Shown here: piece by piece, positions 1 through 64,000 of the stretch | Layout: each line of letters starts with the position of its first letter | How positions within the stretch are numbered: position 1 is the stretch's first letter | NCBI GenBank assembly: GCA_021604525.1 | Contig: BQJD01000001.1 | Location: 124,001-188,000 of the forward strand | Origin: a marine bacterium B5-7 | GTDB taxonomy: Bacteria > Pseudomonadota > Gammaproteobacteria > Arenicellales > CAJQKF01 | Direction of reading: 5' to 3' | Length of the DNA stretch: 64,000 nucleotides | The notes under the pieces: generated by a model | Database searches by the model: none | The model's input: the letters and a program-made list of their open reading frames with translations, nothing else | What the model was told of the DNA's origin: nothing | Position numbers and translations under genes: made by a program

Positions 1-1080
1 TTTGATGGAGTCGTCGAATCACGTCGCGTGGTAACCATTGCATCGCGTTACCAGGGAAAAGCGACATTGATCGAGTTGGTTGCGGAAGGCACGCGAGTGG
101 TTCGAGGTGATGTTCTGGCGCGTTTTGACACGAGTGAGATTGTGTCACGGGTCACTCGCCTTGAACAGGAACTGGCAATTGCCAAGGCAGAATTACAAGG
201 CCTTGAAAATGCATTGATTCCGTTGAAACTGAAAGAACTCGAGCTAACACTTGAAGATACCGCTCGTAAGCTCAGTGCTGAACAGCGTTACCTCGATGAC
301 AGCCTGAAACTCCAACAAGACAACATGGTATCGGACCAGGAAGTCTTGCTGCAAAAACGCAAAGTACGTAGCCTTGAATCTGAAGTTGAACAGGCACAGC
401 TTACATATACTCTGACACGAGACTTTTTGCATCCTGCCGAATTAGCCAAGGCGAAAACTGCAGTTTTAACTGCCGAACAATCCCTCGAGGTTGCCCGTGC
501 GCAGCTTGAGAACTCCGAAGTAACCGCTCCGGTAAATGGTGTTGTCGTTTATAAGCCGTTGAGTATAGGCAGTGAGTTTCGGCGTGTACGGGTAGGCGAC
601 ACGTTGTTTACCAATCAGCCATTCATGATATTGCCGGACATGTCCGATTTGCTCGTTGTTATCAATGTGCCAGAGACTGAGCTGGACAATGTGGAAGCGG
701 GTGCAGTTGCCTTGTTACAACCGGTTGCCTATCCAGATATCTCTTTTGAAGGCACCGTTGATCAAGTCGCAGCGGTGGCGCATTCCGTACCGGGTCGTCC
801 TGAGTGGCAAAAATATTTTCGTGTCATCATCGGACTGAATGAGAAGAATCCCAAATTACGGCCAGGCATGACCACCGTCGTACAGATTCTCTCTCACTAT
901 GCTGAAAATGTTTTGCGCATACCCCGCCGTGCGGTTAGCTGGGAAGATAATGCCCCGTTTGTCGATGTCGTAAAGAATGAACGAATCGAGCGGCGAGAGC
1001 TGGTCGTTGGGCGATCCAGTCTGGAATTTTATGAGATACGCCAAGGGCTTGAACCGGGTGAATGGATACTGATTCATTGA
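1..1080 (+). CDS. Periplasmic adaptor (HlyD/MacA-like), 5' end outside window
   Basis: The reading frame is open from the first base, so the N-terminus lies upstream; 359 residues are visible. Two half-lipoyl segments (around GKATLIELV at the start and ENSEVTAPVNGVVVYKP near residue 170) flank a long helical coiled-coil rich in Leu, Glu, Lys and Gln, followed by a beta-barrel region. This is the layout of membrane-fusion proteins that link an inner-membrane pump to the outer membrane. The stop overlaps the start of the next ATPase gene by 19 bases, and a permease follows, so the three form a MacAB-like export operon. The substrate cannot be read from the sequence. No outer-membrane channel is present on this side of the operon. 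Confidence 0.88.
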   Translation, partial: FDGVVESRRVVTIASRYQGKATLIELVAEGTRVVRGDVLARFDTSEIVSRVTRLEQELAIAKAELQGLENALIPLKLKELELTLEDTARKLSAEQRYLDDSLKLQQDNMVSDQEVLLQKRKVRSLESEVEQAQLTYTLTRDFLHPAELAKAKTAVLTAEQSLEVARAQLENSEVTAPVNGVVVYKPLSIGSEFRRVRVGDTLFTNQPFMILPDMSDLLVVINVPETELDNVEAGAVALLQPVAYPDISFEGTVDQVAAVAHSVPGRPEWQKYFRVIIGLNEKNPKLRPGMTTVVQILSHYAENVLRIPRRAVSWEDNAPFVDVVKNERIERRELVVGRSSLEFYEIRQGLEPGEWILIH

Positions 1081-1760
1081 CTGAGCCTGTTTTAAATCTC
1101 CACAGAGTCAGCCGCTCATTTACCGGCGAAAGCGGAGACGTATATGTGCTCAAGGATATTAATCTATCCATTAACCAGGGTGATTTCGTCATGGTGACGG
1201 GGCCCTCCGGTTCCGGCAAGAGTACGCTATTGCATGTGCTATCCCTGTTGTTACACCCATCTACGGGAGAGGTGGAATTCCTTGGCAGATCACTTTCAAA
1301 GGCGAGTGAAGCAGATCTTGGCCGGATTCGTGCTCAACATCTTGGCATAGTGTTCCAGCACTATGGATTGCTTGGACGTCGAAGTGCACTGGAAAACGTA
1401 AAGTTTCGCTTCCGCTACTTAGCAGACTTCTTGGGCGATGCAAACTCATCGTCCGTGGAAGCGCTTCGCAGTGTTGGTCTTGAAGGCGTTAAGGATCGGC
1501 CAGCCAGATTACTGTCTGGCGGTGAAAAGCAACGCGTTGCCATCGCCCGGGCTGTCGCTGCGAAACCGCAATTGGTGGTAGCAGATGAGCCAACCGGCAA
1601 TCTCGATCATACCAGCGCCCTGGTCGTCATGGAGGTGTTAGCGGAACTCAATCGGGCGGGTTATACACTGATAATGGTGACACATAATACGGATCTGCTT
1701 CACTTTGCATCAAGGCACTTAACGCTCACCAATGGAATGTTGCAGGAGATGCAAAACTAG
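1062..1760 (+). CDS. ABC transporter ATP-binding protein (MacB/LolD type)
   Basis: A complete 232-residue ABC ATPase. Walker A is GPSGSGKST at residues 47-55, the Q-loop glutamine is near 99, the signature LSGGE is at 151-155, Walker B LVVADE is at 171-176 and the switch histidine (MVTHNT) is near 208. Length and motif spacing match the LolD/FtsE/MacB exporter group. The start overlaps the end of the adaptor gene and the stop abuts the permease start, so translation is probably coupled across all three. It should power the neighbouring permease at the inner membrane, by the mechanotransmission scheme known for MacB. The variant glutamate after LSGG is common in this group and is not a defect. 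Confidence 0.93.
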   Translation: MDTDSLTEPVLNLHRVSRSFTGESGDVYVLKDINLSINQGDFVMVTGPSGSGKSTLLHVLSLLLHPSTGEVEFLGRSLSKASEADLGRIRAQHLGIVFQHYGLLGRRSALENVKFRFRYLADFLGDANSSSVEALRSVGLEGVKDRPARLLSGGEKQRVAIARAVAAKPQLVVADEPTGNLDHTSALVVMEVLAELNRAGYTLIMVTHNTDLLHFASRHLTLTNGMLQEMQN

Positions 1761-2969
1761 ATGTTAATGATAGTGACTCGAATTGTTTCGGCACTTTCCG
1801 ACCTGTATGAAGGCCTGCGTTCTCATCCCGGCCGTTACACCCTCGCGTGCCTTGTTGTCGCTATCGGTGTTGCGGCATTGAGTATTCTTATGGCAGTAAG
1901 TTCCGCACTGCAACTGCGGGTCGATGAAATTACCAATGAATTTGGTGCCGATGTCGTTGCGGTGATGCGTGATAATGCCCTTACTGGTCGACAACCAGGA
2001 TTGTCCACTGATCATGCCAGGCTGTTGCAAGTCAATTTTCAAAAGCTGGTTACCGCTCCACTTCGGACATTCAAAGCAAATGCACTGGGTAGTCGTGAGC
2101 CGGTAACCATAATTGCAACATCAGAGGATCTGATCGACATTCGTCGCTGGCGTATTACAGAAGGTCGTGGCCTCGATTCAGCCGATATGCGTAGTCACTC
2201 ACGTGTACTCGTCGTCAGTGAACCACAAAGCAGGGTCGCCGGATGGCGTACAGGGATGGTAGTAATCCTCGATGAAGTTCCGTTTCGAATAGCCGGTGTG
2301 ATATCGGTTGATCCGATAGATGGTTTGCCGAGCCAAGAACATCAGGAAAATGGCGAACGTTTTGCCATTATCCCGTGGACTGTAGTGCCGTTCTGGCACT
2401 CACTAGCCAATTCATCACGGCTTGATCTAGACGAAATTTTAATACGTGCAATCAATCCCGATATTACGGAAAAACTCGCTAATAATATTGGGCGGTTGCT
2501 GGCGCAGCCGGGTGTCGGCGCAGGTAGCGTATCGATAGTAACGGCTCGCAAGTTGGTAGCAAACATATCCCAACTCAAGAGTGTAATTCTTATTGCTGTT
2601 GGCGCCATCACCCTGATGTGTCTGTTGCTCGGCGCAGCCTCCTTGACGAGTCTTATGGTGCTCAACGTCCGCGAACGCATAACTGAGATTGGCCTGCGAT
2701 TGGCTCTCGGGGCGACGCGTCGACAAATCGCCGCTCTGTTCATCATGGAGTCGGTAGTGGTGACACTGACCGCCGGTCTGGTCGGAATGGTTGTTGCCAT
2801 AATTGTCAGTGGTTGGATGAATCAGTGGATTCCACTACACCTGGAATTGGAACCATCCAGCCTGATAATGCCGCCGGTATTCGCCTTGTTGCTTGGAATG
2901 GTATCGTCGTGGTGGCCAGCGCGTGCAGCAGCAGGCATAGCACCGGCCGAGGCCATGCGGGTTGACTAG
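1761..2969 (+). CDS. ABC transporter permease, FtsX/MacB family
   Basis: 402 residues with the FtsX-like arrangement: one N-terminal membrane helix (about residues 25-48), a periplasmic MacB-type core domain of roughly 200 residues, then three hydrophobic helices (about 276-300, 325-350 and 362-386). The cytoplasmic segment NVRERITEIGLRLALGATR is the classic coupling motif of this family. The gene begins on the base after the ATPase stop codon. In MacB itself ATPase and permease are fused; here they are separate polypeptides, as in many MacB-like exporters. A lipoprotein, peptide or small-molecule efflux role is likely, but the cargo is unknown. Confidence 0.9.
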   Translation: MLMIVTRIVSALSDLYEGLRSHPGRYTLACLVVAIGVAALSILMAVSSALQLRVDEITNEFGADVVAVMRDNALTGRQPGLSTDHARLLQVNFQKLVTAPLRTFKANALGSREPVTIIATSEDLIDIRRWRITEGRGLDSADMRSHSRVLVVSEPQSRVAGWRTGMVVILDEVPFRIAGVISVDPIDGLPSQEHQENGERFAIIPWTVVPFWHSLANSSRLDLDEILIRAINPDITEKLANNIGRLLAQPGVGAGSVSIVTARKLVANISQLKSVILIAVGAITLMCLLLGAASLTSLMVLNVRERITEIGLRLALGATRRQIAALFIMESVVVTLTAGLVGMVVAIIVSGWMNQWIPLHLELEPSSLIMPPVFALLLGMVSSWWPARAAAGIAPAEAMRVD

Positions 2970-3096
2970 AACCTGGCTCAAACTGGTTGCAATCCCCAAT
3001 ATGATGTTAAATGCTCGCGAAATCTGTGTCATTTGGGCGGCTTTCGCCTTGTCTCAACGACACTCGTCAATCATGAAACAGGTTCCGGACGGTGGC

Positions 3097-3936
3097 TTAG
3101 ATAAAGTCGACGACGATCTCGACAGTGTCCGTATCCGTCTGTCCATCAGCGCTCAATGTCACCTGAATATTGCCGGCAATCGCGGCGATTACCAGGCAGT
3201 TATACAGCACTTCCAATGTCCCGGTAGCACCCGGCGCAATGAGCTGACCTACACCGGACACTGAGATGCCGTCCGGGGCTGTTGCGCTGACACGTGCTTC
3301 AGTATCACCGATATTAACTACGTTTATAGTACCGATCGAAGTAGGGCAGGGGCTGACTCCGAACTCAAATGACCCTTCAAGCATAGTCGGAGAAACGTCG
3401 ACGGACACTATGCTTTCAGGATCAGGTGGTTGATTGTTGCCACCACCTCCACCGCCGCCACCTCCACCAGCGGCGACTCCCAAACCGATCACAACCGCTG
3501 CACCGGCATACAGTTTGCCGCGATCTGATGACGGTTCCTCGCCAACTTTCTCCGTAACATCGGGTAGTGACAGTGCACCTTGGGCTACGCTGAATCTAAC
3601 GGGTGCATCGTTGTTGACGAACAAACGATAGTCACCGTCTGGCAGGTAAATACAATCCGGTCGCCGTGGCGTCGTACTCGCTACGTTCTCGGGAATGACA
3701 CAAACCAGTCCATTGGGATCGGCGATGGCATCGGCCTTGATTGTCCCGTCTGTGGAAACAATGTTAATGGTCGCAGCCGGTAGTGGTCCGCCGCTGTCTC
3801 CGCGAAATACCAGATCGGTTCCCGATTGCTGAACCGATGTTGCAGTTGCCGAAATGGGTAGTGTTCCGCCAATCAGGATCAAGGCAGGCAAAATAATGCG
3901 ACCAAGCCGCTGCGCAGATAATTCGATTGACTTCAT
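3097..3936 (-). CDS. Exported protein with a ten-glycine run, function unknown
   Basis: 279 residues. The N-terminus has a signal-peptide-like stretch (about residues 12-32, ending near SATATS). A short hydrophobic segment (AGAAVVIGLGVAA, about residues 145-157) is followed at once by ten consecutive glycines encoded at 3440-3469, then a proline-rich linker. The C-terminal 100 residues look like an immunoglobulin-like beta-sandwich (alternating Val/Thr, a CPTSIG segment and a late YNC). I do not recognise the family. A plausible reading is a surface or periplasmic protein with two beta domains joined by a flexible glycine hinge. It is transcribed convergently with the export operon and lies upstream of no obvious partner. 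Confidence 0.6.
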   Translation of the reverse strand: MKSIELSAQRLGRIILPALILIGGTLPISATATSVQQSGTDLVFRGDSGGPLPAATINIVSTDGTIKADAIADPNGLVCVIPENVASTTPRRPDCIYLPDGDYRLFVNNDAPVRFSVAQGALSLPDVTEKVGEEPSSDRGKLYAGAAVVIGLGVAAGGGGGGGGGGNNQPPDPESIVSVDVSPTMLEGSFEFGVSPCPTSIGTINVVNIGDTEARVSATAPDGISVSGVGQLIAPGATGTLEVLYNCLVIAAIAGNIQVTLSADGQTDTDTVEIVVDFI

Positions 3937-4029
3937 GGACTAAAAACTCCGTTTGTTATTCTCGTCACGATGGTTTGAAATATTGCCAGATGACAATCCC
4001 AACACCAATAAAGTATAGCGGTATATAGG

Positions 4030-4641
4030 CTAGTTCGCTTTATCTTCCGCTAGCAAGTTGTTGGCACTGAATCGTTCGTCATCACTCATTCGCTCGGACA
4101 ACGCATCAAGATTGGTACGTGCTATCAAATTTCCAGCATTTGCCGCGCGCCACCACCAGACATAGGCCATCACGTAATCCTGTTTGACGCCCTCGCCGCT
4201 GGCATAAAGCGTGCCCAGGTTTAACTGCGCGCCTGCATATCCGAGTTTGGCGGAGCGCTCAAACCAGTGAAAGGCCCATTCGCTGTCTTTGGCAACACCA
4301 TCGCCTTGTGCGTATTTGATACCAAGAGCAAACTGTGCAGCACGATGATCCTGCTCAGCAGATAAACGGTACCATTCAACAGCCCTGGCCGGGTCGTGGG
4401 GAACTCCACGTCCGGTGTCGTACATCCTGCCGAGAAAGTATTGAGCTGAACGATCACCGGAATCGGCGCGAGCAGAGAAAATCATTAATGCAGTTACATA
4501 ATCGCCACGCAAATATGCATCGAACCCTTCATCTGTCGGCTGTGCCGTAGCGTTCATACTGATCGAGATGGCAGCTAATAATATGAAGAATTTCCATATG
4601 AATATTCGTTCCCAAATACAGTTCTTCAAATTTTTGTTCAT
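4030..4641 (-). CDS. Sel1-repeat protein, exported
   Basis: 203 residues. After a hydrophobic N-terminal segment (about residues 14-33, ending near MNATAQ) come three Sel1-like repeats of about 36 residues. Each carries the A-x-x-x-L-G-x-x-Y...G-x-G-V...D-x-x-x-A-x-x-W/Y pattern (YFLGRMYDTGRGVPHD, FALGIKYAQGDGVAKD and LNLGTLYASGEGVKQD). Such alpha/alpha solenoids mediate protein-protein contacts, often in the periplasm in bacteria. The neighbouring genes do not define a partner. The 251 bases upstream, towards the decayed beta-barrel gene, are AT-rich and show no recognisable element. Confidence 0.82.
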   Translation of the reverse strand: MNKNLKNCIWERIFIWKFFILLAAISISMNATAQPTDEGFDAYLRGDYVTALMIFSARADSGDRSAQYFLGRMYDTGRGVPHDPARAVEWYRLSAEQDHRAAQFALGIKYAQGDGVAKDSEWAFHWFERSAKLGYAGAQLNLGTLYASGEGVKQDYVMAYVWWWRAANAGNLIARTNLDALSERMSDDERFSANNLLAEDKAN

Positions 4642-4892
4642 GGATGATTTAGACAGTAAATTATAGAGCTCAAGTGACTAGATGAGACTGATATCGATGG
4701 ATAGCCTTGGTATTATCAAATACGACTTTGTTATTCAGAGCAAGGTACGCATGAAGATTCAGGAGCGAATTTTTATATTACCGATCCGATATTTGACCAT
4801 GTTATGCAAAATCATTCTTGCGTTGTTTCAAGTAACGATTATTACTACAATGCAAAAATAGTTATGCTTTCAGAGTGTACGGTCAATAGAGA

Positions 4893-5675
4893 TTACAATT
4901 TAAAGTTTTTCTAACAACGGTTCTGTTTGGAATTTCCCAGGGCGCTGTCTTCGCACAAGACAGTGGTGGAAAGCAATCATTGGAACAGGCGGCCAGTGAT
5001 CCCACTGCATCTATAATGAATGTGCAGGTTCAGGGCGTATATAACGGTGATTATCACAACTTGAGCAACGAATCTGGTTTTTCCATATTGTTGCGCTCTG
5101 CTCTCCCGTTTAAAATAGGCAATCTCAATCATATAGCCCGTGCGACACTACCGATAGTAACGGACACGCCTTCAGGTGCAGATGGTCGTGGTGATCTGGT
5201 GTTGTTCGATCTGATCGCATTTGATGAGAAATGGGGTCGTTGGGGACTTGGACCGGTGCTGTTAACTCCCACTGGGGCAGATGGAATAACTGCGGATAAT
5301 TGGGCGGTGTGACCTGCATTGGGATTTACTGCAAGCAATTCAAAACTTCTGTTTGGAGTGTTTAATCAAAATCTGATTTCGGTCGATACCGCTAACGGTG
5401 CGCCGGAAGCCAATGTCAGTATTTTTCAACCCATTGTTGATTATTCGTTGCCAAACAAGTGGTCCATAGGAACTTCGGAAATGAGCATTACCTATGACTG
5501 GGAGCGTAACAACTGGTCAGCATTACCGCTTGGGATAAGACTTTCAAAGCCGGTGAAAATCGGCAATATTGCTACCCAGATTTCCGGTTCGTACGAATAT
5601 AATTTTCAGGATGACTACGTCGCGCCGGAATGGACGGTGAATTTCACTATCAAGATGTTATTTCCACTTAATTAA
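4893..5675 (+). pseudogene. Decayed outer-membrane beta-barrel protein gene (in-frame TGA, no start codon)
   Basis: One frame runs from about 4893 to 5675 and is interrupted only by TGA at 5310-5312. Before the stop it encodes a signal peptide (FLTTVLFGISQGAVFAQ), then NVQVQGVYNGDY and strand-like sequence. After it the frame continues as PALGFTAS and VFNQNLISV to a C-terminal aromatic-rich strand. Proteins of this class, often annotated as transporter or neuromedin-U-like, typically read W-x-x-G-P-A-x-G-F, so the TGA replaces an expected glycine GGA by one base change. No ATG, GTG or TTG lies between the upstream stop (4887) and the signal peptide; the first usable start, TTG at 4980, would remove the signal. 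Both defects argue for a pseudogene rather than readthrough. Family assignment is by overall pattern only. Confidence 0.6.
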
Positions 5676-5704
5676 GTCTTGTAAACAAGGTTTAACCAAC
5701 GGTT

Positions 5705-6337
5705 CTATTTCTGCCACTCGTCTGGTGCAATAGATCCAACATAAGCAAGTCCGGACTCAGTCTTGTGAAAGGCATGCAGTGTTCCTGAAGGATTGGATAT
5801 TTTCGCATTTATTAATCGATTAATGTTACTGCCAAATGTCACCATCAATATATTACTACCATCGGGAATATCAATAGTTACTGATTGCTTGAGTTTTGCG
5901 ATGTCTGTTGCGTTGTCAGTGTTTGATGGAATTGGGTTTAGTGATTCCTCGATCTGTACACTTCCAACTCCAAGCGCCTCTGCAGTCGCTATTGCATCAC
6001 AAGTGCTTGCCGATCTAACCGAATAAATCGGTACGTTCCGGGATTGCAATCCCTTACCGATAGCAATAGCCATCTGCCGTTGATCGGTTGTAAGAGCTGA
6101 TGACGATTTACAATCCTCACTTGTAGTGGTCGTATTGAGTTTACTGCTGCTATTCATACCATCAGCTACCGACTGCAGAAAAAGCAGATGACCACCGTCC
6201 TGTATTTCTCCCGCTAATCTTCGCGCGTCCCATTTTCGTACTCCTGCCGAATCGTCAGCTTGTCCTGTACCGATGAAGCTCGTCACCATAAACAGTGTTG
6301 CGACAAATAATATTAGTCGTGAGTTTAAATGTTCCAT
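5705..6337 (-). CDS. Exported histidine-phosphatase-like protein lacking both catalytic histidines
   Basis: 210 residues with an N-terminal signal peptide (about residues 7-27, ending near GTGQA). The body follows the layout of exported histidine phosphatases: GGHLLFLQ near residue 49, EDCKSSSALTTDQRQMAIAIG, then ARG-independent SVRSASTCDAIATAEALG, and ILMVTFGSNIN near 163. In active members the first of these is GGHxxLMRH and the last is VTHGSN. Here the RH pair is LQ and the late histidine is phenylalanine, so the phospho-accepting and acid histidines are both absent. It is therefore probably a pseudoenzyme or a decaying gene, though the frame is intact. It may bind phosphate or sugar ligands without hydrolysis. 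Confidence 0.62.
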   Translation of the reverse strand: MEHLNSRLILFVATLFMVTSFIGTGQADDSAGVRKWDARRLAGEIQDGGHLLFLQSVADGMNSSSKLNTTTTSEDCKSSSALTTDQRQMAIAIGKGLQSRNVPIYSVRSASTCDAIATAEALGVGSVQIEESLNPIPSNTDNATDIAKLKQSVTIDIPDGSNILMVTFGSNINRLINAKISNPSGTLHAFHKTESGLAYVGSIAPDEWQK

Positions 6338-6395
6338 TATCCTTCCCCTCTTGAGTATCTGTAATGTTCTAAACAGTGAGCCTTGAGAAACATAT

Positions 6396-7457
6396 TCATC
6401 TGTCTTTTATCTTAAATCCCCTGACATAGAGCCAACCGTCCGGATCGGGTCCGGTAATCGTTTTAAAACCACTGCCCTTGCCGATTTCACTCTTCAGTCT
6501 CAGAAGCAACTTCCATTCGTCATCGTGGCCCGCCCAGAGCGAGGCGATATGCGTATCATCGGGATATTTCATGGTCGGGATGTAGAGAGACCCATTAGTC
6601 CCTACGGCAAGATCGTAGATACTTCCACCGTAGTTACCGTAGTCTGATGCATTGAAAATCTCATCGTAATGACCGTTGTTACGATCGTAGCGGCTGACTC
6701 TGCCATTTTTCACATGGTCTTCACCGAGATAAACAAATTCTGGAGTGAAAGCAATAGAGGTTGCCTGACTATCCAGAATGCGATTCCAGCTTTTACCACT
6801 GTCTTTCGATCTATAGATCCCCCGGTTTTCTTTCCCGTCACCTGTTGTGACCCACACATCATTTGTGTATGGATCAACGGCAACACGATGTATATGCAGG
6901 CCTTCCCGGTCGGGGGCGGTGAAAACCGGATCCCAGGACCCACCTCCGTTGGTGGACTTCCAAACCGTTTTCGACATTCCAGGCGACTTTGGTCCATATT
7001 CGCCAATATATATGTTACCGAATTGATCTGAAGTTATAGACCACCACAGCAAGCTGCTGTTCGTGTTCTCCCAAACCACAGTAAAACTAGCACCACCGTC
7101 TGTTGACTTGTAAAGCCGGCAGGGTGTACCAGGGTTCTTGTGGTCTTTATCCGTCGCTACGTACAGACCAGAGGAGGCTACATGGATCGCGTTGATCCGA
7201 TCTGCGAATGTGTGAACCGGTTCAATGCTTCCATTACTTTCGAGCACACGGTAAAGCTTGTTTCCTCTAGCGCCGAGAAGCTGGTTGCCTACAGGATTCA
7301 GATTAACGATACCCAGTTTGAAGTCTGTTTGCTCAACCCTATCGTCCATAATTTCCGTTTCAACAGGAAGAGGATCCGTATATTTGCTGCAGGCGCCAGC
7401 GAACAATAAGAGACTGACAATAATTACTCGGGCGATAGGGCTCATGTTGATGCGCAT
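6396..7457 (-). CDS. Lipoprotein with Asp-box (BNR/sialidase-type) beta-propeller
   Basis: 353 residues. The N-terminus carries a lipoprotein signal with lipobox FAGAC (cysteine near residue 23). At least three Asp-box motifs of the S-x-D/N-x-G-x-x-F/W kind are visible (KSTDGGASF, KSTNGGGSW and RSKDSGKSW), spaced as in six- or seven-bladed propellers. I see no sialidase catalytic set, so calling it a glycosidase would go too far; a binding or scaffolding propeller on the outer membrane is the safer reading. The start could be Met1 or Met5. It is on the same strand as the phosphatase-like gene, about 60 bases upstream of it. Confidence 0.72.
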   Translation of the reverse strand: MRINMSPIARVIIVSLLLFAGACSKYTDPLPVETEIMDDRVEQTDFKLGIVNLNPVGNQLLGARGNKLYRVLESNGSIEPVHTFADRINAIHVASSGLYVATDKDHKNPGTPCRLYKSTDGGASFTVVWENTNSSLLWWSITSDQFGNIYIGEYGPKSPGMSKTVWKSTNGGGSWDPVFTAPDREGLHIHRVAVDPYTNDVWVTTGDGKENRGIYRSKDSGKSWNRILDSQATSIAFTPEFVYLGEDHVKNGRVSRYDRNNGHYDEIFNASDYGNYGGSIYDLAVGTNGSLYIPTMKYPDDTHIASLWAGHDDEWKLLLRLKSEIGKGSGFKTITGPDPDGWLYVRGFKIKDR

Positions 7458-7970
7458 GTCTTAATGAAAGTAAAAATTCCTATTCAATGCTTCCAGGACG
7501 TTATTAGTTAAAACAACGCCCATAATGATTACGATTTACGTAACGACCAAGGGTTTTACAGAAGCCGGATTGGACGAACAACAACAGGGAAGCCGTTTGT
7601 GAAGAAGATTGGAACGTTAATGTGCAAGGCCTGCCCACGGAAGTAACTTCGAAATCGTTGCGAAGATATGCACCACAGAAAAGCGTGCACAATGTCATGC
7701 TTTGCACCCGAGTTGTTGAGTTGGCTTAGGGACGACGATGGTTTGGATCTTACTTCGGACCGACTGGAGCATGAAGCCTAACCCTTCGCTCGAAGGGAGA
7801 ACCGACGCCTTAGCTCAAACGTCAGGCAATTCCGCCGCGGGGTGCCCAGATAGTTATATTGCGGCCCGGGACGGACCCGAACTAAAAATACTCGTAATAT
7901 CAGACGGTTGTCAAAAGTCGGTATTTTAGAAAAAAGAGTAAATATCTGAAAATACAAGGATTATTCTGGA
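7458..7970. other. Gene-poor interval before tRNA-Asn
   Basis: I see no supportable protein gene here. Two short open frames (7504-7707 minus and 7738-7929 plus) have neither ribosome-binding sites nor family resemblance. Structures present are a perfect 7-bp inverted repeat with a two-base loop at 7782-7797 and an 18-nt near copy of the tRNA-Asn 3' part at 7865-7882. Together with the accessory content to the left, this is compatible with an old integration site beside the tRNA. Confidence 0.5.
7865..7882 (-). repeat. Partial duplicate of tRNA-Asn T-arm and acceptor (possible att remnant)
   Basis: Bases 7865-7882 match 7977-7994, inside tRNA-Asn, at 17 of 18 positions (single difference at 7877 against 7989). 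The copied part covers the 3' half of the T-arm and part of the 3' acceptor strand. Tyrosine integrases commonly use the 3' end of tRNA genes as the crossover region. The copy lies on the 3' side of the tRNA, where a displaced fragment would be expected. No other tRNA-like sequence surrounds it. Confidence 0.4.
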
Positions 7971-8046
7971 TGGCTCCCCGGGACGGACTCGAACCGCCGA
8001 CAAGGTGGTTAACAGCCACCTGCTCTACCAACTGAGCTACCGGGGA
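7971..8046 (-). tRNA. tRNA-Asn (GTT)
   Basis: Reading the minus strand, a 76-nt cloverleaf is complete. A 7-bp acceptor (TCCCCGG with CCGGGGA) is followed by the discriminator G and an encoded CCA at 7973-7971. The D-arm contains AGCTCAGTTGGTAGAGC. The anticodon stem GGTGG/CCACC encloses loop CTGTTAA, giving anticodon GTT. The T-loop is TTCGAGT. The match to bacterial tRNA-Asn is very close. Confidence 0.97.
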
Positions 8047-8159
8047 GTATAGGGCCGCGAATCGTACTTATCCACGGCGATCCGGTCAAGAGCAATTGTC
8101 TGCTTAATGCTACTTTAACCCCACTGAAATGGAATCTTCGGATTTCTTGGAAATTAACG

Positions 8160-8738
8160 CTACGGCCGACGACAGACCTTCCCACGTTCACGGGTCTCTT
8201 GCTCGGTATCCAGGCGCGATCGCCCGGACCACAATATGGACACCGAACGGCGCCGCTCGGTATCCGATGAACGACATACCGTTATATTGGCGCTGCTTGA
8301 CGCTTCCCCGGTATGTTTGAAAAAGAAGTATGGATTTAAGTTATTAAGCCGGATGCTGTATTTTTCCGGGTTTACCCGTGTTGATGCGATGATTTGTTCG
8401 CCTTCGTCATGGGCCTCATTGGCATTGTCGTCTTCAAAGACGAACCAGCCACTGCTCCAGTCACGATAGTCTTTGCCACCTCTGGTACATGGACTTTCTC
8501 CCAGGCGACACAGGGTAACCTGAACATTGTTGGCAATAGCGTGAGTGCGGGACAGCCGGAGTACGGACTGGATTTCTCCGACCTTTGCCTCGATCTGACT
8601 TTTCTGAATCATGCGTGCAAAGGAGGGGACGGCCGTTGCCGCCAAAATACCACAGATGATGAGTGATATCAGTAATTCGAAAAGGCTGACGCCCTGTTGT
8701 GCCCATTGTGTCCCGGTACAAGAATTCGCCTGTCGCAT
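8160..8738 (-). CDS. GspH/FimT-type minor pseudopilin
   Basis: 192 residues with a class III prepilin signal: a short hydrophilic leader ending in QQG, then VSLFELLISLIICGILAA, with the conserved glutamate at position +5 of the mature protein. After the hydrophobic helix come the FimT/GspH features AIANNVQVTLC and SSGWFVFEDDNAN and a beta-rich C-terminus ending in basic residues. Such proteins prime type IV pilus or type II secretion pseudopilus assembly after cleavage by PilD. No other pilus gene is next to it; in many gammaproteobacteria fimT genes are scattered. The C-terminal Arg-rich tail (ETRERGKVCRRP) is unusual and may reflect a late frameshift. Confidence 0.85.
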   Translation of the reverse strand: MRQANSCTGTQWAQQGVSLFELLISLIICGILAATAVPSFARMIQKSQIEAKVGEIQSVLRLSRTHAIANNVQVTLCRLGESPCTRGGKDYRDWSSGWFVFEDDNANEAHDEGEQIIASTRVNPEKYSIRLNNLNPYFFFKHTGEASSSANITVCRSSDTERRRSVSILWSGRSRLDTEQETRERGKVCRRP

Positions 8739-8944
8739 TCATTGCGATCCTTAGCTGTAGCATCCATAAGTCGGGCGCGGACAATGTCACAAATGATGTG
8801 CACATTAAAGGTAAAATAGCGCGTTGCAATCGGTACTTTTACCTTGCATAGAGTATAAGTAAGACATAGATGCAAAGTATCATTGGCAGCAATGGCTGTC
8901 GTGCTTGAATTATTTGAAATCCAAACACGTTCTCACCCACAGAC

Positions 8945-10963
8945 ATGCGAAATTTCGAACTGGTCAGTGATTTTGAGCCTGCTGGGGATCAACCGGCAGC
9001 TATTGATACGCTGTGCGCCGGGATTGCCGACGGCGAGGCGTATCAAACTCTGCTTGGGGTGACCGGTTCCGGCAAGACATTTACGATGGCACAGGTTGTC
9101 CAACGTGAACAACGGCCGACATTAGTCATGGCGCCGAATAAAACACTGGCGGCGCAGCTCTATGCTGAACTGCGGGATTTCTTCCCGCGCAATGCTGTGG
9201 AGTATTTTGTTTCCTATTACGACTACTATCAGCCCGAGGCCTATGTGCCCTCGACCGATACGTATATCGAGAAGGATGCCTCTATCAATGACCACATCGA
9301 TCAGATGCGGTTGTCTGCTACCAAGGCATTGATGGAGCGACGCGACGTCATTATTGTCGCCACTGTGTCTGCTATTTATGGTCTCGGCGACCCGGATTCC
9401 TACCACAAGATGGTGCTGCACCTGCGTGAGGGGGCCGAATTGGATCAACGGGAGGCACTCCGTCGCCTGGCCGAACTTCAATACACTCGTAACGACATGG
9501 TTCTGGATCGCGGCATGTTCCGGGTGCGTGGCGATGTGATCGATGTGTTTCCTGCTGAATCTGAACGCTATGCGATCCGTATAGAGCTTTTCGGCGACGA
9601 AATTGAGCGTCTGAGTCAATTCGATCCGCTGACGGGTGAAGTCGATACACGTATTACCCGCTGGACGATCTACCCTAAATCACACTACGTAACTGCACGC
9701 GACACGGTAATTAATGCTACCAGTGAGATACGCGAAGAATTGATTGAACGACTCCGGGATTTGCGTGGCGCCAACAAATTGCTGGAGGCGCAAAGACTTG
9801 AGCAGCGCACACTTTACGATCTGGAAATGATGCACGAAGTCGGCTATTGCAGCGGTATCGAAAATTACTCCCGTTATCTGTCGGGCAGGGCGGCGGGCGA
9901 GCCGCCACCAACGTTGATGGAATATCTTCCGAAGGACGGACTACTGTTTATCGATGAAAGTCATGTGACCGTACCGCAGATCGGTGCGATGTATCGAGGT
10001 GATCGTTCGCGCAAGGAAAATCTGGTGGAATATGGTTTCAGGCTGCCGTCAGCGCTCGACAACCGGCCGCTGCGCATGGACGAATTCGAGGCGATCATGC
10101 CGCAGACGATTTTTGTTTCGGCCACCCCATCCGACTATGAAGCACGCCATTCGGGTACGCCGGTGGAACAGATTGTTCGGCCGACTGGCTTGATCGACCC
10201 GGATGTTCTGGTGCGTCCGGCGATAAATCAGGTTGACGATTTGATGTCAGAGATTCGAGCATGTACTGAGCGTGGTGAACGGGTACTGGTGACTACCCTG
10301 ACCAAACGCATGTCGGAGGATCTAAGCGACTACTTGAATGACAACGGTGTGCGTGTTCGGTATTTGCATTCGGACATCGATACGGTCGAACGTGTTGAGA
10401 TAATCCGTGATCTGCGTCTTGGGGCATTCGATGTTCTGGTGGGTATCAATCTTCTGCGAGAGGGGCTGGACCTGCCCGAAGTATCGCTGGTGGCAATTCT
10501 TGATGCTGACAAGGAGGGTTTTCTGAGATCGACACGATCGCTAATTCAGACTATTGGACGGGCGGCCCGACATTTGCATGGCCGGGCTATTCTTTATGCC
10601 GATCGGGAAACAGATTCGATGAAACGGGCCCTGGAAGAAACGGCACGTCGTCGCAATAGGCAGGAGGCGCATAACCTGGCCAACGGCATTACACCAAAGG
10701 GTGTTGAGAAACGGGTCCGCGAGTTGATTGAGGGCGTGCATGCCGGCGGCAGTACTGCACGCAGCAACAGCCGGGGAGGGGGCAGGCGCCGTGGTGCCAG
10801 TCCGGTTCCTGATGTGCCGATGGATCCGATGGAGGCGGCAGCCAGGATCAAAACACTGGAGAAGCAGATGCACAATTATGCCCGGGATCTTGAATTTGAA
10901 CAGGCAGCCCAGGTTCGCGATGAGATATCGGAACTTAAAAAAACTTTCTACTCCGCCGCCTGA
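8945..10963 (+). CDS. uvrB: Excinuclease ABC subunit B
   Basis: 672 residues, the usual UvrB length. Walker A GVTGSGKT lies at residues 38-45, the damage-verifying beta-hairpin region has [12 protein letters not shown] near 92-103, the DEAD-like motif is [11 protein letters not shown], helicase motif VI-type QTIGRAARH occurs near 540, and the C-terminal UVR motif ([17 protein letters not shown]) sits at about 640-657, where UvrC is contacted. UvrB receives DNA from UvrA, verifies the lesion and recruits UvrC for dual incision. The gene stands alone, followed by tRNA-Val. I looked for a LexA box in the 200 bases upstream and saw none, so SOS control is not supported here. Confidence 0.98.
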
Positions 10964-11125
10964 TGGTATTCATGTGGGCCTGACATACATTCATCTCGTG
11001 TTGCACAAATGCTGTTGAAGGCATTGAATAGCAGCGTCTTTGTATGATATTTTCCGCCGTCCTGTCGGCCAGTGATTTTAGCCAATTTCAACGGCAAGAT
11101 TCGGATGTTCCCGATAGGCACTTGA

Positions 11126-11200
11126 AGGCGCGTAGCTCAGTGGTAGAGCACTACCTTGACATGGTAGTGGTCGGTGGTTCGATCCCACTCGCGCCTACCA
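11126..11200 (+). tRNA. tRNA-Val (GAC)
   Basis: A 75-nt cloverleaf: acceptor AGGCGCG pairs with CGCGCCT, with discriminator A and encoded CCA at 11198-11200. Anticodon stem CTACC/GGTAG encloses TTGACAT, giving anticodon GAC. The T-loop is TTCGATC. It is followed directly by a rho-independent terminator and then thrS. Confidence 0.96.
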
Positions 11201-11211
11201 TATTCCAACCT

Positions 11212-11238
11212 CCCCGGTTCTGCCGGGGATTGTTTTTT
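11212..11238 (+). terminator. Rho-independent terminator between tRNA-Val and thrS
   Basis: Stem CCCCGG (11212-11217) pairs with CCGGGG (11223-11228) around loop TTCTG, followed by ATTG and six T residues at 11233-11238. It lies 11 bases after the tRNA end and only 6 bases before the thrS start codon, so it occupies the place where a Shine-Dalgarno sequence for thrS would normally be. Confidence 0.82.
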
Positions 11239-11243
11239 ATCCC

Positions 11244-13142
11244 ATGGTAACAATCACATTACCCGATGGCGCTAGCCGCCAATACGATGCGCCGCTGACC
11301 GCGCAGAAGGTCGTTGAGGATATTGGTGCCGGGCTTGCCAAGGCTGCGGTGGCGGCAGTCGTTGATGACGTCCCGGTCGATCTTTCTCATGTCATCGACC
11401 ATGATTGTCGCTTTGAAGTCTACCGTAGCCAGGATGATGCCGGTCTTGAAGTTATTCGTCATTCCACTGCGCATTTGCTGGCGCAGGCGGTGAAACAGCT
11501 CTTTCCCGATGCCCAGGTGACAATCGGACCTGTCATCGAAGACGGTTTTTACTACGATTTTGCCTACCCGAAAGGATTTGTCGAAGATGATCTTGAACGC
11601 ATCGAACAGCGTATGCAGGAACTTGTGGGGGCTAACTATCCGGTCATCCGCGAGGAAATGCCCCGCGATGACGCGGTGCAACTCTTTCAGGAAATGGGCG
11701 AAAATTACAAAGCCGAAATTATCGCCTCGATACCCCCTGAACAGACCATTTCACTATATCGTCAGGACGATTTTATCGATCTGTGTCGGGGTCCCCACGT
11801 ACCGTCTACCGGCAAGCTTGGCGCATTCAAGCTGACCAAACTGGCCGGTGCCTACTGGCGTGGTGATTCGCGTAATGAAATGCTGCAACGCATTTACGGC
11901 ACAGCATGGCCAGACAAAAAAGCACTTAAAGCCTATCTCAGACGACTGGAAGAGGCTGAGAAACGCGACCATAGGCGTCTCGGCAAACAGCTCGATCTAT
12001 TCCATTTTCAGGAAGAAGCACCCGGTATGGCGTTCTGGCATAAAGATGGCTGGACATTGTTCAGTATCGTTCAGGATTACATGCACCGCATTACTCTTGA
12101 ATACGGTTACCAGGAAGTGCAGACACCGCAGATACTTGATCGATCGTTGTGGGAACGTTCGGGCCACTGGGATAAATTTCAGGAAAACATCTTTACCACC
12201 AGCGTTGAGAACCGCGATTACGCCATCAAACCCATGAACTGCCCGGGACACGTGCAGATATTCAACCAGGGGTTGAAAAGCTATCGCGATCTGCCCATTC
12301 GCATCAGTGAGTTCGGCGTGGTGCATCGTAATGAGCCGTCTGGAACTCTGCATGGCTTGTTCCGTTTGCGCCGTTTTACCCAGGATGATGCCCACGTATT
12401 TTGCAGCGAAAGTCAGCTGGACGATGAAATTGCGACTCTGATCGATCTGACCTATCGCGTTTACAATCATTTCGGTTTCGATGATATTGAAGTTGCCTTA
12501 TCAACCCGCCCTGAAAAGCGCGTTGGTGAAGACGAATTATGGGAACGCGCTGAGATTGCACTGGCAAAATCCCTGGACGACAAGGGCATTGCCTATCGAC
12601 TGCAGCCGGGCGAGGGTGCATTTTATGGCCCAAAAATTGAATTTGTGCTGCGCGACAGCATCGGACGTAGCTGGCAATGCGGAACCATACAACTGGATTT
12701 CTTCATGCCGGGGCGCCTTGGTGCGCGATTTATCGATGAGCACGGCGATAAGCAGGTGCCGGTGATGATTCACCGTGCGATTTTAGGATCTATCGAGCGT
12801 TTTGTCGGAATTCTCATAGAGGATACTGAAGGTCGGCTGCCTCTGTGGCTGAGTCCGAACCAGGCAGTTGTGCTCTCGATTACCGATAAACATTCGAATT
12901 GGGTGCAAAAAGTTCAGGAAATACTTGAAAAACAGGGGTTGAGGGTCTTTTCGGACTTGAGAAACGAGAAAATCGGCTATAAAATCCGTGAACACACTTT
13001 GCATAGAATCCCCTACCTGCTGGTCGTCGGTGATCGTGAGGTAGAAAGCAACTCCGTTGCCGTGCGAACGCGTACAGGTGAAGACCTGGGTACCATGAAA
13101 CTGGAGGAAATATCCTCCCTTTTATTGGCAGACCACGCGTAA
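11244..13142 (+). CDS. thrS: Threonyl-tRNA synthetase
   Basis: 632 residues, class II synthetase. The N-terminal TGS domain starts at once with VTITLPDG, fixing the ATG at 11244. The editing domain follows with [11 protein letters not shown] and [10 protein letters not shown]. The catalytic core has PMNCPGH (zinc-binding cysteine), motif 2 [14 protein letters not shown] and motif 3 [13 protein letters not shown]. The anticodon-binding domain closes the protein. It attaches threonine to tRNA-Thr and clears mischarged serine. It heads the conserved translation block. The start codon has no clear Shine-Dalgarno; the only purine run (GGGGA, 11225-11229) is in the 3' strand of the terminator stem. 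In E. coli thrS is autoregulated by leader structures, but whether this hairpin is part of such a control is unknown. Confidence 0.98.
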
Positions 13143-13176
13143 TGCACGGCACTATTACGTTTAGAGGAATTTAGCG

Positions 13177-13695
13177 ATAGCGCAAGACAAACAACAGCGG
13201 ATAAATGATCAGATTTCCGCACAAACCGTTCGTTTGATAGATGCTGAAGGAAACCAGGCTGGTATTTTGCCAATAGAAGAGGCTTTGGAGCAGGCGGCTG
13301 CTGTGGGTCTCGATCTAGTAGAAATCTCGCCAAATGCCGAACCACCGGTCTGCCGGATCATGGATTTCGGCAAGCATCTATATAATTCGAGCAAAAAGCG
13401 CCAGGAGGCTCGGAAAAAGCAAAAACAGATTGTTGTCAAGGAAGTTAAATTTCGCCCGGGAACCGATGTCGGTGATTATGATGTCAAGCTTCGTAAGCTG
13501 ATTCAGTTCCTGTCAGATGGCAACAAGGCAAAAATTACACTGAGATTTCGGGGTAGGGAGATGGCTCACCAGGATCTCGGCATGAAAATGCTCAAACGTG
13601 TCGAGAGCGATCTCGAAGAGTACGCGGTAGTTGAGCAGCATCCGAAAATGGAAGGGCGCCAGATGGTGATGGTACTTAATCCAATTCGTAAGTAA
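13177..13695 (+). CDS. infC: Translation initiation factor IF-3, apparent AUA start
   Basis: The frame encodes a complete IF-3: N-domain [14 protein letters not shown], the hallmark [19 protein letters not shown], basic linker [12 protein letters not shown], and C-domain [14 protein letters not shown] through [10 protein letters not shown]. Homology begins well upstream of the first ATG (13234), which would cut off about 19 conserved residues. The frame is closed by TAG at 13162, and the only plausible initiator is ATA at 13177-13179, eight bases after GAGGA (13164-13168). That gives 172 residues, close to the usual 175-180. E. coli infC uses AUU, which IF-3 itself rejects, giving autorepression; AUA should behave alike. 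The gene lies 34 bases after thrS. Confidence 0.95.
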
Positions 13696-13775
13696 GAACA
13701 CATGATTGCCGGGTCAGGCGTACCTGGAAACTGAATCACCATATTTAACAGCAAGATTTTCGGAGATATCGGCAC

Positions 13776-13973
13776 ATGCCTAAACTGAAAACCAACCGTG
13801 GTGCAGCCAAGCGGTTTAAAAAAACGGCTAGCGGTCGATTTAAGCGGTCACAAGGATATCTAAACCATATCCTGACTACGAAGTCGACAAAAAGAAAACG
13901 CCATCTGCGACACGCGTTACTGGTGCATAGCGCCGATCAAGACGCCGTAAAGCAGATGCTACCTTACGCCTGA
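13776..13973 (+). CDS. rpmI: 50S ribosomal protein L35
   Basis: 65 residues, highly basic. It starts [17 protein letters not shown] and contains [16 protein letters not shown], both characteristic of bL35. The length is the standard one. It lies between infC (80-base gap) and rplT (21-base gap), the universal order in gammaproteobacteria. In E. coli the infC-rpmI gap and rpmI start hold the operator by which L20 represses the operon; the 80 bases here have room for it, but I cannot demonstrate the fold. Confidence 0.98.
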
Positions 13974-13994
13974 ATTAGAGCAAAGAGGTCATAA

Positions 13995-14354
13995 ATGCCT
14001 AGAGTGAAAAGGGGCGTAACTGCCCATGCGCGCCATAAAAAGGTGCGCGAGTTAGCCAAAGGGTATCGCGGCGCACGTAAAAACGTGTACCGCGTCGCAT
14101 CCCAGGCAGTCGACAAAGCCGGTCAATATGCCTATCGCGATCGTCGCCAGCGTAAGCGCCAATTTCGTGCCTTGTGGATTGTCAGAATCAATGCTGCAGC
14201 CCGTCAGTTCGATCTGTCCTATAGCCGTATGATTAATGGATTACATAATGCCGGCATTGAGGTCGATCGAAAAGTGTTGGCTGATCTTGCCGTTCACGAC
14301 ATTGCTGCCTTTGGTGTCCTCGCGAATCAGGCTAAGGAAGCGCTAGTCGCTTGA
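13995..14354 (+). CDS. rplT: 50S ribosomal protein L20
   Basis: 119 residues beginning [16 protein letters not shown] and including [21 protein letters not shown], the conserved core of bL20. The long basic N-terminal extension reaches into 23S rRNA; the globular C-domain contacts rRNA and, in E. coli, the operon messenger for autocontrol. A Shine-Dalgarno GAGGT stands about 7 bases before the ATG. A stable hairpin lies 49 bases downstream, before pheS. Confidence 0.98.
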
Positions 14355-14402
14355 ACCCATACCGGGTGCTAACCGAGCTTACCCGGTAACCCGAAAAGCA
14401 CA

Positions 14403-14425
14403 CCGGGCGGTAGCTGTCCGCCCGG
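14403..14425 (+). promoter_or_regulatory. Stable hairpin in rplT-pheS gap
   Basis: A perfect 8-bp stem CCGGGCGG / CCGCCCGG around a 7-base loop (TAGCTGT). There is no following T-run, so it is not a standard rho-independent terminator. In E. coli pheST is controlled by attenuation through the Phe-rich pheM leader peptide; I see no Phe-rich short frame here. A processing or pausing structure is equally possible. Confidence 0.45.
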
Positions 14426-14487
14426 AAGAATTGCCGGTGGTTGCTGCTCGGTGCGATTTAACGCCCGATAGTTGAAACGGTGACCGA

Positions 14488-15519
14488 TTGAGCAACCCCA
14501 CACTCGAAAATCTGCAAATACTTGCACGTGAGTCTCTCGATTCAATCGAGGCATCCCGCGATGCCGACGAACTCGAGATGCTCCGTGTACGCTATCTCGG
14601 CAAAAAAGGAATTGTGACTGAGCAACTCAAGCTGATTCCCACGCTTGAACCTGTCGATCGCAAAGATTTCGGCCAATCCGTCAATTCGCTCAAGCAGAAG
14701 CTCAATCAGGCAATTAAAACCCGTAGTGAATCACTTGCCCGCGATGCGATTGAATCACAGCTTGTAAGTGAAGAGCTCGATGTTACATTGCCAGGCCGCT
14801 ATGGTACGGCTGGGTCAGTGCACCCGATTACCCGCACGATAACCCGAATGCAGGAAATATTTGACGGCCTGGGTTTCGATGTAGCTGAGGGGCCGGAAAT
14901 TGAAGACGAATTTTATAATTTCGATGCGCTCAATATTCCTGCCGAGCACCCCGCCCGCGCAATGCACGACACTTTTTATGTCGATGATTCGAGAGTCTTG
15001 AGAACCCATACATCGCCGGTCCAGATTCGCTATATGGAAGATCACACGCCGCCGTTACAAGTCGTGGCGCCAGGACGCGTGTATCGATGCGATTCGGACA
15101 TCACACATACGCCGATGTTTCATCAGATTGAAGGCCTGTCAGTGGGCGAGGGTGTCACATTCGGTCACCTGAAAGGTGTGCTCACCCATTTTCTCCAGGC
15201 TTTTTTCGAAGCAGATCTAAAACTGCAATTTCGTCCGTCCTATTTCCCCTTCACAGAGCCATCTGCGGAAGTCGATATATCCTGCGTCTTTTGTGGCGGC
15301 AATGGGTGTCGTGTGTGTAAACAAACGGGTTGGATCGAGATACTTGGTTGCGGCATGGTCCACCCGGCGGTGTTCAAGCACGTAAAAATCGATTCAGAAA
15401 AGTACACCGGTTATGCATTTGGTTTGGGTGTTGAGCGCCTCGCCATGCTTCGCTACGGTATCGATGATTTACGCATGTTGTTTGAAAACGATGTCAGTTT
15501 TCTGGCTCAGTTTCATTAG
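14488..15519 (+). CDS. pheS: Phenylalanyl-tRNA synthetase alpha subunit (TTG start)
   Basis: 343 residues. The N-terminal coiled coil (about 1-85) is followed by the class II catalytic domain with [10 protein letters not shown], motif 2 region [11 protein letters not shown], and motif 3 [16 protein letters not shown]. The frame upstream of TTG at 14488 meets TGA at 14473 with no ATG or GTG between, so the rare TTG start is well supported; the preceding purines (ACGGTGA) are a weak ribosome-binding site. Works as an alpha2beta2 tetramer with PheT, whose gene starts 9 bases downstream. [17 protein letters not shown] cysteine cluster near residue 260 is a known feature of many PheS proteins. Confidence 0.98.
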
Positions 15520-15528
15520 GGGTTCAGT

Positions 15529-17904
15529 ATGCTGATTAATGAAACGTGGCTTAAGTCGTGGGTCAAAACCGATATTGATGTAACCGATTTATCCGAATCC
15601 CTAACCCTTGCGGGTCTTGAGGTTGCGGGTGTTACGCGTTGCGAATCGTTGTCCCCCCAGGTAGTGGTAGGTGAGATAGTTGCCATTGAGAATCATCCTT
15701 CGTCAAACAAATTGACACTATGTGACGTGGATATTGGTAAGCACCGCCCTTTGAAAGTTGTTTGCGGCGCGCCTAACGCCCGTGTTGGCGTGAAAAGCGC
15801 CATGGCATTGATCGGTGCAGAGTTACCCGGCAAGGGCAAGATCGCCAAGGCGCGTATTCAGGATATCGTGTCGTCAGGCATGCTGTGCTCGTTTGCGGAG
15901 CTTGGCATCGATGAGGATGTTGACGGAATTGCTGAATTCGACTCCACGGCAAAAAACGGTGTTCCAGTAAATGACCACCTCGGACTTGTCGATAACGTCC
16001 TTGATATCGAATTGACGCCAAATCGGGGTGATTGCCTGAGTGTTTCGGGTATCGCTCGCGAAGTATCGACGTTGACATCGACTGTGGTTCGTGGTCCTAA
16101 ACTTAAGCCTTATCGAGCGACATCTGGCCGTAAATTTTCCATCTCGATAAAGGTCCCGGAAGATTGCCCCCGTTACGTCGGACGGGTTATAGAAGGCATC
16201 CGTGTGGATGCGCGCACGCCGGATTTTATCCGTGAAAGGCTGCGTAAATGCGGCCTGCGACCCATCAGCCTGGCTGTTGATATCACCAATTACGTGATGC
16301 TGGAATTGGGTCAACCGATGCACGCCTTTGACCTCGATAAACTCAATCGCGGCATTATTGTCCGTCATTCACGTAAGGGTGAGGAAATCGATCTTCTTGA
16401 TGGATCTCACATGGAAATTCCTGCGGGTACACTGCTCATCGCCGATTATCGTGGCCCGATTGCGCTTGCCGGAATCATGGGAGGGGCAGATACGGCAATT
16501 TCCGGCGAAACAACCCATATTTTGCTTGAATCTGCCTGCTTTCGGCCGGGTGCAATCGCAGGTCGTGCTCGTGCAATCGGTATGCATACTGATTCATCTC
16601 ATCGATTTGAACGTGGTGTTGATCCCGAATTGCAGGTCACCGCAATCCAGCGTGCTACTGAATTGCTTGTGAGTGCCGCCGGGGGCAGTGCCGGCCCGGT
16701 TATCGATGTTGTGTCAAAAAAAGACATGCCCCGTCGCCAGGACATCACATTAAGACGTGAGCGGCTGCATTCAGTACTGGGCATTAAAATTCGCGATGTC
16801 GAAGTCGAACGCATTCTGAATCGCCTTGGCATGAATGTTCGCGCCCTGCTCAAGGGTTGGCGAGTTCGGCCGCCCAGCCCACGATATGATATTGAAGGTG
16901 AACATGACCTGATTGAAGAAGTTGCCCGGATCTATGGTTACCAGAATATCCCAGCCGTATCGCCACGCGCCGAACCAGGACATCGTAACCGCACGGAGTC
17001 ACGTCTTACTCCGGATCGCTTCAAACATTTTCTGGTTGATCGCGATTATCGCGAGATCATTTCCTACAGTTTTGTTGATCCGACAGATCAGGCCCGCATG
17101 GATCCTGGCAACGATACCATCACTCTCAAAAATCCAATTGCCTCAAATATGTCGGTCATGCGTACCACTCTGTGGACTGGGCTGATTACGATTCTTGCGT
17201 CGAATTATCGGCGGCAGCACCGCCGGATAAGACTATTTGAAACCGGCCATGTGTTCTTAACTGAATCGAATCAACGTATTGAGAAATCGCGATTTGGCGG
17301 CGCCGTCACGGGTCCCTTGATGCGCAATGACTGGGGCGATGGGCGATTGATCGATTTTTTTGACGTTAAAGGCGAAATTGAGTCATTACTGGCTATCAAT
17401 GGCTGTCGCGAAGCATTCTCATTTCTCCCTGGCAGGCATCCGGCATTACACCCCGGGCAGTGTGCGCGAATCACCCGATCGGGTAAAACCATCGGCTGGC
17501 TTGGCAGAATGCACCCAATACTGCAGAAAGAATACGGTCTGGATCAACCGGTTTACCTGTTTGAGATGGAAATGAAGGGATTAATCGAATCCAGTGTTCC
17601 AGAGTACGAGCCGATATCGAAATTCCCTGCTACCCGTCGCGATTTATCCATTGTTGTTGACCAATCGGTAAGTGCATCACGACTTCGCGATACCATCAAT
17701 TCTTCAGGTGGGAAACGGCTTGTGGACGTGGAACTATTTGACATTTATCAGGGAAAAGGCGTTCCGGATGGTCAAAGAAGTCTTTCATATACCTTGACCT
17801 TGCAAGATTCTTCACGCAATCTAACGGATGAGGATATTGAGGAGGTCACCCGTCGTATTTTGAATGCGGTTGAAAAAAGAACGGGTGGAAAACTAAGAAC
17901 GTAA
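15529..17904 (+). CDS. pheT: Phenylalanyl-tRNA synthetase beta subunit
   Basis: 791 residues, typical length. In order: N-terminal domain, the tRNA-binding EMAP/OB fold ([20 protein letters not shown]), the B3/B4 editing region ([17 protein letters not shown]), the B5 domain, the catalytic-like core, and the C-terminal ferredoxin-fold anticodon-binding domain ([14 protein letters not shown]). It provides editing of Tyr-tRNA-Phe and structural support for PheS. The start is ATG after AGGGGT. It is immediately followed by ihfA, the standard arrangement. Confidence 0.98.
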
Positions 17905-17921
17905 ACAGTGACAAAATTATT

Positions 17922-18257
17922 ATGTCTTCAACTATAACCAAAGCAGAACTCGCTGCGGCACTCCACGTGGAGGTCGGCTTGAACAAGCGGGAAGCAAAAG
18001 ATTTCGTCGATCTGTTTTTCGAGAAAATCAGGCAGTCACTTGAGGAAGGAAATGCTGTCAAGCTATCCGGATTTGGTGGATTTAGCATCCGTGATAAGAG
18101 TCAACGACCAGGGCGCAATCCCAAGACTGGCGAAGAGGTTGCCGTCTCGGCAAGACGAGTGGTCACATTCAAGGCTAGCCAGAAATTAAAAGATGATGTT
18201 GCCGATAATGTCGATGTAATTAATCGATTTATCGAAGAGCAGGGAGGTGTGCGATGA
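17922..18257 (+). CDS. ihfA: Integration host factor subunit alpha
   Basis: 111 residues of the HU/IHF family. Diagnostic features are [24 protein letters not shown] with the DNA-intercalating proline, then [13 protein letters not shown]. The C-terminal tail is about 10 residues longer than in E. coli. IHF alpha with IHF beta bends DNA sharply and shapes promoters, recombination sites and replication origins. The position after pheT confirms ihfA rather than another HU paralogue. The stop overlaps the next gene by 4 bases (ATGA). Confidence 0.97.
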
Positions 18258-18619
18258 CCATGCTCGATCCCAGCTCCAATGAACTGCCACCGATACCTGG
18301 TAAGCGGTACTTCACCATAGGCGAGGTGAGTGAACTGTGTGCCGTTAAGCCCCATGTGCTACGATACTGGGAGCAAGAGTTTCCACAGCTAAAACCAGTA
18401 AAACGTCGGGGCAACCGACGTTACTACCAACGTCACGAAGTTCAGTTGATTCGTACCATTCGCATGCTACTTTATATCGATGGCTTTACCATCAGCGGTG
18501 CCCGCAATCAGCTTGAGGTTGATAGCGACAAAGGTGGTAAAAATAGTCTTGGCTCGCAGCAATCAATCAAGTCGATTGTCGAGGAGCTTGAGGAGATTTC
18601 CGCACTTCTGGAAGTCTAG
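18254..18619 (+). CDS. MerR-family regulator downstream of ihfA
   Basis: 121 residues. The winged helix MerR signature is clear: [23 protein letters not shown] and [12 protein letters not shown], residues about 17-62, then a short helical C-terminus for dimerisation with no effector-binding cysteines. A small MerR-like gene at this place is a conserved neighbour of ihfA in many gammaproteobacteria; its target is not established to my knowledge. It overlaps ihfA by 4 bases, so translation is coupled. A second ATG at 18260 is a possible alternative start. Confidence 0.92.
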
Positions 18620-18624
18620 ATAAA

Positions 18625-18702
<78 letters not shown>

Positions 18703-18717
18703 TAATCCAGGATCGAT

Positions 18718-18744
18718 AAAGCCGTCTTAGTGACGGCTTTTTTA
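18718..18744 (+). terminator. Rho-independent terminator after tRNA-Pro
   Basis: Stem AAAGCCGTC / GACGGCTTT around loop TTAGT, followed by more T residues to 18743. It ends the translation operon and tRNA transcript before the TRAP transporter genes. Confidence 0.88.
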
Positions 18745-18904
18745 CGTGCTTATACTTCCTTGCCATGACCTTGCGACTTTCGTCAAAGTATTGCCGAGAA
18801 ACAATGAATTAGGGTAGTCTGTAAAGGTTAAGGAACAAGGGTCATCGAAATCCTTGGTAACCTGACGATAATAATTATTAATACTATTCCTACAGGAGCG
18901 AGAC

Positions 18905-20005
18905 ATGACTGATAGTGAATCACGCCGAAAATTTCTTAAGGGATCAGCTATTGCTGCAACGGCTGTTGGTACTTTGGCTGCCCCGGCTATTGCAATTGCA
19001 GCGCCGGTAACACTAAAAATGCAGGCCGCCTGGGGCGGTGGTATTTTTCTTGAAAATGCAAAATCATACGTTGACCGTGTTAACGCCATGGCTGGTAACG
19101 CGCTGCAAATTGAGTTGCTGCCAGTTGATTCAGTCGTAAAAACAAGCCAGATGCAAGATGCAGTCCATCGCGGTGTTCTTGATGCTGCGCACTATGTACC
19201 AGCGTATTGGTATTCAAAATCACCTGTTGCCTCATTGTTTGGAACAGGCCCATGTTTTGGTTGGTCGAGCCAGGAAGTACTCGGCTGGGTGAATTATGGC
19301 GGTGGGCAGGAGTTGTTTGATGAGTTGATGGCTAACCTCGGTCTCAACCTGGTCAGCTTTTTCAACAGCCCGATGCCTGCTCAACCACTTGGCTGGTTCA
19401 AAGAACACATTACTGATGCAAGCCAGTTGAAGGGGCTCAAGTATCGTACTGTGGGATTGGCCGCCGATGTGTTGCTGGAGATGGGTATGTCAGTAGTTCA
19501 GCTACCAGGTGGTGAAATCCAGCCAGCGATGAAGTCAGGTCTGATTGATGCTGCCGAATTTAATAATCCGACCTCTGATCGCGATTTTGGCATGCAAGAT
19601 GTATCCAAGCACTACCATCTGGCAAGTTTTCATCAGTCTCAAGAGTTCTTCGAGATCTCATTCAATAAGAAAAAATATGATGGGTTATCTGACGAACTCA
19701 AGGCAATTCTCCGATATGCATCAGAAGCCGAGAATTCCAACTTTTACTGGCACAACACACGACGCTATGCGGATGATCTTGTGAAGTTACAAACCGAGCA
19801 GGGTGTAAACGTGTACCGTACGCCGGATTCGGTTATGGAAGAACAACTCAAGGCGTGGGATGTCGTTGTAGAACGCATTTCTGCAGGTGACGAATTTTTT
19901 GCCAAGGTCATTGAATCACAAAAAGCGTATGCTGAAACCGTGATGAAATATCTGAACCTGAATCAGCCGGATTATAAGCTGGCGTATAGTCATTACTTCG
20001 GGTAA
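18905..20005 (+). CDS. TRAP transporter substrate-binding protein (DctP family), Tat-exported
   Basis: 366 residues. The N-terminus has a twin-arginine signal, SRRKFLKG at residues 6-13, followed by a hydrophobic stretch ending near AIAIAAP. The mature protein has the DctP/TAXI-like two-lobe pattern (WGGGIFLENAKSYVDRV, GLKYRTVGLAADVL, and the segment ending in EFNNPTSDRDFG). The conserved arginine that binds substrate carboxylates is probably in KYRTVG. An AGGAG ribosome-binding site precedes the ATG. The close match to DctP members annotated for alpha-keto or mannonate-type acids is by general pattern only, so the ligand is left open; a carboxylate or sulfonate is likely. Confidence 0.93.
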   Translation: MTDSESRRKFLKGSAIAATAVGTLAAPAIAIAAPVTLKMQAAWGGGIFLENAKSYVDRVNAMAGNALQIELLPVDSVVKTSQMQDAVHRGVLDAAHYVPAYWYSKSPVASLFGTGPCFGWSSQEVLGWVNYGGGQELFDELMANLGLNLVSFFNSPMPAQPLGWFKEHITDASQLKGLKYRTVGLAADVLLEMGMSVVQLPGGEIQPAMKSGLIDAAEFNNPTSDRDFGMQDVSKHYHLASFHQSQEFFEISFNKKKYDGLSDELKAILRYASEAENSNFYWHNTRRYADDLVKLQTEQGVNVYRTPDSVMEEQLKAWDVVVERISAGDEFFAKVIESQKAYAETVMKYLNLNQPDYKLAYSHYFG

Positions 20006-20026
20006 TTAACACAGATAGAATGGACG

Positions 20027-20064
20027 AAAACGAGGACCGAATGATCGGTCCTCGTTTTGTTTCA
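20027..20064 (+). terminator. Strong hairpin between the TRAP binding-protein and membrane genes
   Basis: A perfect 14-bp stem, 20027-20040 with 20045-20058, around tetraloop ATGA, ending in a T-rich stretch (TTTTGTTT). It lies 21 bases after the binding-protein stop and about 20 bases before the small permease. It probably attenuates transcription or stabilises the upstream messenger so that the periplasmic protein is made in excess over the membrane subunits, a known logic for binding-protein transporters. Confidence 0.82.
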
Positions 20065-20087
20065 ATCGGGTCTCAACGGTGCCAGGT

Positions 20088-20663
20088 ATGACGAGAATCA
20101 TCTACACAATTGAAAGCCTCAGTATCTGGGTTGGGCGTGCATTCGGATGGTGCATTTTGATTCTTACACTATCGGTGTCATACGAAGTATTCGTGCGTTA
20201 CGTATTGAATGCACCGACTGTTTGGGCTTTTGACATGATGGTCCAAATGTATGGCGCATTGTTCCTGATGGCAGGACCCTATGCGCTGGCTCAGGACAGT
20301 CATGTGCGCGGTGATGTTTTGTATCGACTCCTGCCAGTGCGCACCCAGGCAACAATCGATTTTATTCTGTACATCTTGTTCTTTTTCCCAGGGATGTTGG
20401 CATTGTTCTGGTTTGGCGCTGAGATAGCATCTGACTCGTGGCGATACAAAGAGGTCAGTTGGAATAGTCCTGCCAGGATTCAGATCTACTTTTTCAAGAC
20501 ACTGATTCCTCTGGCCGGCGGACTGCTTATTATTCAGGGTGTCTCCGAATGCATGCGATGCTGGTGTGCTTTTCGCACCGGGCGGTGGATGGAACGGTTA
20601 AGTGATGTACGTGAGACCGAAAAAACACTAATGTCCCAAACGACGGGTACTGGTGTCGAGTAA
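20088..20663 (+). CDS. TRAP transporter small permease (DctQ family)
   Basis: About 191 residues with four hydrophobic helices (near residues 18-38, 50-72, 90-112 and 135-155). The motif region SYEVFVRYVLNAPTVWAFDM is the DctQ hallmark. An in-frame GTG at 20079 would add three residues; the ATG at 20088 is preferred because AACGG stands about 8 bases before it. DctQ joins DctM to form the inner-membrane part of the sodium-driven transporter. It is separated from the binding protein by a strong hairpin and from DctM by about 50 bases. Confidence 0.9.
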   Translation: MTRIIYTIESLSIWVGRAFGWCILILTLSVSYEVFVRYVLNAPTVWAFDMMVQMYGALFLMAGPYALAQDSHVRGDVLYRLLPVRTQATIDFILYILFFFPGMLALFWFGAEIASDSWRYKEVSWNSPARIQIYFFKTLIPLAGGLLIIQGVSECMRCWCAFRTGRWMERLSDVRETEKTLMSQTTGTGVE

Positions 20664-20715
20664 TCCAGGCTTCTGTGACAACGTTATCAACTGATCTTTT
20701 CCGAGTAGCAGTTAA

Positions 20716-22083
20716 GTGACAAATCCTGAAGTTGCCATATTCATGTTGGCACTTTTTATAGTGCTAGTGCTTCTTGGTTATCCTATTGCTTTTACATTAT
20801 TGGCGATGGGCGTTGGATTTGGTTACTACGCCTATTACCAGGCCGGTTCTATAGAAACCATCTCTGATGCGTTCAATAACCAGATCTTTTACTTATTGAA
20901 TCAGAATACGTACTCCGTTATGGAGAACGATACTCTGGTTGCAATTCCGTTGTTTCTTTTCATGGGTTACGTTGTCGAGCGGGCTAACATCGTGGATCGA
21001 CTTTTCAGCTCGCTGCAGCTGGCGGCAAGGAATCTGCCAGGTTCCATGGCGATCGCCGCACTGATTACCTGTGCTGTTTTTTCTACTGCTAGTGGCATTG
21101 TCGGTGCTGTCGTAACGTTGATGGGTTTATTAGCTTTTCCAGCTATGGCAAATGCCAATTATCGCAAGGATTTCAGTGCCGGTGTGATTTGTGCTGGCGG
21201 GACGTTAGGTATTCTGATTCCACCATCCATCATGCTGATCGTCTATGCAGCCATAGCTGAGCTGTCGCCTTTACGATTGTATGCTGCAGCCGTATTCCCG
21301 GGTTTGCTGTTAGCCAGTTTATATATCCTGTACGTCATCGTGCGTGTCATGATCAATCCGTCCATTGCGCCGAAGCCAGATCAAAACCAAACCTATTCAA
21401 GAAGCGAGATATATCTGCAGTTGTTGTCGTCGTTCGTCCCGTTGACCGTACTGATTATGCTGGTCCTAGGCTCTATATTAGGTGGCTTGGCCACACCAGC
21501 GGAAGCCGCTGCAATGGGAGCGCTGGGTGGGCTTGTGTTGGCAATTCTTTACCGCTCACTTACTTGGACAAAAGTAAAAGAATCAGTATTTCTTACCGCC
21601 AAAGCGACTGCGATGGTGTGCTGGATGTTTGTTGGTTCGTGGACATTTGCCTCGGTTTTTTCCTACCTTGGTGGACATGACATTATTGAACACTGGGTAC
21701 TTGCACTTAATCTGCAACCGTGGCAGTTCCTGATTATTGTTCAACTGATCATATTCCTGCTGGGCTGGCCCCTAGAATGGTCCGAGATTCTAATAATCTT
21801 TGTGCCAATATTTCTTCCCATGCTTGACACCTTTGGCGTAAATCCATATTTCTTCGCGATGCTAGTAGCCCTGAACCTGCAAACTTCATTCCTGACGCCG
21901 CCTATGGCGATGTCGGCATACTATCTGAAAGGTGTCCTTAAGAAACAAATCGAATTAATGCAGATTTTTAAAGGAATCATGCCGTATCTTGGTATCGTTC
22001 TTTTCTGCATGTTTTTGATGTACATGTTTCCGGGTATAGCGCTATGGCTACCGGACAAATTGTTTGGTACCTACATTCCTTAA
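20716..22083 (+). CDS. TRAP transporter large permease (DctM family)
   Basis: 455 residues with about 11-12 hydrophobic segments. Conserved DctM features are ICAGGTLGILIPPSIMLIVYAAI around residue 160, GGLATPAEAAAMGALG around 256 and LNLQTSFLTPPMAMSAYYLKGV near 390. The start is GTG. It is the transport channel for the substrate delivered by the Tat-exported binding protein, driven by sodium gradient in characterised family members. An amidase gene follows after 6 bases, suggesting that the imported substrate or its product contains an amide. Confidence 0.95.
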   Translation: MTNPEVAIFMLALFIVLVLLGYPIAFTLLAMGVGFGYYAYYQAGSIETISDAFNNQIFYLLNQNTYSVMENDTLVAIPLFLFMGYVVERANIVDRLFSSLQLAARNLPGSMAIAALITCAVFSTASGIVGAVVTLMGLLAFPAMANANYRKDFSAGVICAGGTLGILIPPSIMLIVYAAIAELSPLRLYAAAVFPGLLLASLYILYVIVRVMINPSIAPKPDQNQTYSRSEIYLQLLSSFVPLTVLIMLVLGSILGGLATPAEAAAMGALGGLVLAILYRSLTWTKVKESVFLTAKATAMVCWMFVGSWTFASVFSYLGGHDIIEHWVLALNLQPWQFLIIVQLIIFLLGWPLEWSEILIIFVPIFLPMLDTFGVNPYFFAMLVALNLQTSFLTPPMAMSAYYLKGVLKKQIELMQIFKGIMPYLGIVLFCMFLMYMFPGIALWLPDKLFGTYIP

Positions 22084-22089
22084 TATTCA

Positions 22090-23445
22090 ATGATCGAGCG
22101 AACAGAAACCGGAACACCTACAGTTCGGCAATGTGTTGAATTGATCACATCGGGTGCTCTAACCTCGGAGCATTTGCTCGAGTCCTATCTTGATGTAATT
22201 GATGCAACCGATGCTCAAATTCACGCTTGGGCACATATTGATAGAGATCATGCACTCGAGCAGGCCAGGCATCTGGACGATATTCGGCGACGCGGCTTGC
22301 CTGTCGGAAATCTCCACGGCATTCCGGTCGGGATCAAGGATATTTTCGATACGGTGGAATATGTTACTGAGCGAGGGTCGAATATTTACGCTAACAGGAA
22401 TCCATCTGCAGATTCTGCAGTGGTCGAACGGCTGAAAGAGGCAGGTGCTGTCATCATAGGCAAGTCTGTAACTACCGAATTAGCCTGGATTAACCCAGCA
22501 GCGACCCGTAATCCTCACGATCACTCACGCACGCCGGGTGGGTCATCAAGCGGTTCTGCTGCAGCTGTAGCAGCGGGTCATGTACCACTTTCAATAGGTA
22601 GCCAGACCGGAGGATCGGTTATACGACCAGCATCTTTTTGTGGTGTATACGGTTTTAAGCCATCTCGTGGAATCATCTCAAGACGGGGCGTATACCAGAC
22701 CTCGCCAACCCTGGACCAAGTTGGTGTTTTCGGACGGGATCTAGGTGATGTGTCGTTACTTGTGGACGTACTAGGTGCTTATGACGCAAACGATTCTGCC
22801 AGCTACCTGGCTCCTCGCCCACACATGCTTGAGGGCTTTTTGTCAGATGTACTTATCGAGCCGAACTTCGTTTGGATCGATATGCCATATGAGGAGCACT
22901 ATTCAAAGGCCGTATCGCATGGTTGTAATGAGTTGATGGAAGCAATTGGCGGTCAGCTCGATCGAGTGCCGGCACCGAAATCTTTTATCGCTTTAATCGA
23001 ATGTCACAAGATAATATATGAATATGAAATATATCGTTGTCTAACGGATGAACGTGAAAACCATTGGGGCTTGTTAAGCGATACTGCTAGAAGAAAACTT
23101 GAAGTCGCCGGAAAAGTTTCGGATGACCAATATCAGGATGCCCTGGATGTTCTCAATGCTGCCAATCAATGGTTCGAGCAGTTTTTCTATGATTACGATT
23201 CTATCGTGACGCCATCGTCACTTGGTGAAGCACCTGCTTTTGAAGAAGGTACCGGGGATCCAATCTGTTGTACGATCTGGACGCTCTGTGGCCTACCATG
23301 CATTTCTCTTCCATTGCTGCTCAGTGGGAACGGCATGCCAATTGGTCTACAAATCGTTGGTGGTATCAACAGAGACGATGATCTGCTTCGTACTTCGCGC
23401 TGGCTATTAAACACACTCCGAAATGACGATATGGTTGAAAATTAG
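22090..23445 (+). CDS. Amidase (amidase-signature family)
   Basis: 451 residues. The Ser-cisSer-Lys triad is readable: lysine in GIKDIFDT near residue 82, the Gly/Ser-rich GGSSSGSAAAVAAGH near 156, and the nucleophile region SQTGGSVIRPA near 177. It hydrolyses a carboxamide to acid and ammonia; family members act on many substrates including amides, allophanate and Glu-tRNA-Gln. Proximity (6 bases) to the TRAP permease argues that it acts on the imported compound rather than being GatA, as no gatB or gatC is beside it. The C-terminal half has the expected hydrophobic IGLQIVGG. Confidence 0.92.
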   Translation: MIERTETGTPTVRQCVELITSGALTSEHLLESYLDVIDATDAQIHAWAHIDRDHALEQARHLDDIRRRGLPVGNLHGIPVGIKDIFDTVEYVTERGSNIYANRNPSADSAVVERLKEAGAVIIGKSVTTELAWINPAATRNPHDHSRTPGGSSSGSAAAVAAGHVPLSIGSQTGGSVIRPASFCGVYGFKPSRGIISRRGVYQTSPTLDQVGVFGRDLGDVSLLVDVLGAYDANDSASYLAPRPHMLEGFLSDVLIEPNFVWIDMPYEEHYSKAVSHGCNELMEAIGGQLDRVPAPKSFIALIECHKIIYEYEIYRCLTDERENHWGLLSDTARRKLEVAGKVSDDQYQDALDVLNAANQWFEQFFYDYDSIVTPSSLGEAPAFEEGTGDPICCTIWTLCGLPCISLPLLLSGNGMPIGLQIVGGINRDDDLLRTSRWLLNTLRNDDMVEN

Positions 23446-23457
23446 GGGGAGCACAAC

Positions 23458-23658
23458 ATGGTATCAAAGCTGATACAACTCATCACGGGACTCATCGGTT
23501 TGCTGCTGGTGATGACTTTCGTTTTTGCATTGGCACGGAGCATCTCAATTGGATTCGCTGGCTTTTGGGGTGGTTTACCTTTTGTGATAATTGTTGTGTT
23601 TGTTATGTCGCTAGTTGTTTACGACTTCTGGGACGAGTGTGTACGCAAACATAAGTAA
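23458..23658 (+). CDS. Small two-helix membrane protein
   Basis: 66 residues with two hydrophobic helices (about 8-28 and 36-54) and a charged C-terminus, DFWDECVRKHK. GGGGAG lies 5-6 bases before the ATG. It is placed 12 bases after the amidase and 24 before the dehydrogenase, all on one strand, so it belongs to the TRAP operon. I do not recognise the family. It may stabilise or regulate the transporter. Confidence 0.65.
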   Translation: MVSKLIQLITGLIGLLLVMTFVFALARSISIGFAGFWGGLPFVIIVVFVMSLVVYDFWDECVRKHK

Positions 23659-23682
23659 CCTCACAGAAAGCGATACCAATAT

Positions 23683-24648
23683 ATGAGTTCCAAACCGGTA
23701 TTATGGATCACACGCAAGCTCTCGGCTAATACCGAGGAACGGGCAGCACACGATTATCAGGTTATTCTGAGTCCCGACGATCAACCTGCTTCAGCTGAAC
23801 AGATCGTTGCGATGAGTCCCAAGGTCGACGCCATCATTCCCTGCCACTCGGAGATCTTTAGCGCTGATGTGGTATCACGCCTTGATAAGCGAGTCAGAAT
23901 TATCGCCAATCATTCTGTCGGGGTGGATCACTGTGATCTCGCCGCGTTGAAAGACAAAGGTATTATCGTCACCAACACACCGGATGTCCTGTCTGACGCT
24001 ACGGCTGAAATTGCGATGCTGTTGTTGCTCGGCGCTGCGCGACGCGCAGTTGAAGGGGATCGTCTTGTTCGAGAACGTCGTTGGACATCATGGAGTCCGT
24101 CGTTCATGGTCGGTCACCAGGTAACCGGTAAACGTCTCGGAATAGTCGGTATGGGCAAGGTAGGACAGGTGCTGGCGAAACGCGCTCGTGGTTTCGACAT
24201 GGAAATTCATTATCACAATCGAACTCGCCTCGACTCAAGGCTCGAATCAGGCGCGGTTTTTCACAGTGATCTGGAATCACTACTGAATATATCGGAGTTC
24301 TTGTCGTTGCACTGTCCAGCCACACCTGATACCCGCGGCATAATGAACGAGGCAACGTTCGCGATGATGCCAGATCAGAGTATTCTTGTTAACACTGCTC
24401 GTGGCGCGATCATCGATGAAGATGCTCTCCTTGCTGCCCTTAAGTCAGGCAAATTAGCTGCTGCCGGACTCGATTGTTTTGTTATGGAGCCCGGTGGCAA
24501 TCCGCGCTTCGATAGTCAGGAGAAAATTTTCATGTTGCCTCACATCGGCAGTGCAACGTTTGAAACCCGCGATGCAATGGGATTTCGCGCGTTGGATAAT
24601 ATTGATGCTTTTTTTGCTGGCAAGGAACCGGTTGATCGACTGATCTGA
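23683..24648 (+). CDS. D-isomer-specific 2-hydroxyacid dehydrogenase
   Basis: 321 residues. The Rossmann fingerprint is GIVGMGKVGQVLAKRA near residues 148-163, with R in the following NRTR suggesting NADP preference. The catalytic arginine is in VNTARGAI, the acid in the following FVMEPGG region, and the histidine in LPHIGSAT. The family includes glyoxylate/hydroxypyruvate reductases. As the last gene of the TRAP-amidase operon it probably reduces or oxidises the 2-oxo/2-hydroxy acid released from the imported compound. A glycerate 2-kinase elsewhere in the window (39825) could accept D-glycerate from such an enzyme, but the link is inference. Confidence 0.92.
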   Translation: MSSKPVLWITRKLSANTEERAAHDYQVILSPDDQPASAEQIVAMSPKVDAIIPCHSEIFSADVVSRLDKRVRIIANHSVGVDHCDLAALKDKGIIVTNTPDVLSDATAEIAMLLLLGAARRAVEGDRLVRERRWTSWSPSFMVGHQVTGKRLGIVGMGKVGQVLAKRARGFDMEIHYHNRTRLDSRLESGAVFHSDLESLLNISEFLSLHCPATPDTRGIMNEATFAMMPDQSILVNTARGAIIDEDALLAALKSGKLAAAGLDCFVMEPGGNPRFDSQEKIFMLPHIGSATFETRDAMGFRALDNIDAFFAGKEPVDRLI

Positions 24649-24709
24649 TTCACTTGCTTATGACAGATTCAAGAATTCTTTAGTTTCATTTTCACCGCAA
24701 GCACTTTGC

Positions 24710-25714
24710 TCATAGCGTGATAACCAGCTTGCCGAAATGACCGGCCGCTTCCATGGCATGAAATGCATCCCGGGCACTTTTAAAGGGAAAGGTTTCATGG
24801 ATTACCGGTTTGAGGTCGTGCATGGTGATAGCCCGATTCATGCTCTCAAACATTTGCCGGTGCCCAACATACATCCCTTGCAGACGGATGGATTTGCGCA
24901 TAATGGCCACAGGATTAATCTGACCGCCAGTTAACACACCGATCAGAGCGATGGTGCCTGCCACTCGGGTAGCCGCGATAGAACGATCGAGAGTACCGGC
25001 ACCGCCCACTTCAACCACGGCGTCAACACCAATATTGTCCGTTAGTTTCAGAACCTCCAGTTCCCAGTCCGGAGACGTGTGATAGTTGATGGTTTGCCAG
25101 GCACCCATTTCCCTGCATCGGGTAAGTTTGTTATCGCTGGAGGAAGTTACAATGGCTCGAATACCCATTAGTTGGGCAAACTGCAAGGCGAATATTGATA
25201 CGCCGCCAGTGCCAAGCAACAGTACGGTATCGCCTGACTTTAAGTTGGCGGTTCCAATCAACGCATTCCATGCAGTCAAGGCAGCGCAGGGCAAAGTTGC
25301 TGCCTCTTCGTATGTGAGATGCCCAGGAATCGAAACCACACCACGCGCGCTTAATATCACTTCCTCAGCCAGAACACCGTCAATTGATCCACCCAATGCA
25401 CTGTCCATGGCACGAGGTGTACATGGGCCGGCTTCCCAATCCTGGAAGAAGCAGCTCGTCACGCGATCGCCCACTGCTACGGTTTTAACATCTTCGCCAA
25501 TCGCAATGACTTCACCGGCCGCGTCGGAGTTGGGGATACGGGGTAGTGGCAGATTGCGCGAAGCAGGATCACGAATGGTCGCCAGATCACGATAATTTAC
25601 CGAGGAAGCACGCACACGTACACACACTTCGCCCATACCTGGCTTGCAGGCTTTACGTTCGACAAGTTCCAGGGCATCAATGCCTTCATTGCTGTTAATC
25701 TGCCATGCGCGCAT
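24710..25714 (-). CDS. Zinc-independent medium-chain dehydrogenase/reductase (quinone-oxidoreductase-like)
   Basis: 334 residues from the ATG at 25714, preceded by GAGAG; an upstream ATG at 25783 has no ribosome-binding site and adds a Cys/Ser-rich stretch with no family match. The cofactor motif LLLGTGGVSIFALQFAQ lies near residue 155. The structural four-cysteine zinc site and the catalytic GHE/CGxD residues of zinc alcohol dehydrogenases are absent, so this is a zinc-independent NADPH-linked member such as quinone or enoyl reductase. It is transcribed towards the TRAP operon end; the two are convergent with a 61-base gap. The substrate is unknown. Confidence 0.88.
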   Translation of the reverse strand: MRAWQINSNEGIDALELVERKACKPGMGEVCVRVRASSVNYRDLATIRDPASRNLPLPRIPNSDAAGEVIAIGEDVKTVAVGDRVTSCFFQDWEAGPCTPRAMDSALGGSIDGVLAEEVILSARGVVSIPGHLTYEEAATLPCAALTAWNALIGTANLKSGDTVLLLGTGGVSIFALQFAQLMGIRAIVTSSSDNKLTRCREMGAWQTINYHTSPDWELEVLKLTDNIGVDAVVEVGGAGTLDRSIAATRVAGTIALIGVLTGGQINPVAIMRKSIRLQGMYVGHRQMFESMNRAITMHDLKPVIHETFPFKSARDAFHAMEAAGHFGKLVITL

Positions 25715-26158
25715 GATAAGTCTCTCGTACTTTGTTGAATTATTCGACCCCAAGACCACTTGCAGACATTGTACCGAACACACTGATCAATTCACGAATC
25801 ATTCGCCATATTGTGACCTATGGAGATACAGATTCACCGTTGCGTACTTCTGCATAACAGAGATGATAGTGAAGATATAAGATATACTACTCGTGTAATT
25901 CCGTGATTGAGATGCAATCTGCTTACGTGAAAGCAATGCCGACTTATTCGATTCAAGTTTGACTAATTTATATTCATTCAAGTCGTCATTTTTAACCTGA
26001 CAATAGTTAGTCTTCACTCACTTTTGTTTCATGACAAAACAATAGCCCCTCGACAGGTATTTTGTCCGTGAACGACAAGTCAATCATATTAAATCATCCA
26101 TTAATTCACATTAACATCCCTGATATAGATCGTTCACTAGAGTATTCGGAGGCAATAA
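25715..26158. other. AT-rich divergent intergenic region
   Basis: 444 bases between the leftward dehydrogenase and the rightward SDR. It must contain promoters for both, and is AT-rich, but I see no convincing sigma-70 pair, operator palindrome or hairpin. The short open frame at 25799-26017 (minus) has no support. Confidence 0.4.
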
Positions 26159-26941
26159 TTGCTAAAAGGTAAAACAGCACTGGTGACAGGTTCCACCAGC
26201 GGTATTGGACTCGGCATTGCACGTTCACTTGCGCAAGCTGGCTGCAATCTGGTGATAAACGGACTCGGCAATGCCGAAGAGATTGAAACGATTCGCTCAG
26301 AACTTGCTCAATCGAGTGGAGTTGAAGTGTTATTTGACGGAGCGAATATGATGGAGCCCGAACAAATTTCACACATGGTTGAACGCACCAATCAACACTT
26401 TGGTGGCATTGATGTTCTCGTCAATAATGCCGGCATACAGTATGTGTCACCAGTCGAGGAATTTCCTATCGAGAAATGGGATGCCATCATCGCAATTAAT
26501 TTATCTTCGTCATTCCACACAATTCGTGCCGCGATACCATCAATGAAAAAACGTGGGTTTGGCCGAATCATAAACCTGGCATCCGCCCACGCACTGGTTG
26601 CTTCACCGTATAAAAGCGCTTATGTCGCAGCCAAACATGGTCTGGCTGGATTAACCAAAACGGTTGCGCTTGAGGTCGCAGAAAACGGCATAACAGTCAA
26701 TGCCGTTTGTCCAGGCTATGTATTGACGCCATTGGTTGAAAAACAAATCCCTGATACCGCACATGCGAGGGGTATAAGTGAGGAAGAAGTCGTACGTGAC
26801 GTCCTGCTTGCGGCGCAATCCACCAAACAGTTTGTTACAGTTGAGCAAATAAGCGGGTTGGTTATATTCCTGTGCTCCCAATCTGCCGCTTCCATTACCG
26901 GGGCACTACTACCAATTGATGGAGGCTGGACAGCGCACTGA
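26159..26941 (+). CDS. bdhA: 3-hydroxybutyrate dehydrogenase-like SDR (TTG start)
   Basis: 260 residues. Short-chain dehydrogenase signatures: TGSTSGIGLGIA at residues 9-20, NNAG near 90, catalytic serine in INLASAHALVASP, and YVAAKHG. The C-terminal VTVEQISGLVIFLCSQSAASITGALLPIDGGW is characteristic of D-3-hydroxybutyrate dehydrogenases, which also have the QYVSPVEEFP segment. The TTG at 26159 has CGGAGG six bases upstream and no better start. It oxidises 3-hydroxybutyrate to acetoacetate with NAD. The patatin-like gene downstream supports a role in polyhydroxybutyrate or lipid mobilisation. Confidence 0.85.
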   Translation: MLKGKTALVTGSTSGIGLGIARSLAQAGCNLVINGLGNAEEIETIRSELAQSSGVEVLFDGANMMEPEQISHMVERTNQHFGGIDVLVNNAGIQYVSPVEEFPIEKWDAIIAINLSSSFHTIRAAIPSMKKRGFGRIINLASAHALVASPYKSAYVAAKHGLAGLTKTVALEVAENGITVNAVCPGYVLTPLVEKQIPDTAHARGISEEEVVRDVLLAAQSTKQFVTVEQISGLVIFLCSQSAASITGALLPIDGGWTAH

Positions 26942-27007
26942 TCGATTGCGCTGATTTAATAGTTGATATGACTTTAACAAGCAAACTGTGAGAGCGGTGC
27001 AATAGAA

Positions 27008-28054
27008 GTGTCTGAAAAGATGTCTGAACCCGCTTGTCCTTCAGGTATTAACCTAGCCCTGCAGGGTGGTGGCGCGCACGGCGCATTTACCTGGGGAATT
27101 CTTGATCGCCTGCTTGAAGACGGTCGATTGGATATAGAAGCAATTAGCGGCACCAGTGCCGGCGCAATGAACGCGGTCGTGTTATGTCATGGTTATGTAG
27201 CAGATGGTCGCGATGGTGCACGTCAATCGTTAAACGATTTCTGGAAGTCAGTGAGCGATGCGGCACAATTCAGCCCCATCCGGCGAAGTGCCATCGATAT
27301 GTTTATGGGGAACTGGAGCCTTGATACATCTCCGGCATTCATGTTCTTTGATATTTTGTCGAGAGTTGCCTCTCCTTATGATCTCAATCCACTAAACATT
27401 AATCCGCTTCGGGATCTTTTGGAATCTATTGTCGATTTTGAAAAACTGCAGAAGGCTCGCGAAATTCGACTGTTTATTGCCGCTACCAATGTGCATACCG
27501 GACGGGTACGGGTCTTTAGATGTGCGGAATTGACCGCTGATTGTGTGATGGCTTCTGCATGTTTGCCATTTTTATTTCAGGCTGTTGAGATAGATGGTAT
27601 CCCTTATTGGGATGGTGGGTTCATGGGAAATCCTGTCCTGTATCCATTTTTCTATGAATGCAAATCAAAAGATATTTTACTGGTTCAAATCAACCCGACA
27701 GTTCGAAATGAAACGCCGAAAAGTGCTCGAGAAATTCTCAACAGGATGAATGAGATAACATTCAATAGCTCGTTGATGAAAGAATTACGCGCTGTTGAGT
27801 TTGTTGGACGATTGATCGATGAAGGACATATTGATGAAGGCTACTATCGTAAGATTTTCATGCACGTAATTCATGGCGACGAAGCGTTGCGTGAGATGTC
27901 CGCGTCATCCAAAGTTAACGCTGAATGGTTGTTTTTGACGACTTTACGGGATCTCGGTCGGCAAACGGCGAAGGCATGGCTGGAGAAGAATCTTGATCTG
28001 GTTGGCACCCGATCATCTGTTGATCTGAGACAGTTTTTTCAAGGCCCACAATAA
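27008..28054 (+). CDS. Patatin-like phospholipase
   Basis: 348 residues. The oxyanion loop LQGGGAHGAFTWG lies at residues 18-30, the nucleophile elbow ISGTSAGAMNA at 46-55 (serine 50) and the aspartate in WDGGFMGNP near 204, completing the Ser-Asp dyad of patatins. A start at ATG 27020 instead of GTG 27008 would remove only four residues. No signal peptide is visible, so a cytoplasmic or membrane-associated hydrolase is likely. Placement after bdhA suggests an esterase acting on storage polymer or phospholipid; the pairing is commonly seen in proteobacteria. Confidence 0.92.
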   Translation: MSEKMSEPACPSGINLALQGGGAHGAFTWGILDRLLEDGRLDIEAISGTSAGAMNAVVLCHGYVADGRDGARQSLNDFWKSVSDAAQFSPIRRSAIDMFMGNWSLDTSPAFMFFDILSRVASPYDLNPLNINPLRDLLESIVDFEKLQKAREIRLFIAATNVHTGRVRVFRCAELTADCVMASACLPFLFQAVEIDGIPYWDGGFMGNPVLYPFFYECKSKDILLVQINPTVRNETPKSAREILNRMNEITFNSSLMKELRAVEFVGRLIDEGHIDEGYYRKIFMHVIHGDEALREMSASSKVNAEWLFLTTLRDLGRQTAKAWLEKNLDLVGTRSSVDLRQFFQGPQ

Positions 28055-28061
28055 GTATCAA

Positions 28062-28439
28062 ATGAAATGGATCTTTGCAACATGGTTATTATTGGCGGCA
28101 GATGTAAGTCTGGCGCGAGATGCCAATGGCGTTTATATCCCCAAGGGCGATATCGATTGTGAAACTTTCATTCTGCAATATGATCTTGACTATGAGTTAA
28201 AGCGGCAGGCACTTCAGGTCAGAACCGAATTCATCAGGATAGAATCATGGATCAACGGCTATCTGACGGCTGTAAATAAAGTTGCGCAAAATGGCAAACG
28301 TGATATTGCCCAAGGCAAGAACATGGAATTTATAACCGAGCATATTTCAAAATACTGCCGCAAAAATCGTAGCAGCTCACTTGCGTCCGCGATGGAAGGC
28401 CTGTTGATTGAACTGCTTGCCTCACCTGTGAATAATTAA
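28062..28439 (+). CDS. Small exported protein resembling the Rap1a/Tai family
   Basis: 125 residues with a signal peptide (MKWIFATWLLLAADVSLA). The mature chain has WINGYLTAVN near residue 64 and SKYCRKNRSSSLASAMEGLLIEL near the C-terminus, with paired cysteines (residues about 33 and 105). This W-x-x-GYL-x-A-x-N plus Y-C-R-x-N pattern occurs in Rap1a/HdeA-like periplasmic proteins, some of which are type VI secretion immunity proteins. No effector gene is adjacent, so an immunity function is not claimed. It starts 7 bases after the patatin gene and is probably cotranscribed with it. Confidence 0.65.
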   Translation: MKWIFATWLLLAADVSLARDANGVYIPKGDIDCETFILQYDLDYELKRQALQVRTEFIRIESWINGYLTAVNKVAQNGKRDIAQGKNMEFITEHISKYCRKNRSSSLASAMEGLLIELLASPVNN

Positions 28440-28521
28440 TCCAGAGCTGATACAAGCCTGATATAACAGGTTAAGCAGTAGCTGCTTAAATATGTGCGAT
28501 TGCTGAGAGTATCCGGATAAT

Positions 28522-30126
28522 CTAGCGATTATCTTCAAGAATCATATCGGATGCTTTTTCCGCGATCATGACTGCAGGTGCATGGGTGTTACCCGAAACA
28601 ATATCAGGCATGATCGAGCAATCCACCACCCGTAGACCACCAACACCTCTTACGCGCAATCGTGTATCGACTACGCTGGCATCATCAATGCCCATGCGGC
28701 AAGTACACGAAGGGTGGAAAATTGTAACACCTGTATTACGAGCGAACTCCAACAAGTCTTCATCTGTTGTTACATCCGGCCCCGGCGCATGCTCCCTGGC
28801 GATATATCGATTCAAAGGCGCTGATCCTGCAACCCGACGGGCAACTTTCAGTGCTTCGATTACGCTACGTCTGTCATAGTCAGTACTCAGATAATTTGCA
28901 TGCATTTCGGGTATGTCACGAGGATCACTGCTTTTCAATTGAATGAACCCTTTACTTTCAGGACGAAGCTGACAGACGGACGAAGTAAATCCTGAAAAAT
29001 CATGCAGTGGAGATCCTGGCATGTCTGATGATAGTGCGGCAAAGTGAAACTGTATGTCTGGCTCACCAGGTCGTTTGTAGTCAACACCCGTAGCGGTAAA
29101 TGCACCGGCCTGATTGATCCCGATTGAGAGGGGTCCGGAACGGAATAACAAATAACGCATTCCCATCTTCAACTGTCGATACCAGCTTTTCAGATCATCG
29201 TTTGTCGTAATCTTGGTGTTACATTCATTGATCAATCTTATCTGCAGATGATCTTTCATGTTCTTGCCGACTGATGCGTTAGCCTGCTGTACTTCTATGC
29301 CATGCCTTAATAGTTCTTCCGGGTCGCCAATACCTGACAGCATGAGCAAGTGGGGTGAGTTGATAGCGCCGGCGCTGAGGATGACTTCCACATCTGCCCT
29401 GGCTATGACCTCCTTGCCACCTTTGAGATAGGCAATACCTCGTGCCACGCTATTCTCCAGGATAATGCGTGATGCGAGCGCTTCGGTCTGTACATCCAGA
29501 TTGTTTCGATAGCGCACTGGCTTCAAATAGCCGACAGCACTGCTACAGCGCCGCCCATGTCGGGTAATCAACTGGAAGTAGCCAGCACCTTCCTGCTGTT
29601 CGCCGTTAAAATCCTTGGTGCAACTCATTCCGGTGGCAACACATGAGTTGATAAACGCCTCGGCAAGTTCGTGTGGTTCAGCAACATCAGACACCGCTTG
29701 GGGACCGGAATCGCCATGGTATTTGCTTGCACCACGAGAGTTATTTTCAGCGCGGATGAAGTAGGGCATCACATCATTCCATCCCCAACCCGTATTGCCC
29801 AGATTCTCCCAGTGATCATAGTCGGCGTGTTGTCCGCGAATGTATATCAACCCATTTATGGCGCTTGAACCACCTAATACCTTGCCGCGTGGCCAATAAA
29901 CCCGTCTCCCATTCATTCCATTATCGGGCTCGGTATAAAAACACCAGTTGTACTTCTTGTTAAACATGGTTTTAGCGTATCCAATCGGGATATGAATCCA
30001 TGGATAACGGTCTGTCGGGCCCGCCTCTATGAGTAGCACGCGTGTATCGGGATTGGCGCTCAATCGATTGGCGAGCACACATCCTGCCGAGCCTGCGCCG
30101 ACAATAATGTAGTCATACTGGTTCAT
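28522..30126 (-). CDS. GMC-family flavoprotein dehydrogenase (choline-dehydrogenase-like)
   Basis: 534 residues. The FAD-binding motif YDYIIVGAGSAGCVLANRL is at residues 4-22, the GMC signature 1 region WPRGKVLGGSSAINGLIYIRG near 76, signature 2 GAINSPHLLMLSGIG near 255, and the active-site histidine in FHPSCTCRMG near 470 with the second histidine/asparagine in GNTHAPAVMIAEKA. It oxidises an alcohol to an aldehyde, passing electrons to quinone or another acceptor. Choline is only one possible substrate. It lies 20 bases after lacI-type regulator gene in the same operon and opposite to the DHPS-like operon, so a polyol or sulfonate polyol substrate is more likely than choline. Confidence 0.93.
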   Translation of the reverse strand: MNQYDYIIVGAGSAGCVLANRLSANPDTRVLLIEAGPTDRYPWIHIPIGYAKTMFNKKYNWCFYTEPDNGMNGRRVYWPRGKVLGGSSAINGLIYIRGQHADYDHWENLGNTGWGWNDVMPYFIRAENNSRGASKYHGDSGPQAVSDVAEPHELAEAFINSCVATGMSCTKDFNGEQQEGAGYFQLITRHGRRCSSAVGYLKPVRYRNNLDVQTEALASRIILENSVARGIAYLKGGKEVIARADVEVILSAGAINSPHLLMLSGIGDPEELLRHGIEVQQANASVGKNMKDHLQIRLINECNTKITTNDDLKSWYRQLKMGMRYLLFRSGPLSIGINQAGAFTATGVDYKRPGEPDIQFHFAALSSDMPGSPLHDFSGFTSSVCQLRPESKGFIQLKSSDPRDIPEMHANYLSTDYDRRSVIEALKVARRVAGSAPLNRYIAREHAPGPDVTTDEDLLEFARNTGVTIFHPSCTCRMGIDDASVVDTRLRVRGVGGLRVVDCSIMPDIVSGNTHAPAVMIAEKASDMILEDNR

Positions 30127-30146
30127 AGAGTAAGTCCAATTAAGTT

Positions 30147-31226
30147 TTAATCGATACGAGGGGGTGCTGTTGTATCGCGGATAACAAGATGGCTGGAAAG
30201 GCGTGTTTTCGATGCCGTGGTTTTATCTTCCAGACGTGCAACAAGGTAGTTAGCTGCGAGTGTACCAATCTGCGCGCTGGGAATACTAACAGTGGTAAGC
30301 GCGGGTGTGACATGTGCAGATAGTTCAATACCATCAAATCCTGTTATGGACATATCTTCGGGCACACGTATTTTTCGACTGATGCATTCAAACAAAACAC
30401 CGAGGGCGAGAATATCGTTGCCACAGGCAATGGCGGTTGGTGGTGAAGAATGACTCAGCCAGGCACTTACGGTATTACGCCCATCTTCGATGGAGTAGGG
30501 ACGTTCCTCATAGAAGCCGTTATGAAATTTGAGATTACGGCTGGCAAGCGCATCCCGTATACCGGTAGACCGACCCACCGCCCGGTCGTTACCTTCATTG
30601 ATACCAGCGACCATGGCAATCTTCCGATGACCAATATCCATCAGATATTCGGCAAGCTGGTAAGCGGCTCCGTAGTTATCAAAACCGATACACGGATGCG
30701 GACTATCGGGATTGTAGATCCAGATGTTTATATAGGGGATGTGTTTCTTGACGAGCACTTCATAGGTTTGCTGCCCACGTGCTTCGCCGACCAATATCAT
30801 TCCGTCTATACCTTTTTCCACCAGTGTCTGGCATTCCTTGTGCTCACGTTCGAGGTTGTAATCCGAACTTGCCAGAAGCAGGGTATAACCAAATCCTGAA
30901 AGCCGTGCCTGAAGGTATTGAAGGCTAGTGGCAAAAATCGCGTTATCGATAGTAGGAACGATAGCTCCAATCGTTCGGCTACGTCGACTCGCCAATGCTC
31001 GTGCGGCGCCATGGGGAACGTAATCAAGTTCCCCGACTGCCTTAAGGACACGGTTGCGCAGTGTCTCCGTAACAGAATGAGGTTGATTCAGAACACGCGA
31101 TACCGTCGCAGTTGAAACGTCGGCCAGAAAGGCAACGTCCTTAATGCGTGGAGCCGCGTTATCATCATTTTGTAAGCGATTACAGTCGCCGCTCTCCATA
31201 TCACTGCTGTGATTTTCCTTATCCAT
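30147..31226 (-). CDS. LacI/GalR-family repressor
   Basis: 359 residues. The helix-turn-helix follows a 26-residue N-terminal tail: IKDVAFLADVSTATVSRVLNQ, then the hinge helix AARALASRRSRTIG. The effector-binding domain has the periplasmic-binding-like folds (YLMDIGHRKIAMVAG, DILALGVLFECI, and SITGFDGIELSAHVTP). It is followed at 20 bases by the GMC gene. A LacI-type operator overlaps its own early codons (31171-31184) and a perfect one lies by the divergent promoter (31355-31368), so it most likely represses both directions and itself. The inducer is unknown. Confidence 0.94.
   Translation of the reverse strand: MDKENHSSDMESGDCNRLQNDDNAAPRIKDVAFLADVSTATVSRVLNQPHSVTETLRNRVLKAVGELDYVPHGAARALASRRSRTIGAIVPTIDNAIFATSLQYLQARLSGFGYTLLLASSDYNLEREHKECQTLVEKGIDGMILVGEARGQQTYEVLVKKHIPYINIWIYNPDSPHPCIGFDNYGAAYQLAEYLMDIGHRKIAMVAGINEGNDRAVGRSTGIRDALASRNLKFHNGFYEERPYSIEDGRNTVSAWLSHSSPPTAIACGNDILALGVLFECISRKIRVPEDMSITGFDGIELSAHVTPALTTVSIPSAQIGTLAANYLVARLEDKTTASKTRLSSHLVIRDTTAPPRID
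31171..31184. promoter_or_regulatory. Second LacI-type operator, inside the repressor gene
   Basis: TGTAAGCGATTACA, a 14-bp near-palindrome with the central CG of LacI-family operators and one mismatch to the perfect site at 31355-31368. It overlaps codons about 15-19 of the repressor. The centres of the two sites are about 184 bp apart, a spacing that would allow loop formation. Confidence 0.7.
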
Positions 31227-31312
31227 TCCAATAAGATGTCTACATATATCATTTAAATTAGTATCTTAGCAGATCTTACCGATATATTCATAGCAGAAAA
31301 ACTCAGCGAGCG

Positions 31313-31341
31313 TTGACATAAACTGACGAAACTGATTGAAT
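31313..31341 (+). promoter_or_regulatory. Sigma-70 promoter for the HpsN-like operon
   Basis: A consensus -35 TTGACA at 31313-31318, a 17-base spacer, and -10 TTGAAT at 31336-31341 (four of six consensus bases). The predicted start would be about 31348, just before the LacI-type palindrome, so a bound repressor would block it. The long leader to the first gene (about 420 bases) is unexplained. Confidence 0.62.
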
Positions 31342-31354
31342 AGCGATGCAAATA

Positions 31355-31368
31355 TGTAAGCGCTTACA
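31355..31368. promoter_or_regulatory. Perfect LacI-family operator
   Basis: TGTAAGCGCTTACA is a perfect 14-bp palindrome with the central CG step recognised by the LacI hinge helix. It lies just after the predicted transcription start of the rightward operon. The repressor gene is immediately to the left and carries a second copy. Confidence 0.82.
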
Positions 31369-31766
31369 AACATTATTTGTGTGCGACAGATAATGGCGAA
31401 ATTAGTTAGGCAACTTACCCGTTGGTTAAATTTTTATGGCTTGATGGATTCAAGCACTAGAAATTATTAACTAGAAAAGACTGATCGATGGATGTCCGGG
31501 AGAGTAAGTATTCCAGGGAGCAGCAACCGTGGTTATCACCGCCGGTTGCGCATTGGAATGCTTACTTAAAACGGGTCATATCCATACGGGATCTCAAGGA
31601 TATTTACGGCGGCATGATGCAGTTTCTGGTGATGCATAAGATCGGTCCGAATTTGATTTTTATGTATCCCATTTTAGGTTGTGGTTATCGAACGTGATTC
31701 ACGGTAACTGACTACTACACTCTACTTATTAACCAATCAGCAACGGCTGAATAGCGAGACGAGATA

Positions 31767-33083
31767 ATGGCAATAAATTATGTAAAGCGTGCAACAAAAA
31801 CCTCCGCAACCGGAGAGGATGATACACGTGCGATTGTGAATACCATGCTGAAAGAAATCGAGACAGGTGGTGAAGCCCGGGCATTGGAATATGCTCGTCA
31901 ACTCGATCAGTTTGAAGGCAATGTCATTGTGAGTGAAGAGGATATCGAACGCGCTTCAAATGCCCTGTCAGATCGCGTCAAAGATGATATCAGATTCTCC
32001 TATGATCGCGTTCGAGGCTTCGCAGAAGCTCAACGTGCAAGCATGAATGAGTTCGAGGTGGAATTGTCCGAAGGGTTATTCGCCGGTCAGCGACTTATCC
32101 CCGTCGACACGGCGGGATGTTATGTTCCTGGCGGCCGATATGCGCATATCGCATCCGCGGTGATGAGTGTTACCACCGCGCGTGTTGCAGGTGTACCGCA
32201 TGTCGTTGTCTGTTCGCCACCCAATAAAGAACATAATGGGGCTCATCCGGCCATCATCTATACAGCCAACCTGTGTGGTGCCAATACCATTTTGAATCTT
32301 GGTGGTGTCCAGGGTGTGGCCGCGCTGACTTTCGGCCTGTTTACCGGGCATGCGGCGGATATTATTGTGGGTCCAGGCAATCGCTTCGTCGCCGAAGCAA
32401 AACGAATCCTGTTCGGGCGCGTGGGCATCGACTTGTTTGCAGGACCCACGGAAATCCTGGTAATCGCCGATGACACTGCCGATGTCGAAATTGTTGCGTC
32501 TGATTTGATAGGTCAGGCGGAACATGGCCCTGATTCACCTGCATGGCTGGTCACTACTTCCCAGGCTCTTGCGGAAGCGGTTATTGCGCGCGCGCCTGAT
32601 TATATTGGCCGATTGCCGGAACCTAACCGAACTGCTGCTGAAAATGCCTGGCGCGACTATGGCGAGGTTGTGGTTGTGGATACACGTGAAGAGGCAGTTG
32701 AAATAAGCGACAACTATGCACCCGAGCATCTTGAGGTCCACGCAAATGACCTTGACTGGTGGCTTGATAACCTTGCCAATTACGGTTCGTTATTTCTTGG
32801 GGAAGAAACAACAGTTGCATATGGAGACAAATGTTCAGGCACCAATCATATCCTGCCTACCAAAGGTGCGGCTCGTTATACAGGTGGTCTGAGTGTCGGC
32901 AAGTTCATCAAGACCGTTACCTGGCAACGCATGTCACGCGATGCCAATCGCAGTGTCGGCGTCGCATCATCAAGAATATCCAGGCTTGAAGGTATGGAAG
33001 GTCACGCCCTGACGGGTGATGATCGACTTGCCAAATATTTTCCCCAGGAATCTTTCGAACTGAAACCAGATAACGTGTCATGA
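31767..33083 (+). CDS. hpsN: Histidinol-dehydrogenase-family enzyme, probable sulfopropanediol 3-dehydrogenase
   Basis: 438 residues of the HisD family: VDTAGCYVPGGRYAHIASAVM near residue 112, the zinc ligands in GQAEHGPDSPAWLVT near 245, the catalytic NYAPEHLEV near 318, and the late EGMEGHALTGDDR. A genuine hisD would sit with his genes; here it is coupled by a 4-base overlap to an SDR and then a zinc alcohol dehydrogenase, the same three enzyme types described for DHPS (2,3-dihydroxypropane-1-sulfonate) degradation, where HpsN oxidises (R)-DHPS to sulfolactate with NAD. Sequence features such as LPTKGAARYTGGLSVGKF fit the HpsN branch. No sulfolactate-cleaving enzyme lies in the window, so the substrate is an inference. 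Confidence 0.8.
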   Translation: MAINYVKRATKTSATGEDDTRAIVNTMLKEIETGGEARALEYARQLDQFEGNVIVSEEDIERASNALSDRVKDDIRFSYDRVRGFAEAQRASMNEFEVELSEGLFAGQRLIPVDTAGCYVPGGRYAHIASAVMSVTTARVAGVPHVVVCSPPNKEHNGAHPAIIYTANLCGANTILNLGGVQGVAALTFGLFTGHAADIIVGPGNRFVAEAKRILFGRVGIDLFAGPTEILVIADDTADVEIVASDLIGQAEHGPDSPAWLVTTSQALAEAVIARAPDYIGRLPEPNRTAAENAWRDYGEVVVVDTREEAVEISDNYAPEHLEVHANDLDWWLDNLANYGSLFLGEETTVAYGDKCSGTNHILPTKGAARYTGGLSVGKFIKTVTWQRMSRDANRSVGVASSRISRLEGMEGHALTGDDRLAKYFPQESFELKPDNVS

Positions 33084-33847
33084 GTCACGAGGATCTGTTC
33101 GACCTGACCGGGGTTGTGTCATTGGTTACCGGAGCGAGTTCCGGTATCGGCCAATCGATTGCTATCACCCTGGCGAAGGCTGGTTCACCGGTTGTACTAG
33201 CTGCACGTCGTTTGGATCGATTGACTGAAACGGTTGATTTGATCGAAAAGCTCCCTGGACGTGCCCATGCGATTGCGGTTGATCTCGATGATGAGTCCGA
33301 AGTCAATCGCCTCTCGAGTGAGGCGGCTTCTGCGTTTGGATCACCGCTCATCGTTTTCAATTGCGCCGGTATCAATCTTCGGGAACCGTATGATGAAATT
33401 ACAACTGAGAGTTTCAGTCGTACCTTGAACATCAATCTTGCCGTGCCGTTTTTCTTATCACAGGCGTTGATAGATGGAATGAAATCGGCCGGCTGGGGAC
33501 GGATTATCAACATTGCATCACTTCAATCGCGACGCGCCTTTCCCGATAGCATTGCCTATGGTGCCTCCAAAGGTGGGGTGGAGCAGTTAACCCGGGCGAT
33601 GTCCGAAGCATGGTCTCGTTATGGGGTTAATTGCAATGCAATTGGTCCAGGCTTCTTCGAGACCGAACTGACTCAGGCTGTGTTTAGTGATCCAGAGCGT
33701 CGTCAATGGGCTGCGGCGCAAACAACGATTGGCAGAAATGGTACGTTAGAAGATCTCGATGGTGTTGTGATATTTCTGGCATCGCATGCATCCGACTACA
33801 TTACCGGCCAGACAATTTATGTTGATGGAGGATTCACCGCGAGGTGA
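33080..33847 (+). CDS. SDR-family dehydrogenase of the HpsN-like operon
   Basis: 255 residues. Cofactor motif TGASSGIGQSIA at about residues 16-27, NCAG near 95, catalytic serine in INIASLQSRRAFPD and the YGASKGG pair near 158. C-terminal ITGQTIYVDGGFTAR is typical of the family. It overlaps the hpsN-like gene by 4 bases. In the DHPS pathway two 2-dehydrogenases interconvert the two DHPS enantiomers; this gene and the following zinc enzyme would fill those places, but which acts on which enantiomer cannot be read from the sequence. Confidence 0.88.
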   Translation: MSHEDLFDLTGVVSLVTGASSGIGQSIAITLAKAGSPVVLAARRLDRLTETVDLIEKLPGRAHAIAVDLDDESEVNRLSSEAASAFGSPLIVFNCAGINLREPYDEITTESFSRTLNINLAVPFFLSQALIDGMKSAGWGRIINIASLQSRRAFPDSIAYGASKGGVEQLTRAMSEAWSRYGVNCNAIGPGFFETELTQAVFSDPERRQWAAAQTTIGRNGTLEDLDGVVIFLASHASDYITGQTIYVDGGFTAR

Positions 33848-33854
33848 TAACAAC

Positions 33855-34850
33855 ATGAAAGCACTTGTTTATACAGCACCGCTTGAGATGTCATTTCTCG
33901 ACCAGCCTGAGCCGAGTGCAAAGGAAAATGAATCAATCATCGAGGTAGAGGCGGTCGGCATCTGCGGTTCCGACATGCATGCATACCAGGGGCACGATGC
34001 CAGGCGTGTGCCGCCGCTGGTTCTTGGTCATGAGGTCTGCGGACGTATTATCGAAGGTCCTGATGTCGGCTCCAGGGTCATTCTCAATCCATTAATCACA
34101 TGTGGATATTGTCATTACTGTCAGACAGGTCGATTCAATATTTGTAGCAACAGGACCATGATAGGGATGAACCGTCCGGGGGGCTACGCAGAACGGGTTG
34201 CGATACCAAATCAATGCCTTGTCTCAATTCCAGACGAAATGAATCCAGTGCTTGCGGCTCTTACGGAGCCGGCGGCAACGGGTCTGCATAGCCTGGTTCT
34301 TGCGGATCGCGCCCTCATGCGGCCGGTGGATGAATGCCGCGCATTGGTTATCGGCGCCGGTTCAGTGGGTCTTTTAACCGCATTGTTACTTGCTCATCGT
34401 GGTTGCAGGCAAATCGAGATTGCCGAACGAAACCCTTTGCGGCGTCAACCTGCCGAGCAGGAGAATATCGGTCGTGTCTACGATCCCATTGACGAGGTAA
34501 CGGACAACGATGTATTTGATTTGGTGATCGATTGTGTAGGCGGTGAAAAAACCCGCCAGTTGGCCATGGCTGCGATCGCACCGGGTGGCGTATTCGTGCA
34601 TGTTGGCCTGATGGATAACAACAATGGTTTCGATGCCCGAAAAATTACCCTTGCAGAAATTACAGTGATTGGCGCATACACATACACCACAGCCGATTTG
34701 GCATCGGCGGCAGAAAAGCTGCATCATGGTGCTTATGGAGAACTCCAATGGATTCAAACTCGACCTCTATCAGCAGGGTCTGCTGCCTTCGCAGAGTTAC
34801 TCCAGGGTGAGATCGCTGCACCTAAAGTTGTACTGCTGCCTGGAAGCTGA
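33855..34850 (+). CDS. Zinc-dependent alcohol dehydrogenase of the HpsN-like operon
   Basis: 331 residues from the ATG at 33855, which follows GAGGTGA by 6-7 bases. The catalytic zinc set is GICGSDMHAY and LGHEVCG; the structural zinc has four cysteines in CGYCHYCQTGRFNIC. The nucleotide fold is VIGAGSVGLLTALLLAHRG with E at the end of the second strand (IEIAERN), so NAD is favoured. It is 7 bases after the SDR stop. Together with the hpsN-like and SDR genes it forms a three-dehydrogenase operon under the LacI-type operator. Confidence 0.9.
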   Translation: MKALVYTAPLEMSFLDQPEPSAKENESIIEVEAVGICGSDMHAYQGHDARRVPPLVLGHEVCGRIIEGPDVGSRVILNPLITCGYCHYCQTGRFNICSNRTMIGMNRPGGYAERVAIPNQCLVSIPDEMNPVLAALTEPAATGLHSLVLADRALMRPVDECRALVIGAGSVGLLTALLLAHRGCRQIEIAERNPLRRQPAEQENIGRVYDPIDEVTDNDVFDLVIDCVGGEKTRQLAMAAIAPGGVFVHVGLMDNNNGFDARKITLAEITVIGAYTYTTADLASAAEKLHHGAYGELQWIQTRPLSAGSAAFAELLQGEIAAPKVVLLPGS

Positions 34851-34971
34851 GTTCCGGAATAGTTTCCCACCACAGAAGGGAACGTCTGCCATATCACGAC
34901 AGATCAGCAGAATTTGCTAAACTCAATACGCTATTGGAAAGTATTCTTTTTTACGCATTTGAGGTTAGGAA

Positions 34972-35418
34972 GTGTCGCGAACGGTCTATGTTGTCATGGT
35001 TGCCGATCTGTTTCACCACGGTCATGTAGAGTTTCTGAGAAGAGCGCGGGAGCTGGGTGATTCTCTTGTTGTTGGATTGACCCCCGATGAGAAGGCGACA
35101 ATACGTAAACGTCGACCGATAATGTCCATCGATGAACGGATTAAGGTAGTAGAAGCTTGTCGCTACGTCGATTCAGTCACCGTCCATTCGGAACCGACCT
35201 GTGACGCGCTCATGCGCAACAACGGATACGATCTTAAGGTTTACGCTACCGTTGACGAAAACGAAAACAGGCGGTTACTTGAACGCTATCAGCGACAGGG
35301 ATTGAGTGAGCACTACTATCAACGAATCCCCTACACTTCCTCGATATCAACAACCAGGATCTTGAAACGCATTGCATCAAGAATGGATGAGTTAAAGTCC
35401 GCTCCACGCCCAATATAG
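34972..35418 (+). CDS. Cytidylyltransferase-like nucleotidyltransferase (GTG start)
   Basis: 148 residues. The HxGH motif is HHGHVEFLRRARELGD near residues 14-29 and the second motif SISTTRILKRI lies near 123-133, both defining the glycerol-3-phosphate/ethanolamine-phosphate cytidylyltransferase class. RPIMSIDERIKVVEACRYVD is also a family hallmark. The start is GTG with TAGGAA before it. It should activate a phosphorylated alcohol as a CDP derivative. The next gene, 25 bases on, is a PP-loop protein, so the pair probably builds one product. A 121-base gap separates it from the dehydrogenase operon, and shared transcription is uncertain. Confidence 0.9.
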   Translation: MSRTVYVVMVADLFHHGHVEFLRRARELGDSLVVGLTPDEKATIRKRRPIMSIDERIKVVEACRYVDSVTVHSEPTCDALMRNNGYDLKVYATVDENENRRLLERYQRQGLSEHYYQRIPYTSSISTTRILKRIASRMDELKSAPRPI

Positions 35419-35443
35419 CCACTAGTTAATTAGTAATAACAAT

Positions 35444-37042
35444 ATGTTATTTAATTATACTAAGGTAAATTATCTTCCCCCGTTGGCCTGGTGTGCACAG
35501 TTGCAGCAGGGAAGTGATGTCAAGATATTGCATGGTTCGCGTATCGAACGACTTGTAAATGGATTCGTTGAGGGGGCATGGAGTGGAGATTTCGGTTCCG
35601 TCGACTTCGACGAGTGCGACACACTGACGGGAAGCGGCGGAAAACTGGTCAATGGCAAAGCGATATTCTGCGGGGCCTCACATAATCTCGAACAGCTTTA
35701 TTTAATGCGGAAAAGCGAAGCGATCATCTTATCGAACTCACTTCCGTTTCTTCTGGCTTGTGCTGATGATTCACTTAACATGGATTATCAAGACTATTTT
35801 TTCACTTTTCTGAACAACTACAGGCGTGGCATTTTTTCGCGTAGCGATGTCATACCAACAGCCCAAGGCCACGTAGTAGAACCATTGAGTTGTTCAATTG
35901 TAGAGGCAAAAAATACACTTGAAGTAACCGTACGTTTACGTGATTTTGGGACTGCTCCGGAATGCTACCCGGATTATATCGATCGACTCGATCGCGTGGT
36001 TAGCAGGACACTTGCCAACGCCCAGGATGCGCGCCGGCAATACCCTCTGAGCCTTCGTACCATGATATCGCGTGGCTATGACTCTCCCGCTGTTTCGCTT
36101 CTGGCCGCTCGACACGGTTGTAACAGTGGCATCAGTTTTTCTCACAGCAGCATAGTTGATTTAAACCCCGGGCAAAGTGAAGAACGTGATGATGGTATTG
36201 AGATAGGCGCATACCTGGGTCTTGATATCGAACTTTTGGATCGCAAGTTACCTACACAGATTTCTGAAAGCGTGATCGCTGAACATTTTCCTAATCCTTT
36301 TCTTACAACAGAACTTAATGTCGCGAATGTCACCGAAGGACTTGATAGCTGTTTGCTGATGAGTGGTCGTCACGGCGAACATTTCTGGAATCTGGATCGG
36401 CGGCGATCGTTGCCCTGGTTCCAGGAACCGACCACGGTAAGAATGTCTGGCGCCAACAGCACTGAAGCGCGATTACGTCAGGGTTATATTCACTTTCCTG
36501 TGCCCTATATCGCCGGTGTATTCACACCGCATATCAGACAAATTTCACGTTCACGAGAAATGCGCCCGTGGTCTGTGGGAGGAAACTATGACCGTCCTAT
36601 ACCTCGCCGTCTACTTGAAGAGGCGGGTGTGCCGCGTCGAACATTTGGCATGAGGAAAATGGGTGGCGGTCTTCGTCCCGGTAGTGGATCAATATTCAGC
36701 CCCATCGTGATGACATCATTTGAAGACTTCTATGCAAACAATGTCGCCCAAGAGATACATGATAATCTACCTGAATCGAATCGTAAAAAAGTTGCTTTAG
36801 CGTACTCCATGAATATGCCCGAATGGGAGAAGACCCTTAGAACACTCCCCTTGGTTGGCCGTAGTGCAGTAAGATTTCTTGGCGATGGTCGACATTCGCG
36901 ATATCGTTCACCCTATCTTTACTTCTTCCATTGGGGTGTATCGGTTGTCATGGAGCGCTACCGTTTGGCACTTGCAAATGTTGGAATGAGTGCCGCGGAA
37001 TGCCTCAACAATAGCTCCAGAGCGAAAGCCAATGAAAGATGA
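35444..37042 (+). CDS. Divergent asparagine-synthetase-like PP-loop protein
   Basis: 532 residues. Near residue 210 stands TMISRGYDSPAVSLLAARHG, a variant of the SGGxDS ATP-pyrophosphatase loop of asparagine synthetase-like enzymes. The N-terminal 170 residues resemble a degenerate glutamine-amidotransferase-like region (DTLTGSGGKLV, ASHNLEQLYLMRKSE and SNSLPFLLACADD) but there is no Cys at position 2, so no glutaminase activity is expected. The C-terminal 250 residues match nothing I know. It probably adenylates a carboxylate or another group and transfers amine or thiol. Its partner is the cytidylyltransferase directly upstream. Confidence 0.6.
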   Translation: MLFNYTKVNYLPPLAWCAQLQQGSDVKILHGSRIERLVNGFVEGAWSGDFGSVDFDECDTLTGSGGKLVNGKAIFCGASHNLEQLYLMRKSEAIILSNSLPFLLACADDSLNMDYQDYFFTFLNNYRRGIFSRSDVIPTAQGHVVEPLSCSIVEAKNTLEVTVRLRDFGTAPECYPDYIDRLDRVVSRTLANAQDARRQYPLSLRTMISRGYDSPAVSLLAARHGCNSGISFSHSSIVDLNPGQSEERDDGIEIGAYLGLDIELLDRKLPTQISESVIAEHFPNPFLTTELNVANVTEGLDSCLLMSGRHGEHFWNLDRRRSLPWFQEPTTVRMSGANSTEARLRQGYIHFPVPYIAGVFTPHIRQISRSREMRPWSVGGNYDRPIPRRLLEEAGVPRRTFGMRKMGGGLRPGSGSIFSPIVMTSFEDFYANNVAQEIHDNLPESNRKKVALAYSMNMPEWEKTLRTLPLVGRSAVRFLGDGRHSRYRSPYLYFFHWGVSVVMERYRLALANVGMSAAECLNNSSRAKANER

Positions 37043-37183
37043 CCATATTGTGGCAGATCGATGACGTAATTATCACAAGAGGTATGAGTCGTTCACTTCA
37101 GTTGCTTTAGTCAATGATGCTGAACTGACTTCTGTCCGAATAACCTGAAGAGTCCCTGGACATCACAAATTTGAGAACAATAC

Positions 37184-38209
37184 ATGGATATGCAGAGCGC
37201 CCTTAAACTCCTGACACAGCGCACTGATCTGACGCGCCCGCAAATGCAGGATGTCATGACTATCATTATGGAAGGTGAGGCAACGCCGGCACAAATCGGT
37301 GCGTTTCTGATTGCGCTCAATATGAAAGGGGAGACTGTCGAGGAAATCACGGGTGCGGCGACTGTCATGCGTGGTTTCGCTGCTCAAGTAAACACTAAGG
37401 CATCGTTGATCGTCGACTGCGTTGGGACAGGGGGTGATGGGGCAGGACTGTTTAACGTTTCCACTGCCAGTGCCCTTGTTGTCGCGGCAGCGGGCATCAC
37501 GGTTGCCAAGCACGGTAACCGTGCAGCAACCGGAAATTCAGGTAGTGCCGATTTATTGGAAGCTGCCGGCGTCAATATTTCCCTTACACCTGAACAAGTG
37601 GCACGTTGTATCGATGAGGTGGGTATCGGGTTTATGTTTGCACCCACGCATCATGGTGCAACCCGCCATGCTATCGGCCCAAGACGGGAGATTGGCGTGC
37701 GTAATGTCTTTAATTTACTGGGCCCTTTGACAAATCCGGCAGGCGCTCGTCATCTGCTAGTCGGGGTTTTCAATGAGCACTGGGTACGGCCCATCGCCGA
37801 GGTCTTTCATGAGCTTGGCGCTGTCCACGTGCTTGTGGCCCATTCTGCAGACGGCCTCGATGAAATAAGCCTGGCGTCACCAACACGGGTAGCGGAACTG
37901 AAAGATGGATGTATCAGTGAGTACGAGTTGGTACCGGAGCAATTCGGTTTATCTCGCATTGGAGATATCAGAGAGCTTGTTGTAACAAGCGCCAGCGAAA
38001 GTCTTGATGTCGTGCGTGGGTTACTGTCAGGTGTTGAGGGACCGGCCGCGGATATGGTCGCTCTCAACGCCGGTGCGACCTTGTATGCGGCAGATACCAC
38101 AGATTCCCTGGATGAAGGAGTTTCGAGGGCAGGGGATATTCTCCGAAGTCGTCAAGGACTCGACGTGCTGGAGCGTTTGGCCGAATTCAGCCAACAGCTT
38201 GCCGCCTGA
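37184..38209 (+). CDS. trpD: Anthranilate phosphoribosyltransferase
   Basis: 341 residues. Family markers: VDCVGTGGDGAGLFNVSTASALVVAAAGITVAKHGNR spans the PRPP site and the second TGNSGSADLLEAAG the anthranilate side, then FAPTHHGATRHAIGPRREIGVRNVFNLLGPLTNPA. It joins anthranilate to PRPP in tryptophan synthesis. No trpC, trpE or trpG lies beside it, so the pathway is split; this is known in several gammaproteobacteria where trpD pairs with a Lrp-domain protein. I see no Trp-rich leader or attenuator in the 141 bases upstream. Confidence 0.97.
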   Translation: MDMQSALKLLTQRTDLTRPQMQDVMTIIMEGEATPAQIGAFLIALNMKGETVEEITGAATVMRGFAAQVNTKASLIVDCVGTGGDGAGLFNVSTASALVVAAAGITVAKHGNRAATGNSGSADLLEAAGVNISLTPEQVARCIDEVGIGFMFAPTHHGATRHAIGPRREIGVRNVFNLLGPLTNPAGARHLLVGVFNEHWVRPIAEVFHELGAVHVLVAHSADGLDEISLASPTRVAELKDGCISEYELVPEQFGLSRIGDIRELVVTSASESLDVVRGLLSGVEGPAADMVALNAGATLYAADTTDSLDEGVSRAGDILRSRQGLDVLERLAEFSQQLAA

Positions 38210-38242
38210 TCATTCAACAATCTCACGTACAGGTAACAATAT

Positions 38243-38482
38243 ATGAAAACACTGTTCGTTAATATCAAGTGTGCTCTCGGCGCTGCCTATAACGTAGCTT
38301 TGCAGATTGCAGAACTCGATGGCGTATCCGAAGTCTATTCGATATCCGGTGAATACGATTTGCTGGTCAAGTGTTATTTACCAAAGGATCACGATGAAGG
38401 TCGTTATGTGACCGAGAAAATTCAGAAAATTTCCGGTGTTCGTGATACTTCCACGATCATCGCGTTCAATGCATTCAGCTAA
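38243..38482 (+). CDS. Stand-alone Lrp/AsnC effector-binding (RAM) domain protein
   Basis: 79 residues consisting only of the RAM/ACT-like domain: VNIKCALGAAYNVALQIAEL, VYSISGEYDLLVKCYL and the C-terminal GVRDTSTIIAF. There is no DNA-binding helix-turn-helix. Such small proteins bind amino acids and assemble into rings in known cases. It begins 34 bases after trpD and probably shares its transcript; a regulatory or feedback role in tryptophan metabolism is an inference from the context. A strong terminator follows. Confidence 0.9.
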   Translation: MKTLFVNIKCALGAAYNVALQIAELDGVSEVYSISGEYDLLVKCYLPKDHDEGRYVTEKIQKISGVRDTSTIIAFNAFS

Positions 38483-38551
38483 AAGCTATTAAGGCCAGTA
38501 CAAATGTGAGCTTTCAAATTGACTAAGAACTGGCACGGTAGTGTTGATAAA

Positions 38552-38580
38552 AAAAGCCCGGCGTGAAACCGGGCTTTTCA
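38552..38580. terminator. Bidirectional terminator between the RAM-domain and cytochrome genes
   Basis: Stem AAAAGCCCGG (38552-38561) with CCGGGCTTTT (38569-38578) around loop CGTGAAA, with A-rich and T-rich flanks on both sides. It serves the rightward trpD transcript and probably the leftward cytochrome gene. Confidence 0.87.
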
Positions 38581-38597
38581 TAATGTTGAAAAAAGTG

Positions 38598-39509
38598 CTA
38601 TTGGGATTGGCTAACCATGTAATCGACTGCGGCTTTTACCTCATCATCGCTTAAGGTTGTATTCCCACCCTTGGCAGGCATCACTCCGGCGCTACCCTGG
38701 AAACCATTAATGGCATGATCGTGCAGGGTATCTATTCCGGTTGAAATTCGTTGCTTCCAATTGTCGGCATCACCTACTTTCGGAGCGCCAGCGACACCCG
38801 ACATATGACAGGCGATGCAGCCTTGTTGGTAGACGGCTTCACCCGAGATATCCGTGGCAGCAGATGTGTTAGTTGCGTCGCTGCCGGTTGACTCAGTCGT
38901 AGCTGCGGGTTGAGTTGTTGATTCACTCGTATCGGTGTTAGTTGATTCTTCGGTGGCCGGGGCTTGTTGATCAGCGGCGTTAGCTTCTTCAACACCGTCA
39001 ATATTCGATAAAACCAGCATATGGTTAACAGCAGCTTTTACTGCATCGTCACTTAGGGAGGTATTTCCACCCTTGGCAGGCATCAACCCGGCATTGCCCT
39101 GAAAACCGTGTAGGGCATGGTCATACAGGGTATCAATCCCTGTTGCGTATCTCTGTTTCCAATTATCGGTATCACCGACTTTCGGGGCGCCGGCAACACC
39201 AGTGTCATGGCATGCCACGCATGTCTGTTGATAGACTGCGTCACCCGAGAGCACCTCGGCAGGTTGGTTGGAATCCTCATCAGCCTTTGTGGTGTCGATT
39301 GGTCCAATATTGAGCGTGCCAACCGGTTCTACACGTGCCGCAACCACTTTGTCGATGTCTTTCTGGCGGGCCTCTTTGAGCCGCGTTGAAACCTCGTCAG
39401 TATTAACGAATGCCAGTACAATCAACGCCAAGGTCAATACGACAAGTAATGTGATCATGGTGAAGAACAATTTCGCGAACTTGCTATTCGACATCTGGCT
39501 TTCGGACAT
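38598..39509 (-). CDS. Dihaem c-type cytochrome with two duplicated cytochrome c5-like domains
   Basis: 303 residues. One N-terminal membrane anchor (about 12-35) is followed by a periplasmic part with two haem-attachment motifs, CVACH and CIACH, each followed by an axial methionine in LMPAKGG or VMPAKGG. The two 80-residue domains are near copies of each other (VAGAPKVGD, DNWKQR, and AKGGNT-LSDD in both). They are joined by about 55 residues dominated by Thr, Ser, Ala, Gln and Glu. The protein should shuttle electrons at the membrane; the natural partner is not adjacent. Confidence 0.93.
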   Translation of the reverse strand: MSESQMSNSKFAKLFFTMITLLVVLTLALIVLAFVNTDEVSTRLKEARQKDIDKVVAARVEPVGTLNIGPIDTTKADEDSNQPAEVLSGDAVYQQTCVACHDTGVAGAPKVGDTDNWKQRYATGIDTLYDHALHGFQGNAGLMPAKGGNTSLSDDAVKAAVNHMLVLSNIDGVEEANAADQQAPATEESTNTDTSESTTQPAATTESTGSDATNTSAATDISGEAVYQQGCIACHMSGVAGAPKVGDADNWKQRISTGIDTLHDHAINGFQGSAGVMPAKGGNTTLSDDEVKAAVDYMVSQSQ

Positions 39510-39824
39510 AACCTGCGAGACCTGTTTGCGGTGAATTTAATTAATAAGTGTGATTTCTGCCGGTAAGACAGTGCTTTCGGCGGATTGTCGTAAGACTTCC
39601 AATGCACACAACGCCACCCTTCCAAAGGATGTCAGAGCGTGCTGGAAACGGTTGCCGAGTATACCTTAAAATGGCGTTAAGCCAAATATAACAAGCCATT
39701 GTAATGCCTGGATCTCGTATCATTTTGTCCCTGATGATCAGGTCCGGGGAGATCCCGCATAGTATATTGTTCGCTATACTCTTGCATAAGACTTCAGATT
39801 TCATTTTGGACTTCGCACAAGCAC
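39510..39824. other. Divergent intergenic region between cytochrome and glycerate kinase
   Basis: 315 bases holding the promoters of both divergent genes. I see no clear operator, hairpin or riboswitch. A short minus-strand open frame (39541-39804) shows no ribosome-binding site or family resemblance and is not called. Confidence 0.4.
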
Positions 39825-41111
39825 GTGTCTGATTCTCCCATCAACGACCCTGACGAGTTCTTGACCGCCTTGTTCAAGGCGTCGCTTGAAGCCGTCTCAG
39901 CAGAATCATTAATGGATTTTGACTACCCCCAACCAATTGGCCGGTCGTGGGTTATTGGTGCCGGGAAAGCCGCTGCAGCTATGGCAGCAGCACTTGAACG
40001 ACATTGGCCTGCCGATACACAGGGTGAGCTTGAGGGGATGGTTGTGACACGCTACGGTCATGCCTGTAAAACCCGCGGAATCGAGGTTATTGAAGCCGCA
40101 CATCCGGTTCCAGATGATCAAAGTATTTCTGCAGCCGCCAGGATCATGCAGATTGCAGAGAATGCCGGGGAGAACGATCAGGTTATTGTATTGATTTCAG
40201 GCGGCGCGTCGGCTCTACTAGTTGCGCCGGGTGAGGGCATCACCCTGGACCAGAAACGACACATAAATCAGGCATTGCTGGCAAGTGGCGCGCCGATTAC
40301 CGAGATGAATTGTGTACGACGACACTTGTCCGCGATCAAGGGTGGTCGGCTTGCCCGCCTCATTGAGCCGGCCTCGTCATTGACTCTGATTATCTCTGAC
40401 GTGCCCGGTGATAATCCGGCCACCATCGGCTCGGGCCCGACAGTGGCTGATTCGAGCACTCCGGCGGATGCGCTCGCCATTTTGACACGACTTAACATCA
40501 GTATCCCTGACGAGGTCCGTCGGGTACTTGAATCTGACATCTCGCCGGTAACGCTGGATCGTGAAAAACATACGGTGAGATTACTTGGAACCGCCGATCT
40601 CATGCTCCGACGCGCTGCTGAATTCTCCCGCCGGCATGGTGTCAGACCGATCATTCTCGGCGACGATATAGAAGTTGATGCCGAGGCGCTTGCATCGGTA
40701 CAGGCAAGTCTTGCTCGTTACATTGCGCGGGATACTCTCGAAGATGGCACCGGTTGCATGAAACCGTGTGTTTTATTATCAGGTGGTGAAACTGGCGTTA
40801 CCGTTCGTGGATCGGGGCGAGGGGGGCGAAACTCGCAGTATCTTCTTGCACTGGCATTGGCCCTCAATGGCCTGGACAAGTGCTGGGCGCTTGCCTGCGA
40901 CAGCGATGGTATCGATGGTACGGGCGATAACGCCGGTGGCATAATCACACCGGATTCCCTGCAACGCGCACAAGGTTTGGGCTTGGTGCCATCAACATTA
41001 TTAAGTGAAAACGACGGCTATCATTTCCTGGAAGCTCTCGATAACCTGGTCATGACGGGCCCGACATTGACCAACGTCAATGATCTGCGAGCAATATTAA
41101 TTGAACGATAA
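39825..41111 (+). CDS. Glycerate 2-kinase (MOFRL/GckA type)
   Basis: 428 residues. Marks of this class are WVIGAGKAAAAMAAALE near residue 46, HPVPDDQS near 97, ISGGASALL near 124, the MNCVRRHLSAIKGGRLA segment and the C-terminal MOFRL domain with LLSGGETGVTVRGSGRGGRNSQ and CDSDGIDGTGDNAGG. The GTG start at 39825 fits the N-terminal homology. It phosphorylates D-glycerate to 2-phosphoglycerate, feeding glyoxylate or sugar-acid carbon into glycolysis. The D-2-hydroxyacid dehydrogenase at 23683 could supply glycerate. Confidence 0.93.
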   Translation: MSDSPINDPDEFLTALFKASLEAVSAESLMDFDYPQPIGRSWVIGAGKAAAAMAAALERHWPADTQGELEGMVVTRYGHACKTRGIEVIEAAHPVPDDQSISAAARIMQIAENAGENDQVIVLISGGASALLVAPGEGITLDQKRHINQALLASGAPITEMNCVRRHLSAIKGGRLARLIEPASSLTLIISDVPGDNPATIGSGPTVADSSTPADALAILTRLNISIPDEVRRVLESDISPVTLDREKHTVRLLGTADLMLRRAAEFSRRHGVRPIILGDDIEVDAEALASVQASLARYIARDTLEDGTGCMKPCVLLSGGETGVTVRGSGRGGRNSQYLLALALALNGLDKCWALACDSDGIDGTGDNAGGIITPDSLQRAQGLGLVPSTLLSENDGYHFLEALDNLVMTGPTLTNVNDLRAILIER

Positions 41112-41247
41112 CGGCGACGCGCGAGCAATGTATGGATCGACTCTGCTGAGGGGAATGACGCTATGGTTGAAATTCCAAGAACCGGATTTTAAACTTTACT
41201 ATCTGGATTGAGTTCCTCCTTCACTACCCGATATGTGAGTTTGAACC

Positions 41248-41445
41248 GTGATGACTAATATTGTTGAGTTCACAATTGGGGGCAGGGCAAAAACTCAAAG
41301 TCAACAAGACGGAAGTTTGATTTACGTGTGGTTCGTATTTGGTTCAACTGTAGCAGTCGCATTAGTGAACAAGGACATGGCTTGGTTGGTAATATTGCTT
41401 TTCTATTTCTCGTTCTTTATTTACGACCACCGGATATCCCGTTGA
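41248..41445 (+). CDS. Possible small membrane protein
   Basis: 65 residues with a hydrophobic stretch from about residue 26 to 58 (two close helices) and a basic end HRISR. It overlaps the 3' end of the convergent cyclase gene by 29 bases. Starts GTG 41248 or ATG 41251 have only a weak purine run upstream. No family is recognised; it may be chance. Confidence 0.3.
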   Translation: MMTNIVEFTIGGRAKTQSQQDGSLIYVWFVFGSTVAVALVNKDMAWLVILLFYFSFFIYDHRISR

Positions 41446-43414
41446 CGATGAAATCGAGGGCGCGTTTCAGAACTTCCTGTGCTCTATCGCGATCTTCTGC
41501 TGTCATTTTATCAAGGTCAATATTGACTTTAATATGATTGTGAATCTCCTGCATTTGGCGTCTTTCGTGCAGATTTGTGTATGCGTCGATCACGCGGTAT
41601 GTCGCCACGGGGTAGGCGATGCCTTTGATGTCGACTTCTCCGAACTCTTCACAGTGAATCTTGTCCCGGACCAACGCGAAGGTTTCATAGGAAATCAGGA
41701 TCTCGCCTGGTTCCACTAATGATTCTAAGCGGGAAGCCATATTGACGGTGCCACCAACGATTGTGTAGTCCATTCGATCCTCACTGCCAAAATTACCTAC
41801 AGTGCAGTATCCAGTGTTAATTCCCATGCGAATCCGAAGTGGTTTCGCGATGCCTTTGGCATGCCAGATATCCGATAATTCCAGCATTCTTGCTCTCATC
41901 TCTATCGCCATATCGACGCATGCGATTGCATCGTTCTTGACCCCTCGTGTCTCAGGGTCGCCAAAGAATAAGAGTATGGCATCGCCGATGTACTTATCGA
42001 TGGTCGCCCCATACTCCAGGGCGATATTCGACATCTCCGTGAGATAATGATTAAGTAGAAAACTTAGTTCCTCCGACTCCAGCCGATCGGCTGTTTCTGT
42101 AAAACCGGCGATATCAGAGAAGAAGACGGTGAGCTTCTTTCGTGTGCTGGCAACTCGAACCTGTTGTTTGCCGGAGAAAATCGAGTCGTAAACCTGGGGA
42201 GCAAGATATTTCGCAAGCTGACTGGAGAGTTGTTCCAGCGTCACCGTCTTATCTGCTAACTGGTTTTCACGCTCATTAATGACGTCCATGTAATGGATCA
42301 GTGAGGCGAAGATGGACCCAATCTCATCATTGTATTTATCCGGCTCGGGATGCTCTCGGTGGTCCGCGAACGATCTAAGTGCGTCACGAATTCGGTCGAG
42401 CCGAGTAAACACACGACGTCCTAAGACTAGCCAGGTTACCAGTATTCCGATGGCGAACGCTGCCACTATCCCGAGGATCAGGAGAAGTGTGATTCGAGTG
42501 GTTTCTTCGACCAGTTGAACCTGATTCTGAAGATCCGAGCTGGCACGCCAGAACTCGTTGCCAGCACTGGTGAGAAGGCGATTAGCGATGCGTGAGTTCT
42601 CTTCGACGAGTGCCCTTATCTTGAACTCATTGGAAAGTGTTTGTTGCTTGTTCTCGAAGATACTGACGTGAGTATCGATCCAGAAAATAGCTAACAACTG
42701 CAAATCAGTTACCGGTGGGCGCGGTGGCTGATTTTCCGAATCGTATCCCGTCACCTGCAGAAAATTTATCAACTCTCGTTCTGCATCGTTGCGGTTTCTT
42801 GGGAACCTGGCACTGTTCGGATCGAGAATCATTGTCAGTAATCTCTGGATGGCTCGGGTCGCGAGTACTGCCAGAGATCTCGTTGTGGCGGTGTTTCCCG
42901 ATTCGCCATCTAATTTCATCGATGTCTCCAACCTTCTCTCAACGCGGAGGAGCAGCTCGACATGACTCTCGATTACCTTACGCAAGGCGATCTGCTGACT
43001 CACGACATCGGTCAGCGAACGCAGATTATCTGTAAGAAGTTTCCCGCTGAGTCTGAGTGTTTGCGCGACTTCATCGTCTCGCACCAAGTCGGTTAACTCA
43101 TCAATGATGGTTGCCTGAGAAGTGTCCTTGTCCTTAATCCTTGACAGCAATGTCTCAAACTCAAAGCGAGTTGGATTCGCACTTAAGGCAGGGGCAATAG
43201 AAATCGAGGCTGAGGCTTCCTGTGAAAGCTGAGATACTTTAACCAGCCGCGGCAATCCTGAATCCCGAAGCGTGTGTAGCTCGCGTTGTATGTCAGCAAG
43301 ATCAGTCGATAATGTCACCAAGCCCACTATGACGACTAGACCTGTACACGCCAACAATGCAAGTAAAATTGACGATATTCGCTTATGGAATGGGATCCTG
43401 CGTCTCGAATTCAT
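41417..43414 (-). CDS. Membrane class III adenylate/guanylate cyclase with HAMP
   Basis: 665 residues. An N-terminal membrane helix (about 15-38) and a second one (about 305-330) enclose a helical periplasmic sensor of some 260 residues; a HAMP domain follows (about 330-385), then a coiled linker, then a class III catalytic domain (about 425-610). Catalytic features include FFSDIAGFTE and KYIGDAILLFFGD (metal-binding aspartates), MGINTGYCTVGNFG and DYTIVGGTVNMASRLE. It should produce cyclic nucleotide in response to a periplasmic signal. The upstream gene, 20 bases away, encodes an amino-acid-type binding protein, which suggests the pair works together. Confidence 0.93.
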   Translation of the reverse strand: MNSRRRIPFHKRISSILLALLACTGLVVIVGLVTLSTDLADIQRELHTLRDSGLPRLVKVSQLSQEASASISIAPALSANPTRFEFETLLSRIKDKDTSQATIIDELTDLVRDDEVAQTLRLSGKLLTDNLRSLTDVVSQQIALRKVIESHVELLLRVERRLETSMKLDGESGNTATTRSLAVLATRAIQRLLTMILDPNSARFPRNRNDAERELINFLQVTGYDSENQPPRPPVTDLQLLAIFWIDTHVSIFENKQQTLSNEFKIRALVEENSRIANRLLTSAGNEFWRASSDLQNQVQLVEETTRITLLLILGIVAAFAIGILVTWLVLGRRVFTRLDRIRDALRSFADHREHPEPDKYNDEIGSIFASLIHYMDVINERENQLADKTVTLEQLSSQLAKYLAPQVYDSIFSGKQQVRVASTRKKLTVFFSDIAGFTETADRLESEELSFLLNHYLTEMSNIALEYGATIDKYIGDAILLFFGDPETRGVKNDAIACVDMAIEMRARMLELSDIWHAKGIAKPLRIRMGINTGYCTVGNFGSEDRMDYTIVGGTVNMASRLESLVEPGEILISYETFALVRDKIHCEEFGEVDIKGIAYPVATYRVIDAYTNLHERRQMQEIHNHIKVNIDLDKMTAEDRDRAQEVLKRALDFIVNGISGGRK

Positions 43415-43434
43415 TGACGTGATCCGCGTTTTAT

Positions 43435-44571
43435 TTACCGTAATGGTGGACTAAACAGTAATCCTCCGCCTTTCCAGGAACGGTTAGCTCCGCGGCTGAT
43501 ATTCATCTCGCTGTGCCGTCCTAGATAACGATCGAAGATCTCGCCGTAGTTGCCGGAGCCTGCGATGATGTTACGTGCCCATTGTGGATCCAATCCAACG
43601 TTGGCGCTTCCGGTCATAGGATCAACACCCAAAAGACGTCGTATAGAGGGGTCTGGGCTGTCGAGGAACTCCGTATAGTTTTCACGACTAATCCCTTTTT
43701 CCTCCGCGAAGATAGTGGCAAAGATAGTCCAGCGCACAACGTTTCCCCAAACCATGTCGTCAACATTAACGTATGCGACTAGTGGTTCGCTGGAAATGAC
43801 CTCATCGTGAAGTACGTAATTATCGGGGTTCTCAACAGCGGTTGAGCGTGTGGTGGCCAGCACCAACCGGTCGCTAGTGAGTAAATCACATCGCCGGGAA
43901 AAGAAGGCATCATTACGGCCTTCTGAAGACTCGAATTCCAGCACTTCCCATTCAAGGTTGTTGATTTTGATGTAATCTTTTAGGTTGACAATTGTAGTGG
44001 TTGCGCGGGAAACACACACGGTTGCAGTTTTCAAGTCCGTGATCGCACCGGGTACTGTTCCGAGGTGCGACAGAAAGCCCTGACCATCGTAATAAAGGAC
44101 TGCCGCTGGCGTCAGACCTAATTCCATATCTCGTGAAAACGTCCATGTGACGTTTGAGACATAGACATCGACATCACGCTCCGAGATGCTTTGGAGCCCG
44201 TGCCGTATCAGCATGGGAGACATGAGTACAGCATTGCGATCATTAAATAAGGCAAGAGCAATGATGCGGCAGAACTCGGGAAAAAATCCTTCGTAACCAC
44301 TCTCGCCAATGCGTGTGTCGCCGACTGGGCGGTTGCCTATGGCGCACTTGACGTAGCCGCGCTCTAATACTTCATCAAGCGTGCCTCCAAACACGCTTGA
44401 TGAATTCATCATTATAGCTGGCATGAGACAGGCTACAACAATAAGTGGAGTACGCGAGGTTAGTGATTGAAGTGAAGCGCCTAGTATCGATTGTGCAGAG
44501 AAAGGAAGTTCATAAAAAGTGCAACGATGACACAGTTTTTGTACCTTACGAACAAATTTATTAATGACCAT
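43435..44571 (-). CDS. Periplasmic amino-acid-binding protein (AapJ-like), without transporter genes
   Basis: 378 residues with a long, hydrophobic N-terminal export segment (about 38-62), then the general amino-acid-binding pattern: VLERGYVKCAIGNRPVGDTR, GFFPEFCRIIALALF, FSRDMELGLTPAAVLYYDGQGFL and QWARNIIAGSGNYGEIFDRYLG. The AapJ family normally precedes aapQMP permease genes; here none follows, and the next gene is the membrane cyclase. The protein may therefore be a sensor subunit delivering ligand information to the cyclase. The ATG at 44571 gives an N-terminus longer than usual; a downstream start such as Met-52 is possible but less hydrophobic. Confidence 0.88.
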   Translation of the reverse strand: MVINKFVRKVQKLCHRCTFYELPFSAQSILGASLQSLTSRTPLIVVACLMPAIMMNSSSVFGGTLDEVLERGYVKCAIGNRPVGDTRIGESGYEGFFPEFCRIIALALFNDRNAVLMSPMLIRHGLQSISERDVDVYVSNVTWTFSRDMELGLTPAAVLYYDGQGFLSHLGTVPGAITDLKTATVCVSRATTTIVNLKDYIKINNLEWEVLEFESSEGRNDAFFSRRCDLLTSDRLVLATTRSTAVENPDNYVLHDEVISSEPLVAYVNVDDMVWGNVVRWTIFATIFAEEKGISRENYTEFLDSPDPSIRRLLGVDPMTGSANVGLDPQWARNIIAGSGNYGEIFDRYLGRHSEMNISRGANRSWKGGGLLFSPPLR

Positions 44572-44941
44572 CTTGTTTACCTATGGCTTCTGTTGCATCA
44601 CCAACCCTCTAACAAGCAGATATGAAATTCAGACATGATCTGATAAGGAAAATTCTTGCAGCGCATCTGCCAAGAGTAGTCTAAACCAATGAATTTATTT
44701 CTTCGAGTTCTGTCCGCTATCGATCAACAACTCTATCATTGTGTTTTAGCAACAAATTCTCCGTTCGTGCACATGCTTCGCTATTGTATCGAGAAGTTGC
44801 TCGACAAGAACGTACTGCGATGATTGATGGGCAAAACCAGTGGGTTCTGTAAACTTGTTTAAGGGTGGGGTTGAATGCGTCTACGCACTGTAACGGTAGG
44901 ACTATTTGCTGGTTCAGGGCAAATTTATCGTAGGAATTTAT
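44572..44941. other. Gene-poor interval left of the candidate small RNA
   Basis: No supportable protein gene. Upstream of the binding-protein gene this interval should hold its promoter, but no convincing -35/-10 pair was seen. The long minus-strand open frame 44717-45028 runs across the RNA terminator and is rejected. Confidence 0.4.
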
Positions 44942-45025
44942 AAAAAAAAAGCCCCGCTTCATGCGGGGCTTTGCAATGTTCCGTCTGTTAGTCGGAGGTG
45001 ACGGGATGGGGGTACAGACGGAACA
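44942..45025 (-). ncRNA. Candidate small RNA with C-rich loop and terminator
   Basis: On the minus strand, from about 45025 down, a perfect 12-bp stem (45014-45025 with 44977-44988) closes a 25-base loop at 44989-45013. The loop is C-rich, containing ACCCCCATCCC and CACCTCC, the latter matching the anti-Shine-Dalgarno end of 16S rRNA. After a short linker a rho-independent terminator follows: 10-bp stem 44963-44972 with 44948-44957, loop of five, then nine T residues in all. Promoter-like boxes lie exactly upstream, predicting a start at the base of the first stem. The transcript would be about 84 nt. I do not recognise the family. C-rich loops of this kind pair with ribosome-binding sites in known small RNAs. 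Confidence 0.62.
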
Positions 45026-45030
45026 CATTT

Positions 45031-45059
45031 AATTTAACTGAAGAACTTTCCTCTAGCAA
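45031..45059 (-). promoter_or_regulatory. Promoter-like boxes for the candidate small RNA
   Basis: Minus strand: TTGCTA (45059-45054) at -35, a 17-base spacer, and TAAATT (45036-45031) at -10, each four of six consensus bases. The predicted start, about seven bases further, is 45024-45025, the outermost base of the 12-bp stem. Confidence 0.5.
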
Positions 45060-45233
45060 TAGATCGCGCGTTGAATGCGTGGTTACTAGTTACACTCAAA
45101 AAGCTAACGATCACTTGAAAAATCAAGCCGGATGATGAAGAACAACCGAGCATTGAGTCATCAATCTCAGGTGTGTTTTGAAATTAATCAGATGCTTCAG
45201 AGCGTTGTGCATATCATCTTCACAATAAGCGTA

Positions 45234-45878
45234 CTATGGTTGTGCCGATAGATTAATAAGATGTTCTATGACCTTGAAAAATGTATCGTAGTTTCCAGCC
45301 ATACTGACGGTTGTGACATATTTTCCACCGACGACCATTGACGGAACGCCGGAGATTTCGTACTTGCGTGTCATGACCGCCGCACTACGGGCTTGGGTAT
45401 CCACCGCGAATGAATTAAAAGCGCTAATGAAGTCTGAGGCCGATGGACCGCCATTTTCTTCCACCCACTTGGCCACTGGTTCGACTTCGAACACTCGATT
45501 TAACGGACGTGGTTTTTTATGGATGGCATCAAATAATTTTCCATGGAATTCATCGGTGATGCCTAGTGCTTCAAAGGTGTAAAACACTCTTGCATGAAAT
45601 TCCCACGAATCGCCCAAGACGGCTGGCATGGCTACAAATTCAGCATTTTCCGGCATGGTTTTCTGCCATTCAATGAGCGGCTTCTCAAGGTTGTAGCAGT
45701 GTGGGCAGTGGTACCAGAAGAGTTCGCGAACTTCGATCTTATCGCCAGTCTGTGTTGGTTGCTGTTCGGAGAGCACACGGTAATGAACACCTTCTTCAAA
45801 CTCTGCGGCGAATGTCAGGTGTATAAACGCCAACGGTGATAATACGAGTAACGCGGTGAGGATCAGCTTTCGCATCAT
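45234..45878 (-). CDS. dsbA: Thiol:disulfide interchange protein DsbA
   Basis: 214 residues with a signal peptide (about 1-24, ending HLTFAAE). The active site is CPHC in WYHCPHCYNLE near residues 54-64, and the cis-proline follows in ISGVPSMVVGGKYV. It introduces disulfides into exported proteins and is reoxidised by DsbB, not in this window. Pairing between the thioredoxin fold and helical insertion matches DsbA rather than DsbC (CGYC). It stands between the candidate RNA and mpl, both on the same strand; the gap to mpl is about 40 bases, so a joint transcript is possible. Confidence 0.96.
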   Translation of the reverse strand: MMRKLILTALLVLSPLAFIHLTFAAEFEEGVHYRVLSEQQPTQTGDKIEVRELFWYHCPHCYNLEKPLIEWQKTMPENAEFVAMPAVLGDSWEFHARVFYTFEALGITDEFHGKLFDAIHKKPRPLNRVFEVEPVAKWVEENGGPSASDFISAFNSFAVDTQARSAAVMTRKYEISGVPSMVVGGKYVTTVSMAGNYDTFFKVIEHLINLSAQP

Positions 45879-45919
45879 GAACTCCTTATTGGATTGAGCG
45901 TATTGCGGGAAATAACATG

Positions 45920-47338
45920 CTAGTGGACAGCGTTGCCGGTACCAGGTTCCGTCTCGGTTGCTTGTTCAAGTGCAGCAATGAGCAATTGCTGCAGACCATT
46001 GAATCCGCCGTTGCTCATTAATACCACAACGTCATCCGGACGAAGAAACTGTTGAAGATACCTGAGTAGCGGGTCGACATGATCAAACGATTTTATGAAT
46101 GTTTTTCCATCATTATCAACAATATCTTCCGAACGCCATTGCATTGATTCGGTTTCAAGCATTAGGGTGAGGTTAGCATTTGCCAGTGCCTTTGCGAGTT
46201 TTCGGTTATGCACACCGATCTTCATCGTGTTGGAACGTGGTTCGACTACTGCGATCAGCCGCGAGGCAGGGTAGCGCGCAGCAAGCGCCTCAAGCGTTGA
46301 GGCAATGGCTGTTGGATGATGTGCGAAGTCCTCGAAAACACGCACATCGTTAAAATCATGAATTAACTGTAATCGTCGTTTGGGTAGTTCGAATATATGC
46401 AAGGCCGAGGCGATATCATCCATCCCAACCCCTGCTGCTGCACAAACCGTACTCGCCGCTAAAGCATTGTGGGCGTTATGTGATCCAAAAATTGACCAGT
46501 TAATGATTGTACTCAAACCGTCGGAATCAACGACTTCAAATGTGCTGAAGTCATGATTATGTTGACCGATGTGCCACGCATTTGAATTGGAACTCTGATT
46601 TGTTGTATCGCATGTAAAGGCGTCAACAGGCGTCCATACACCACGCGATAATGTATCCATGATATTCACATCAGAGCAGTTAGCGACCACAACGCCACGG
46701 CCCGGTACGGTTCTTACCAAGTGATGAAACTGGGTTTTTATTGCATTGAGATCGGCAAAGATGTCTGCGTGATCGAATTCAAGATTGTTTAACAGCGTAA
46801 TCAAAGGGTGGTAATGAACAAACTTGGAGCGCTTATCGAAAAAGGCCGTATCGTATTCATCGGCCTCGATCACGAATAACTTCCCCACACCAAGTCGCGC
46901 GGAAGTGGAAAAGTTACCGGGAACGCCACCCACAAGGAATCCTGGACTTAATCCAGATTCTTCAAGAATATGACAAACCATTGAAGTTATGGTTGTTTTT
47001 CCGTGAGTTCCGGCAATTGCTATGACTTCCCGTTCTCTAAGCACGTTTCGATACAGCCATTCGGGGCCTGAGGTGAAATCGATTTGGTTATCGAGAATAT
47101 GTTCAACCGCTGGATTACCACGTGACAGGGCGTTGCCAATAACACAGATATCGGCAGATTCCGGGATGCTGCTGGCAGCATATCCAGTAACCACGGGTAT
47201 GCCGAGTGAATCGAGCAGGATACTCATTGGTGGGTAGACGTTTTCGTCGGAGCCTGTTACCTGATGTCCCAGTTCGCTGGCAATCTGGGCAATGCCCGCC
47301 ATGAAGGTACCGCATATACCTAAAATGTGCAGGTGCAT
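45920..47338 (-). CDS. mpl: UDP-N-acetylmuramate:L-alanyl-gamma-D-glutamyl-meso-diaminopimelate ligase
   Basis: About 472 residues from the ATG at 47338. The frame extends further upstream, but homology begins at MHLHILGICGTFMAGIAQIASELGH, so the upstream part is excluded. The ATP-binding GTHGKTTITSMVCHI lies near residue 110, with the further Mur motif LLNNLEFDHADIF and EDFAHHPTAIASTLEAL in the C-terminal half. Mpl reattaches recycled tripeptide to UDP-MurNAc in peptidoglycan recycling. A membrane protein gene lies 5 bases upstream in the same operon. Confidence 0.96.
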   Translation of the reverse strand: MHLHILGICGTFMAGIAQIASELGHQVTGSDENVYPPMSILLDSLGIPVVTGYAASSIPESADICVIGNALSRGNPAVEHILDNQIDFTSGPEWLYRNVLREREVIAIAGTHGKTTITSMVCHILEESGLSPGFLVGGVPGNFSTSARLGVGKLFVIEADEYDTAFFDKRSKFVHYHPLITLLNNLEFDHADIFADLNAIKTQFHHLVRTVPGRGVVVANCSDVNIMDTLSRGVWTPVDAFTCDTTNQSSNSNAWHIGQHNHDFSTFEVVDSDGLSTIINWSIFGSHNAHNALAASTVCAAAGVGMDDIASALHIFELPKRRLQLIHDFNDVRVFEDFAHHPTAIASTLEALAARYPASRLIAVVEPRSNTMKIGVHNRKLAKALANANLTLMLETESMQWRSEDIVDNDGKTFIKSFDHVDPLLRYLQQFLRPDDVVVLMSNGGFNGLQQLLIAALEQATETEPGTGNAVH

Positions 47339-47343
47339 GGTTG

Positions 47344-47889
47344 TTATCCGGATTCGCTGCCGACACCGGCCAGAGACAACACCAGGATAAGTCCGAAAAC
47401 GGTGGTCAGTTGACAGAACATCGCTGCGGCCACACCACGGCCGAGGCTGGTATCGAGGGCCTGGCGTAGCACATTGGACATTACAGCAAGATACCAGACA
47501 CCGATAAATACATGTAGCCACAGGGGTTGTGGCAGACCCGTTGCATCAACCATCCCGTCGGCACTTGTATCGAACATGGCAACAAGCGGCCAACTCACAA
47601 ACTGGAATACGGCTGCGGCGCCAAATAAGGCGATCAGGGTTTGAATCCAGCGGTTTTCCAGATGTTTGATTTTCAGAACGAGCCATACTACGACCCCGAA
47701 TACCAACACTTGGGACACGGAAACCAGGACGCGCGTGGATAAACCCTCGTACATGCCCGTACTTGTCAAGGCGTAGCTAACTGCCACCAGAACGGCGGTG
47801 ATAATCACCAGTTTCTCTGAGGCCGGAGCATCCTGGGGACCCGCTTTAAACAGACACAAGCGGAATAAGTACGACAGTAATTGATTCAT
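47344..47889 (-). CDS. Conserved membrane protein upstream of mpl
   Basis: 181 residues with about five hydrophobic helices (near residues 28-48, 53-71, 85-105, 122-142 and 155-177). The N-terminus MNQLLSYLFRLCLFKAGPQD is conserved-looking and cytoplasmic. No catalytic motif is visible. It stands 5 bases before mpl and is divergent from rnd. I do not know the function; the pairing with mpl suggests a role at the envelope. Confidence 0.7.
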   Translation of the reverse strand: MNQLLSYLFRLCLFKAGPQDAPASEKLVIITAVLVAVSYALTSTGMYEGLSTRVLVSVSQVLVFGVVVWLVLKIKHLENRWIQTLIALFGAAAVFQFVSWPLVAMFDTSADGMVDATGLPQPLWLHVFIGVWYLAVMSNVLRQALDTSLGRGVAAAMFCQLTTVFGLILVLSLAGVGSESG

Positions 47890-48027
47890 CGAATTAAGAA
47901 AATCGAGTAGTGGACACCGGGGAATACAGACCTTTGAAAAGCTGGATGCAGCGGCAGAAAAATGCAGTTGTTACACCGGTCAAACCCGGTGACGATTTAT
48001 CGCGGTGCGAATGATAACATCCGCACC

Positions 48028-49122
48028 ATGCAGATAAACAATATCAGCGATCGAATTATGATCGACAATGACGATGGTATGGCCACTTTCTTAAGTCGGA
48101 TCGGAGCCGGTACAAGGATCGGGCTTGATACTGAATTTATGCGTGAACGCACGTATTTTGCCCGACTCTGTTTGCTTCAAGTAGCCCTTGATGGTCAACA
48201 GATGGCCTGTATCGATCCACTGACAGTCGATTCCATCGGGCTCGGACGAATGCTTGGCAATCTTGATGCCGAATTTATCGCTCACTCGGCCGGTCAGGAT
48301 ATTGACGTGTTGTCGGGAGCCACCGGATTTATTCCCGACACCCTGTTCGATACCCAGATAGCGGCTGCTTTTGCTGGAATAGGTGATCAAATCAGCTATG
48401 CGGCACTGGTCAACGAATTGCTTGGGGTGCAACTTGAAAAGGGAGAAACCCGAACGGATTGGGCGCGCCGGCCATTAACCACGGCACAGCTTGACTATGC
48501 ATTTGATGACGTTGCCCATCTGCATGCGGTAGCTGAAATTCTGACGGAACGACTGCATCGTACTGACAAGCTCAAATGGTGTCTGCGTGCCTGTCAGGAA
48601 CAGGTTTCCAACTACCGGCACGCAGCAGTTGATCAATGGATCAACCGTTTCAAGCAAGGTCCCTCGGTTCCAATTGAAGATCAATCTCTGCTACGTGAAC
48701 TCTTGTTGTGGCGAGAGTCCGAGGCGCGCTCATCCGATCGGCCACGTGAATGGATTATCGCCAGCAATAACCTGATCGCAATAGCCCATATGCGACCCGA
48801 GTCAATGGCACACCTGCGCGAGGTTGGCCATCTAAATGATGCACAGATGCGCAAGTATGCTCATAATTTGCTGAAACTGGTACAAAATGCTGATAAAACA
48901 CTTGAGGACAAGGTAATCTGGCCGCCGCGTACTGAGCTTGATGCGAATCAAAAAGGTGCGCTCAAGGAACTGCAGAAGCGACTACGGCAGTATTGTGAGG
49001 ATCTTGAGATATTTCCGACAGTCATTGCATCACGGGCCGATCTCGAAGCACGCTTACTGGGTCGTCCTAATCGATTGGATAGCGGCTGGCGGCAGGAATT
49101 TGTAGATAACGCTCTCGGTTGA
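48028..49122 (+). CDS. rnd: Ribonuclease D
   Basis: About 364 residues from the ATG at 48028; an ATG at 47962 would add 22 residues without homology, and one at 48058 is also possible. The DEDD exonuclease motifs are visible: IGLDTEFMRERTYFARL (Exo I), IAHSAGQDIDVL (Exo II) and QLDYAFDDVAHL (Exo III, DEDDy type). An HRDC domain follows (LLLWRESEARSSDRPREWI). RNase D trims tRNA 3' ends. None of the starts has a good ribosome-binding site, so the choice rests on homology. Confidence 0.95.
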   Translation: MQINNISDRIMIDNDDGMATFLSRIGAGTRIGLDTEFMRERTYFARLCLLQVALDGQQMACIDPLTVDSIGLGRMLGNLDAEFIAHSAGQDIDVLSGATGFIPDTLFDTQIAAAFAGIGDQISYAALVNELLGVQLEKGETRTDWARRPLTTAQLDYAFDDVAHLHAVAEILTERLHRTDKLKWCLRACQEQVSNYRHAAVDQWINRFKQGPSVPIEDQSLLRELLLWRESEARSSDRPREWIIASNNLIAIAHMRPESMAHLREVGHLNDAQMRKYAHNLLKLVQNADKTLEDKVIWPPRTELDANQKGALKELQKRLRQYCEDLEIFPTVIASRADLEARLLGRPNRLDSGWRQEFVDNALG

Positions 49123-49230
49123 GCGGTAAACGCATTTGCGAAATGGACACCTTGATCGAAGCCGAAAATGCTATGGTAATGCTTTAGGCGATATAAAATC
49201 GCGACTGTAATTTGAACTGGAGGTTGTTGC

Positions 49231-50079
49231 ATGAAAACCATACTCATTCCAATGAACGGTACATCACCAAGCGATTCATTAATTGACGCAGCGGTATTAT
49301 TAGCCCGGCAAATAAACGGCTTTATCCAGGCTGTATGGAGTCAACAAACGTTACCGATAATTGCCGGGGAGGGGATTACCCTACCGGCAGAATATCTATC
49401 GCAATTCGAGCAGGAAGAACGTGAATTATCGGAATATGCCAAGAGCGCCTTTTTAAAACGCATTGAAACACTAGGAATTCCACTTGGCGAGATGGAGACG
49501 TGGGACCGTGTCGCACCGGCCGCCGCCTGGATGGAGTTGAAAGGCTCCGGAGCTGTAGCGCTGGCGGAGCTGGCGAGAATATTCGATGTATCGGTGATGC
49601 ATCGACCGGTCCCGGAAACGACCACCGATTGGCGGACGACGTGTGAAACGGTTCTGTTCGAGGGTGGGCGACCGCTGTTGCTGGTCAGTGATGACCTGCC
49701 ACGTCACTTCGGACAGAAAATTGTCCTCTCATGGAATGGCAGTAGCGAAACCGCACGTACCATTGCAATGACAGGCGATCTTCTAACCTCGGCCGATGAA
49801 GTACACGTAATAGAAGTAGAAGATGGCAAGGTTGCTGGCCCAACAGCCGCGCAAGTAGCCTGTGCCCTCAAGGCAAGCGGCGCTAATGCCACCTCGCAAT
49901 CCATGACTCGATCCGAAGGCTCGGTAGCCGATCGGATCATGGCCTATGCCAGGGAGGTCGACGCAGATCTCATCATCAAGGGTGCCTATACCCATAGTCG
50001 ACTTCGCGCCCTGATATTCGGCGGGGTGACAAGCGATATCTTTTCCAAGTCCACCTTGCCGGTTATGTTTTGTCATTGA
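49231..50079 (+). CDS. Universal stress protein, two UspA-like domains
   Basis: 282 residues. The C-terminal domain is complete: LVLSWNGSSETARTIAM-like start, VIEVEDGK, and the nucleotide-binding glycine loop GAYTHSRLRALIFGGVTSDIFSKSTLPVM. The N-terminal domain, starting MKTILIPMNGTSPSDSLID, is degenerate. The ATG follows GGAGG by about 8 bases. Family members bind ATP or AMP and aid stress survival; the partner is unknown. It is 34 bases before the mechanosensitive channel gene. Confidence 0.92.
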   Translation: MKTILIPMNGTSPSDSLIDAAVLLARQINGFIQAVWSQQTLPIIAGEGITLPAEYLSQFEQEERELSEYAKSAFLKRIETLGIPLGEMETWDRVAPAAAWMELKGSGAVALAELARIFDVSVMHRPVPETTTDWRTTCETVLFEGGRPLLLVSDDLPRHFGQKIVLSWNGSSETARTIAMTGDLLTSADEVHVIEVEDGKVAGPTAAQVACALKASGANATSQSMTRSEGSVADRIMAYAREVDADLIIKGAYTHSRLRALIFGGVTSDIFSKSTLPVMFCH

Positions 50080-50113
50080 GGCAATTCATCTGAAATATTT
50101 TCGAACGTGTCAC

Positions 50114-52477
50114 ATGACACGGCTGGTGGCTTACTCGGCTGCATTTCTTATCTGTCTGTTTGTTGTTCTGACAACTGACATCATCCCTCTTGCGCACGCT
50201 CAGCAAGCGGCCGTTTTGAGTGAGAGCAATTCTTCGAATTTTGAAAACCTGTCGATACCAAAACGGATGTCTGCTAATGAAGTAGATGGCTATCTGGCGC
50301 CGATGACAGATAGCGAAGTTCGGCAGATGCTACGTTCAGAACTTGTCAGTGAGACAGAGAATACAGATCCAGTAGCAGATAATTCTTCATCTCTACTGGT
50401 ACTGATTCTCGGTGGCTTGCAGGACATCTCGATACGCTTTCAAAACGAGCTGGATCGGGTCATTGAAGCGGCCAATGACGCAGCGGATGCTTATCACATC
50501 ATGTTGCGTAATTTGACTGACGATACAGGTTGGTCGACAGTCATCAAAACCTTCGGTCTTTTCCTCATCATGATCGCTATCGCTGCGGTCCTTGAACGTG
50601 CCTACCTGCGATTGCTGTCACGATCGAAATCGACTCGTCTTAAAATCAACGAATCAGATTACAAGTCCGCTGTCGATGTGGGCGATGATCCAGGCGCGGA
50701 TTCATCTAACGATAAAAGCCGCGTCGAAAAACCAGGCCTGCTCTCTACACTATCGCGGTCCGGGCTTGCAATTACGGCACTGGCACTGTTCACAGTGGCC
50801 GCTTACGTGCTGTCTCTAGTCTTCTTCGAGCGATTCGACCCACTAAGAGTACTCACTACAACCTGGTTGTTTATAGTCGTTGTAATTCGTTTTGCACGAA
50901 TTGTACTGGATACCATACTGCCCGGTGCCCACGGGAGTGCGTTTTTACATCTTCCCGAAACAACCGGTAAAACTCTTTGCCTATCCGTTCTCGTTTATGT
51001 CGGACTTGCCGCCATATTGTTCTTTCATGGGTCTTTGTTCGTGATCCTCGGTATGGACGAATATCTGCATCGTACCTACATATTGGCTTCAGGGTGGTTG
51101 TTATATGTACTGGCAATATATATAACCTGGCGATCCCGGTACGATGTTGCATTACTGTGGCGGATGAACGGACAGGGTAATGATGTGAATGATGCATCAT
51201 CATCGGGTACGGGTTGGCACACACGGGCAATGCTGTTGTTGACCATGGCTACTGTGCTGTGGTCAATGAACATAGTGTTAGGTAGAGGAGATAGCGCCAG
51301 TGCAGCGATATGGTTTGTTGTTTCTATTGCCTTGATTTATGTCGGTCGCCTGGTAGTTGGTGCAATGAGCGTGTATACGCGTAATCACCCTAGAGACACT
51401 TCAGCACTTTCACACGCAAGAGGTCATCTCAAGGTTCCCCGCATCGCGCTGACGACGGCATTGTCAATTTTGGCTGGCGTATTTTTACTTGAGTCATTGA
51501 GTGGCCGAATTTATGCCTTGCTTGATACAGAAGGCGGCAGTCTTTTACTTATGTCGACCTTTAATATTTCGGTGACCATAGTTATTGCCTGGGTTCTGTG
51601 GGAATTGATTCGGGCATCTATCGATCGCTATCTTCCAGACGATGTGGAAGGTGCTTCCATTGATGCATTTGATGGTGAAGGTGGTGAGAGCGCACCGGCT
51701 TCTCGAGCGGAAACGCTACTGCCGTTGCTGAGAAGGTTCTTGCAGATCGTGCTTGTGATGCTGGTAAGTCTCACGGTTTTGTCATCATTGGGTGTCGACA
51801 TTGGCCCGTTGCTGGCGGGCGCCGGCGTAGTCGGTCTGGCTGTTGGTTTTGGTGCGCAGAAACTGGTTCAGGATGTTATTTCGGGAATATTCTTTTTGGT
51901 GGACGACGCCTTTCGAACGGGTGAATACATTGAAACTGCGGATATGCGCGGAACAGTTGAACGGATATCGGTCCGCTCATTACGCCTTCGTCATCATCTT
52001 GGGCCTGTGCAGACTATTCCCTATAGCGAGATGGCGACAGTAAAAAATCACAGTCGTGATTACATCATCATGAAATTGCCGTTCAGGTTGCCATACGATA
52101 CCGATATTGAAAATGTTCGCAAAATTATCAAAAAAATTGGTCAGGATATGATGGCAGATCCGGAACTTGGGCCGGGCTTTTTATCGCCGCTAAAATCCCA
52201 GGGTGTATTGCAGATGGAAGACTCGGCAATGGTGTTGCGTATGAAGTTTACTGCCAAACCGGGAGAACAGTGGGTCATTCGCCGTGAAGCCTACCGTCGA
52301 GTTCGCGACGCGCTTCGGGAAGAAGGAATTGAATTCGCACATCGTCAGATCACAGTCCATATACCCAAGGAAGATCAGGCTAATGATCAGGCTTTGATAA
52401 ACAAACACGCCATAGGGGCTGCAGCAATCGATGCTGAAGAACCATCCAGCGAAGCAAGTGATACAGATAGTCGCTAA
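50114..52477 (+). CDS. Large MscS-family mechanosensitive channel
   Basis: 787 residues. A signal peptide (ending AHAQQA) is followed by a short periplasmic region and about eight hydrophobic helices. The MscS pore-lining region is LLAGAGVVGLAVGFGAQKLVQDVISGIFFLVDD, near residue 560; the beta domain TVERISVRSLRLRHHLGPVQTIPYSEM and the cytoplasmic cage follow. The long N-terminal extension resembles the large MscK/YbiO-type channels rather than short MscS. It opens under membrane tension to release solutes on hypo-osmotic shock. The C-terminus is acidic and Ser-rich. Confidence 0.95.
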   Translation: MTRLVAYSAAFLICLFVVLTTDIIPLAHAQQAAVLSESNSSNFENLSIPKRMSANEVDGYLAPMTDSEVRQMLRSELVSETENTDPVADNSSSLLVLILGGLQDISIRFQNELDRVIEAANDAADAYHIMLRNLTDDTGWSTVIKTFGLFLIMIAIAAVLERAYLRLLSRSKSTRLKINESDYKSAVDVGDDPGADSSNDKSRVEKPGLLSTLSRSGLAITALALFTVAAYVLSLVFFERFDPLRVLTTTWLFIVVVIRFARIVLDTILPGAHGSAFLHLPETTGKTLCLSVLVYVGLAAILFFHGSLFVILGMDEYLHRTYILASGWLLYVLAIYITWRSRYDVALLWRMNGQGNDVNDASSSGTGWHTRAMLLLTMATVLWSMNIVLGRGDSASAAIWFVVSIALIYVGRLVVGAMSVYTRNHPRDTSALSHARGHLKVPRIALTTALSILAGVFLLESLSGRIYALLDTEGGSLLLMSTFNISVTIVIAWVLWELIRASIDRYLPDDVEGASIDAFDGEGGESAPASRAETLLPLLRRFLQIVLVMLVSLTVLSSLGVDIGPLLAGAGVVGLAVGFGAQKLVQDVISGIFFLVDDAFRTGEYIETADMRGTVERISVRSLRLRHHLGPVQTIPYSEMATVKNHSRDYIIMKLPFRLPYDTDIENVRKIIKKIGQDMMADPELGPGFLSPLKSQGVLQMEDSAMVLRMKFTAKPGEQWVIRREAYRRVRDALREEGIEFAHRQITVHIPKEDQANDQALINKHAIGAAAIDAEEPSSEASDTDSR

Positions 52478-52491
52478 GGTTTGATTTCATC

Positions 52492-55212
52492 GTGATTGCA
52501 AATAAAGTACGAAACATTGGGTTCGCCAGGGTACCGCATAGCTTGCGGTGGGTGCTGCTGGTCTTGTTCTCCATTGAGCTTGTCTATCTGGTTATTGCCA
52601 ATATCGTGATCAACGCCGACTGGTTGCAGGCACGGATAAATCAAAACCCTGAACACTTTGAAATGACCTGGGGGTCTGCTGTAACCTGGATGCCCGGTCA
52701 CGTTAAAGCCACTAACGTATCGTTTCGATCGAACACGTTGCGACAGCAAAGCAAGACGGATATTGGACGGATAAATGTCTGGTTTTCACCGCTTGCGTTG
52801 CTTGGCAAACGCTTTAAATCCTACCGCGGATCTATCGATAACATCACGACTAAAGTCAGAACGGCACGTATGGTTCGCGAAGCACGTGAGGAAGAATTGA
52901 ACCATTTCCCGGTGATATCCGGTCTCGATCCTGTATCCAGGTCTTCGCCGGAGGCCTATGGTCCATTTCTACCCGGCTGGCGTTTTGAATTAAATCAGGT
53001 ACGGTTTAATGGAGACATTGACGTTGCAGTAGGCCAGTTCAAGATCAAGGCCAATGGTTATGCGCTCGGCGATGTCCAATATCGGATTCGAGACCAGTTA
53101 AGCGCACAGATTGGCGTTACGAATCTTCAAAATATTCTGGTTTATGTTAATGACGAAAGTGTACTGGTAGACGGTACGCTGTCAGGAACAGCAAGAATCG
53201 GTGCTCATATTCCTTATTTGTATCCAGGTCGAAGCAGAGCACCATTTATCAGTGTAGATGTGAACCTTGCCGGTGTACTCGATCGGCTGGATATTCTTAA
53301 CTACTATCTTCGCATTGATAAGCTGGATGATTGGCCAGGTTTTACTGTTAAAGGTGATTTTCAAGGACGCATGGTGATTGAGGATGGTTCGGTCCAGACA
53401 GCTACGGACGTGCTATTGGATGCTACGACTTTTTTATTTGAATCCAATCAGTTCAAAGCAGTTGGCAAAGGTAAAATTCAACTTCATCCAGTACACTCAA
53501 AACGCGACACGATTAGATTTATGACGTTCGAGTTGAATGGACTGAAAATATTTGAAAATCGAAGCCAAGAATTATTTGTCGATACCAGGCATATTGAAGT
53601 GGGTTTTGAGAGTCCCGCAACTCACCTCGACGGACCCCTTCAAAACATTCGTACGGACGTCACGATTACTGGCAGCAAAGTCCCGAGTCTGAGTGTATTC
53701 AATCGTTATATTCCGGAGTCCACTCGTAGCTCAGTAGTCGCTGGTGCTGGTGAAATGTCCCTATCACTGGTTTTTGAACATGGCGTCATTACTGGCAAGG
53801 TCGATATCAATTCTGACAACCTGAGACTCAAAGTCCGCAACCGAGAGACAAGTGCATCTTTGGCCCTTGGTTTATCGTTAAGTGCAGATAGTGAGAAACA
53901 CACTTTTGCCATTGATGGGACCACATTGCGGATCGATAATTTCATCGGTCACGATGTGACAGATGGTTCGACGCCAGTATCAGCCAACGCTCAACTGAAT
54001 ATCACCAAGGGCAGTATCAAGTTCAAAGACCCGGTTACTTCCAGGTCAGTATCGAAGGAGCGGCTTGCGCATCTGGTTGATTTTGCCGACGGATATCTAA
54101 AACTGGGTGGATCAATAAGCGATATCTCCCTCATCGACTATCTGATGAATGATGAGGCGCATATTCGTTTTTCGGGTCCTGGTGATTTCGACGCAGACCT
54201 TGTCATGAAGCAGGGTTTTATTGTTCATGGCAGTAATGCTCAATTCGCATCCGGATTACTCGGTGTGCACTTTCTTGATGTTATTGCACGCGGTCAGGGT
54301 AAACTGTCGGCCAGTTTTTTCGAACAGGATTCAAGTCGTTTTCTCAAAATAGATACAGCCATACAATCCGTATCTGTTATTCACGATGATAAGCAAACGG
54401 CGTTTATTCAAGCACCCGCCATACATTCTCAAATAACAGGTAGGGCGCCCGATGTGACGGAGCCTCTTACGGATATTTCTTTCACGTTGGATATCCCCGA
54501 AGCACAGGTCCCCGACATTACGGCTTATAACGTTTACCTGCCCAGCGAAAAAACCATGCGACTTACTAGCGGCGTGGGCCAGTTGTCGTCACATTTTGAT
54601 TTGTCCAGTAATGACTCTACAGGTAGGATTGTACTGTCGGCAACTGACATAGGAGCTGTTTTTAACGGACAGCCTTTATCGCTTGATATGTCTATGAATA
54701 TCGATCTGGTTGGTGAGGATGTCAAGCAGCGTACATTCTCCATCGATGGCAGTTTAGTCAAGTTCGAGAATATCAAGTACCCAAACACGAACATTCAATT
54801 GCAAGATTGGACGACTCAGTTCACGTTTGTTGATAGCATCCTTAAGTGGATTCAACCAATACAACTTGAGTCAAAGGTTAATCTTGCAATGACGTCAACC
54901 GGTCCTTTGGTTGAGTTATTTTCTGGTCGCTACGATACGTATCGCTGGATCAAGGATATGCTGTCAGTCAAGAACGTAACTGGATCAACGCATATGCGAA
55001 TGAGGCCCGGTGAACTGGTACTCAACAAGGTAGATATTCGTGGTGAAAATCTCGAAGTGCAGGCTAATCTCAAAGTAACAGATGACGGAGCACAGGGCAT
55101 TGTCTTTAACCGACTGGGTGTGCTCGGCGCGACCGTTGAATTTAACGGTGCGAAGCGTGAATGGTCATTGATATCGGCCAAAAAGACCTTCGAGCGACAT
55201 CCAGGATTTTAA
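52492..55212 (+). CDS. Large AsmA-like envelope protein (GTG start)
   Basis: 906 residues. One N-terminal membrane anchor (about 18-42) precedes a long periplasmic part of repeating amphipathic beta strands with no cysteines in catalytic positions, as in AsmA/TamB-like bridge proteins (groove-type lipid transporters). The opening WGSAVTWMPGHVKATNVSFR matches the DUF-like AsmA relatives only loosely. It starts with GTG 14 bases after the channel gene. A role in outer-membrane lipid transport or assembly is suggested by the family, not shown here. Confidence 0.78.
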   Translation: MIANKVRNIGFARVPHSLRWVLLVLFSIELVYLVIANIVINADWLQARINQNPEHFEMTWGSAVTWMPGHVKATNVSFRSNTLRQQSKTDIGRINVWFSPLALLGKRFKSYRGSIDNITTKVRTARMVREAREEELNHFPVISGLDPVSRSSPEAYGPFLPGWRFELNQVRFNGDIDVAVGQFKIKANGYALGDVQYRIRDQLSAQIGVTNLQNILVYVNDESVLVDGTLSGTARIGAHIPYLYPGRSRAPFISVDVNLAGVLDRLDILNYYLRIDKLDDWPGFTVKGDFQGRMVIEDGSVQTATDVLLDATTFLFESNQFKAVGKGKIQLHPVHSKRDTIRFMTFELNGLKIFENRSQELFVDTRHIEVGFESPATHLDGPLQNIRTDVTITGSKVPSLSVFNRYIPESTRSSVVAGAGEMSLSLVFEHGVITGKVDINSDNLRLKVRNRETSASLALGLSLSADSEKHTFAIDGTTLRIDNFIGHDVTDGSTPVSANAQLNITKGSIKFKDPVTSRSVSKERLAHLVDFADGYLKLGGSISDISLIDYLMNDEAHIRFSGPGDFDADLVMKQGFIVHGSNAQFASGLLGVHFLDVIARGQGKLSASFFEQDSSRFLKIDTAIQSVSVIHDDKQTAFIQAPAIHSQITGRAPDVTEPLTDISFTLDIPEAQVPDITAYNVYLPSEKTMRLTSGVGQLSSHFDLSSNDSTGRIVLSATDIGAVFNGQPLSLDMSMNIDLVGEDVKQRTFSIDGSLVKFENIKYPNTNIQLQDWTTQFTFVDSILKWIQPIQLESKVNLAMTSTGPLVELFSGRYDTYRWIKDMLSVKNVTGSTHMRMRPGELVLNKVDIRGENLEVQANLKVTDDGAQGIVFNRLGVLGATVEFNGAKREWSLISAKKTFERHPGF

Positions 55213-55268
55213 CCAGAACCCATCTCGAACTGGTCGAAGGCTGCCAAGAATAAGACAAATGAGAGAGA

Positions 55269-55301
55269 AAATGCTCAGTTTACATATGTAAATGAGCATT
55301 T
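55269..55301. repeat. Imperfect inverted repeat after the AsmA-like gene
   Basis: AAATGCTCA (55269-55277) pairs with TGAGCATTT (55293-55301); between them is the perfect palindrome TTTACATATGTAAA (55279-55292) with one bulged G. There is no U-tract longer than three, so termination would be weak. It could end the channel/AsmA-like transcript or bind a dimeric regulator. Confidence 0.5.
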
Positions 55302-55390
55302 GAGCGAGCATTTAGGGGTCGATACAGGATTCGGGAAATATCGTACGAAATGGCTCCCGCAACGATATGGGCGTGACTCCGTGACGATTT

Positions 55391-55999
55391 TCAACTCATC
55401 GGACCGTCGATGTCGTTAGTGCGTCGATACGCGTCGCGGTCTATGACGCGTCGCGCGTACATCTCGAAAGAGTCACGTGTCTTGATCGTGCCAAATTGCA
55501 GGCCCCAGCTAATCTGGGAGCCGACATAAACATCTGCTGCACTGAAGGTCTCTCCCGCGATGTAGGGGTTGCCGGAAACTGCCGATTCCAGCGCGTCGAG
55601 GGTATTAGCCAAGGTGCCATAACCCGCTGTCACTTCACGCTCCCCGGGAACGACGAAGCCCAGGGACGCGTTGATGACCGCTGCTTCCAGTGGCCCCGCC
55701 GCGAAGAAGAGCCAGCGGTAATATTTGGCTCGATCCCCCACCGGCGGTGCGAGCTTTGCCTCTGGATAGGTATCCGCCAAATAGGCGCAAATGGCCGCAC
55801 ATTCGGTCACTACTTCGGCACCATGACGAATCGTAGGTACCTTCCCCATGGGGTTAATAGCAAGGTACCCGGGCGCCTTCATGGTGGTACCGTACTCAAG
55901 GATCTCCGTCTGGTATGGTACGCTGACTTCTTCAAGCATCCAGCGCACAATACGTCCGCGGGATCGTGGATTTGTGTAAAACACGAGTTCATCTCTCAT
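55391..55999 (-). CDS. Glutathione S-transferase
   Basis: 202 residues. The thioredoxin-fold N-terminus begins ELVFYTNPRSRGRIVRWMLEE, with Ser/Tyr as possible catalytic residues, the cis-proline in MGKVPTIRHG, and the glutathione-contacting VVTECAAICAYLAD. The all-helical C-domain has GETFSAADVYVGSQ. Substrate is unknown. Higher GC and different codon choice from the neighbouring AsmA-like gene hint at a separate origin. It is divergent from a second, damaged glutathione transferase. Confidence 0.93.
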   Translation of the reverse strand: MRDELVFYTNPRSRGRIVRWMLEEVSVPYQTEILEYGTTMKAPGYLAINPMGKVPTIRHGAEVVTECAAICAYLADTYPEAKLAPPVGDRAKYYRWLFFAAGPLEAAVINASLGFVVPGEREVTAGYGTLANTLDALESAVSGNPYIAGETFSAADVYVGSQISWGLQFGTIKTRDSFEMYARRVIDRDAYRRTNDIDGPMS

Positions 56000-56105
56000 A
56001 GCGCTACCTCTTTAAGACGTACATTAAGTTGACGAGCAGATACTTAGTGACCGATGTTTTGAATTATGCGCAGTATTGTAAATAATTGCATCGGGTCGCT
56101 TGTAG

Positions 56106-56633
56106 ACCAGAGGAGCCTGGCAAGTCGGGATACGCCTAGTGGCGGACGGCAGGATACCGGTTCTCCTCGATCCCGACGGGCTCGGCGGCGCGCCTGTTCT
56201 GCTCGCGGAATCGAATGCGATCCTGCTGTACTTGGCTCAGAAAACCAGGCGATTCCTGTTGGATGACGTGGCACTTCGACTCGAAACGTTGCAATGGCTT
56301 TTCTGGCAGGCGAGTTCGCTCGGCGCAACGTTCGGTCAGATCGGGTATTACCATCGCTTCGAAGGAAGTGAAATCGAAGACCCGAGCCCCCTCGCCAAGC
56401 ACGTTGACGAAGCGAAACGCCTGCTCGGCCAGCTCGAGACGCGGATGGTAGGCCACAAGTGGCTGGTCGGTAACGACTATTCGATCGCTGACATGGCCGT
56501 CCCACCTTGGATCCGCAACCTCATTGGCTATTAAGATGCGGGCGAACTTATCGGCTTCTACGATTTCGCCAATGTATCACACTGGCTTGAACGCTGGCTT
56601 GCGAGAGCGGAGATTGATGACCTGTTCTACTGA
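56106..56633 (+). pseudogene. Truncated and interrupted glutathione S-transferase gene
   Basis: A reading frame from about 56106 enters glutathione transferase sequence at GRIPVLLDPDG (the cis-proline loop), then ESNAILLYLAQK and GNDYSIADMAVPPWIRNL. The first 40-odd residues of the thioredoxin fold, with the catalytic residue, are missing and no start codon of good quality is present. TAA at 56532-56534 interrupts the C-domain; the same frame continues DAGELIGFYDFANVSHWLERWLAR to TGA at 56631. So the gene is both 5'-truncated and broken. The GC-rich composition differs from the flanks. Confidence 0.72.
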
Positions 56634-56653
56634 AGTATCGTTCAATAGATGAA

Positions 56654-57751
56654 TCAGTCGATAGAATCAGGTTCTTTGGCAGGTTGCGATATGTCTGTTG
56701 TATCGATGCTCTCAACATTCGTACCGGAAGTAATGTCACTTACGTTTATATCAGCGGACTTTGTATCGTCCGCCAAGGTTCTGTTCTCTCCAGGTTTAAA
56801 ACCGCCTCCACGACGCTCTTCGCGCGGTGAAATCTTGAAAAAGTCTCGATAGCACTTACTGAAGTGCGGGGCCGATACGAAACCACATGAAAATGCGATA
56901 TCGACAATAGATTTGGATGATCGTAACAGTAATTCCCGTGCGCGACGCAGTCGCAGTTCGAGATAGTATCGCGTTGGAACGCAGTGTAAATGTTTCTGAA
57001 ACAGTCTCTCAAGTTGTCGCCGGGAAATGCCGACGTGACTCGATAGCTCGTCGAGGCTCATGGGCTCTTCGATATTAGCTTCCATCAACTCGACTGCCTC
57101 GATCAATTTCGGTTGGCTTGACCCGAAACGCTGCTTCAGGGGAATACGTTGGCGATCATGAACACCACGAATACGTTCACAGACAAACATCTCGGCAATA
57201 CTGGTGGCGAGTTCACCGCCATGTGCACGACCGATCAGCGTAAGCATCATATCGAGCGGCGCCGAACCGCCCGAACAGGTAAACCGGTCGCGATCGAGTT
57301 CGAACAAATCCGACGACACGATGAGCTGGGGAAACTCATCGTACATGGAATTGATATTTTCCCAATGAATTGTGCACCGATAGCCGTCAAGAAACCCACC
57401 CTTGGCCAGCAGATAGCTACCCGTGCAGATGCCGCCGAGAGCCGCCTTCTTTCGAGTCAGCTCTTTGAGTTCAGGCTTTATCAATGGTACCAGCGATAAA
57501 TCCGGATCGATTCCACCGCAAAGAAATACGGCATCCGCCTGACGAATCTCCCGAAGACTCACACATGGCCCGACCTCAAGCCCATTACTGGCCTTGACCG
57601 GACACCCGTCAATCGTCGCCAACGTCATTTCATACAGTGTCTGATCACTCATGCGATTAGCCATCCGCAATGGTTCGATAGCGCAGGAGAACGCAATCAT
57701 CGAGTAATTGGGAATCAGAAGGAATACGATACGTTTTTCAGGCATGGACAT
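56654..57751 (-). CDS. GlxA-type transcriptional regulator (DJ-1/PfpI plus AraC)
   Basis: 365 residues. The N-terminal PfpI-like domain (about 1-185) includes IVFLLIPNYSMIAFSCAIEPLRMANR and GGICTGSYLLAKGGFLDGYRCTIHWEN. The C-terminal AraC domain has two helix-turn-helices, SLDELSSHVGISRRQLERLF and SIVDIAFSCGFVSAPHFSKCYRDFF. This is the architecture of GbdR and CdhR, which control glycine betaine, dimethylglycine and carnitine catabolism. Presence of an MttB-family gene nearby (59272) fits that role. The final 40 residues form a Ser/Thr/Asp-rich tail. Confidence 0.95.
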   Translation of the reverse strand: MSMPEKRIVFLLIPNYSMIAFSCAIEPLRMANRMSDQTLYEMTLATIDGCPVKASNGLEVGPCVSLREIRQADAVFLCGGIDPDLSLVPLIKPELKELTRKKAALGGICTGSYLLAKGGFLDGYRCTIHWENINSMYDEFPQLIVSSDLFELDRDRFTCSGGSAPLDMMLTLIGRAHGGELATSIAEMFVCERIRGVHDRQRIPLKQRFGSSQPKLIEAVELMEANIEEPMSLDELSSHVGISRRQLERLFQKHLHCVPTRYYLELRLRRARELLLRSSKSIVDIAFSCGFVSAPHFSKCYRDFFKISPREERRGGGFKPGENRTLADDTKSADINVSDITSGTNVESIDTTDISQPAKEPDSID

Positions 57752-57904
57752 TCAGGCGTCATCGGTGATCAGCTAACTTTCTCGCAGTCGGCGAAATTCG
57801 AGGTGTAAACGCATCATCCGCAAAGCGGATGGGTGGCATGGTATTCGGTGCATAGTCTTTTTCGCAACTAGTATGTCACATACGGAAATGACATCGGTTC
57901 CAAA

Positions 57905-59119
57905 TTAGTCAATAGCCTCACTCAAGTCTCGCTTCAGATCACCAACATCCTCGAGCCCACAGGAAAAACGAAACACGCCATTCCCCGCAATGCTTCGGTA
58001 ACGTTCAAGCGCATCACCTGTCAGTCCGTAGGAACTAACGGTTAGCTCATCGGTATCTAGCCAATAGATAAGACTGCGATGATGGCCCAATGATACAGCG
58101 TAGTGAATGGTTGTAAGGTGTTTCATCATGCGTGTGCGGATACGTCCCTCCTGGTTTACTGTAAAACTGATCATCCCGGAGAAGTTATCCATCTGGCGGC
58201 TGGCGAGATCAAACTGCGGATGACTTTTGAGTCCCGGATATAAAACCCGCCTCACAGCCGGATGCGATTCCAGCCATGTCGCCATTTCAAGCGCGCCTTC
58301 CTCATGGCCACGCATCCGGAGGGGCAGGGTGGCGATACCGCGGAGTATCAGCCACGCATTAAATGGGCTCAAAACGCCACCATGATGAATTGCCGCTTCC
58401 TTGGTAAGACGATTGATGATCTCAGTGGGCCCCACAACAGCACCACCCATAGCGTCACCATGACCACCCAGATACTTGGTGAGCGAATGCATAACGAGAT
58501 CCGCGCCTCGTTCAAGCGGCCTGGTTGCGACCGGTGTCGCAAATGTTGAATCGACAGCCACGATGGCATTGTGTTGATGGACAATGCCGGAGATCTCCTG
58601 GATGTCGGTCAGACGCAGTATCGGATTGGCCGGTGTCTCGATCCACACGAGTCGGGTTTCATCGCGCATTGCAGCAGCTACAGCCGCGCTATCTGAGGTA
58701 TCTACCGATGTGACGTTTATACCGAATCGGGGCAGGGTATTACGTGCAAATTCGGCCACTCCTGGATAGCTGACCTCACTCACAACGAGATGATCTCCAG
58801 CATCAAGCAGACTCAAAAAAACAGCCGCTACAGCACCCATGCCACTGGCGAAACATTGACAGGCCTCGCCGCCTTCAAGCCTGCAAAGCTTGTCCTCGAG
58901 TTGGTGTACCGTTGGGTTGCCCCAACGACTGTAGATATACGGCGAATCAGAATCCATCCCGGTAGCAGAGAATGGCAATGGCTTGTCCACCGTAAACGTA
59001 CTCGACATCACCAGATTAGGTGATGAAGCACCGGTGACTATATCAGGTGTCTCGCCGCCATGAATGCAATGAGTTGAAAAACCGCGTTGTCTACGCGGGT
59101 GTGGAGGTTGCTGTGACAT
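57905..59119 (-). CDS. Cys/Met-metabolism PLP enzyme (cystathionine gamma-synthase/beta-lyase family)
   Basis: 404 residues. The PLP lysine is in MHSLTKYLGGHGD near residue 210; other markers are YIYSRWGNPTVHQLEDKLCRLEGGEACQCFASGMGAV, DSTFATPV and the tail SYGLTGDALERYRSIAGNGVFRFSCGLEDV. The family cannot be split into synthase, gamma-lyase or beta-lyase from the sequence alone; the fusion of Ser and Gly at the entrance is not diagnostic. It lies divergently from the MttB-family gene with 150 bases between. Methionine or homocysteine handling would complement methyl-group removal by MttB. Confidence 0.93.
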   Translation of the reverse strand: MSQQPPHPRRQRGFSTHCIHGGETPDIVTGASSPNLVMSSTFTVDKPLPFSATGMDSDSPYIYSRWGNPTVHQLEDKLCRLEGGEACQCFASGMGAVAAVFLSLLDAGDHLVVSEVSYPGVAEFARNTLPRFGINVTSVDTSDSAAVAAAMRDETRLVWIETPANPILRLTDIQEISGIVHQHNAIVAVDSTFATPVATRPLERGADLVMHSLTKYLGGHGDAMGGAVVGPTEIINRLTKEAAIHHGGVLSPFNAWLILRGIATLPLRMRGHEEGALEMATWLESHPAVRRVLYPGLKSHPQFDLASRQMDNFSGMISFTVNQEGRIRTRMMKHLTTIHYAVSLGHHRSLIYWLDTDELTVSSYGLTGDALERYRSIAGNGVFRFSCGLEDVGDLKRDLSEAID

Positions 59120-59271
59120 TGGAACCTTGAAACGTATATATGGAATAGTCGATCAGATCGCAAAAGCGGTCGCTCCAATGGTACTCCACGATAACGGAAT
59201 CCGTGAAGATCAAGGATATTCAAATACGTCAGCCCGTATCCTGCGAGGCTGACAGCCTCCGGAGAAAGATC

Positions 59272-60810
59272 GTGAGCCGTCCCCGTCGCCGTACATCTGC
59301 CAGACGACGTGAGACAGCGAACTCGTCGATACCCCAGCTTCCCTGGGGACAATTCAATTACGCCTTGGAGCCGGTTACTAATCTTGATCCCGAACAGGTG
59401 GAAATGATTCACCTGGCATCTCTCGATCTGCTTGAGCGAGTTGGCGTCGAATTTATGGGGCAACGTGCCCGGAATGCGTTCAGGGAGAAGGGTGCCATGG
59501 TCGATGATTCGACTGGCGTTGTTCGAATCGATCGTGACCTGTTGATGGAATGTATCGCCAGCGCACCATCGTCATTTACCCTGACACCCAGAAATCCCGA
59601 GCGTGTAATCAAGGTCGGTGGAAGATTCGGATTCGCCACCCTGGTCGCGGGTCCGCCCGCGGTACATGACTGCGAACGAGGGCGAAGGACAGGAAATTTC
59701 GATGATTACTGTACCCTGATTAAACTTGCTCAATCTTTCAACATCATCCACGCCATCGGGAATCAACCGACCGCGCCTATAGAATTATCAGCAGAAAGTC
59801 GACACCTCAACTGCTATCTTGCAAACATTCTTTACTCAGACAAGGTTTATCACTGTACTGCCATCGGCTCAGCGCGGGCCATGGATGGTATAGATATGGC
59901 GGCCATTTCCAGAGGTATTTCTCGCGAGGAAATCCGTGAGTCGCCATCTGTTTTGACAATTATTTCAGTCAACTCACCGAAGCGCTTCGATGAGGAGATG
60001 TCCAATGGCCTGATGACCATGGCCGAGTGGGGGCAACCTGTAGTCGTTACACCCTTTACGCTCATGGGCGCCATGGCGCCAGCCACCGTCGCCGCAGGCC
60101 TGGCACAACAGAATGCTGAAGCATTGGCAGGTATATGCCTGACACAAATCATTCGCCCGGGCGTCCCGGTTGTCTATGGCGGATTTACATCCAATGTCGA
60201 TATGCGCACAGGTTCGCCAGCATTTGGCACACCGGAGAATGCACAGGCGACGATGGCCGGAGCGCAATTAGCCAGACGCTACAATCTGCCGTTTCGTGCC
60301 AGTAACTCATCGGCGAGCAACGTGGTAGATGCCCAGGCGTCTTATGAGTCAGCCAGCTCCGTATGGAGCGCAATGCTGTCTCATGTTAACGAAATCTATC
60401 ATGGTGCTGGCTGGATGGAGGGCGGTTTAATGGCGAGCTTCGAAAAAATTATTCTCGATGTGGAATTACTACAATCGGTATCACTAGCGCTTTCCCGACC
60501 CGAGATTAACGCCGACACCATGGGAATCGATGCCATAAGCGAAACACCATCCGGGGGGCATTTCTTTGGTCACCCACACACCATGGCGCGATATGAACAC
60601 GCTTTCTATCGACCACTGTTATCTGACTGGAAAAACTGGGAGGCCTGGGAAGAAGCCGGAAGCGTTGATGCCCGCGGTCGGGCGACTCAAATCTGGAAAC
60701 AAGCCATTAATGAATATGAAGCGCCCGCAATTGATGAGGGACGTAGAGAAGCACTGGAATCATTCGTGGATCGTCGAAAGCAGGAAATTAAACGTTCCTT
60801 GGTGTCTTAA
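59272..60810 (+). CDS. Trimethylamine-methyltransferase family protein (MttB-like), no pyrrolysine
   Basis: 512 residues from the GTG at 59272, which has GGAG eight bases upstream; an earlier GTG at 59203 adds residues without homology. MttB-family hallmarks are LDLLERVGVEF, the AGPPAVHD segment, TPFTLMGAMAPATVAAGLAQQNAEALAG near residue 260 and VVYGGFTSNVDMRTGSPAFGTPE, then SNSSASNVVDAQASYES near 345. The archaeal enzyme has pyrrolysine at an internal TAG; here the frame has none, so it belongs to the non-Pyl branch, whose members (MtgB, MtcB) demethylate glycine betaine or carnitine in some bacteria. The substrate is unknown here. No corrinoid-protein gene is adjacent. Confidence 0.9.
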   Translation: MSRPRRRTSARRRETANSSIPQLPWGQFNYALEPVTNLDPEQVEMIHLASLDLLERVGVEFMGQRARNAFREKGAMVDDSTGVVRIDRDLLMECIASAPSSFTLTPRNPERVIKVGGRFGFATLVAGPPAVHDCERGRRTGNFDDYCTLIKLAQSFNIIHAIGNQPTAPIELSAESRHLNCYLANILYSDKVYHCTAIGSARAMDGIDMAAISRGISREEIRESPSVLTIISVNSPKRFDEEMSNGLMTMAEWGQPVVVTPFTLMGAMAPATVAAGLAQQNAEALAGICLTQIIRPGVPVVYGGFTSNVDMRTGSPAFGTPENAQATMAGAQLARRYNLPFRASNSSASNVVDAQASYESASSVWSAMLSHVNEIYHGAGWMEGGLMASFEKIILDVELLQSVSLALSRPEINADTMGIDAISETPSGGHFFGHPHTMARYEHAFYRPLLSDWKNWEAWEEAGSVDARGRATQIWKQAINEYEAPAIDEGRREALESFVDRRKQEIKRSLVS

Positions 60811-60836
60811 GTGGTACATGTGAATTATTCACTCAA

Positions 60837-61370
60837 TTGAACCCTGGTGATTTAGTACTACTCGGTGCACGTCCAGGTCACGGCAAAACCCTGATGAGTC
60901 TGGAGCTTGTTGTCGAAGCCGTTAAGTCAGGTCGACGGGGCTGGTTCTTTTCCCTCGAATACAACGAAATTGACGTCCGGAATCGACTGAAAGCAATTGA
61001 CGGAAACTCCACGATCTTCAGCGACCGATGCAAGTTTGATTGCTCTGATGCTATCAGCGCAGACTACATCATTGATCAGCTTGCGCTCTCGCCGCGAGGA
61101 ACTGTTGTGGTTATAGACTACCTGCAGCTTCTGGATCAGAAACGTGAAAATCCTGAGCTCATGGTTCAGGTTCGAACGTTAAAAAGATTTGCGTGTGATA
61201 GGGGGTTGATTATCGTGTTTGTCTCCCAGATTGATCGGTCATACGATCCATCGGCAAGACTATGTCCTGATATTAGCGACGTTCGATTGCCCAACCCGCT
61301 GGACCTCATGCTTTTCAACAAAACATGTTTCTTGAATAACGGCGAGGTTCGGATCACGGCAGTGAGCTAA
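60837..61370 (+). CDS. DnaB/RecA-like ATPase core, N-terminal part missing or TTG-started
   Basis: 177 residues. Walker A is GARPGHGKTLMSLEL near residues 10-24; Walker B-like hydrophobics plus aspartate follow in VVVIDYLQLLDQ near 86, then SQIDRS, the sensor. The frame is open upstream of TTG at 60837 (GTCELFTQLN) into the mttB 3' end, and family members usually have another 40-60 residues before the P-loop. The gene is therefore either short or 5'-truncated. It starts 26 bases after mttB-like stop, on the same strand. The pairing has no obvious logic. Confidence 0.7.
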   Translation: MNPGDLVLLGARPGHGKTLMSLELVVEAVKSGRRGWFFSLEYNEIDVRNRLKAIDGNSTIFSDRCKFDCSDAISADYIIDQLALSPRGTVVVIDYLQLLDQKRENPELMVQVRTLKRFACDRGLIIVFVSQIDRSYDPSARLCPDISDVRLPNPLDLMLFNKTCFLNNGEVRITAVS

Positions 61371-61754
61371 GACCGCGCGAATATTCGAGTTTAACCGTCT
61401 AATTCGGAAACATTCTCGAAAACATCAACATTCACATTAAATACAATAGGATATAAGAGATATTTAATATGGGATTAAATAACACATTAATTCGTATAAT
61501 GTATATTATGTAAAGTTTATTGTGTTATAGGTAATCCATACCAGCATCCTGATGGCTTCGTTACACCCCTCCTGTCGACTTGCGCAAGGATTACTAGATA
61601 AATGAACCTGCAAGTGCCAAGGGAACAACATGAATAAATGACAAGACGACGAGTAAATTGGCGAGTCCGAATCTGTTAACCATGTACTCGCTCAGTGGTC
61701 CAACAATACTTAATGCGAGATTGGCCATCTGCTTCTCGACTTAAGCGCACACAT
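61371..61754. other. AT-rich convergent interval
   Basis: 384 bases between the ATPase-like gene and the convergent exported-protein gene. The part around 61430-61530 is very AT-rich with an interrupted palindrome near 61495-61510 (TATAATGTATATTATG). I see no gene, terminator with a T-run or known element. Confidence 0.4.
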
Positions 61755-62513
61755 TTAACGCTGTTTTTGCTCGACGGGCAGCTTATTACCCGATTGTGTG
61801 AGTTGCTCACTGCGGTTGAATACGGAGATATCGTGCCAGACATCGCTGCTTACAACGTATGGCGGTTGTCCATTGTCGCGAAACCAGGAATCGACGATGT
61901 ATCTCTTCCCGGTAATTATATCTTCCACCTGCCCCGCCCAGTGCTGGTTCAAAAGGGCACGTCGATAGGCTCTTGGCAAGACACGATGATATTTCAGTAG
62001 ATTTTGATTTTCGAACAACTTCAGGTATGTCGTGGTATTTATCGACTCATCGATACAATCCATTTGTCCAGGGAGCCCGAAGACAGGATTGTCCTTGCTA
62101 TCGAAATTTCGCGCCATATCACGAAAAGTCGGGGTATGGAAACCACTCAATTGTTCCATTCTGGCAATGGCTCTTTGAATGGCCAGCCGTTCTTCTTCGG
62201 CATTGGTTGGTTGTCGACCGAAAGCAGCGACCAATGACTTCCAATGATTCTCATTAAGGGTGATCATCTCTTTGGTGCTACAGGTAAAGTCGTAACAGAT
62301 CGGAATTGTTATGGCGAAGGGTTTGACTGTTTCAGTAATCGTTGCACTGGCTGTTTCAATACCACTGGCAGACGACTGCACTGGTAAGCCGATAATCGTG
62401 CACAGCAGGAACGATCTTATTATGTTTGGCGCCAGGAATCGGCTGTTGAAGAATGTTGTAGGCATGTTGATCGAAAGCTGTCTGAATTTTTTCCGGCAAG
62501 GGGATAATAACAA
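61755..62513 (-). CDS. Exported protein with possible Cys-His-Asp triad, function unknown
   Basis: 252 residues with a hydrophobic signal segment (about 33-50, ending near SSAS). The second half contains GQMDCIDESINTTTYLKLFE with a single conserved-looking cysteine, LNQHWAGQVEDI with a histidine about 52 residues later, and RYIVDSWFRDNG with an aspartate about 16 residues after that. This Cys-His-Asp order and spacing resembles transglutaminase-like or papain-like peptidases, but no named family was recognised. Start could be Met1 at 62513 or Met17 at 62465. It runs in the same direction as the threonine-dehydratase-like gene, 9 bases downstream of it. Confidence 0.68.
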   Translation of the reverse strand: MLLSPCRKKFRQLSINMPTTFFNSRFLAPNIIRSFLLCTIIGLPVQSSASGIETASATITETVKPFAITIPICYDFTCSTKEMITLNENHWKSLVAAFGRQPTNAEEERLAIQRAIARMEQLSGFHTPTFRDMARNFDSKDNPVFGLPGQMDCIDESINTTTYLKLFENQNLLKYHRVLPRAYRRALLNQHWAGQVEDIITGKRYIVDSWFRDNGQPPYVVSSDVWHDISVFNRSEQLTQSGNKLPVEQKQR

Positions 62514-62522
62514 TGAAACGCG

Positions 62523-63503
62523 TTATCCAGTACTCAAACATCGTGCAAATATCAACGGATCCACATTGCCACCAGAGCAGATCACTAGAGTAGTTTTCCC
62601 TGCAACAGGAATCTGTCCATCCAGCACGGCTGCCAATGCCACCGCCCCGCCCGGCTCGACCACGATTTTGAATCGATCAAATGCCATTCGCATGGCCCTT
62701 AAAACCGAATTATCATCAACAACAATTCCACCCGCCAGATGCTTACGATTGATCTCAAAGGTTAATTCGCCCGGTTCAGGAGTGACGATAGAATCGCAAA
62801 GCGAGCTATAACCCGGTGTATTGCGAAGTCGTTTGCCGGCACTTAGTGATCGTGTCGTATCCTCAAAATGTAGCGGTTCGACCGCGTAAACTTCACACCT
62901 CGGGAATCGATGGTGCATGGCAAGTGAAACGCCGGCAATAAGGCCACCACCACCGCACGGACTCAGTAGCTGATCGATCGACACATTCAGATTACCAGCC
63001 TGTATACAGGTTTCAAGGCCCACCGTCCCCTGCCCCGCGATGATATGGAAATCATCATAAGGTTTAACCAGGGTCGCACCTGTATTGTTTGCAATTTCTG
63101 CTCCAATCGCCTCACGGGATTCAATTTCGCGGTCATATTCAACGATGGTCGCACCCATAAGTCGGGTGTTTTCTTTTTTAATCTGTGGTGCATCAAACGG
63201 CATCACGATGGTTGCCGGGATGCCGAGTCGTTTGGCCGTCGCCGCAACACCCTGGGCATGGTTACCAGAAGAATAGGCAACTACCCCGCGATTGCGCATC
63301 TTTTCGGGGATTGCATTCACCTTGTTCCATGCTCCCCGTATCTTGAAAGATCCCGTGACCTGAAGGCATTCTGCCTTGACCAGAATACGTCCCCCGAGTT
63401 GTTTATTGACTATCTCGGATTCAAGCAGCGGCGTGATACGCGCTACAGTGTCGAGAAGCTGTGAGGCGCTTGTAATATCTTCGATAACCGGAAGTTCAGG
63501 CAT
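62523..63503 (-). CDS. PLP-dependent threonine dehydratase / serine racemase-like enzyme
   Basis: 326 residues. The PLP lysine is in TGSFKIRGAWNKV near residue 54, the substrate loop SSGNHAQGVA near 79, the phosphate-binding glycine loop PCGGGGLIAG near 183, and ICSGGNVDP near 310. No C-terminal ACT domain is present, so it is not the biosynthetic IlvA form. Catabolic threonine or serine dehydratase, serine racemase and hydroxyectoine-related EutB have the same plan and cannot be told apart here. The upstream region holds a bidirectional terminator (63590-63619). Confidence 0.92.
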   Translation of the reverse strand: MPELPVIEDITSASQLLDTVARITPLLESEIVNKQLGGRILVKAECLQVTGSFKIRGAWNKVNAIPEKMRNRGVVAYSSGNHAQGVAATAKRLGIPATIVMPFDAPQIKKENTRLMGATIVEYDREIESREAIGAEIANNTGATLVKPYDDFHIIAGQGTVGLETCIQAGNLNVSIDQLLSPCGGGGLIAGVSLAMHHRFPRCEVYAVEPLHFEDTTRSLSAGKRLRNTPGYSSLCDSIVTPEPGELTFEINRKHLAGGIVVDDNSVLRAMRMAFDRFKIVVEPGGAVALAAVLDGQIPVAGKTTLVICSGGNVDPLIFARCLSTG

Positions 63504-63589
63504 GGTGTTCCTGGTCAGGAATTATTGTGTATTTATCAGGTTGTCGCATTATCCCCGATCAATTGAACTGGTGCATATAAAACGGCGAA

Positions 63590-63619
63590 AAAAACGGCCA
63601 GCGAATGCTGACCGTTTTT
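63590..63619. terminator. Bidirectional terminator-like hairpin
   Basis: AAAAACGGCCAGC (63590-63602) pairs with GCTGACCGTTTTT (63607-63619) around GAAT, with one C-A mismatch. It should end the nonapeptide-repeat gene transcript, which stops at 63641 on the minus strand. Confidence 0.82.
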
Positions 63620-63640
63620 CAATCTCTTGTTTGAGCGAAT

Positions 63641-64000
63641 CTAGTTTGCTAAAGCCGCCGTCGAATTCATGCTGTTATCGGCTACTGTATCGGGGTCGAT
63701 GAGACCATTCAGGAAATTGGCAACCGAGCTGAAGTAGTTCACGCCTGCGCCACCCCCAACGACACCCTTGGGTGCGTCGAATACTTTATACGAGTTGGTA
63801 TCAAACCAGGCAGCATAAGTTTCGCTATCAACATACGGCTTGTAGTTATCGAGATTAAAAGCCTGCAGGTAGTTGTCAGGATTCAGCGCATGCAGATAGG
63901 CGTGTGGTGTCATCCAGTACACATAGGTGTTGGGATCGAGATAAGTTGAGTAACTTGCCGGATTAAACCACGCTAGCCAGTTCGAGGGATTCATGAACTG
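63641..64000 (-). CDS. Nonapeptide-repeat aromatic-rich protein, 5' end outside window
   Basis: 117 residues from the ATG at 63994, but the frame is open to the edge and the two codons before it (Gln-Phe) fit the end of another repeat, so the true start lies beyond 64000. Eight nine-residue units occupy 63776-63991, consensus [N/D/T]-[P]-x-[N/S/T/A]-[Y/W]-x-x-[W/Y/A]-[F/L/M/V]; for example NPASYSTYL, DPNTYVYWM and NPDNYLQAF. The C-terminus after the repeats is Gly/Ala-rich (GVVGGGAGV) and then SSVANFLNGLIDPDT. There is no signal peptide in the visible part. I do not recognise the family. A terminator follows at 63590. Confidence 0.72.
   Translation of the reverse strand, partial: QFMNPSNWLAWFNPASYSTYLDPNTYVYWMTPHAYLHALNPDNYLQAFNLDNYKPYVDSETYAAWFDTNSYKVFDAPKGVVGGGAGVNYFSSVANFLNGLIDPDTVADNSMNSTAALAN

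Follow-up and report, generated by a model that had tools for sequence, protein, structure and literature searches.

Comparative evidence for an uncatalogued small regulatory RNA gene with a conserved C-rich loop beside dsbA

Comparison across genomes indicates that the minus strand beside dsbA holds a genuine gene for a small regulatory RNA not catalogued before. It lies in the window, by which we mean the whole 64,000-nucleotide stretch of bacterial DNA that was analysed. The gene is conserved and carries a promoter, a covarying stem, a conserved loop and a terminator. A sequence-only reading had proposed an independent small-RNA gene at this place, and this proposal is now supported by the conservation of loop and terminator and by covariation in the stem. 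The features are as follows.

45054 to 45059, minus strand: -35-like hexamer TTGCTA, with TTG at equal distance in all four family genomes
45031 to 45036, minus strand: -10-like hexamer TAAATT, behind a 17-base spacer and ending 6 nt before the stem, with TA...T at the same position in all four genomes
44942 to 45025, minus strand: predicted small RNA of about 84 nt, both ends inferred, from promoter position, fold (z = -6.7) and conservation in 4 + 7 genomes
45014 to 45025, minus strand: 5' arm of the 12-bp stem, from sequence, fold and covariation
44989 to 45013, minus strand: 25-base C-rich loop ACCCCCATCCCGTCACCTCCGACTA, the presumed target-pairing region, with ACCCCCATCCCGTCACCTCCGAC identical in four genomes and both halves kept in a second order
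44977 to 44988, minus strand: 3' arm of the 12-bp stem, from sequence, fold and covariation
44942 to 44972, minus strand: rho-independent terminator with nine T, from sequence, terminator scan and conservation
45234 to 45878, minus strand: dsbA (DSBA-like thioredoxin domain, PF01323), the upstream neighbour, in the same order in L002, L003 and L004

The elements first read from the letters of the window hold up. The promoter-like pair (TTGCTA-N17-TAAATT, 45059-45031) has its 17-base spacer, and all 12 bp of the stem are paired between 45025-45014 and 44988-44977, beginning 6 bases downstream of the promoter. The folding energy of 91 nt is -38.8 kcal/mol, compared with -17.3 +/- 3.2 for shuffled sequences (z = -6.7; 0 of 200 shuffles). 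The terminator, with its stem at 44972-44948 and nine T residues at 44950-44942, was picked up by a strict sigma-70/terminator scan of the window; the same scan did not list the small-RNA promoter, whose -35 hexamer is only partly consensus. The loop contains CACCTCC, as had been noted, and the interval is indeed free of a credible protein gene: the sole long open reading frame over it, of 103 aa (44717-45028), crosses stem, loop and terminator and was rejected.

Relatives were sought through dsbA homologues in named contigs, which in this family are metagenome assemblies, and in the nearest whole genomes, giving a family set of four: the window's genome (G000), G001 (locus L002), G002 (L003) and G003 (L004). 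In all four the small RNA lies directly 3' of dsbA on the same strand, and the 23 loop bases ACCCCCATCCCGTCACCTCCGAC are identical while the flanks have diverged. Each also has TTG-N20-TA...T ending 6 or 7 nt ahead of the stem, a motif that ends 5-8 nt ahead of a randomly chosen window position with a frequency of about 6e-4. It is this conservation that, as far as sequence can tell, lifts the promoter pair above chance and bears out the claim that the RNA has a promoter of its own; because the promoter is kept at a fixed distance in all four genomes, transcription very probably begins at the base of the stem. What lies downstream varies: in L002 it is a DUF4147/MOFRL protein encoded on the opposite strand, in L004 a cytochrome c and in the window a protein that matches nothing in Pfam, so that a cis-acting leader is unlikely. 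This last protein (43435-44571, minus, 378 aa) looks like a periplasmic solute-binding protein, and it is followed by an adenylate/guanylate cyclase-domain protein (PF00211; 41417-43414, minus).

A further comparison comes from g88, a genus in another order, whose loops also match that of the window. Here the stem has been rewritten, CCUGGUCCAG replacing GUUCCGUCUG, and the loops keep ACCC[CU]CAUC and CACC[CU]CCGAC. The conserved loop thus consists of two halves, ACCC[CU]CAUC and CACC[CU]CC, and extends beyond the anti-Shine-Dalgarno heptamer. In a MAFFT alignment of eight sequences, six of eight stem pairs are changed on both sides with 100% of cells paired, the covariation score is reached by none of 500 shuffles, and slid controls collapse. 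Covariation also holds over 19 matches, with seven pairs showing double-sided changes; the test on eight sequences is the cleaner one, because the 19-match alignment was fitted to the model. Among the four closely related family sequences alone, covariation is not significant. Both the compensatory stem changes and the conserved loop that the sequence-only reading had proposed to look for are therefore found, and stem and terminator, whose joint absence from relatives would have refuted that reading, are present in the relatives, the terminator being kept across the family genomes and g88. A loop that stays fixed while its stem is free to change indicates sequence-specific pairing. As a clean natural experiment, a frozen loop beside a freely changing stem can show which loop features are indispensable.

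How far does the gene extend? The loop pattern, allowing up to two mismatches in 109 genomes of the window's order, matched the four family genomes and was absent from the other 105. A covariance model built from the four family sequences and run on 369 genomes of the class, a sample searched under strict filters so that the true range may be wider, returned two loci in the window's genome, the gene itself and a second one, together with three genomes of the g88 genus; the remaining alignments among those listed have hairpin and terminator only and lack the loop. With a looser loop pattern, matches in the class beyond the window and g88 fall outside a hairpin-plus-terminator context, and a search of the order of g88 with a combined model yielded further members, those outside the model scoring 79-91 bits. 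A scan upstream of argH in 30 genomes recovered the g88 taxon only and was insensitive, missing the window genome's own second copy. A viral origin was rejected, IMG/VR containing no exact match to the loop. Within the window, a terminator hairpin at 38545-38593 (minus) gives a weak 26.6-bit match to the RNA model; it has no C-rich loop and is not a member.

The RNA had not been assigned to any family from its letters, and covariance searches agree. At gathering thresholds Rfam finds three tRNAs in the whole window and nothing else, and at gathering and relaxed thresholds nothing over the respective cut-off was obtained for the RNA, the best hit being Phe_leader (RF01859) at 38.8 bits against 55; an attenuator of that type was rejected on this score and on the differing downstream genes. 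The Betaproteobacteria toxic small RNA (RF02278) shares the general layout of a short hairpin with a terminator and a sequence complementary to Shine-Dalgarno sites, but the window RNA scores 20.6 bits against a cut-off of 50 and differs in stem, loop and promoter. RNAs of that family are expressed in Burkholderia and toxic once cloned in E. coli (PMC4603805, PMC7011215). Across 21 genomes nothing exceeded the RF02278 cut-off of 50, separate RNAs reaching 48 bits; such RNAs (loci L046-L053, for example L049 1501-1560, minus, G001:C76), scoring 37-48 bits in many genomes of the window's order, carry CTCCTCCATCCTCCTTTGGTGG, several with an upstream ATTAGATAAT motif, and apparently form an unlisted gammaproteobacterial branch of this "betaproteobacterial" RNA. 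G001 holds one of these near-cut-off relatives alongside the present small RNA, as separate RNAs. Anti-hemB (Burkholderia RNA 7, RF02837) is likewise a hairpin with a C-rich loop followed by a terminator, but the window RNA scores 18.5 bits and a g88 relative 23.1 against a cut-off of 49.5, the match being mostly to the terminator.

Among the trans-acting RNAs of the polA locus of enterics, vibrios and pseudomonads, Spot 42 (RF00021) gave no match to the window RNA up to E 10, and ErsA, which is encoded near polA, is likened to it by location only, the second paralog described below lying in the same neighbourhood. What appears to be the closest functional analogue is sX13 of Xanthomonadaceae, a compact structured RNA with C-rich loops (PMC3771888). 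The window RNA has the structural features of this functional class, namely a stable stem, a conserved C-rich single-stranded loop and its own terminator. It differs in architecture, location and reported range: sX13 measures 115 nt, carries three small 4C/5C loops and has been reported from Xanthomonadaceae only, downstream of polA, whereas the window RNA consists of a single stem, closed by one 25-nt loop, plus a terminator, and follows dsbA. Membership of the sX13 sequence family was rejected, as neither the location downstream of polA nor the three 4C/5C stem-loops are found. C-rich-loop small RNAs as such are already known; the present one is a new RNA family, from which sX13 and ErsA are set apart by description, and with its strong covariation this family from uncultured gammaproteobacteria is ready for Rfam.

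How might such a loop be used? We consider it fairly probable that the gene encodes a trans-acting small RNA of about 84 nt with its own sigma-70-type promoter, which blocks initiation by pairing of the C-rich loop to translation starts rich in G, a mode of action known from several bacterial RNAs. We envision a scenario whereby transcription from this promoter just downstream of dsbA would yield the RNA, the stem would present the 25-nt single-stranded loop, and a strong U-tailed terminator would end and stabilise the molecule. The loop might then bind several mRNAs at their G-rich initiation regions, with CACCUCC lying on the Shine-Dalgarno sequence and the other half, ACCCCCAUC, across the start codon, and thereby prevent translation from starting. 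Transcription, mRNA pairing, repression, the identity of targets and any chaperone are parts of this scheme that we infer. The loop motif UCACCUCC equals the anti-Shine-Dalgarno tail of 16S rRNA. The complement of the loop, GTCGGAGGTGACGGGATGGGGGT, reads as a Shine-Dalgarno sequence, a spacer and ATG, and for this reason we think that the loop covers both Shine-Dalgarno sequence and start codon of a target; the complement of the g88 loop, GGGGGTGTATCAGATGAGGGT, follows the same plan, with an SD-like run, a spacer and ATG. In a similar way, the C-rich loops of sX13 are reported to act on G-rich motifs near translation starts, with no requirement for Hfq (PMC3771888).

Targets were sought by a wobble-tolerant search with the loop complement in the four family genomes, the reversed loop serving as control. 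There were 21 non-self matches compared with 13 for the control, implying that the majority arise by chance. Two of the three best are napB (PF03892), in G001 and G002, where the ribosome-binding site and an ATG in register offer 14 contiguous Watson-Crick or G-U pairs plus pairing to the AUG, in a duplex of about -33 kcal/mol; about 0.1% of background stretches reach energies as low as this. The C-terminus of NapA is encoded by the same stretch, so conservation of the site carries no independent weight. A search of the window's genome and of G003 did not find napB, which therefore leaves the fixed loop of those two genomes unexplained and was rejected as a universal target; for G001 and G002 it is a striking candidate, though unproven. 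The search brought up no target shared by all four. At 682 crudely called starts, drawn from about a fifth of the window's genome, loop pairing was no higher than for shuffled loops by duplex energies and by k-mer complementarity, which, the calls being crude, is weak evidence against a general anti-Shine-Dalgarno role and says little on specific targets; Shine-Dalgarno motifs themselves are enriched at gene starts of this genome. The pairing through CACCTCC put forward in the sequence-only reading thus draws support from the conserved loop, though from no proven target and from no general enrichment at starts.

The conservation of the loop without an mRNA target common to the four genomes would also suit a decoy, in which the C-rich loop sequesters an RNA with a G-rich or GGA-rich loop, or a C-rich-binding protein, in place of mRNAs. 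RNA sponges are known from other bacteria, but no such partner emerged here, and we regard a decoy as unlikely. Conceivably, the loop might instead compete with the 16S rRNA tail for Shine-Dalgarno sequences at large, damping translation without a defined regulon. The match of UCACCUCC to the 16S tail would suit this view, as would the existence of RF02278 RNAs, which have the same general build, are toxic in E. coli and may do likewise. However, it is the whole loop that is conserved and not the heptamer alone, relatives in the other order have CACCCCC and have lost the perfect anti-Shine-Dalgarno sequence, and start sites generally lack pairing enrichment, so that we think this general competition improbable.

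Yet another view would make the element part of the dsbA 3' UTR, a terminator with a stabilising hairpin that regulates nothing, or a 3'-UTR fragment. In the window's family the RNA invariably follows dsbA on the same strand, in G003 at a distance of only about 40 nt from the stop codon. Against this, the RNA's own promoter is conserved, termination needs no invariant 23-base loop, and its relatives in the other order have no link to dsbA, being placed divergently from argH, leaving such an origin very improbable. Function on the opposite strand, where the loop complement GGAGGTGACGGGATG (plus strand, opposite 44989..45013) could serve as ribosome-binding site of a short leader peptide (MGVQTE), can practically be dismissed: the plus strand does offer a good SD-spacer-ATG, and read in that frame the stem changes between the four genomes are synonymous, but in each of these genomes promoter and U-tailed terminator are oriented for the minus strand, and the would-be peptide of g88, MRVAGPG, is unrelated while the stem covaries.

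The trans-acting RNA that we favour is one member of a paralog pair. The partner locus in the window's genome (G000:C8:56825-56908, equal to L118 8826-8909, minus) is again a C-rich-loop hairpin with a terminator, and it recurs in all four family genomes with identical loop letters TATTCCTTCCTCAAAGCACCCCCAC. Its neighbours are cytochrome c4 on one side and argH, from which it diverges, on the other, and engB and polA are nearby; sX13 adjoins polA, and this paralog sits in the polA-engB-cc4 region. The g88 genus has a tandem of two such RNAs, again divergent from argH, in front of a gene pair for a histidine kinase and a LytTR regulator; the copy nearer argH resembles the second copy of the window's genome (CCTCA ... 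CACCCCCA ... ATCC), and the one farther away resembles the window's RNA. The simplest reading is that of an old tandem pair whose members became separated in the window's lineage. Small RNAs of the C-rich-loop kind occur as paralogous pairs in two orders and are tied to the polA-engB region, a recurrent site of unrelated-looking small RNAs (Spot 42, ErsA, sX13). Whether these have a common origin thereby becomes a testable question. A bolder and rather doubtful extension is that the two RNAs represent an old gammaproteobacterial pair born at the polA-engB-cc4-dsbA-argH neighbourhood, the region of those same three RNAs, with a two-part loop that spans Shine-Dalgarno sequence and start codon at their natural spacing and so would lock whole initiation regions, a device common to unrelated lineages.

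Two further observations concern the argH loci. In G405 there are two argH-small-RNA loci, which differ from each other and sit on separate contigs (L123 = G405:C162 and L125 = G405:C164), reflecting either a duplication or a mixed assembly. Immediately 5' of the second tandem RNA of g88 lies a palindrome, GTTAGT-N7-ACTAAC (L122 8358-8376; also in L123 and L125), possibly the site of a regulator.
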